Shown: positions 1 through 32,514 of the stretch, piece by piece | Numbering within the stretch: the first letter of the stretch is position 1 | Layout: the number at the start of each line of letters is the position of its first letter | From: Spirochaetota bacterium | Lineage (GTDB): Bacteria; Spirochaetota; UBA4802; UBA5368 | Reading direction: 5' to 3' | DNA length: 32,514 bases | NCBI GenBank assembly: GCA_004297825.1 | Contig: SCSX01000031.1 | Location: 1-32,514 of the forward strand | Translations under genes and position numbers: made by a program | Notes under the pieces: generated by a model | Database searches by the model: none | What the model was told of the DNA's origin: nothing | The model's input: the letters and a program-made list of their open reading frames with translations, nothing else

Positions 1-41
1 GCGAATATTGCGTTTCTCATATTAATGGATGTTCTCAGCAT
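1..41 (-). CDS. 5' end of a small paralogous protein, cut by the window edge
   Basis: Only the first 13 or so codons are visible, reading MLRTSINMRNAIF from the ATG at 39-41. The protein at 12648-13127 (minus) begins MLRTSINMSHIVF, so this is a second member of the same family. Both starts are preceded by a near-identical ribosome-binding leader: GGAGAACACGGAATG here, GGAGGATACGGAATG there. The similarity continues upstream through a shared GACGCTC and a CGTAT..ATTT stretch (roughly 42-95 here). The function is unknown and the rest of the gene lies outside the window. Confidence 0.6.
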   Translation of the reverse strand, partial: MLRTSINMRNAIF

Positions 42-229
42 TCCGTGTTCTCCGAATAAAGAATGGAGCGTCTGAAATGTATACGGAGGAGGGGCGAAAA
101 ATAGTAACATTTTCACCCGGTCACCTTTCAGAACACCCGGATTTTAATTCGCATCCATGACCGGAGTCCCCTGAATTCCCCGAAAAAAGCTTGATGTTTT
201 AGAGCCGCGCGGGTACATGCTTATTCCGT

Positions 230-628
230 ATGAAGATCGTTGCGAAAATTTCGCGCGCATGTCTCTTCGCCTGTATCGCAGTATTCCTGAATGCAGCATG
301 CGACGCCCCCCGTATCCAGTTTGCCGAGCAGGAGTTCGATTTCGGGACCGTCGCTCCAAAGGCCGCGCTCACCCATGTCTTCACCTTTCGGAACACGGGG
401 GCCGGCACGCTCACCATCACGAAGGTGAGCCCGGGTTGAGGCTGCACCTCCGTCCTTCTCACCGAGAAGGACATCCCCGCCGGCGGCGAGGGCAGGATTG
501 AGGTGGGACTCACCGCGGCGGCCAAGGCGGAAAAGATGTCCAAGACGGTGACGGTTTATACCAATGACAAGTCGAATCCCAAGCTGTATCTCAAGGTGAT
601 CGCCACCGTAACCCTGCAGGGACAATAG
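230..628 (+). CDS. Candidate selenoprotein: DUF1573 lipoprotein with in-frame TGA at codon 70
   Basis: The frame opens at ATG 230, meets TGA at 437-439, then stays open with fully coding character to TAG 626-628, giving 132 residues if TGA is read through. The N-terminus is a signal peptide ending in a relaxed, spirochaete-like lipobox (FLNAAC, Cys24). The rest is a DUF1573 domain: FDFGTVAP, then VFTFRNTGAGTLTI, then PG[TGA]GCTSV, then IPAGGEGRIEV and KTVTVYTND. In DUF1573 proteins this position normally reads SCGCT, so TGA replaces exactly the first conserved Cys. A perfect 9-bp hairpin begins 12 nt after the TGA. The TAG lies one base before the glgX ATG, which supports translation to the second stop. 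No strong Shine-Dalgarno site is seen before ATG 230. What the domain binds is unknown. The alternative is a nonsense mutation. Confidence 0.75.
452..472 (+). promoter_or_regulatory. Bacterial SECIS-like hairpin downstream of the in-frame TGA
   Basis: GTCCTTCTC (452-460) pairs perfectly with GAGAAGGAC (464-472) around the loop ACC. The apical loop lies about 22 nt after the TGA at 437-439, inside the spacing known for bacterial SECIS elements, which sit within the coding region. The loop lacks the GGUC of the E. coli fdhF element, but bacterial SECIS loops vary. The stem also encodes VLLTEKD. Confidence 0.6.
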
Positions 629-629
629 C

Positions 630-2768
630 ATGGCCGGCCCCGCGTCCCCGGCCCGCGTCACGCTGCCGGGTTACCCCCTTCCCCTTGGCGTCAAGCTCGA
701 CCGAAACGGCGCCCAGTTCTCCCTGTTCTCACGCAACGCCACGGCGGTGAGTCTCGTCCTTTTCGCAGCGGACAACGGCATGACCGAGGAGATTGCCTTC
801 GATCCGCTCAGGAACAGGACCGGCGATATATGGCATATCTGGGCGGAGGGGATACGCGAAGGCCAGCTCTACGGCTACCGGATTGACGGGCCGTATGACC
901 CAGAGCGGGGCTTTCGCTTCAACAGGAACAAGCTGGTGCTCGACCCCTACGCGCGCAGCGTGAGCGGCAACTTCAAATGGGACCTTTCCGACGCCCGCGG
1001 ATTCGACACCGCTCACCCCGTGCAGGACCTCTCCTATTCGACTGTAGACAGCGCCCCGGGGGCGCCCAAATGCGTCATCGTGAATACGGACTTCGACTGG
1101 TTCGACCGTCAACTGGGCACCCCGATGAAGGACACCGTGATTTACGAGCTTCACGTAAAGGGCTTCACCGCGCACACCTCGTCCAAAACGGATTACCCCG
1201 GCACCTTTCGCGGGCTCACGGATAAAATTCCCTATATGAAAGAATTGGGTGTGACCGCGGTGGAGCTCATGCCCATCCAGGAGTTCGACGAGGAAGAAAA
1301 CGTAAACGTCAATCCCCGCACCGGCGAAAAGCTGAAAAACTACTGGGGCTACAGCACCATCTCGTTCTTCGCCCCGCGCGGCCGCTTCTCGCACAGCGGG
1401 CGCATGGGAGAACAGTACCAGGAATTCAAGGAGATGGTGTACGAATTCCACAAGGCGGGCATCGAGGTGATCCTGGATATCGTCTTCAACCATACCGCCG
1501 AGGGGGATCACCTTGGGCCCACCCTGTGCTTCCGCGGAATCGACAACACGGTGTATTACATGCTCCAGGAGAATCGCCGCTTCTATAAGAATCTCTCGGG
1601 CTGCGGCAACACCTTCAACTGCAACCATCCCTTCGTACGCGACTTCATCCTTGACTGCCTGCGCTACTGGGTGATCGAGATGCGGGTGGATGGCTTCAGG
1701 TTCGACCTGGCGTCCATCCTGGGACGCGACCAGGAGGGTAACATGCAGGCGAATCCTCCCCTCCTGGAGCGCATCGCCGAGGACCCGATCCTGCGTAACG
1801 CAAAAATCATAGCAGAGGCCTGGGACGCGGGAGGGGCCTACCAGGTTGGCGATTTCCCCGGGCGTTGGGCCGAATGGAACGGCAAGTACCGCGACGATGT
1901 GCGGCGCTTCTGGCGCGGGGAGTCCGGGAGCGCGGGCAGTTTCGCGACCAGGCTCATGGGAAGCCGCGACCTTTATTTCGGCAAGCAGAGTCCCCTGCAC
2001 AGCGTGAATTTCATCACCTGCCATGACGGCTTCACCCTGAACGACCTGGTCTCCTACGCCCGGAAGCACAATAAGGAAAACGGGGAGGAAAACAGGGACG
2101 GGGAAAATTACAATATCTCGATGAACTTCGGGATAGAGGGAGCCGCGGCTACCCCGCTCGTCGAACGGTTGCGCGCCCGTCACGCGAAGAACCTGCTCGC
2201 CACCCTGTTTCTCTCACAGGGAGTGCCCATGCTCCTCGCGGGCGACGAATTCCGACGCACCCAGCGCGGCAACAACAACGCGTACTGCCAGGATAACGAG
2301 ATCTCCTGGGTAGACTGGAGCGGCCCCCAGAGGCACGAGGGAATCGCCCGGTTCACGCGGCTTATCATGCGATTCCGCAGGGAGCACCCCCTGCTCCGCC
2401 GCGGCGACTTCTTCACCGGTGAAGCGTACGGAGGCCTCTCTTCGCCGGATGTCACCTGGCACGGGGTTAAAGCCTGGGAGCCGGACTGGAGCGACGACAG
2501 CCGGTTCACCGCGTGCATGCTGAACGGGGAATACGCGCGCCTTGAATCGGGCCGTTCGTGCCCCGATATCTACATGGCCTTCAACGCCTCGCTCTGCGGG
2601 CGGTTTACCCAAATCCCCCCTTCCCCCTCCGGCGCCCGGTGGCGGCGCGTGGTCGATACCTCGCTGCCCTCGCCCGCGGATATCCTGGAACCGGGGACAG
2701 GGCAGCCCCTGGAGGGAGACCGCTACTACGTGCAGCGCCTTTCCGTGCTCGTGCTGGTGGCCCCGTAA
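630..2768 (+). CDS. glgX: Glycogen debranching enzyme, GlgX/isoamylase type
   Basis: This 712-residue GH13 enzyme hydrolyses alpha-1,6 branches of glycogen or limit dextrins in the cytoplasm. An N-terminal CBM48-like domain ([39 protein letters not shown]) precedes the TIM barrel. All four GH13 regions are present: [10 protein letters not shown] near residue 280, GFRFDLA with the nucleophile Asp359, IIAEAWD with the acid/base Glu396, and ITCHDGF with His465-Asp466. The length is typical of GlgX/TreX. The ATG follows the upstream frame's TAG by one base, so the two are probably translationally coupled. No other glycogen gene is in the window. Confidence 0.95.
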
Positions 2769-2889
2769 AGGAAAATGCGGCTCACTATTAGCCGTACGAC
2801 GGCCGAAAAGATATACAGGCGGACCTTTTCAGGCGCGCCCGTTGCGTATTTTCTGCCGGGCGCTCCTCGTAAGGCTATATTATAAAGAC

Positions 2890-4509
2890 ATGAACATTGC
2901 ACTGATTATCATCCTGCTCGTTATCCTCATCATCCTCGCGTGGGCGCTGTTCAGCACCGACGACCTCAAGGTCGAACGGGAAAAGCAGGAACAGCCCAGG
3001 TCCGATATTCTCCTGCGAAGACGCGCATCGGACAAGGAGATAGAGGAAAACTACCCGGAGGAACGAAAGTTCACGCGGCGCGCGACCGACCCCCCGGAAT
3101 CCGCGCCGCGCACGGAAGTGGACGAGGAATTCAAGCTTCCCTATCCCACCGATGAAATCATAAACGAAAACTCGCGGTTCAGGGTATATCGGCGCACGCT
3201 CATGAACGCCGAAATCTACGCCAAGAAATCCGATTTCAACACCGCGGTCTCCCTCTACGAGGGTGTGAACGCGCGCATCAACGACCTCGAAACGAACCAC
3301 AAGATCGAGGCGAACATCGAGTACCTGAAAAAGTACAGGGAAATGCTCGATACCCAGCGCAAGGAGAAGCTCGCCGAACCAGTTCAGCCGAAGCAGTCCC
3401 GCGAGCTCAGGATATCCCTGGACGGACCGCTCTCCATACCCGACCGGATACAGATAGGCCTCACCGCGCCCGCGGTTCAGCAGCCCGTGGTGATCGATAT
3501 CAACGGCATCGCCGACCAGATCACGGCCAAGATCAGGAGCGAGATCGCGGCCGGGATGGAGAAGGAGTCCCAGGCGTCCCCCGTCCCCCTGGACGACGAG
3601 GCCTTCGACGCGTACCAGGCGAAGCTCGAGGAGCTCGAAAGCGCCGTCGAGGATCTCAAGACCAGGGAGCGCGCGCAGGAATCGATCTCGCGCCCGACGA
3701 TTATCGAAGCGAAATACGAATCGCCCATCCCGGTCGTGCTGGACCCCAAACCCATACTCGACCTTCTGGAGCGCCTCCCTGCCGCCCGCGCAAGGTCCGA
3801 CCGTGAAGCGCCCGTGGAGGATCGGCCCCGGCCCCGGCCGGAACCGGAGCGTCGCGAAGAGGCTCCCCGGCGGACGCCCCGGCCGGAGCGCAGCGAGGAG
3901 CCCGCCACCGTCCGTCCCGCGGAACAGACGCGTGAGGACCGTACCGAGACTCTCACCCGCAAGGAAGAGGACGACGAGGATGACTGGCTGCTGAAAAAGG
4001 ACTACGACAAGGACGAGGCCTCCTCCGTCGACGAGCTTACCGACGAGGATATTTTCGCGAAAATCCTGGAGGACGACAGCGCCAAGAAGAAGCAGGACTA
4101 CGAGATCCTGGGGGACAGTAAGGAAAAAGAGGAATCCTCCTACGATGTCGACGATCGGGCATTCACGATCCGCCAGCAGGAAGACGAGCGGTTCTACGAA
4201 AAGTTTCTCAAGAACACCAGGCGCAAGGCGCGCGAGCTTCCCGTTCTCAAGGTGAGCTACGATTTTTCGAAGCTCCCCGACGAGTTCAGTCTCGCCAGGG
4301 AAAAGAATATACTCGAGTATTCGTATTACAAGTACAAGCCCATGCTCGACCGCGCGAGCGAATTCATCCGCCGCCGCAAGGTGAAGGACGCCATCAATTA
4401 TTACAAGGTGGTCATGTCCCAGAACATCCCGCCCGAATTCAGGTCGATGATCCGCAAGAATATCGGCGATCTCACGGAGTACCTCGAGAAGTTCCTCTCT
4501 ACCGACTGA
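2890..4509 (+). CDS. Uncharacterised single-TM protein with charged linker and TPR-like end
   Basis: The product is 539 residues. The frame is open further upstream, but ATG 2890 is chosen because it gives a clean N-terminal membrane helix (MNIALIIILLVILIILAWAL) and the preceding codons are shadow sequence over glgX. After the helix come a charged segment, a helical repeat around residues 95-155 (AEIYAKKSDFNTAVSLYEGV), a coiled-coil stretch (LEELESAVEDLKTRE), a Pro/Arg/Glu-rich low-complexity linker near 300-350, and a helical C-terminus resembling a TPR (ASEFIRRRKVKDAINYYKVV). It looks like an inner-membrane-anchored cytoplasmic scaffold. I do not recognise the family. The 120-base gap after glgX shows no clear promoter. 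Confidence 0.75.
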   Translation: MNIALIIILLVILIILAWALFSTDDLKVEREKQEQPRSDILLRRRASDKEIEENYPEERKFTRRATDPPESAPRTEVDEEFKLPYPTDEIINENSRFRVYRRTLMNAEIYAKKSDFNTAVSLYEGVNARINDLETNHKIEANIEYLKKYREMLDTQRKEKLAEPVQPKQSRELRISLDGPLSIPDRIQIGLTAPAVQQPVVIDINGIADQITAKIRSEIAAGMEKESQASPVPLDDEAFDAYQAKLEELESAVEDLKTRERAQESISRPTIIEAKYESPIPVVLDPKPILDLLERLPAARARSDREAPVEDRPRPRPEPERREEAPRRTPRPERSEEPATVRPAEQTREDRTETLTRKEEDDEDDWLLKKDYDKDEASSVDELTDEDIFAKILEDDSAKKKQDYEILGDSKEKEESSYDVDDRAFTIRQQEDERFYEKFLKNTRRKARELPVLKVSYDFSKLPDEFSLAREKNILEYSYYKYKPMLDRASEFIRRRKVKDAINYYKVVMSQNIPPEFRSMIRKNIGDLTEYLEKFLSTD

Positions 4510-4634
4510 AAATTAACCTCCTCATCTCGTCCCATCCCCCTCTCTCCCGGTCCTTTGGTAAGGCATTTTCAGGAACCATTCTTTCCGGGCGGGTCAAATA
4601 AACAGGTACCCGGGAATAAAATTCTTGAAATGAC

Positions 4635-4662
4635 TTGCTTTTCTACCGAATTTAATTATAAT
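4635..4662 (+). promoter_or_regulatory. Sigma70-like promoter for the cNMP-binding gene
   Basis: TTGCTT (4635-4640), a 16-base spacer and a perfect TATAAT (4657-4662) lie in an AT-rich patch inside GC-rich DNA. Transcription would start near 4669, giving a leader of about 137 nt before ATG 4806. Confidence 0.55.
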
Positions 4663-4678
4663 CAGTCCCATTTAGGAA

Positions 4679-4776
4679 CTGCCCCCGGGGTACAAGACGT
4701 TCAGCCGCCCCGGGCAGCGCGGAGCCGTGTAACGGAGCCGCGGCGCAGCGGTGGCAGGATGAACGTGTGCTGAACG
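4679..4776 (+). promoter_or_regulatory. Structured 5' leader, unknown class
   Basis: The leader can fold into a nested structure. CGTTCAGC (4698-4705) pairs with GCTGAACG (4769-4776). Inside it, GCGG-AG-CCGT-GTA-ACGG-AG-CCGC (4719-4741) forms a hairpin with a symmetric AG/AG internal loop, which could form tandem sheared G-A pairs. A CCCCGGGG palindrome (4683-4690) and CTGCC/GGCAG (4679-4683, 4753-4757) offer alternative pairings. The ribosome-binding site AGGGG (4797-4801) is just downstream. It matches no riboswitch consensus I can recall. Confidence 0.4.
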
Positions 4777-4805
4777 ACTCCCAACGCGCAGGGTAAAGGG
4801 GCAGA

Positions 4806-6026
4806 ATGGTTTCCACCCAGTTCAAAGTAGAAAGTTATATCGAAAAGTCCTTTATCACCGTTGAAGGGAAAAGAGACTCCAACAATTTCTACATAGTCAA
4901 GAACGGCAAGGCGAAGGTCATGAAGGAGAACCCCGTGGCCGGCGAGGACCCGTTTTCCATCCTGGGTCCGGGCGACTTCTTCGGGGTGATATCATGCATG
5001 AGCGGGCACGCGAGGATCGAAACCGCTGTCGCCCTTACCAACGTTTCGCTTATCTCGGTCGAGCGCGAGCAGTTCGGCATTCTCATCCAGAAGAACCCCG
5101 CCGTCGCGATGAAGATAATCCGTTTCTTCAGCAAGAAGCTCAGGGATTTCGACCAGGCCATCACGCATCTCACCTTCAAGACCACCGCGGAGGAGGACCC
5201 GGAACACCTGTTCAGCACCGGGGAGTACTATCTCAAGAAGCGGATACTCAACCATGCGACCTACGCGTTCCAGCGCTACATCCAGTACTGCCCCAACGGG
5301 CCCAACCGGGACAACGCCATCCAGCGCCTCAAGGCGTTGAAGGCGGCGCTCAAGGTCCCCGACAGCCCGCAGAACGGCGGGATGAACCGCAGCTACCGCG
5401 ACAACACGATGATATTCTGCGAAAACGAGCCGGGAAACGAGCTCTATATCATACAGGCGGGAAAGGTAAAGATCACCAAGCTCGTCGACGAGGAAGTCCT
5501 TCTCGCGGTGCTCAAGCCGGGGGATATCTTTGGCGAAATGGCGCTGCTGGAGAATCGTCCCCGCAGCGCGTCGGCGATCACCTTTGGCGACGTGACACTT
5601 CTCGCGATCAACAAGGCCAATTTCGAAAACATGGTGCAGCAGCAGCCGCAGCTCGCCTCCAGGCTCATCCAGCTCCTCTCCGAGCGCATCTGGACGGCCT
5701 ACCGCCAGCTCGAAAACCTTATGATCAAGGATCCGCTGGGGCGCATCTACGACACCCTGCTCATACAGATCGAGAAGCAGAAAATCAAGCTGCAGCCCAA
5801 AACCCCGCACAATTTTGAGTTCGGTCTCAAGGAGCTCTTTCACATGGTGGGCATTCCCCCCGAGAAAGCCGAGGCGCTCTCCGTACAGCTCCTGGAGGAC
5901 AAGCACATCAGGCTCGAAGACGGCAAGATTCTCTGCTCCGACATGGAGGAGCTCGAGAAAAACGTCCAGTTCTATCGCAAGAAAGCCGTAATGGAAAAGA
6001 AACGTGAAGAGCGTAAGAATAGTTAA
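4806..6026 (+). CDS. Two-domain cyclic nucleotide-binding regulator with TPR-like middle
   Basis: The product is 406 residues. Residues ~20-125 and ~205-310 are both CRP/cNMP-type beta-barrels. The second has a convincing phosphate-binding cassette (GDIFGEMALLENRPRSASA). The first is degenerate (GDFFGVISCMSGHARIETA, lacking the Glu and the usual Arg). Between them residues ~135-180 form a TPR-like helical repeat (YYLKKRILNHATYAFQRYIQY). The C-terminus (LKELFHMVGIPPEKAEALSVQLLEDKHIRLEDGKI, given in pieces: helices at ~340-365, wing at ~366-378) looks like a CRP-type winged helix. It probably senses cAMP or a related nucleotide, or is an apo regulator. It overlaps the next gene by 23 nt. Confidence 0.85.
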   Translation: MVSTQFKVESYIEKSFITVEGKRDSNNFYIVKNGKAKVMKENPVAGEDPFSILGPGDFFGVISCMSGHARIETAVALTNVSLISVEREQFGILIQKNPAVAMKIIRFFSKKLRDFDQAITHLTFKTTAEEDPEHLFSTGEYYLKKRILNHATYAFQRYIQYCPNGPNRDNAIQRLKALKAALKVPDSPQNGGMNRSYRDNTMIFCENEPGNELYIIQAGKVKITKLVDEEVLLAVLKPGDIFGEMALLENRPRSASAITFGDVTLLAINKANFENMVQQQPQLASRLIQLLSERIWTAYRQLENLMIKDPLGRIYDTLLIQIEKQKIKLQPKTPHNFEFGLKELFHMVGIPPEKAEALSVQLLEDKHIRLEDGKILCSDMEELEKNVQFYRKKAVMEKKREERKNS

Positions 6027-8082
6027 ATATGCACTCCTTGCCCTGACATTACTGCTCGCCATCTCAGCAACCGGCATCTTCCTCGTTTACCGTTTCTACC
6101 CCAGGGAGAATATGCTCGTCCTCCTGAACGCGAAGGCCGAGGAGGCGCTCAAGTGCAAGGTCAGGATCGAGGGGCTCGATTACAGCCTGCGCGGCATCGT
6201 GCTGCGCGGCGTGACCGTGTACGACCCGGAAGGCCATTGCGGCGAGGTGCTCGTATCGGCGGAACGCCTAAGCCTGCGATTTTCCCTTTTCAGGCTCGCG
6301 CTCTACCGGCGGTTCGATCTCAACCATGTAAGCGCGGAGAAGCTCTTCCTGAACATCTGCTTCAAGGACGGCGTATCCAACCTTGAGCGCGTCGCCCGGG
6401 GACTCAAGAGCGACGAGACGTCGTCCATCACGACCACCATCGAATCGATCGCGCTCGAAAACGCACGCATAAGCCTCAAGAACCCGCCGCGCAAACTCAA
6501 ACCGCTCGAGGGCGAATACGGCATCGATGCTTCCCTCGAGTTCCTGGAAAAAAACAGGCTGCGCTTTTACGATTGCAGCATAGTGCTTCCGGCGGGCCGC
6601 GGGATCGTAAAACCCGCGGTTACGCTCGCGCTGGACGGCGGGTTCGAGATAACGGGCGAAACCGGGCTCACGCAGTGCTCTCTGCTCTGGGTGTATACCT
6701 GGGGGAAAAACCTGTCCCTCCCCTTCCTCGACGTGACCGGACGGGTCACCGGACTCAAGATCACCGAGGCCGCGGTCGAGGGCTCATTGAAAGGCGTTTC
6801 CACGCTGGCGGGCGGAAAGCCCCTGGAGGTAAACGGGGGCTGCCGGGTGGATATAGCCGGCGAGACCGTGTCGCTGCTTAATATCGAGGCGCGGTTTCTC
6901 TCGACATCGTTGGTCGTGAACGATTTTCTTTTCAACTTCTCGGGCGACGTTTTACGCTTTAAAATCGGGGGGATCGATGCGCGCCTTGCCGAACTCCCCC
7001 TCGCGCTGAAACAGGCGCCCGCCGGGCTTTACGGAACGGTCCGCGGCGAGCTGGCCTTCAGCCAGGGACGCTACAGCGGCGTGATCGAGACCGACGCGGG
7101 CTATGACCCCCGGCGGCGGATCGTCAGGGATCTGAAATTCAGGGCGGTGATCGCGAACAGCGTCATCGAACCCACGCCCGCGACACTTCTCCTCTACGAC
7201 CAGCCCGCGGAGCTCGTGGTATCGAGCACGGACGGGAATTTCAGGAAGATAAACCTTAATGTGAACATGCGGGAATTCGTCTACCCGGCGCAGGGGCAGG
7301 AAGACGCGGTCCCGCGCGGCACCGACGAAACGCCCCCGATCCGCCTGCCGCTGGAGATCCAGGGGCACATAGGCGCCGATTCGGTCCAGGTCGACAAGGT
7401 CGCCCTCACGAAGTGCTCGCTCGATTACCTCTTCACCGCGGGAAAGCTCGTCGCCGAAAATATCTCGGCGCAGATGTTCGGAGGGGAGATCAAGGGTAAG
7501 GGGGGGCTGGACCTCTCGATGGATAAGCCCTATGTTCACTTCAACGTGGGTTTTTCCGGGGTGAAAACCCAGAACGTGGGCCGGCTCACGGAGAACTTCC
7601 GCGACCGCGTGTTCGGGACCGCGTCCGGCAGTGTGGACCTCGCCTTCAGCGTACAGCCGGGCGTGCAGGTACTCGATTCCGTAATGGGGAAGATCGAGTT
7701 TTCCATAGACCGCGGGAAGCTGGTCAACACGGGAATACAGAACGGCCTTGGGGTCTGGCTCGAGGAGCTCAAGTACAAACTTACCGACCTGGAGTTCAAC
7801 AAGGTGTACGGGAATTTAACCCTGTCGGGCAAGTCGTATCAGATCAATTCGTTCATGTTCAACTCGCAGGATGTACGCATAAAAATGGACGGGAGCTTTA
7901 CGAGGGAACTCGAGGGCGATATGAAGATCGACCTGGAATTCACGACCACCTTCATCCAGGACCTTCCAAACCCCGCCACGCTCGCCCTGCTCTCGAAATA
8001 CAAGCGCGACCGCTGGTACGTGATCCCCTTCCAGGTGAAGGGCAGCATCATCGAACCAAAAAACTACGTGCGTATATTCTAG
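6004..8082 (+). CDS. AsmA-like inner-membrane-anchored envelope protein
   Basis: The 692-residue product starts at GTG 6004 inside the preceding gene. One N-terminal membrane helix (residues ~8-30, ALLALTLLLAISATGIFLVY) is followed by a long beta-rich region with the AsmA layout: an N-terminal AsmA-like segment (LNAKAEEALKCKVRIEGLDY) and a C-terminal AsmA_2-like segment (GGEIKGKGGLDLSMDKPYVH, FGTASGSVDLAF, VMGKIEFSIDRGKL). Proteins of this group are thought to bridge the periplasm and move phospholipid or influence outer-membrane assembly, so the host is probably diderm. The stop shares the palindrome CTAG (8079-8082) with the convergent leuD. Confidence 0.8.
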   Translation: MKSVRIVKYALLALTLLLAISATGIFLVYRFYPRENMLVLLNAKAEEALKCKVRIEGLDYSLRGIVLRGVTVYDPEGHCGEVLVSAERLSLRFSLFRLALYRRFDLNHVSAEKLFLNICFKDGVSNLERVARGLKSDETSSITTTIESIALENARISLKNPPRKLKPLEGEYGIDASLEFLEKNRLRFYDCSIVLPAGRGIVKPAVTLALDGGFEITGETGLTQCSLLWVYTWGKNLSLPFLDVTGRVTGLKITEAAVEGSLKGVSTLAGGKPLEVNGGCRVDIAGETVSLLNIEARFLSTSLVVNDFLFNFSGDVLRFKIGGIDARLAELPLALKQAPAGLYGTVRGELAFSQGRYSGVIETDAGYDPRRRIVRDLKFRAVIANSVIEPTPATLLLYDQPAELVVSSTDGNFRKINLNVNMREFVYPAQGQEDAVPRGTDETPPIRLPLEIQGHIGADSVQVDKVALTKCSLDYLFTAGKLVAENISAQMFGGEIKGKGGLDLSMDKPYVHFNVGFSGVKTQNVGRLTENFRDRVFGTASGSVDLAFSVQPGVQVLDSVMGKIEFSIDRGKLVNTGIQNGLGVWLEELKYKLTDLEFNKVYGNLTLSGKSYQINSFMFNSQDVRIKMDGSFTRELEGDMKIDLEFTTTFIQDLPNPATLALLSKYKRDRWYVIPFQVKGSIIEPKNYVRIF

Positions 8083-8597
8083 CCCCGCCCGCGCCCCTGT
8101 TCTTTTCCCTGCAGCTCGCTCCTCACCTTGTTCATGAGTCCTCCCTTGGAGATGAGGTCCTGCATGAACGGCGGGAATGGTTTGGATTTATACGATTTCC
8201 CTTTCGTCCTGTTGAAGATTTCGCCCGAATCCAGGTCCACCTCTATGCGGTCGCCCGGGGCTATGTCGAGCGCCGCCTCGCGCGATTCGACGATGGGCAG
8301 CCCTATGTTGATGCTGTTGCGGTAGAAGATGCGCGCGAAGCTGTCGGCGATCACGCACGAGAGGTGCGCGGCCTTGATGGATATGGGGGCGTGCTCTCGG
8401 GACGATCCGCACCCGAAATTTTTCCCGGCGACGATAATATCGCCCTTAGCGATCTTTCGCATGAAGTCGGGATCGGCGTCCTCCATGCAGTGTTTCGCGA
8501 GCTCCACCGGATCGCTCGTGGTGAGATAGCGCGCCGGGATGATCTCGTCGGTATTGACGTCGTCGCCGAACTTCCACGCGTTTCCTGTCAGTTTCAT
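8079..8597 (-). CDS. leuD: 3-isopropylmalate dehydratase small subunit
   Basis: This 172-residue aconitase-swivel subunit isomerises 2- to 3-isopropylmalate together with LeuC in leucine synthesis. Key motifs are DDVNTDEIIPARYL at residues ~12-25, then GKNFGCGSSREHAP, then FARIFYRNSINIGLP. The short length and the YLTTSDP start place it in the archaeal-type LeuD/HacB group, so a homoaconitase or citramalate-pathway substrate cannot be excluded. The start is supported by GAGGA just upstream. It lies 19 bases after leuC. Its stop overlaps the stop of the convergent AsmA-like gene. Confidence 0.92.
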   Translation of the reverse strand: MKLTGNAWKFGDDVNTDEIIPARYLTTSDPVELAKHCMEDADPDFMRKIAKGDIIVAGKNFGCGSSREHAPISIKAAHLSCVIADSFARIFYRNSINIGLPIVESREAALDIAPGDRIEVDLDSGEIFNRTKGKSYKSKPFPPFMQDLISKGGLMNKVRSELQGKEQGRGRG

Positions 8598-8616
8598 GGC
8601 GTCCTCATTCCTGGGT

Positions 8617-9876
8617 TTATTGTAATTCGTCCGGGTGCGCGATCCTGCCGAGCACGGCCGACGCCGCGGCGACCGCGGGATTCGCGAGGTACACCTCGCT
8701 CTTGGGGTGCCCCATGCGTCCCACGAAATTCCTGTTGGTGGTAGCCACGCATTTCTCGCCTTCCGCGAGTATGCCCATGTGACCGCCCAGGCACGGACCG
8801 CAGGTGGGGGCGGAGACCACTCCCTGGGCGTCTATGAACACGTCGAACAGGCCTTCCTTCATTGCCTGCCGGTATATCTCCTGGGTCGCCGGGATCACGA
8901 TGAGGCGCACATCCCTGTGCACCGTGCGCCCGCGGAGAACGGCTGCCGCCTCGCGCAGGTCCTCGATGCGCCCGTTGGTGCACGATCCTATCACGACCTG
9001 GTCTATGAGCACGCCGCTCTCGCGCGCCGGTTTCGTGTTCTCGGGAAGATGCGGGTAGGCCACGAGGGGCTCTATCCGGGACGCGTCGTATTCCCTCACC
9101 TCGGCATAATTCGCGAGTGGATCGCTTTCATACGCCTGGAAGCCGCAGGTGCTGCGGGATTTCACGTACTCGATCGTTTTCCCGTCGGCCGCGAAGATCC
9201 CGTTCTTGCCGCCGGCCTCGACGGCCATGTTCGCCATGGTGAGCCTGCCCTCGACCGAGAGCCCGGAGATCGCGTCGCCGGAGAATTCCATCGCCCGGTA
9301 TAACGCACCATCAACACCTATGTCGCCGATAGTGTGCAGTATGAGGTCTTTCCCCGACACGTACGGACGGAGGGTCCCCTTGAAGACGAACATCATGGAT
9401 TCGGGCACCTTAAACCAGGCCTTCCCGGTCGCCATGGCCGCGGCCATGTCCGTGGAACCTACCCCGGTTGAGAATGCCCCCAGCGCCCCGTAGGTGCAGG
9501 TATGCGAATCGGCACCCACAATGAGCATGCCCGGCCGCACCAGTCCCAGCTCCGGCAGAAGGGCGTGCTCTACCCCCACGCGTCCCACGTCGTAGAAATG
9601 GAGTATCCCCTGGGCGCGCGCGAAATCCCTGAGCACCTTCACCTGCTGGGCGGACTGAATGTCCTTGTTGGGCGTGAAGTGGTCGGGGATGAGCGCGATC
9701 TTCCCGGGGTCGAACACCCTGTCGATGCCCAGCTCGTTGAACTCCTTTATCGCGATGGGCGCCGTGATGTCGTTGCCAAGCACGAGATCCACCGACGCCT
9801 CGATGAGATCGCCCGGCTCCACCCGGTCACGGCCGCAATGCGCCGCAAGAATCTTTTCAGTGATGGTCATTGCCAT
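8617..9876 (-). CDS. leuC: 3-isopropylmalate dehydratase large subunit
   Basis: This 419-residue aconitase-family catalytic subunit is of the same length and type as archaeal LeuC/HacA. The three 4Fe-4S ligands are Cys299 (IGSCTNGR), Cys359 and Cys362 (TCGPCLGG). Other family motifs are [21 protein letters not shown] (residues ~120-140, slightly abbreviated here) and the substrate loop [10 protein letters not shown]. The ATG at 9876 has a Shine-Dalgarno GAGGT about 8 bases upstream. It forms an operon with leuD. The pairing with Vor and the ACT protein in the same window fits branched-chain amino acid metabolism. Confidence 0.93.
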
Positions 9877-9974
9877 AATCTACCTCGTGCACGAACATTC
9901 GATGAGGTGCGTCCGGAAGGGACAAGCGCCAGTGGTACAAAAGCGGGAGGAAAAAATCAAGTGAGTTTTACCGA

Positions 9975-11462
9975 TTATATCTTTTTCCGGCGCAGGCCCA
10001 GGACCTCGGACACGGCGCGGAAAAGGTCGTCCAGTCCAAAGGGCTTTACGAGCACCCGGTCCACCAGGCCCTCGTCGGCGGCGCCCAGGACCATGTGGTT
10101 TCCCGAAATGAGAATGACCCGCGGCCTGGTATCGTTGAAGGCAAGTCCGCCCAGTACGTTCCAGCCGTTGATATCGGGCATCTGAATGTCCAGGAGGAGA
10201 AGCTCCACCTCGTTGGCCGCGAGATACTCGAGCGCCTGTGTGCCGCTGTAGAGGGATACGGCGTCGGCGCCCTTGGACGCGAGCGCCCGGGTGAGAAGGT
10301 TGTTAAGGTCCTCCTCGTCATCGACGACGACGATCCGCTTCCCGGTGAAGTCATACCCCTTGAATTTTCCCTGGACCTCCTTGTCTACCTCGCTTCCCGT
10401 ATCGATGGGGAGGCGAATGATGAAGGTGGAGCCCCTGCCCGCCTCGCTCTCCACCTCGATGGTTCCGTTGTGGTCGTGGATCACGCCGGCCGCCACCGAA
10501 AGCCCCAGGCCCGTCCCCGGAATGTGCGAATGGCCCAGGGGGCCCTTCGTCGTGAAAAAGGGCTCAAATATCCGGTCCTGCAGCTCGAGGGGAATACCCG
10601 GACCAAAGTCCTGGATCTTCACCACGGCAAAATCCTCTTCCTTGCCCGTTTCGATTCGAAGCTTCTTCTCCTGGCTGTACAGCATCGCATGGCGCGCGTT
10701 GATTATGATGTTCATGAACGCGAGGCTGATCTTGTTCTCGTCCAGGAAAAGCTCTTCTATGGGCTCTCCCTTCGTAATCTCGACCTCTATGCCCTCGGAC
10801 AGCAGCTCGGGACGAAGTATCCTCACGCAGTCGTCGAGTATATTCTCGATCCGTATGAGCACCCGGCGGGAGGGCTTCTTGTTGGCGAAAATGAGGAGCT
10901 GGTCTATAAGATGGCTCGCGCGCTTTATGATCTTGAGTATGGTGGAGAGATCGTCCACTCCCTGCTCCGAGAGGATCTCCTGCGCCAGGACGAGCTCGAC
11001 GAGCCCGAAGATGCCGGCGTTCATGTTGTTGAACTCGTGCGCGATCCCCGCGGTAAGCGTGGTGATGGTGAGGTTTTTCTCGAGCTCGACGAGCTTCTCG
11101 CGCGCGAGGAGGTCCTTGTCCATTACCACGTGCAGGTACACGGTCTCCCCACCCTCGGTCTCAGCGGGGACCACCCTGCAGCGCACCTCTTCCTCACCGT
11201 TCTCGACGCGTATATTCTGCCGCACCGTTTCGATCCGCCCTACCCCGGGTGCCCTGCCCGTGCGGATGGGGCAGCCATCCTCGCGCTTCCCGCAGTTGAC
11301 GAACACCTCCTCGCAGTATTTGCCGACGACGTTCCGGTCCCTGTAAATCCTGCGCGCGTAGGGATTGAGTTCGAGTATTTTTCCGTTACGGTCGATGATC
11401 ACCGCCACGCTGGGAATCGAGTTCAGGACGTGCCGGTAATCGAATGTGAGCTTGTTCTTCAT
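9975..11462 (-). CDS. PAS-histidine kinase-receiver hybrid
   Basis: The product is 495 residues from the chosen ATG 11462. A PAS domain (~8-110; IDRNGKILELNPYARRIY) carries a Cys cluster (C50, C57, C64: CEEVFVNCGKREDGCP) that could be a redox or metal feature. Next are the phospho-acceptor helix with His142 (AGIAHEFNNMNAG), an HATPase domain with N, G1 and G2 boxes (FMNIIINARHAM, DFGPGIP, GTGLGLSVAAGVI), and a C-terminal receiver (VVVDDEED, phospho-Asp near 425 in LLLLDIQMPD, Lys in VKPF). No membrane segment is seen, so it is a soluble sensor. The frame opens upstream to 11603, but that part overlaps the panE promoter and lacks a ribosome-binding site. No separate output regulator is adjacent. 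Confidence 0.85.
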   Translation of the reverse strand: MKNKLTFDYRHVLNSIPSVAVIIDRNGKILELNPYARRIYRDRNVVGKYCEEVFVNCGKREDGCPIRTGRAPGVGRIETVRQNIRVENGEEEVRCRVVPAETEGGETVYLHVVMDKDLLAREKLVELEKNLTITTLTAGIAHEFNNMNAGIFGLVELVLAQEILSEQGVDDLSTILKIIKRASHLIDQLLIFANKKPSRRVLIRIENILDDCVRILRPELLSEGIEVEITKGEPIEELFLDENKISLAFMNIIINARHAMLYSQEKKLRIETGKEEDFAVVKIQDFGPGIPLELQDRIFEPFFTTKGPLGHSHIPGTGLGLSVAAGVIHDHNGTIEVESEAGRGSTFIIRLPIDTGSEVDKEVQGKFKGYDFTGKRIVVVDDEEDLNNLLTRALASKGADAVSLYSGTQALEYLAANEVELLLLDIQMPDINGWNVLGGLAFNDTRPRVILISGNHMVLGAADEGLVDRVLVKPFGLDDLFRAVSEVLGLRRKKI

Positions 11463-11486
11463 ACCATGTAAATCCAATACACTAAT

Positions 11487-11515
11487 GTTATACCCCGTTG
11501 CCCATAAATCCACAA
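11487..11515 (-). promoter_or_regulatory. Promoter for the hybrid kinase gene
   Basis: On the minus strand TTGTGG (11515-11510), 17 bases, then TATAAC (11492-11487). Transcription would start near 11480, about 18 bases before ATG 11462, which supports that start. Confidence 0.45.
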
Positions 11516-11577
11516 AATAACGTTCCTCCCGGTTAAATTTAGGGAGCCGCGCGGCCGCCTGCACGGCGTCATTAGTG

Positions 11578-11606
11578 TTGACAGTCGTGAATACGGACCG
11601 CATAAT
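11578..11606 (+). promoter_or_regulatory. Sigma70 promoter for panE
   Basis: A consensus TTGACA (11578-11583), an ideal 17-base spacer and CATAAT (11601-11606). The start point near 11613 leaves a short leader to ATG 11632. It is divergent from the kinase promoter. Confidence 0.65.
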
Positions 11607-11631
11607 CGCGGGCGAAAGGGGAAATTGATCG

Positions 11632-12540
11632 ATGATACCGGGAATAGCCGGCGGCGGCGCGATGGGGGCGCTCTTCGCGTATTTTTTCCAGCGGGCGGGT
11701 ATGGAATGGCGCCTGTACGAAACCTCGGATGTGGTGAGGAGATCCTTCCGGCAGGGCGTCAGCGTGAAATTCGGGGGGGCTGATACGCTCCTCGCGGGAA
11801 ACGTGTCCGGCGACCCGGGGATACTGTCCGGCTGTGGAATGGTGCTCCTGTTCGTAAAGAGCTATTCCACGGCGGATGCCATCGCAGCCATTGCCCCGTC
11901 CCTCGATCGCGACGCTGTCGTGGTGAGCCTGCAGAACGGGCTCGGAAACGCCCAGGTGATCGCCCGTGCCGTGGGCACCGGCCGCCTGGTATACGGGTCC
12001 ACAGTGATAGGCGCCGCCAAGACGGACCCCCATACCGTCGTTCACGGCGGCGGGAGCAGGGTCACCATAGGAGGCGCGAACGCGGACGCGACCGGGCGCG
12101 TGGATCGCGCGCTCACCCGCGCGGGGCTGGACGTCATGGTGAGCGCAACGCCGGAAGAGATCGTGTGGCGCAAGGCGATCATAAACGCGGCGATCAACCC
12201 CCTGGGAGCCCTTCTGGACGTGCCCAACGGCGCGCTGCTCGATCTTCCCGGGGTGGCGGATTTGCAGGATGCAATCGTCACGGAGGCCGCGGCCGTCGCC
12301 CGGGCGCGCGGGCTCGGGTTCGATACCGCTTCGTTGCGGCGGGAAGTCAGTGAGGTGTGCGCCTCGACCGCGAAAAACCTCTGCTCCATGCTTCAAGACC
12401 TGCGCGCGGGCCGGCGGACTGAGATCCAGGCTATCAACGGCGCTATTGCCGCTTTCGGAGAAGAATCGGGGATACCGGTTCCGTACAACCGCGCGCTCAC
12501 CCTGCTGGTGCTGGCAAAGGAGTCTGCCAGCAGCCGATAA
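11632..12540 (+). CDS. panE: 2-dehydropantoate 2-reductase (ketopantoate reductase family)
   Basis: This 302-residue protein would reduce ketopantoate to pantoate with NADPH on the way to pantothenate and CoA. The N-terminal Rossmann motif is GIAGGGAMGALF at residues 4-15. The family markers VSLQNGLGNAQ, YGSTVIGAAK and WRKAIINAAINPLGALL (the catalytic Lys segment, residues ~180-196) and the C-terminal SMLQDLRAGRRTEIQAINGAI are all present. AAAGGGG upstream of the ATG serves as ribosome-binding site. Paralogues of PanE with other 2-oxoacid substrates exist, so the substrate is inferred. It has its own strong promoter. Confidence 0.88.
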   Translation: MIPGIAGGGAMGALFAYFFQRAGMEWRLYETSDVVRRSFRQGVSVKFGGADTLLAGNVSGDPGILSGCGMVLLFVKSYSTADAIAAIAPSLDRDAVVVSLQNGLGNAQVIARAVGTGRLVYGSTVIGAAKTDPHTVVHGGGSRVTIGGANADATGRVDRALTRAGLDVMVSATPEEIVWRKAIINAAINPLGALLDVPNGALLDLPGVADLQDAIVTEAAAVARARGLGFDTASLRREVSEVCASTAKNLCSMLQDLRAGRRTEIQAINGAIAAFGEESGIPVPYNRALTLLVLAKESASSR

Positions 12541-12647
12541 GCGCGCGCTTCCGGAAGGGCGTACTGTATATGAATTATTTTCCGGGAAGATGGGCGTGCA
12601 TGGGCATACCTCACTCCTGGTTTGGTGTGCGCGCGGACGAAAGATGC

Positions 12648-13127
12648 TTAATGTGAAGCGGTGCGGCGGAGTATTTTCGTGGGGGAGGCCCTTTTCGGGT
12701 GGTTTTCGGTGTCTCCCCAGTAGAATTCCCAGCACAGTATGCCCCCTGCGCTCCTTTGGCCGATGGCATAAGGGGGGAACCGAACATAATTATGCCTTCC
12801 GGCTGAATCGCACAGCAACTCGTGCAGGTAGCGCTTCGTCGCGATGGCTACCAGATGCGAGACCGAGAACCGGCTCAACTTACGGAAATCCGAGGCGAAC
12901 TCATTCTCGTTCTTCCTGAAGCAAATAGGAAAGCAATGCCATCGTTTCCAGGGATCACGGGGCTGATACCTCACCAAAGTAAACCCTCCCTGAAACCGGT
13001 CAATATCGCGCAGAACGCGCTTCAGGAGCATGATGACGACCGCCTGGCGAGTTGTTCCAAGCTTTGCCGCGGCAAGGGCGATATTCACGAAGACGATGTG
13101 GCTCATGTTTATAGAAGTGCGAAGCAT
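12648..13127 (-). CDS. Small unrecognised basic protein, member of a local paralogous family
   Basis: The product is 159 residues. The start is well supported by GGAGG seven bases before ATG 13127. A second family member starts at 1-41 with the same first eight residues and a conserved leader. Visible features are two helical, DNA-binding-like segments (AAAKLGTTRQAVVIMLLKRV at ~18-37 and SRFSVSHLVAIATKRYLHEL at ~87-106; the latter resembles a ribbon-helix-helix tail), a basic aromatic middle (YQPRDPWKRWHCFPICF) and a Trp-rich end (GGILCWEFYWGD). I do not recognise the family; a DNA-binding or antitoxin-like role is only a guess. It lies alone between panE and the crotonase, and its codon use is less GC-rich than its neighbours'. 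Confidence 0.65.
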   Translation of the reverse strand: MLRTSINMSHIVFVNIALAAAKLGTTRQAVVIMLLKRVLRDIDRFQGGFTLVRYQPRDPWKRWHCFPICFRKNENEFASDFRKLSRFSVSHLVAIATKRYLHELLCDSAGRHNYVRFPPYAIGQRSAGGILCWEFYWGDTENHPKRASPTKILRRTASH

Positions 13128-13291
13128 TCCGTATCCTCCGGGATAAAACTGAGCGTCCCAAATAGATACGAATGGGAAATGAAAAATATGAACGGTTTTC
13201 CCGTTTGGGAACGCCCGAACATTAATTCACACCCGGAAGATATATTTCAGCGACAGATCACGCCCTTGCCGGATCGGCCTTGCCGGTTAAA

Positions 13292-13306
13292 TTGTGTTTG
13301 ACACAA
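13292..13306 (+). promoter_or_regulatory. Operator-like palindrome upstream of the crotonase gene
   Basis: TTGTGT-ttg-ACACAA is a perfect 6+3+6 inverted repeat 86 bases before the crotonase ATG. A TTGACA-like -35 (13298-13303) overlaps it, but no good -10 follows at the right distance. Direct CCTTGCCGG repeats lie just upstream (13264-13272, 13278-13286). It would suit a dimeric repressor; the regulator is unknown. Confidence 0.35.
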
Positions 13307-13392
13307 CCGGTTTTCTCGATGAGCGTTCAACAGGCACAAGCAAATCTTTTCACGCTATTTTCATCACCCACTTTTAATAAAGGAGCATCTGC

Positions 13393-14178
13393 ATGAGCGC
13401 GCAAAAATTCTGCGATTATACCGTTGACGAGTCCGGTGTCGCCGTCATGACCATCAACAATCCCCCCATGAATACCCTGAGCCAGCCCGTGCTCGCCGAT
13501 ATCCGCGACGCGATCGTCCGCGCCAACGCCGACAAGGCCGTGCGCGCGGTCGTATTCACCGGCGCGGGCAAGGCATTCATCGCCGGGGCCGAGATACGGG
13601 AATTCCTCGACAGGAACACGAAGAAGGACGGCGCCGAGTACCTCGTGAACGGCCAGGAGGTCCTGAACCTGATCGAGAACTCGGACAAGCCCTACATCGC
13701 CGCGATCAACGGCTTTTGCCTGGGTGGCGGCATGGAGACGGCGCTGGCCTGCCACATCCGCCTCGCCGACGAAACCGCGCAGATAGGGCTTCCGGAAATC
13801 AAGCTCGGCATCATCCCCGGGTACGGCGGCACGCAGAGGACCACGCGTCTCGTGGGCAAGGGGCGCGCGTACGAGCTCATCCTGTCGGGAAATTTCATCA
13901 ACGGGAAACAGGCCGAGCTTTACGGCGCCGTGAACCGCGCGACTCCCAAGGGAGAGGTTCTGGAAGAGGCAAAGAAGCTCGCGAAGACGATCGCCGGGAA
14001 GAGCCGCGTGAACGTGAGCCGCGCTATGCGCGCCATCAAGGAAGGGCTTTCGATGGAAATGACCACCGCGTTGAAGTTCGAACGCGAGCTGTTCGGCGAA
14101 TGCTGCGAAAGCGACGACAAGCGCGAGGGCACCACGTCGTTCCTTGAGAAACGGGAAGCGAAATTTACGGACAAGTAG
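13393..14178 (+). CDS. Enoyl-CoA hydratase/isomerase (crotonase family)
   Basis: The product is 261 residues. It has the crotonase oxyanion-hole segments FIAGAEIREF (residues ~56-65) and GFCLGGGMETALA (~104-116), and both catalytic glutamates of true enoyl-CoA hydratases: Glu in GGGMET and Glu in IGLPEIKLG, followed by IPGYGGTQR. It most likely hydrates 2-enoyl-CoA esters in fatty acid or amino acid degradation or in butyrate-type fermentation. A strong AAAGGAG ribosome-binding site precedes ATG 13393. A palindromic repeat starts inside its stop codon. The acyl-CoA dehydrogenase at 24072-25943 could supply its substrate. Confidence 0.92.
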   Translation: MSAQKFCDYTVDESGVAVMTINNPPMNTLSQPVLADIRDAIVRANADKAVRAVVFTGAGKAFIAGAEIREFLDRNTKKDGAEYLVNGQEVLNLIENSDKPYIAAINGFCLGGGMETALACHIRLADETAQIGLPEIKLGIIPGYGGTQRTTRLVGKGRAYELILSGNFINGKQAELYGAVNRATPKGEVLEEAKKLAKTIAGKSRVNVSRAMRAIKEGLSMEMTTALKFERELFGECCESDDKREGTTSFLEKREAKFTDK

Positions 14179-14214
14179 GGACGCGATTTATCGCGTCCCC
14201 GCGCGATTTATCGC
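14178..14214 (+). repeat. Palindromic repeat A, abutting the crotonase stop
   Basis: GGGACGCGAT (14178-14187), TT, ATCGCGTCCC (14190-14199) is a perfect 10-bp hairpin whose first G is the last base of the TAG stop. The core GCGATTTATCGC repeats at 14203-14214. It has the same inner word as repeats B and D (GCGATTAATCGC) and probably caps the crotonase mRNA. Confidence 0.7.
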
Positions 14215-14265
14215 AGCCGGTGTTCACCGATCTCGAAATTCAGGGACGTGGAGCATCGATCCCCG

Positions 14266-14317
14266 GCCGCAAAATGTGTAGAGATGCGATTAATCGCGTC
14301 TCTACACATTTTGCGGC
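14266..14317. repeat. Palindromic repeat B
   Basis: A 52-nt near-perfect palindrome. The arms are 14266-14284 and 14299-14317 (19 nt, including TGTGTAGAGA and TCTCTACACA), around TGCGATTAATCGCG, whose only flaw is one T-G wobble. It lies in the 263-base gap between the crotonase and the FMN reductase, which otherwise holds no gene. Confidence 0.8.
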
Positions 14318-14441
14318 ACCCACGATTTCTCGGGACTCCCGGAATCAGCCATGTTTTCCCAGACCAAAATCCGGCTTGAAATTAGATGACGCCGTGATTC
14401 ACTGATCCGATCTTCTTACGCCAATCCAAGAGAGGTTGCAC

Positions 14442-15014
14442 ATGACCGTCGAACAGAAAAAAATCCTGATGCTCCTGGGGAGCCCCCGGAAAAACGGAAA
14501 CAGCACGGCCCTGGCCGCGCGGCTCGCACAGGGTGCGGAATCCGCAGGTGCCGTGGTGGATTCCTTGTACATCCATGGCATGGACATTAAGCCGTGCCAG
14601 GCTTGCTGGAAATGCCAGTCACCTGATTCAAAAGGGTGCGTCATCAAGGACGACATGCAGCAGGTCTTCCCAAAACTGATCGAGGCGGACGCCTGGGTCA
14701 TCGCGACTCCGGTGCACTGGTTCAACATGTCGGCGCAGACAAAATTATGGATGGATCGATGCTTCGCCCTGGCGCGCTACGGAAAGCATCCATTCAAGAA
14801 AAATGCGGGGATCGTCATTACCTACGGCGACAGCGATCCTTTTAAATCGGGCGCGGTGAACGCAATCCGCTGTTTCCAGGACTCGTTCAACTATACGGGA
14901 ACAACCATCGCCGGCGTAGTGTATGGAAGCGCAATGAACCCCGGCGACATCGAGGCCAATACCGGGGTCATGGAGGAGGCGGAAAAGCTGGGGATGAAAC
15001 TGGCGGCAATGTAG
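14442..15014 (+). CDS. NAD(P)H-dependent FMN reductase / flavodoxin-like oxidoreductase
   Basis: The product is 190 residues. ATG 14442 is chosen because AGAGG (14431-14435) sits six bases upstream. The FMN phosphate loop is GSPRKNGNSTALA at ~13-25. A conserved Cys cluster, PCQACWKC with a later GCVIKDD, is typical of the iron-sulfur-flavoprotein/FMN-reductase group, and ATPVHWFNMSAQTKLWMDR is the usual flavin-contact region. It probably transfers electrons from NAD(P)H or ferredoxin to flavin or small acceptors; the partner is unknown. It is convergent with the ACT gene, with repeat C between. Confidence 0.85.
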   Translation: MTVEQKKILMLLGSPRKNGNSTALAARLAQGAESAGAVVDSLYIHGMDIKPCQACWKCQSPDSKGCVIKDDMQQVFPKLIEADAWVIATPVHWFNMSAQTKLWMDRCFALARYGKHPFKKNAGIVITYGDSDPFKSGAVNAIRCFQDSFNYTGTTIAGVVYGSAMNPGDIEANTGVMEEAEKLGMKLAAM

Positions 15015-15021
15015 GGGTTGT

Positions 15022-15078
15022 AAAACCGGTCCGGCGTAGAGACGGCCCACCGGGCCGTCTCTACGCCGGACCGGTTTT
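15022..15078. terminator. Palindromic repeat C, probable bidirectional terminator
   Basis: Two perfectly complementary 27-nt arms (15022-15048, 15052-15078) with a 3-nt loop. The outer part is AAAACCGGTCCGGC, the shared core GTAGAGACGGCCC. The hairpin is flanked by A-runs and T-runs on both sides (TTTTT at 15075-15079), so it can act as an intrinsic terminator for the converging FMN reductase (stop 15014) and ACT gene (stop 15085). Confidence 0.75.
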
Positions 15079-15084
15079 TATGGT

Positions 15085-15513
15085 TTACGACTTGTAAATC
15101 TCGGTGCTGTAGGTTTTCACCCAGTGCTTCTTCAAGACTTCCTTGGCCTCGACGATCTTGTCCACCTCGAGAATCATGATGGCCTCGTCGCCGCGCAGGT
15201 TTATAAAGGGGTACATGGCTTCGATGTTGACCCGGGCCTCCAGTAACGGGCGCAGCACGGCGTTCAGGCCGCCGGGATGGTCGGGGGTGGCGACCGCGAT
15301 TACCTCGCGCGTGGTAACGGTCATGCCGCTGTTCCTGAGCACCGCCTCGGCGCGCGGGGGATCGCTCACGATCAGGTGAACCTGGACCGGCGTGAGCACC
15401 GAGGACGCCATGATCGCCCGTATGTTTATCTGCTCCTTCTCGAGGATATCGCAGAGTTCGTTCAACTTTCCCGGCTTGTTCTCGAGCGCGACACTCACCT
15501 GGGTTATCGGCAT
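15085..15513 (-). CDS. Tandem ACT-domain amino-acid-binding protein
   Basis: The 142-residue product consists of two ACT domains (residues ~4-65: QVSVALENKPGKLNELCDIL; ~70-135: EVIAVATPDHPGGLNAVLRP). ACT pairs bind amino acids at their interface and serve as allosteric modules; stand-alone versions are regulatory. A strong AAGGAGG precedes ATG 15513. It is the last gene of the 2-oxoacid oxidoreductase run, 92 bases after the gamma subunit, which suggests it senses a branched-chain or aromatic amino acid linked to that enzyme. The ligand is not determined by the sequence. Confidence 0.88.
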   Translation of the reverse strand: MPITQVSVALENKPGKLNELCDILEKEQINIRAIMASSVLTPVQVHLIVSDPPRAEAVLRNSGMTVTTREVIAVATPDHPGGLNAVLRPLLEARVNIEAMYPFINLRGDEAIMILEVDKIVEAKEVLKKHWVKTYSTEIYKS

Positions 15514-15605
15514 ATCAGTCCTCCTTGCGTATCGGCGTCGTGCGCGCGGACGCGCTTTTATTTAGTGAATGTGCGTCCCGGGTCTTCCGGCGATATCGGA
15601 CCCCA

Positions 15606-16148
15606 TTACTTCCCGAACGGAAATCCGTCGTAGCCTTCTTGGATGGCCTTGATCGTGACCTCCGCGAGCTTCTTCTTCTCGCCCATCAGGTACTGCACGC
15701 TCTTCGCGAGCGCCTCCAGCTTTATCACGCCGGTGAGCTTGATAAAGGCGCCCAGTATCACCATGTTGGACGACCGGATGTTTCCAAGCTTCTTCGCAAT
15801 GTCGTTCGCGGGCACGGGATAGACGTCGATATCTCCGCGGAAGGGCATATCGGGCACCAGGTTGGAATTGTACAGGAGCTGCCCACCCGATTCCAGGCGG
15901 TTCCCGAACGTCTTCGCCGAGGGCTGGTTGAGCGCCACGACAAAATCCGGGGCCGACGCGACCGGAGAGGCGATCTCCTCGTCCGATATGCTGATCGTGC
16001 AGTTGGCGGTGCCGCCGCGCACCGCGGCGCCGTACGCGGGAAGGTAGGTGACGTTGTAGTCGTCGTACATGGCGGCGTTGCCCAGTATGTTGCCCATCGT
16101 GAGGACGCCCTGTCCCCCGGAGCCCGCGAACATTATCTTTACCAGCAT
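15606..16148 (-). CDS. 2-oxoacid:ferredoxin oxidoreductase, gamma subunit
   Basis: This 180-residue POR/KOR gamma-family subunit starts MLVKIMFAGSGGQGVLTMGN, with GSGGQG at ~9-14, and later has YGAAVRGGTANCTI. The gamma subunit completes the CoA-dependent oxidative decarboxylation of 2-oxoacids by the alpha-beta pair, reducing ferredoxin. Its ATG (16146-16148) follows the beta stop after a single base, so translation is coupled. Confidence 0.92.
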   Translation of the reverse strand: MLVKIMFAGSGGQGVLTMGNILGNAAMYDDYNVTYLPAYGAAVRGGTANCTISISDEEIASPVASAPDFVVALNQPSAKTFGNRLESGGQLLYNSNLVPDMPFRGDIDVYPVPANDIAKKLGNIRSSNMVILGAFIKLTGVIKLEALAKSVQYLMGEKKKLAEVTIKAIQEGYDGFPFGK

Positions 16149-16149
16149 G

Positions 16150-16902
16150 TCAGGCCCCTCCCCCGCGCTTGTCCGTGAGCACGCCCAGGGGATATTCCTT
16201 CGACATGACCTCGGTCACCCAGTCGAAGGATTCTTTGGGTGTCTTTTTCCAGTTCGTGGGACAGGGCGAGAGCACCTCGATGATCGAGTAGCCCAGCCCG
16301 TCCACCTGCACCTGGAAGGCGGTGCGGATCGCCTTCTTGGTCTTCTGGATGGCCGCGGGGCCGTTGACCGCAACACGCTCCGCGTACACCACGCCGGGAA
16401 AGCTCGCGACGACGTCCGTGATGTGAAGCGGGTATCCCTCGAATTTCGGGTTGCGCCCGTTAGGCGATGTCGTGGTCTTCATGCCCACGAGGGTGGTGGG
16501 CGCCATCTGGCCGCCCGTCATGCCGTACACGGCGTTGTTGATGAAGATTACCGTAATGTGCTCGCCGCGGTTCGCGGAATGTATGGTCTCCGCCGTGCCT
16601 ATCGCGGCGAGGTCGCCGTCCCCCTGGTAGGTGAATACGAAAAGCTCCGGGCGCACGCGCTTGATGCCGGTCGCCATGGCGGTGCCCCTGCCGTGGGCCG
16701 ATTCCAGCATGTCGATGTCTAAATATTTGTAGGCGAGTACGGCGCATCCCGCGGGGTTCACGCACACGGTCTTTTTGCCCAGATCCATCTCATCGAGCAG
16801 CTCCGCCACGATGCGGTGGACGATGCCGTGGCCGCATCCCGGGCAGTAGTGACTCACGACGTCCGGCTTATGGTACTTTGGATATTTATTGAGCAGTTTC
16901 AT
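16150..16902 (-). CDS. 2-oxoacid:ferredoxin oxidoreductase, beta subunit (TPP-binding)
   Basis: The product is 250 residues from ATG 16902; the frame runs further upstream only as a shadow of the alpha gene. Thiamine diphosphate binding is seen as GDGDLAAIG at ~94-102 followed by INN at ~121-123. Conserved Cys residues (C20, C23 in YCPGCGHG; C47, C52 in CVNPAGC) match ligands of the proximal 4Fe-4S cluster. The ATG overlaps the alpha stop (ATGA). Confidence 0.93.
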
Positions 16903-17969
16903 GACATTCCCTTCAGCTTGAGCTGGTATTCGCGGTAGAGGATGCGCGCGAACTCCGCCGGCGTGGGGACGACGCCCCCGGGCCTTCCGTGAAAGTGCAC
17001 GGTGCCCTTGCCCTCCAGCGAGAGGAGCACGTCCTCGAGCATCTGTCCCGTGCTCATCTCGAACACCACGAAGTTCGTCACGCGGCGCGCGGTCTCCTGG
17101 AGCACGGCCTTCGGGAAGGGCCACAGGGTGATGGGCCGGATAAGCCCCACGGGCACGCCGTCCTTGCGCACGCGCTTGATCGCGGCCTTCGCGATGCGCG
17201 CCGTGGTGCCGTACGCGATCGCGACGATCTCGGCGTCCTCGGTCATGTATTCTTCCCAGCGGGTCTCGTTGGCGGCGATCTCCTGGTACTTGCGCACGAG
17301 CATCCAGTTATGGCGCTCCATTTCGGTCGCGTCCAGGATGAGGCTCGCCATGTAGCGGCTGGGGCCCGTCCCGCGGCCACGAAGCGCCCAATCCTTCTCG
17401 GGGAGCTTTTTTATGGGCTCCGGGAATACCACCGGCTCCTTCATCTGGCCGAGCATGCCGTCGCCCAGTATCATGACCGGGGTGCGGTAGTGATCCGCGA
17501 TATCGAATGCCGCGTAGGTGAGATCGGCGACCTCCTGGACCGATGCCGGTGCAAGCACGGGGGTCCGGTAATCCCCGTGGCCGCCGCCGCGCGTCGCCTG
17601 GAAATAGTCCCCCTGCGCCGGCGCGATGTTGCCCAGCCCGGGCCCGCCCCGCATCACGTTCACGATCACGGCGGGAAGCTGGAAGCCGGCAAGGAACGAT
17701 ATCCCCTCCTGCTTAAGGCTTATTCCCGGGCTCGAGGACGACGTCATCGCGCGCGCCCCCACGGACGCCGCGCCGATCACCATGTTGATGGCCGCGGTCT
17801 CGCTCTCGGACTGGAGGAACACGCCCCCCTTCTTGGGAAGGTGCTCGGCCATGTACTCGCCCAGCTCGTTCTGCGGGGTTATGGGGTAGCCGAAATAGCT
17901 CGTGCACCCGGCGCGTATCGCCGCCTCGGCGAACGCGTGGTTGCCGCTCATGAAAACCTTATTCTTCAC
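16899..17969 (-). CDS. vorB: 2-oxoacid:ferredoxin oxidoreductase, alpha subunit (VorB type)
   Basis: The product is 356 residues from GTG 17969, preceded by GAGGT; an in-frame ATG at 17951 is an alternative start. The sequence closely follows proteins annotated VorB (3-methyl-2-oxobutanoate:ferredoxin oxidoreductase): [53 protein letters not shown] and [18 protein letters not shown]. The enzyme would convert branched-chain 2-oxoacids such as 2-oxoisovalerate to acyl-CoA plus reduced ferredoxin, or run in reverse. A broader 2-oxoglutarate specificity cannot be excluded. It overlaps the ferredoxin gene by 11 bases. Confidence 0.92.
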
Positions 17970-18180
17970 CGTACACCTCGATCGCGATCTCCGGGCACAC
18001 CAGCGTGCACACCAGGCATCCGTTGCACTCGTGTTCCGGGTCCGCCTCCGCGAAGTAGTACCCCTGCACATTGAGCTGGTCGGCCGTGCGTAGCGCCCCC
18101 CTCTTGCAGTATTCGATGCAGAGGCTGCACCCCTTGCAGAGCTCCGACTTGACGACGACTTTGCATTTTGTCTTGGTCAT
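17959..18180 (-). CDS. 2x[4Fe-4S] ferredoxin (delta) subunit of the oxidoreductase
   Basis: The product is 73 residues from ATG 18180; an upstream ATG at 18225 adds 15 residues without a ribosome-binding site. Two complete cluster motifs are present: CKGCSLCIEYC (Cys 15, 18, 21, 25) and CNGCLVCTLVC (Cys 52, 55, 58, 62). It carries electrons from the TPP site to external ferredoxin. It is the first gene of the ferredoxin-alpha-beta-gamma-ACT operon. A TATAAT-like -10 lies at 18242-18237 (minus) without a good -35. Confidence 0.9.
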   Translation of the reverse strand: MTKTKCKVVVKSELCKGCSLCIEYCKRGALRTADQLNVQGYYFAEADPEHECNGCLVCTLVCPEIAIEVYGEE

Positions 18181-18412
18181 AGGGACATTTCCAGGTTGGT
18201 TTTCAGTAAATGTATCATGGTTCATGCATATTTCAAATTATATGCGCTTCTGGCAAGTAATGTATGCTCGGCGGTTTTGTCAAATCTTTTTGAGTTCGGG
18301 GGTCCGATGCGCGGGAAGGCGTGAATCGATGCCATTGCTCGTCCGTGCTTCACGGAAACAGGAGATAGGGGGATGGGACGAGATTGATGAGATGAAAGGA
18401 CTGGGATTACGT

Positions 18413-18446
18413 ACCGTAGAGGCGCGATTAATCGCGCCTCTACGGT
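18413..18446. repeat. Palindromic repeat D
   Basis: A perfect 34-nt palindrome with no spacer: arms of 17 nt, left ACCGTAGAGGCGCGATT. It lies between the divergent ferredoxin operon and rimI (a 324-base gap from 18181), about 60 bases before the rimI start. The rest of this gap shows no gene. Confidence 0.8.
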
Positions 18447-18504
18447 TTCCCGGGAAATAATTTTTCTTTGACAACAACACCGTCCATGACGGCACAATGG
18501 CGGC

Positions 18505-18948
18505 GTGACCGGATCCACGCACCTCATACGGCGCGCCGAGGCGCGCGACATGGACGCGATCCACGAGATCGAAGAAGAATGCTTCACCGCGCCCTGGAGC
18601 AGGAAGAATATCGAGCACGAGCTTTCGGTTTCCTATTCATGGTTCCTGGTCGCGGAGAGGTCCGGCGAAATCGCGGGCTATATCATCGCGTGGGACGTGA
18701 AGGGGGAAATCCAGCTCAACCACATCGCGGTGCGTCCCCGCGCGCGCAGGAGCGGAATCGGCCGGATGCTCGTGAAGGCGCTCGTGGACGGCCTTTCCGC
18801 GCAGGGCGCGTCGAGGGTGCTCCTCGAGGTCCGGTCACGGAACGAGGAGGCACTCGGCTTCTACCGGGCACTGGGCTTCGTCGAGAACGGACGCCGCAAA
18901 AACTACTACCACGACGACGACGCGTTACTCATGGAGAAGGTTTTATAA
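18505..18948 (+). CDS. rimI: Ribosomal-protein-alanine N-acetyltransferase RimI-like
   Basis: This 147-residue GNAT protein starts at GTG 18505. The acetyl-CoA loop is VRPRARRSGIGRMLV at ~76-90; other GNAT markers are EEECFTAPWS near the N-terminus, IQLNHIAV, and LEVRSRNEEALGFYRALGF toward the C-terminus, which is the RimI/alpha-N-acetyltransferase signature. RimI acetylates the N-terminal Ala of ribosomal protein S18. The gene is two bases before engB, so the pair is probably co-translated. The ribosome-binding site is weak. Confidence 0.88.
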   Translation: MTGSTHLIRRAEARDMDAIHEIEEECFTAPWSRKNIEHELSVSYSWFLVAERSGEIAGYIIAWDVKGEIQLNHIAVRPRARRSGIGRMLVKALVDGLSAQGASRVLLEVRSRNEEALGFYRALGFVENGRRKNYYHDDDALLMEKVL

Positions 18949-18950
18949 GA

Positions 18951-19547
18951 ATGGCCGATAAAGCAGTATATTTGAAGAGCGCGTTTCGCCCGGCGGATTT
19001 TCCCGGGCTCCCCCACCCCGAATTCGCGGTGATGGGGCGTTCCAACGTGGGAAAATCGTCGTTCCTGAACATGCTGACCGGCGTACGGGGCCTCGTCAAG
19101 GTGGGCGCGAAACCCGGCGTCACCAAATCCGTGAACTTTTTCATCCTGGAGGGCCGGATCACCCTGGTCGACCTTCCCGGATTCGGCTACGCAAAGCTGC
19201 CTATGGAGCTCAAGAAGCAGTTTCTTCCGCTCATCAAGTCCTATATATCGGCACGCGACCGCATTCGCCTCGTGTTCCTGCTCATCGACATCCGCCGCGA
19301 GCCCGGGGACTTCGAGCGGGAAATGATCGCCCTGCTCACGGAGCGCGGGATTCCCATCGCGATCGTCGCCACCAAGTGCGACAAGTTTTCGCGCGGGAAG
19401 CGCCTGACCCGCAGGCGCGAGATCGCGAGTGCGCTCGATATCGGCGTCGATTCGGTATTTCTCTCCTCAGCGGAAACGGGCGAGGGGAAAAAGGAACTGC
19501 TGGGGTTGATTAAGGAATATGCAATCACTAAAGACAAGGACGTGTAA
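18951..19547 (+). CDS. engB: Ribosome-biogenesis GTPase EngB/YsxC/YihA
   Basis: The product is 198 residues, the usual EngB length. GTPase motifs in order: G1 GRSNVGKSS (~27-35), G2 PGVTKS, G3 DLPGFGYA, G4 TKCDKF, G5 SSAETGEG. EngB assists maturation of the large ribosomal subunit. A GGAGAAGG stretch inside the end of rimI acts as ribosome-binding site. Repeat E follows the stop. Confidence 0.95.
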   Translation: MADKAVYLKSAFRPADFPGLPHPEFAVMGRSNVGKSSFLNMLTGVRGLVKVGAKPGVTKSVNFFILEGRITLVDLPGFGYAKLPMELKKQFLPLIKSYISARDRIRLVFLLIDIRREPGDFEREMIALLTERGIPIAIVATKCDKFSRGKRLTRRREIASALDIGVDSVFLSSAETGEGKKELLGLIKEYAITKDKDV

Positions 19548-19564
19548 GAAAGGGAGATGGGGGG

Positions 19565-19619
19565 ATCCGGCAAAACCGTAGAGACGTCCCGTCGGGACGT
19601 CTCTACGGTTTTGCCGGAT
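19565..19619. terminator. Palindromic repeat E, probable bidirectional terminator
   Basis: Perfectly complementary 26-nt arms (19565-19590, 19594-19619) with a 3-nt loop. Outer ATCCGGCAAAACC, shared core GTAGAGACGTCCC. It fills the convergent gap between the engB stop (19547) and the dapL stop (19626). Confidence 0.75.
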
Positions 19620-19625
19620 GAACGT

Positions 19626-20843
19626 CTAAAGCCTCGAAATTCGCTGCATCGCCTCGATCACGTTTTCACGGCTGTTGAACGCACTGATGCGGATAAAGCC
19701 CTCGCCGCACTTGCCGAACCCCTCGCCGGGCGTACAGACCACGCCCGCCTTTGAAAGCATCTGGTCGAAAAATTCCCACGAGGGTTTCCGCGTATTCACC
19801 CAGATGTACGGGGAATCCTGGCCGCCCGTGCATTCGTAACCCAGCGCGGTCATTTCCGTACGCACCAGGCGCGCGTTTTCCAGGTAGTAATCGACAATCT
19901 CCACGACCTGCTTCTTCCCCTCCGGGGAATACACCGCCTCGGCGGCACGCTGAACCGGGTAGGAGACGCCGTTGAACTTGGTCGTGTGCCGTCTGTTCCA
20001 TAATGCGTGAATGAACTGCGCGTTGCCTTCCGCGTCGAACGCCCTGCACTCTTTCGGGATCACCGTGAACGCGCAGCGCGTCCCCGTGAAGCCAGCGGTT
20101 TTCGAGAAGCTCCGGAACTCGACGGCGACCTCGCGCGCGCCCTCAATCTCGAAAATTGAGCGCGGAAGGGTTTCGTCGCGGATGAAGGCCTCGTACGCGG
20201 CATCGTAGAGGATGAGGCTCTTATGCGTGTGCGCGTACTCGACCCAGGAACGCAGGCGATCATGCGTAATAGTCGCGCCCGTGGGATTGTTCGGAAAGCA
20301 CAGGTAGATGAGGTCGACCCGTTCCGCGGGCATATCGGGCACGAACCCGTTGTCGCGGGTGCAGTCCATGTAGACGAGCTTTTCATAGCGCCCGCCCGCG
20401 TTCGCGCCCGCGCGCCCCGCCATCACATTGGTGTCCACGTATACCGGGTAGACAGGATCAGGAACCCCGACCACGCAGTCCTGCGCGAAGAGCTCCTGGA
20501 AGTTTCCGGTATCGCATTTCGCGCCGTCGCTTATAAAGATTTCGTCCGCCGATATTGTCGCGCCGCGGGAAAGGAAATCGTTCTCGGCTATCTTCTCGCG
20601 GAGAAAATCATACCCCTGTTCAGGGCCGTACCCCTTGAATGAATCCGCGCGCGCCATGTCGTCCACGCCATCGTGGAAAGCCTTGATGATCGCCGGCGGG
20701 AGCGGCACGGTCACGTCGCCGATTCCCATACGGATAATGCGCGTTTCTGGGTTGGCCTCCTGGAATGCCCCCACCCTCTTTGCGATTTCCGAAAAAAGGT
20801 ACGATGATTTCAATGCGCGATAGTTCTCGTTGATCCTGATCAT
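19626..20843 (-). CDS. dapL: LL-diaminopimelate aminotransferase
   Basis: The 405-residue product is a PLP class I/II aminotransferase converting tetrahydrodipicolinate directly to LL-diaminopimelate, for lysine and peptidoglycan. The start [20 protein letters not shown] is typical of DapL. The PLP lysine is Lys248 in [14 protein letters not shown]; other motifs are [36 protein letters not shown] and [11 protein letters not shown] 20843 is preferred to the TTG at 20864 because GGAGGAG lies about 12 bases upstream and the family begins here. It is the last gene of the pabB-dapL run. Confidence 0.93.
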
Positions 20844-20928
20844 AATCCGTCTCGTCTCCTCCAAACGCCTCTAAGCCTTAATCTCCATATCTCTTTCTTA
20901 CACGCCTGTGTCTCTACGAGATCACCGT

Positions 20929-21720
20929 CTACATGAGCCCCTTATACATCCCACCGTCGATGAGGATGGTCTCCCCGTTTATATACCCCGCGCGCTCCGA
21001 TGCGAGAAAGGCCACCAGCGCGCCGAATTCCCGGGGCTCGCCTATGCGGCCGAGCGGGATATTCTTTTCCATGTCACCGCGCACCTTGTCAAACGAAATA
21101 TTCTCCCTTTGCGCGCGCTCGCGGAAAAGTGACTCGACGCGGTCGGTCCGGATGTAGCCGGGGGCCACGGCGTTCGCGGTAATCCCGAACTGCGCGACCT
21201 CCTCCGAAAGGCTTTTCACCATGGCCACCACCCCGACCCGCGACACGTTCGAGAGCACCAGGTTCGGCAGGGGCTGCTTCACCGTGATCGAGGTCGAGGC
21301 GATGATACGCCCCCAGCGCTGCTCCTTCATCGCGGGAAGAAATGCGTAGACCAGGCTGAGCGCGCTCATGAGGCTCGTTTCGATAGCATCGCGAAAGTCC
21401 CCGGGCCCAAAGTCCTTCATCATGCCGGCGGGAGGTCCCATCGCGTTGGTAAAAAGCACGTGCGCCGCCCCGTAGGTGTCCCGCACCTTCCGGGCGAACC
21501 CATCGACTTCATCCTGTTTCGTGACATCGCATACCGCGTCGAGTATCTCCGTTCCGTATGCCTTACGGATATCCTCGGCCGTCGCGCGTATTCTTCCCGC
21601 GTCGCGCGAGCAGATGGCGAGCTTCATCCCTTCCGCCGCGAGTTCCTCGGCGACCGCGCGTCCCAGTCCCTTGCTCGCCGCAGTCACCACCGCAACCTTT
21701 CCCTTCAATCCAAGGTCCAT
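20929..21720 (-). CDS. Short-chain dehydrogenase/reductase with altered active site
   Basis: The product is 263 residues from ATG 21720 (MDLGLKGKVAVVTAASKGLG, the NAD(P)-binding loop at ~12-20). NAMGPP replaces the usual NNAG. The catalytic Ser region is present (IIASTSITVKQPLPN), but where classical SDRs have YxxxK this protein reads LSNVSRVGVVAM, that is SxxxR. The C-terminal NAVAPGYIRTDR and YINGETILIDGGMYKGL are conventional. It resembles SDRs often annotated as 3-oxoacyl-ACP reductase, but the missing Tyr/Lys makes activity and substrate uncertain. Confidence 0.85.
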   Translation of the reverse strand: MDLGLKGKVAVVTAASKGLGRAVAEELAAEGMKLAICSRDAGRIRATAEDIRKAYGTEILDAVCDVTKQDEVDGFARKVRDTYGAAHVLFTNAMGPPAGMMKDFGPGDFRDAIETSLMSALSLVYAFLPAMKEQRWGRIIASTSITVKQPLPNLVLSNVSRVGVVAMVKSLSEEVAQFGITANAVAPGYIRTDRVESLFRERAQRENISFDKVRGDMEKNIPLGRIGEPREFGALVAFLASERAGYINGETILIDGGMYKGLM

Positions 21721-21759
21721 ATCTGCCCTCCCCATCCGGGCGTCCACGCGCCCCGTATT

Positions 21760-22368
21760 TCAGTTCCCCCCGCCGACCGGCGGGAAGCAGGCGTTCACCG
21801 TCGCTTCCACTTCATCGAGCCATCCGGCGCGCTGGGCCGGTGTGCTGGTTACCACCACGTTGAAAACCTTCCGGTGAAAGTCCGTTATGCCGCAAAATCC
21901 GAATATGCAATCTTTCCAGATGCGCTCCAGCGGGTCTCCGAACACCCCCCGCTCGCGCGCGTCCGGCGTATCCGAGGTATTGAATACCAGCCCGGTCTTC
22001 CCCGCCAGGAGTCCCACCGGCACCCCTTCGCCGGAATCGCCGTCGGTGAACTCGTAGGCGACACCGGGGCGGATCACCCTGTCGATCCAGCCCTTAAGCA
22101 CCGCCGGGGGCATCCCCCACCAGTTGGGATGCACCACGATCAGTCCGTCGGACACCCGGAGCTCGGCGCAGTGTTCGTCCACGGAAGGGGTCAGATGCGC
22201 GTCTTTCCGCATTTCGCGCCCCTGCAGCAGGGGGTCGAATCCTTCGCGGCACAGATCATGGAAATAAATTTCATGCCCTCCGCGCGTGAGCGCCTGGAGC
22301 GCCCTTTGTGCAATGGCCGCATTAAGGCTTTCGGCGGAAGGGTGCGCGAGGACCACCATCACCCGCAT
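21760..22368 (-). CDS. Flavodoxin-fold NAD(P)H:quinone oxidoreductase
   Basis: The product is 202 residues from ATG 22368, overlapping the pabC-like stop by 10 bases. It has MRVMVVLAHPSAESLNAAIA at the start, the flavin/substrate segment VVHPNWWGMPPAVLKGWIDRV at ~82-102, then GLVFNTSDTP. These are features of the NQO/KefF/MdaB family, which reduces quinones by two electrons using FAD or FMN. It has no evident link to folate synthesis despite its translational coupling to pabC. Confidence 0.87.
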   Translation of the reverse strand: MRVMVVLAHPSAESLNAAIAQRALQALTRGGHEIYFHDLCREGFDPLLQGREMRKDAHLTPSVDEHCAELRVSDGLIVVHPNWWGMPPAVLKGWIDRVIRPGVAYEFTDGDSGEGVPVGLLAGKTGLVFNTSDTPDARERGVFGDPLERIWKDCIFGFCGITDFHRKVFNVVVTSTPAQRAGWLDEVEATVNACFPPVGGGN

Positions 22369-22970
22369 ATCGGCCCCCCGATTATCCTTTCCATGGAGAT
22401 ATCCATGTCGCCCGGATCGAGCATGCAGTTGATGCACCGGGCCGCCCGAAAGCGCGAGAGATCGCGCTCGCGTATGTCTTCCTCGAATAGACTGCCCTGG
22501 GCGAGCAACCCGGCCCGCCTTGTTCCCTCCAGCAGGGGCTCCGCGGGGGTCACCCAGCGCGCGCCGTCGAAAAACGCGATGTTGCTGAACGAGGTGTCCG
22601 TGACGAGGCCGTGCTTCACAATGAGGATGTCGTCGCAGCCGTTCCGCAGCGCGAGAAGAGCCTGGAGGGCGGACTTGTCCGCGTACTTATGCGAGTACTC
22701 GATCGTGTCGGAGCGCACCAGGCGGAGTGACCTCACGGTGCGCCTCGTGTAGTGCGCGAACTCGATCCGCTCGATGTCCGCGCGATAGAGCACACGACAT
22801 TTCACCAGTCCCGCGCGGAATTCCTCCGGGACACGCACCATGGCGCGCAAATCCACGTCGCCGCCGCATCCAAACAGCGCACGCCGGGACCGGTTCATCC
22901 GCTCGTTGTGCAGGTGAGCGTTAAAGAGCGCGCCGTCCTGCACCCGGATCGATTCAAGCAACAGGGACAT
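22359..22970 (-). CDS. pabC: Aminodeoxychorismate lyase (class IV aminotransferase fold)
   Basis: This 203-residue protein is shorter than typical PabC and of the compact type that accompanies a short PabB. The PLP lysine is Lys95 in SHKYADKSALQALLAL; DILIVKHGLVTDTSFSNIAF is the conserved cofactor region (TDTSFSNI). It would release pyruvate from 4-amino-4-deoxychorismate to give p-aminobenzoate. It overlaps pabB by 17 bases and the quinone reductase by 10. Confidence 0.87.
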   Translation of the reverse strand: MSLLLESIRVQDGALFNAHLHNERMNRSRRALFGCGGDVDLRAMVRVPEEFRAGLVKCRVLYRADIERIEFAHYTRRTVRSLRLVRSDTIEYSHKYADKSALQALLALRNGCDDILIVKHGLVTDTSFSNIAFFDGARWVTPAEPLLEGTRRAGLLAQGSLFEEDIRERDLSRFRAARCINCMLDPGDMDISMERIIGGPICG

Positions 22971-23916
22971 AAATTTTTCGGACCATCTCCTCGTATTCGG
23001 CGCGGGGATCGCTGTACACCGTGATTCCGCCCCCGCTTTTATAATAGAATTCGTTTCCTTCCTGCCCGATGAACCGGATCATCACCGCGCTGTCCAGCGC
23101 GTTGCCGTCAAAAATTCCGAAAACACCGGTATAATAACCCCGGGAATAGTCCTCCACCTCGGAAATAATTTCAACAGTTTTCTTCTTGGGCGCGCCCGTG
23201 ACGGACCCCGCGGGAAGAAGCGAGGCGACGATATCGCCGATACGCGCATGGTAATCGCCCGGAAGTTCGCCGCACACCTCGGAGCTCGTTTGGATGATCG
23301 CGCTCCTCCCGGCCAAAATGGGTTCCGCATACCGGAACCGTTCGACCCGGACGTTGCGCGCCACGATGGACAGGTCGTTACGCAGCAGGTCGACGATAGT
23401 CAGGTGTTCCGCGAGCTCCTTTTCGTCGGCAAGGAGCGTCTCCCGCGCGCCCGGTATGGATGCATCAATAGTACCCTTCATGGGAAAAGCGGCGATTTTT
23501 CCCGCCTCGATCCTGATAAAGCATTCCGGTGAGAATACCACGAACCTATCGGCCCACCAGAGTCTGTACCGCGCGCGGCTCAGGAAAAATATTTCCCTGA
23601 GCCCCGCTCCCGGCACGACGGGCGTCCTGAAGGTCAGGTTTGCAAGGTAGCTGTCCCCGTCGCGAAGATGGCGCTGAAGCCGGTTGAAGGATTCCATGTA
23701 TAGATCGTACGCGACGGGACTGCTCGCAAGCGCAACGGGACGGCCGCCGCGTGCATCCGTTTCGCCGCAATTGCTGATGCCGCCCGCCGCGTAAAGAATG
23801 CGCCGGGGATCCACCGCGGGAAGCGGCAGCACGGTGGGATGGCGCATTTCGTAATCGATGATGAACAGGAAAGGGATGCGCGAGGCCCCAAGCCGGTTCA
23901 TTTCATTTATCCACAT
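22954..23916 (-). CDS. pabB: Aminodeoxychorismate synthase component I
   Basis: The product is 320 residues from the preferred ATG 23916 (MWINEMNRLGASRIPFLFII), with a purine-rich ribosome-binding region upstream; ATG 23964 is a possible earlier start without one. It is a chorismate-binding enzyme: FPMKGTIDA carries the Lys that marks PabB (TrpE has Ala there), followed by ELAEHLTIVDLLRNDLS, AGSVTGAPKKKT and YYTGVFGIF. It aminates chorismate for folate synthesis. No pabA glutaminase is in the window, so amide nitrogen must come from a distant PabA/TrpG or free ammonia. Confidence 0.9.
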   Translation of the reverse strand: MWINEMNRLGASRIPFLFIIDYEMRHPTVLPLPAVDPRRILYAAGGISNCGETDARGGRPVALASSPVAYDLYMESFNRLQRHLRDGDSYLANLTFRTPVVPGAGLREIFFLSRARYRLWWADRFVVFSPECFIRIEAGKIAAFPMKGTIDASIPGARETLLADEKELAEHLTIVDLLRNDLSIVARNVRVERFRYAEPILAGRSAIIQTSSEVCGELPGDYHARIGDIVASLLPAGSVTGAPKKKTVEIISEVEDYSRGYYTGVFGIFDGNALDSAVMIRFIGQEGNEFYYKSGGGITVYSDPRAEYEEMVRKIYVPVA

Positions 23917-24022
23917 GACGATACCCGCCTGCCTCCAATGCACCCGCACCTCATCAATGAGCATGGGCGGGTGATTATTTCAACCACCACGCGCGCGCCC
24001 ATGCCGGGCGCACCCAAATAAA

Positions 24023-24046
24023 GAGAGGGGGCGATTGCCCCCTCTC
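24023..24046 (-). terminator. Intrinsic terminator of the acyl-CoA dehydrogenase gene
   Basis: GAGAGGGGGC and GCCCCCTCTC form a 10-bp GC-rich stem with a 4-nt loop. On the minus strand it is followed by TTTATTT and lies 25 bases past the stop at 24072, just ahead of pabB. Confidence 0.75.
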
Positions 24047-24071
24047 ATATACGTATCAGAAATAGTACCGC

Positions 24072-25943
24072 TTATTCGGCCGGTGCGCCGGTAAAGATCT
24101 CGTCCGAGGTCTTGATAACCGCCGCTTCGTCCGAAAGCAGCGAATCGATCTGGCCGAAATACCGGTGGAACTCGCTGCCTATGTAGTACTGTGCCGAAAG
24201 GACCTTGCCGGAATAGTATGCCGCCTCTGCGTTGTCCTTAAGCAGCGCGTCGCGCTCGGGACCCTTCTTGTCGCCCACAAGCTGCTTCATCTTGGGGGTC
24301 GCAAGCGTAAGCGCCCAGAGGTGCATCCACGCATGGGTAAGGTAGCGGAAGGCGACCTGTAAAGGAGTCGCCGCGGCGAACAGGTGGAGGAACTTGCCGC
24401 CGCCCATCTGCTCCTTCATCTTCGCGATGACTTCGTCCATCTTCTCGACGCCCCTTTCGAGCATCACGATGTACTTGTCCTCGACCACGCCCTTCGCCTT
24501 CGCGCAGGTTTCCTTGATCTTCTTCTTGTACACGGTGTAGTTGTACTGTTCGGGGTTCATGAGTATCTTGCGCATCGTGAGGTCCATCGACTGGATGCCG
24601 TTGGTGCCTTCATAGATGGACAGGATCTTCGCGTCGCGGGCGAGCTGCTCGACGGGATAATCCGAGCAGAAGCCGTAGCCGCCGTAAACCTGGCAGGCCT
24701 CCCCGGTGACGAGCCATGAAAGGTCGGTGTTGCCGGCCTTGCAGATCGGGATCATGATCTCGACGAGCGCCTGCGCCTCTTTCTTCTCATTGGCGTCGGC
24801 AACGTGCATGTAGTCGAGGTTGTAGCCCACGAAGTAGGAGATCATGCGCATCGCTTCGACGTTCGACTTCATCCACAGAAGCATGCGGCGGACGTCGGGG
24901 TGCTGGATGATGTTGACGCTCTTCGCTTCGGGGTTAAGCATCTGGGTGACGTGCGCGCCCTGGAGGCGGTTCTTCGCGTAGGTGATCGCGTGCATGTAGG
25001 CGGCGCTGGAAACCGCGAGGCCCTGGTTGCCCACGAAGATGCGTGCCTCGTTCATCATCTGGAACATGATCTTCATGCCCTTGCGCTCTTCGCCCAGGAG
25101 ATAGCCCACGCAGTTGCCGTTGTCGCCAAAGCTCAGGGTGCAGGTCGCGGAGCCCTTGATGCCCATCTTGTGCTCGATGCCCGCGCACACGACGTCGTTC
25201 TGCTTGCCCAGGGAACCGTCCTTGTTGATGTGGAACTTGGGAACGATGAAGATGGATATGCCCTTCGTTCCGCCGGGATCGCCTTCGATGCGGGCGAGAA
25301 CGGGATGGATCACGTTGTTATAGATATCGTTGTCGCCGGAGGAGATGAAAATCTTGGTCCCGGATATCTTGTACGTTCCGTCGGCCTGTTTGACGGCCTT
25401 GGACTTGAGGGCGCCCACGTCGGAACCGGCATCGGGCTCGGTGAGGCACATCGTTCCGCCCCATTCGCCGGTGTACATCTTCGGGAGATAGGTTGCTTTC
25501 TGCTCGGGGGTTCCGAACGCCTTGATCATGTTCGCGGAGCCGATCGTGAGCATGGGATACATCGTGAATGCCACGCAGGCGGCGCTGAAATACTCGGTGC
25601 AGGACTGGAAGAGGACCTCGGGCAGGCCCATCCCGCCGAATTCAGGCTCGACCGCGAGAGAGATGAAACCGGCCTCGTGGTACGCCTTCATCGCGGTCTT
25701 GTATGCCGGGGGGACCTTCACTTCCTTGGTATCGGGATTGTATTTGACGCCTTCCTTGTCGGCGGGCGCGTTGGCCGGATACACCTGCTCCATCGCGATC
25801 TGCTCTGCCAGGTCGAGGGTGGCCTCAAGCGTGTCGCGGTCCATGTCGGCGTATTTAGGAAATTTGTTCAGCTTATCAACTTCGAGCATTTCGAAAAGAA
25901 CAAAACGGCAGTCTCTTGTGTCAACCAGCTTGTTCAGAGCCAT
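24072..25943 (-). CDS. Acyl-CoA dehydrogenase (long form, C-terminal extension)
   Basis: This 623-residue FAD enzyme introduces the 2,3 double bond in acyl-CoA. Motifs: FGGMGLPEV near 102, the FAD segment MCLTEPDAGSDVGA at ~165-178, IFISSGDND, and ACQVYGGYGFCSDYPVEQLARDAKI near 416-440. The catalytic base is Glu445 in SIYEGTNGIQ. About 130 extra residues after the core resemble the FadE-like acyl-CoA dehydrogenase group with a C-terminal domain. Strong GGAGG upstream of ATG 25943. It stands alone with its own terminator; a TTGACA at 26027-26022 (minus) could be a -35, but no good -10 follows. The electron acceptor (ETF) is not in the window. Confidence 0.93.
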   Translation of the reverse strand: MALNKLVDTRDCRFVLFEMLEVDKLNKFPKYADMDRDTLEATLDLAEQIAMEQVYPANAPADKEGVKYNPDTKEVKVPPAYKTAMKAYHEAGFISLAVEPEFGGMGLPEVLFQSCTEYFSAACVAFTMYPMLTIGSANMIKAFGTPEQKATYLPKMYTGEWGGTMCLTEPDAGSDVGALKSKAVKQADGTYKISGTKIFISSGDNDIYNNVIHPVLARIEGDPGGTKGISIFIVPKFHINKDGSLGKQNDVVCAGIEHKMGIKGSATCTLSFGDNGNCVGYLLGEERKGMKIMFQMMNEARIFVGNQGLAVSSAAYMHAITYAKNRLQGAHVTQMLNPEAKSVNIIQHPDVRRMLLWMKSNVEAMRMISYFVGYNLDYMHVADANEKKEAQALVEIMIPICKAGNTDLSWLVTGEACQVYGGYGFCSDYPVEQLARDAKILSIYEGTNGIQSMDLTMRKILMNPEQYNYTVYKKKIKETCAKAKGVVEDKYIVMLERGVEKMDEVIAKMKEQMGGGKFLHLFAAATPLQVAFRYLTHAWMHLWALTLATPKMKQLVGDKKGPERDALLKDNAEAAYYSGKVLSAQYYIGSEFHRYFGQIDSLLSDEAAVIKTSDEIFTGAPAE

Positions 25944-26203
25944 ATATGACCTCCGGTGAATTTAGCTTAACATTTTTTAAATAAATGTCTGCAATTCAAT
26001 CCAAAAGAAGAGGCATCTTTTTGTCAATGAATTTCTACGGGAACGATGACTTATTATGGAAACGACCGGACAGTCAGCGATCGCTCCACGGTATCCTCAA
26101 AACGGAGCGTGGCGATGAATGCGGTTCATAAAAATCAGGGGGGCCGAATCGCGGGCCGGCCACGAATAGCGCTCAGAATGGATGGGCGCTCTCGGACCAC
26201 GGT

Positions 26204-26239
26204 AACGCATGCCCGCTATGCTATCAGCGGGCATGCGTT
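26204..26239. repeat. 13-bp inverted repeat spanning the antitoxin stop codon
   Basis: AACGCATGCCCGC (26204-26216) and GCGGGCATGCGTT (26227-26239) are perfectly complementary around a 10-nt loop that holds the antitoxin TGA. One arm encodes its last codons (THAR). Read from the antitoxin strand there is no T-run after the stem. It may act as a terminator or mRNA-end stabiliser, or be an insertion scar. The stretch 25944-26203 otherwise shows no gene. Confidence 0.6.
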
Positions 26240-26517
26240 GACTTTTTGCCTTCCCTATCAACTTTAAGCCTCAGACCGAGAGCTGAACACACTTTCACCA
26301 GGGTCTGGACGTTGCAGTTCGCGCCGTTTTCGACCCTGGAAAGCTGCTGCTGGGTGATGCTCGCCTTTTTCGCAAGGTCTGCCTGTGAGATGCCCAGGCG
26401 GTTCCTTTCATTCGCTATTTTTACCGCGAGTTCAATGTACTTCTTTTCCTCGTTATACGCCTTCCTGAACTTCGGGTCTTTCATCTGTTCATCGAGATGT
26501 TTTCTGAACGATCTCAT
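26224..26517 (-). CDS. HigA-like XRE antitoxin
   Basis: The product is 97 residues. A Cro/C1-type helix-turn-helix lies at ~30-85 (RLGISQADLAKKASITQQQL, SRVENGANCNVQTLVKVCSALGL), preceded by a helical region (FRKAYNEEKKYIELAVKIAN) typical of HigA antitoxins of HigBA modules. Its ATG directly abuts the TAG of a toxin-like frame (26518-26520), the toxin-first order expected of higBA. The toxin is degenerate, so this is an orphan antitoxin or a relic. It marks the edge of the AT-richer region. Confidence 0.85.
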   Translation of the reverse strand: MRSFRKHLDEQMKDPKFRKAYNEEKKYIELAVKIANERNRLGISQADLAKKASITQQQLSRVENGANCNVQTLVKVCSALGLRLKVDREGKKSTHAR

Positions 26518-26751
26518 CTAATGCCCCCTTACTTTTCGCTCGCTGTTGCGCGCCAGGAATTCCTTGCGGCATTTCTTCGCCTTAGAGATCTCGGCCTTCG
26601 GCACCGTTCCAGTCGCTTTTGTGAAGATCTTGGACGCGCAACAAGTACAGTAAGCAGGAAATAGAACTACAATCTGCTCAGACGTTGTAGCCAAAGCATC
26701 ATCATTAGAATCAAGTTGATGAATATTAAAATTATCAAGATAATTTATTTC
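26518..26751 (-). pseudogene. Decayed HigB/Gp49-like toxin fragment
   Basis: A frame without a usable ATG runs from the TAA at 26754-26752 to the TAG at 26520-26518. Its end, IVVLF...KIFTKATGTVP then KAEISKAKKCRKEFLARN, resembles the C-terminal half of phage Gp49/HigB-type RelE-fold toxins (consensus like hgFvKKtqkTPk.EI..Akkr). The N-terminal half is missing and a Cys-rich stretch (PAYCTCCAS) interrupts the expected motif. The AT-rich part upstream (26700-26751) does not look like toxin sequence. Probably inactivated by truncation. Confidence 0.55.
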
Positions 26752-26836
26752 TTAGCTATTTTTACAATCCAGGCTTTCATTATGCTCCATGTTTTAAATA
26801 CCGGATAAATACTACCAGTTCCCCGTGTTGATATAT

Positions 26837-26869
26837 TGGCAATATTCTGGCGTCGCCAGAATATTGCCA
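26837..26869. repeat. Palindrome P1 upstream of the SBBP lipoprotein gene
   Basis: Arms GGCAATATTCTGGCG (26838-26852) and CGCCAGAATATTGCC (26854-26868) with a one-base centre, extended by T/A on each side. The right arm, CGCCAGAATATTGCC, is identical to that of P2 at 28875-28905. Surrounding 26752-26974 holds no other recognised feature. Confidence 0.8.
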
Positions 26870-26974
26870 GACATCTCCAGACCTTTTTTATTATCTTATG
26901 CTTATGTTACTGATAACTGTGCCTGTGAATCAAGTCAGTAAATTTTGTTTTTAAGAGTATTAAAGGAGTATTTT

Positions 26975-28789
26975 ATGAAGTTTCTCAGATTTTCGGCAAT
27001 GCTACTGATCGCGGCAACTCTGGCGTTTACCGCCTGCGGAGGCAGCACAGAAAACTCTGTTTCACCCGGGCCATCGACAAAAGCGATCACGGCCTTCAGC
27101 ATTGATGGTCTTTCAGCTTCCGGTATTATAAGCGAAGCTGGCCATAGTATAGCGATATATGTACCTAATGGAACCGATCTAACTGCACTTGTGCCGACTA
27201 TCACTCATACCGGGGCAAGCATCAATCCGGCATCCGGAACAGCGCAAGATTTTACCGGCCAGGTTACTTATACCGTAACAGCAGTGAATGGCTCAATGCA
27301 GGATTATATAGTGACAGCCACTAAAACAGTTTCAATTACATTTGAAAAAAACGACACCGGGGCTGCCGGGATAATGCATAAACAGGCAATTGCAACCGGT
27401 TTAACAATGAACTTAGCTGCCAATACATTTACAATGCAAGGTTTTAAATTTGCAGGATGGGCGGAAACATCAGAAGGCAGCGTTGCTTATGGAGATAAAG
27501 CAAGCTATACAATGGGTACGTCGGATGTAACTTTATACGCAATGTGGTCAAGATGGACAAAACTCCTGGGTGCAAATGGTGTATATACATCTACAAACAG
27601 TGTATCTGTAGATTCAAACGGCAACAGCTATCTTATAGTAGGGGCAGCCGGCGATGGCAATCTTGACGGACAAACAATAAGCGGGAACTGGTCTAAATTT
27701 TTTGTCGTTAAATATAACAGCTCGGGGATAAAGCAATGGTTGATTCCATTGGGCAGCTTTCCGGATATTTCGGTTGGCAAAATATCTGCAGACCAGAGCG
27801 GTAATTTTTTTGTTACAGGATATACAACAACTGATCTTGATGGAGAGACATTAACCGGCGGCTACGAGAATGCATTTGTTATGAAATATAATAGTTCCGG
27901 AGTAAAACAGTGGACAGAACTTCTGGGGACGGAACTTCTGGGTGAAGCAGGGGCGCCGGCCTCCTTTTCGCAGATAGAAGGATATAGTATATCTGCAGAC
28001 CAAAGCGGTAATTGTTATGTTACAGGCACAACTGCTGATCCAGTATGGGGTTACCTCTGTACATTTACAGCCAAATACAATTCTTCCGGAGAAAACCAGT
28101 GGGTAAAGCTTCTCGGCGAAACCAATAAACTTACAGCATATGGGTATAGCATATCAACAGACTCAGGCGGCAATTCATATATTACAGGTAGTACATATTC
28201 CGATCTTGATGGAGAGACTAAACCGGATGTTTATGCTATTTTTACAGTTAAATATGACAATTCAGGAAACAAACAATGGACGAAACTTCTGGGCGGAAAT
28301 AAAAGTATAATGACAAAAGGTATTTCAGCAGACTCAAACGGTAATTGTTATATTACAGGTTATACAGAAGGGGCTTTCGACGGACAACCCAAAATCGGTT
28401 GGTCCAATGTTTATCTGGTCAAGTACGACTATGCAGGGACAAAGCAGTGGACAAAATTTTTCGGGGCGAGCAATTCATATACTCATGGATCCGGAATAGC
28501 TGTAGACTCAGGCAATAATATATATGTTACAGGCGACACGAATGGGAATCTTGACGGAGAAACAAGCACAGGTAATTATAACGCATTTGTGGTAAAATAT
28601 AACGATTCCAAAATACGGCAATGGACAAAACTGAAAGGTGCTAATGCATATGGTTACAGCATATCTATCGATTCAGGTGATAATATTTATGTTGCAGGCA
28701 TTACATATGCTGATTTTGACGGGGAAACATATAGAGGTGGGGGCAGCCTGATACCGGATTTATTTATAACAACAATATTTAATCCATGA
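26975..28789 (+). CDS. SBBP-repeat beta-propeller lipoprotein
   Basis: The product is 604 residues from ATG 26975, with AAAGGAG (26962-26968) just upstream. The signal peptide ends in lipobox FTAC (Cys20), so it is probably surface- or periplasm-exposed. Order: a DUF5018-like Ig-type domain (~30-120; ITAFSIDGLSASG, TYTVTAVNGSMQDYIVTATK), an InlB/Listeria-Bacteroides-type repeat (~122-195; GFKFAGWAETSEG, VTLYAMWS), then seven SBBP repeats (VDSNGNSYLIVG type, each with an LDGET loop and a FxVKYNSSGxKQW strand), enough for a complete seven-bladed propeller. Such proteins are common in Leptospira; the ligand is unknown. A 15-base tandem duplication near 27917-27945 adds GTELL. The gene is AT-rich and bracketed by palindromes P1 and P2. 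Confidence 0.85.
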   Translation: MKFLRFSAMLLIAATLAFTACGGSTENSVSPGPSTKAITAFSIDGLSASGIISEAGHSIAIYVPNGTDLTALVPTITHTGASINPASGTAQDFTGQVTYTVTAVNGSMQDYIVTATKTVSITFEKNDTGAAGIMHKQAIATGLTMNLAANTFTMQGFKFAGWAETSEGSVAYGDKASYTMGTSDVTLYAMWSRWTKLLGANGVYTSTNSVSVDSNGNSYLIVGAAGDGNLDGQTISGNWSKFFVVKYNSSGIKQWLIPLGSFPDISVGKISADQSGNFFVTGYTTTDLDGETLTGGYENAFVMKYNSSGVKQWTELLGTELLGEAGAPASFSQIEGYSISADQSGNCYVTGTTADPVWGYLCTFTAKYNSSGENQWVKLLGETNKLTAYGYSISTDSGGNSYITGSTYSDLDGETKPDVYAIFTVKYDNSGNKQWTKLLGGNKSIMTKGISADSNGNCYITGYTEGAFDGQPKIGWSNVYLVKYDYAGTKQWTKFFGASNSYTHGSGIAVDSGNNIYVTGDTNGNLDGETSTGNYNAFVVKYNDSKIRQWTKLKGANAYGYSISIDSGDNIYVAGITYADFDGETYRGGGSLIPDLFITTIFNP

Positions 28790-28874
28790 TAATGTGAACA
28801 TCCAGCAGGACGCCTTTTGCGCATCCCGGCGCCGGGGCATCCATGCATGTAATATTAACCGGTAATGATGAACC

Positions 28875-28905
28875 GGCAATATTTTGGCGTCGCCAGAATA
28901 TTGCC
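28875..28905. repeat. Palindrome P2 downstream of the SBBP lipoprotein gene
   Basis: Arms GGCAATATTTTGGCG (28875-28889) and CGCCAGAATATTGCC (28891-28905) around one T. It differs from P1 by a single C-to-T, which leaves a G-T wobble. It lies 85 bases after the SBBP stop and 45 bases before the stop of the convergent AraC-type gene. Confidence 0.8.
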
Positions 28906-28949
28906 TGGCTGTCAGGAGTTTTTAAGCCGGGCAAACTGACTGCAGCTTA

Positions 28950-30623
28950 TCAGCCCTTGCGGAAATCGCCGGGGGTACGGCCAGTACCCGACATAAAGGC
29001 ATGGTTAAAGGTGCGGAGGCTGCGGAAACCGACATTCATGGCTATATCTATTATGGGGGTATTAGTTTCGGCAAGCAGTCTCTGGGCTTCTGTAATGCGC
29101 AGGTCGTTAAGGTATTCGTTATATTTTTTCCCGGTGTGCATCTTGAAGTAACGGCTGAAATTATCCGGGTGCAACCCCAGCGATTGTGCAAGATTTTCGC
29201 GTGATATGTCCGAAGCATAGTTCGCGGCCAGGTACTCTATAGCAACGTTTATCTTATCACCAATGCTGTCGGTCAATACATGAGAATCAGCCTTCATTCG
29301 TTTTATGGCAGCCTTAAGGTCGTCGTTGTCCATGGAGAGATGCGTTACATGATGCTTCATGACGATGAAATCGCGGGTCATGTCTGCTACCTGCAGCACG
29401 CAAAGCGCCAGGGTTCCTGCAGGGCGAAGGCTGACCGCCGGAATCCCCATTGAGATAAGCCTGTAAAAAAACAAAGGAAGCGACATATCAAAAAGAGAGA
29501 AAAGCAGAATTATAAAAAGCCCAAGCTTTACAAGAAAAACATTCTCACGTCTCATGACTGTGGCGCGTATCAGAATGTATAAGTACAAAAATAATAATGA
29601 AACGGAAATCAGATGGTATGGAAGGAGCATATGATTGATGTATTCTCCTGGAATCACGGCAGTAATAATACACGCAGTGCTTATGATAATTGTGAAGCCC
29701 CACGCGACGGCTCGTGGAACGTCCAGGGGAAAGATGCGGCGTAAATACGCGATTATAAATATGCCACCTGTCAGGTAGGAAAAGTGAGCCCACCGGTAAG
29801 AGCCGGACCATGTTAAGAAAGATATAACCGAGCTCCAGAAATTTTTATCATTGCCGCTTATCTCAGGTACTAGGCACAGGCAGATCAGCCCTAAAAACAG
29901 ATACTGGTATTCCCTGGGCTGCATAGAGAAGATGAAAAGCTGGTACAATCCCAGCAGAACAAGAATGCACGCCCGGAAAATTGTAAAGATATTGCCCAGT
30001 TGCCTGGAATCCATGAGCCGTGACATGCTGCCAATATCCACCCTTCCTATAATTCCGCCTGCCGGGAAGTGGTAATTCGCAGCTTGAAGAATTACCTCGT
30101 AATTGCTGTTTGTTACGGGAAGCTGCACTATATCGTCGGAAAAGTTAGAAACCGTCGAAGCGGCACTTGTTCCGGGCGTTCCTGCGCTATGGATCAGTTT
30201 CCCGTTGACATACAGCCTGTACGCCGATCTCACGAAGCCGAGCCTCAGGCCAAGGCTGTTCGATTGCTCTCCACCCATGATTATGCGAAGCCGGTATGTT
30301 GCATATCCGTTTGCCAGGTTCGGTGAGTATATTTTTCGGCCCGGGTTCCATCCGCCAGGTACGTTCATATAACCTTGTCCTGCGTGGCTGCCGGATTTCC
30401 GGAAATCATCCGGCGAAAGAAAGCTCATCCGGTAAAATTCCCATTCCCCGTCCAGCCCGGCTGTTCCGTCTTTGCTGAAGTTCCATTCCGTGAAATCAAT
30501 GGAGCCTTTTACTGCGACCGGATTCTTCTTCCCGGAAGCCGTACATCCGCATAACATGGAAAACACGGGCAAAAGCAGTGTTATGAGACACAGGGGAAAG
30601 AGCTTTTTCTTTATAATGTACAT
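28950..30623 (-). CDS. Membrane receptor-AraC fusion regulator with lipoprotein signal
   Basis: The product is 557 residues. The N-terminus is a signal peptide with lipobox LCGC (Cys27). Residues ~40-200 form a beta-sandwich, carbohydrate-binding-like extracytoplasmic domain (DGEWEFYRMSF, VPGGWNPG, ATYRLRII, YRLYVNGKLIHSAG) similar to DISM sensor domains. About seven membrane helices follow (~210-400). A short coiled linker leads to a C-terminal AraC/XylS double helix-turn-helix (ENLAQSLGLHPDNFSRYFKM, then IIDIAMNVGFRSLRTFNHAF with TGRTPGDFRKG). It would bind an external ligand and regulate DNA directly from the membrane. No strong ribosome-binding site is seen. It is convergent with the SBBP gene, a possible target. 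Confidence 0.85.
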   Translation of the reverse strand: MYIIKKKLFPLCLITLLLPVFSMLCGCTASGKKNPVAVKGSIDFTEWNFSKDGTAGLDGEWEFYRMSFLSPDDFRKSGSHAGQGYMNVPGGWNPGRKIYSPNLANGYATYRLRIIMGGEQSNSLGLRLGFVRSAYRLYVNGKLIHSAGTPGTSAASTVSNFSDDIVQLPVTNSNYEVILQAANYHFPAGGIIGRVDIGSMSRLMDSRQLGNIFTIFRACILVLLGLYQLFIFSMQPREYQYLFLGLICLCLVPEISGNDKNFWSSVISFLTWSGSYRWAHFSYLTGGIFIIAYLRRIFPLDVPRAVAWGFTIIISTACIITAVIPGEYINHMLLPYHLISVSLLFLYLYILIRATVMRRENVFLVKLGLFIILLFSLFDMSLPLFFYRLISMGIPAVSLRPAGTLALCVLQVADMTRDFIVMKHHVTHLSMDNDDLKAAIKRMKADSHVLTDSIGDKINVAIEYLAANYASDISRENLAQSLGLHPDNFSRYFKMHTGKKYNEYLNDLRITEAQRLLAETNTPIIDIAMNVGFRSLRTFNHAFMSGTGRTPGDFRKG

Positions 30624-31078
30624 GTAATATTATCTTTGGGAATAATAAATAGCAATAGCAGTAAATGCTGCGTTAAGAAGCGCAGACAAAAGAGTATTAA
30701 AAATCACCACAGCAAAAGTAAAGCTTATTATTAGTATCAAGGAAAATACCCTCTCCCCGGAGCGCGGTTCCTCCCGACATAAGCGCCATTATAAGAAGTG
30801 TTTCCGTGAACGAAGGACAATACATAGGAATCCGCATTCTTTTTCCAGGAAAGTACGCTGACATAACGGTTGATACCGGAAGCATCCTCCGCTGAAAAGT
30901 CAACGCTCCCCGGTTAAAAAGCTCCCGGAGAGAAGTTAATGTCACAGCCCGGATACTTGCTCTTTTCGACTGATCAAAAGATATGGGGTGAACTATTGAG
31001 AGTTATCGATGAATAGGGATATTCCTGTTTCTACGGATTCGTACCGCTTTTCATCGATAACTTCTTCCAATCCTCAGT
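30624..31078. other. Intergenic region without a convincing gene; 13-bp inverted repeat
   Basis: No supported gene lies here. A minus-strand frame at 30697-30945 lacks a ribosome-binding site. Another minus frame (~30772-30921) reads GINRYVSVLSWKKNADSY and may be a gene remnant. AGTTATCGATGAA (31001-31013) and TTCATCGATAACT (31050-31062) are perfect 13-nt inverted repeats around a 36-nt spacer, close to the stop of the ELWxxDGT gene; this could be an mRNA-end hairpin or a recombination site. Confidence 0.5.
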
Positions 31079-32407
31079 CTAATACGAGTCTGTTAACAGA
31101 TCTCCATTACCCGATGGATTTATATTCTTAAACAATTTTGTGCCGTCTTCAGTACCGTCGCTTACCCAGAGTTCATAGCGATTTGTCCCGTCGAGTGCAG
31201 AAAAATATATACTGTCTTTTACAACCAGAAAATTACCCGGACGAGTAGAACCGCTTGCTGTTCCAGGGGTTATATCCTTAAGCATTGCAGTGCCGGCCGC
31301 TGTTGCGTCGCTCATGCACAACACATCATTTGTACCATTAGGTACCCATGTTGCTTTGAAGAATAATTTATTATTCATTGTAGCAATAACCGCCTTCTCA
31401 TCGAGGGTAACATACAATTCGTTAACATTTATACTTTCTGTCCCTGCGGTTGTACCATCACTCATAAAGAAACTAGTAGAAGCAGTTGTATAATTTGTTG
31501 CGAAAAAATACAGTTTATTATTCAGGACAGTCAATGAAGTGGGCTTTGTGACCGTATTTGCATCAACAATCATACTGGTGCCGCTCTCGGTGCCATCACT
31601 TACCCACAGTCCATTTGCTGATATGTCCGCAGCCTGAAAATATGCTTTCCCATTCATGGCTGTAATAAATTTGGGATTTGAACTGCCAGTACCAGTTTTA
31701 ATATCCTTAACCATGCTTGCTTCATCCGCTGCCGCTGAGCCGTCAATTACCCATAATTCATTGCCGTAGGTTCCTCCATCGGCGGCAGAAAAGAACAGTT
31801 TATTGCCAACTACGGTCATGTACTGTGGGTTATCGATAATCCCTGCATATTTTTTATCCTTTACTATAGCCGTTCCTGCAGATGTTCCATCGCTCACATA
31901 TAGTACCCAATGACTGCCTGAAACTCCTCTGAAATAAAGTTTGTTATTCATTACAACCGGTTTTCCGGTAATTGCATAAGCGGACTCAACGTCGAATATA
32001 ACATCACTTACCTTCTGTGTTCCGTTCACAGTTCCATCGGTTGCAAAAAGATGCGGGTCAGAAGTATCATGGACTCCATAGTACAATTTCCCGTTCATTA
32101 CAGTTAAAGGGGATTGATATTCAGAGAGTGTAGTATTAAGAGCCTTAACAATATGAGTTCCCGTCTCTGTCCCGTCGCTTACCCACAAATCTCTTCCGTT
32201 AACGCTGTCATAAGCAGAGAAGTAGACCTTTCCGTTCATATATGTAAATCTTACCGGATTACTTTTGCCGGAATTCTTATTCGTATCTGTATTTATATCC
32301 TTTAACAATTTCGTGCCCGCTTCGGTGGTGTCGCTTATCCAGAGCTCAAATCCGTGCGTGCCGTCATCCGCGTTAAAAAGAAAATAAGTTTTAATGTTTC
32401 GCTTCAC
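31079..32407 (-). CDS. ELWxxDGT-repeat protein, possibly 5'-truncated
   Basis: The product is 442 residues from GTG 32407. It consists of about nine repeats of roughly 47 residues, each with a strand like MNGKVYFSA followed by ELWVSDGTxxGT and VKDI (examples: GFELWISDTTEAGT, GRDLWVSDGTETGT, YELWVSDGTEDGT), probably a beta-propeller. Such proteins are usually secreted, yet here the first repeat begins within ten residues of the start and there is no signal peptide. The frame is bounded by a TGA near 32480. The gene may be truncated or frameshifted at its 5' end, or the true start may use an upstream non-ATG codon. The remaining bases to 32514 show no gene. Confidence 0.75.
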   Translation of the reverse strand: MKRNIKTYFLFNADDGTHGFELWISDTTEAGTKLLKDINTDTNKNSGKSNPVRFTYMNGKVYFSAYDSVNGRDLWVSDGTETGTHIVKALNTTLSEYQSPLTVMNGKLYYGVHDTSDPHLFATDGTVNGTQKVSDVIFDVESAYAITGKPVVMNNKLYFRGVSGSHWVLYVSDGTSAGTAIVKDKKYAGIIDNPQYMTVVGNKLFFSAADGGTYGNELWVIDGSAAADEASMVKDIKTGTGSSNPKFITAMNGKAYFQAADISANGLWVSDGTESGTSMIVDANTVTKPTSLTVLNNKLYFFATNYTTASTSFFMSDGTTAGTESINVNELYVTLDEKAVIATMNNKLFFKATWVPNGTNDVLCMSDATAAGTAMLKDITPGTASGSTRPGNFLVVKDSIYFSALDGTNRYELWVSDGTEDGTKLFKNINPSGNGDLLTDSY

Positions 32408-32514
32408 CCAAATGGGAATTATTTTCGGTTGAATTAAGCTGGTAAATCCTCCAGTAGATTGCTGTTCAATTCCCTGTTTCGTTCAAATCTTGCATTACGG
32501 GCCTGTTTGAGTTT

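Follow-up and report, generated by a model that had tools for sequence, protein, structure and literature searches.

A probable DUF1573 selenoprotein with an atypical recoding region in an order of uncultured spirochaetes

The DNA analysed here (the window: 32,514 nucleotides of contig SCSX01000031.1, Spirochaetota assembly GCA_004297825.1) holds near its start two closely spaced genes on the forward strand. The frame of the first, at positions 230-628, reads M...PG-U-GCT...GQ, contains TGA 437-439 as its sole internal stop and is closed by TAG 626-628. Read through the TGA it would encode a selenocysteine (Sec)-containing DUF1573 protein of 132 aa, with the putative Sec at residue 70 in a U-G-C motif. 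The second, at 630-2768, is glgX, encoding a glycogen debranching enzyme (TIGR02100, 800.1 bits, cut-off 640.9), and a single base (629) separates the TAG from its ATG, exactly the arrangement pointed out in the original prediction. A glgX homologue lies directly 3' of the Sec-DUF1573 gene at 14 loci, and the only DUF1573 match in the window's genome is the one adjoining glgX. That readthrough might tune the translation of glgX is a guess. Much further downstream, at 26945-28789 on the same strand, the window also holds a partial match to a LipL53-type SBBP beta-propeller lipoprotein model of Leptospira (214.6 bits, cut-off 400).

Across the TGA, the PF07610 (DUF1573) model spans residues 29-124 at 86.7 bits, against a gathering cut-off of 26.1, and TGA 437-439 stands where the family's CGC motif has its first Cys. 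Continuity of the frame through a TGA is in itself no evidence, because the GC-rich window holds 40 further TGAs that are preceded by 60 or more open codons and followed by 50 or more; what goes beyond chance is the homology on both sides. At the N-terminus (230-301, forward strand), a signal peptide with probable lipidation at Cys24 is predicted, and the protein is probably exported and membrane-anchored. Of the lipoprotein signal proposed earlier, the Cys is present at this site in 25 of 30 homologues, while the lipobox of this particular copy (NAAC) is weak and imperfect and the N-terminus of the structural model has low confidence.

The column occupied by the TGA is strongly conserved. Within the window's order, 30 homologous loci were fetched, and TGA occupies the same column, again as U-G-C, in 28, with Cys in the other two. 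This conserved in-frame UGA facing Cys in homologues is the pattern expected of a bacterial selenoprotein. A scan of named genomes yielded 80 loci, the nearest of them in uncultured Spirochaetes. TGA forms were found there in Spirochaetota, an Acidobacteria MAG, Stahlbacteria, Myxococcota, Nitrospirota, Desulfobacterales, CSSED10-310 and an Olavius-associated bacterium, and Cys forms in Bacteroidota, Geobacter, Planctomycetota and others. On a tree of 94 rows, the Sec/Cys label switches at least five times on well-supported branches and ten times on the best tree: Sec and Cys have been exchanged several times. A plasmid collection gave three weak matches only, all to annotated DUF1573 proteins of Bacteroidota. 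Two further homologues depart from the common form: one (L079, 4111-4425) has two in-frame TGAs, and a motif search of the matched stretch found no [U/C]-x-[U/C], and the other, a TGA-type homologue in genome G135 (L032, 1501-1827), also carries a TAG near the C-terminal end of the matched stretch.

The host genome (4.9 Mb in 96 contigs) encodes the full set of genes expected of a selenoprotein producer, namely tRNA-Sec, SelA, SelB and SelD. The tRNA-Sec has the anticodon tca and lies beside selA and selB on contig C37; the selB match covers positions 2-336 of 581, scores over the cut-off and falls in an open frame of 831 aa. The host selD (contig C25; L049, 1501-2427) has an in-frame TGA of its own and very likely encodes a selenoprotein as well; the hairpin behind that TGA has GGA as its loop, which lies at the usual distance. 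Across the order, the TGA-type DUF1573 gene is present in 32 of 46 genomes, and selA was found in 31 of these 32, compared with six of the 14 genomes in which the TGA-type gene is absent (Fisher p 9e-5, a value that ignores relatedness). The exception, G198 (81% complete), has the TGA gene and gave no selA match; G207 (72% complete), which has a Cys copy, gave none either.

Could the TGA simply be a true stop, truncating a dead DUF1573 gene, or a sequencing error? The fragmented state of the assembly would allow for error, yet the identical TGA recurs in dozens of separate assemblies, and six close pairs of homologues show dN well below dS both before and after it. In all six pairs the share of synonymous differences is lower after the TGA, and codon identity at the same amino acid, measured over homologue pairs, is 0.57-0.63 in codons +1 to +19 and 0.38-0.40 elsewhere. 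The stretch following the TGA is under purifying selection, and we regard a pseudogene or an error as vanishingly improbable. An equally minute chance attaches to UGA being read in this lineage as an ordinary amino acid (Trp, Gly or Cys). The continuation of the frame through the TGA would fit such a reassignment, but several large open reading frames of the window end in TGA, the host has tRNA-Sec, selA, selB and selD, homologues have Cys at the TGA column, and extra RNA structure is found in the Sec set. Insertion of Sec at UGA 437 is thus almost certain on comparative grounds, since TGA conservation, host machinery, selection on both protein and RNA after the TGA, and Sec/Cys exchange all support it. 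The original prediction had proposed a DUF1573 selenoprotein with TGA in place of the first Cys, and had named missing Sec machinery, a sequencing error, and decay after the TGA as outcomes that would speak against it; on each of these points, and on the presence of Cys or TGA in relatives, the proposal stands.

The RNA following the UGA contains two adjacent hairpins on the forward strand. Hairpin 1 (452-472) has a perfect 9-bp stem and an ACC loop, with 21 nt from TGA to loop, and is more stable than synonymous-codon shuffles (z -2.82, p 0.004). Hairpin 2 (475-492) has a bulged stem and a GGC loop, with 42 nt from TGA to loop, and its mean z is -2.06 in 28 members of the order. Folding of nt +10 to +42 against synonymous shuffles gave a mean z of -1.77 in 51 Sec genes and -0.06 in 39 Cys genes; over the hairpin 2 region, a wider comparison set 31 Spirochaetota (-1.95) against 20 further Sec genes (-0.83) and 43 Cys genes (-0.04). 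One pair of hairpin 2, between alignment columns 42 and 52, occurs as C-G, U-A and G-C, so that pairing survives changes on both sides, with few independent tree events, too few for a sign test. Two other candidates were set aside: an extended stem around hairpin 1 (nt 5-16 with 42-54), in which 72% of cells pair but covariation does not exceed that of shuffles, and hairpin 1 itself, treated as a helix covarying at fixed columns, because its register shifts between homologues and makes fixed-column counts weak.

The published bacterial SECIS model (PMC13188914) has a loop of 3-9 nt with a G in its first two positions, located 16-37 nt after the UGA, an upper stem of 4-16 bp, and an MFE <= -7.5; it is no absolute requirement, because a subset of selenoprotein genes fails it (PMC13188914). 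In the window's gene, no hairpin at 16-37 nt after the TGA agrees with this model in full. The hairpin originally reported after the TGA is there, with its perfect stem and its advantage over synonymous controls, but lacks the loop G that the model demands. Hairpin 2 is the only window hairpin obeying the loop-G rule, and agrees with the model in every respect except spacing (42 nt). Among 31 Spirochaetota homologues, a loop-G hairpin with energy <= -7.5 occurs at 38-46 nt in 26 and at 16-37 nt in four. Invariance of the GG loop proves nothing alone, because the conserved Gly-Gly of the protein dictates part of it. The GGC loop of hairpin 2 is the likeliest candidate for the SelB contact. We tentatively propose, at somewhat less than even confidence, that the DUF1573 selenoproteins of Spirochaetota and Desulfobacterales would have a distinct SECIS class made of two tandem hairpins, in which folding of the first, as a spacer, would place the GG loop of the second, at 39-42 nt from the UGA, where SelB can reach it. 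This two-hairpin SECIS is a proposal and not a finding.

At the protein level, AlphaFold predicts an Ig-like domain (mean pLDDT 88.9) in which U-G-C sits in a turn between strands 61-68 and 73-77. Among solved structures, 2qsv and HYDIN-type domains come closest. For function, we turn to a paralogous spirochaete clade (L063, L067, L068 and L075), every member of which has ArsP permease and VKOR-DsbA genes as neighbours. Genes for Thioredoxin_3 and DGC proteins are added in L063, L067 and L075, those for thioredoxin and DsbD_TM proteins in L067 and L075, and L075 (1-6500) further holds genes for an ArsR-type regulator and an SBF-family transporter. These Sec-DUF1573/ArsP/VKOR-DsbA clusters may represent a system for thiols or metalloids outside the cytoplasm. 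The neighbours of the paralogous clade point to a thiol or metalloid redox role. Given the motif and this context, U70 and C72 plausibly form a reversible selenenylsulfide, in a protein acting as an extracytoplasmic partner in thiol redox or metal(loid) handling, an assignment that we hold to be somewhat better than an even bet. The window gene's own neighbour, a cytoplasmic glycogen enzyme, counts against a redox role. It might also be that the protein is a selenoprotein whose U-G-C binds a metal or metalloid (e.g. Cu, Hg or As) instead of undergoing redox cycling. The ArsP permease beside the paralogous clade would agree with this, as would the ArsR-type regulator and SBF-family transporter of L075, while the VKOR-DsbA, thioredoxin-like and DsbD-like genes of the same clusters favour thiol redox; we consider metal binding in place of redox cycling unlikely, though far from negligible, and the two roles are compatible and not mutually exclusive.

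Taken as a whole, the account that we favour is that of an exported UGC-type DUF1573 selenoprotein with RNA-directed Sec decoding and an inferred redox role, and we consider it very probable. A single Ig-like (ASH/HYDIN-type) DUF1573 domain would carry the U-G-C motif where a turn joins two strands; tRNA-Sec and SelB would decode UGA 437 as Sec; and decoding would be directed by RNA structure in the ~55 nt 3' of the UGA, hairpin 1 followed by hairpin 2. On this basis a little-noticed selenoprotein family now reaches an order of uncultured spirochaetes, and its conserved Sec singles out the U-G-C of this domain of unknown function as an active site that can be tested. Because the two-hairpin signal lies beyond the published SECIS range, it allows a direct test of the distance from the UGA at which SelB can act.

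UGC-type DUF1573 selenoproteins have been covered in reviews (PMC9312934, PMC13188914), which cite Zhang and Gladyshev 2007 and an origin in an Olavius symbiont, and the original uncertainty as to whether such proteins were on record is thereby settled. No prior description of the spirochaete branch or of its two-hairpin recoding signal was found in the literature. NCBIfam has a model for an "OS_HP2 family (seleno)protein" (NF041425), with which the window protein shares the domain and the Sec position in U-G-C; the Desulfobacterales and Olavius-associated members also have a second hairpin after the TGA resembling that of the window. The window protein differs in its phylum, in its glgX neighbour and in its score, 85.8 bits against a curated cut-off of 100; of the members tested, those from Desulfobacterales and the Olavius-associated ones reach 140-149 bits and the spirochaete ones 76-91. 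Judged by these scores, it is placed as a sister branch to the curated OS_HP2 subfamily and not as a member. The NCBIfam model thus leaves it below cut-off, and standard gene calling would cut it at the TGA. Cys-containing DUF1573 proteins (PF07610) share the domain and the motif, except that Cys stands where Sec does here, and their genes show no excess RNA structure after the codon. With the SECIS consensus (PMC13188914), the window's gene shares stem-loops directly after the UGA, one of them with a small loop beginning GG, and differs in the place of the loop G, which hairpin 1 lacks and which in hairpin 2 lies at 42 nt, outside the 16-37 nt of the consensus. The spirochaete proteins add a new branch to a selenoprotein family already known, with a recoding signal that departs from the published model.
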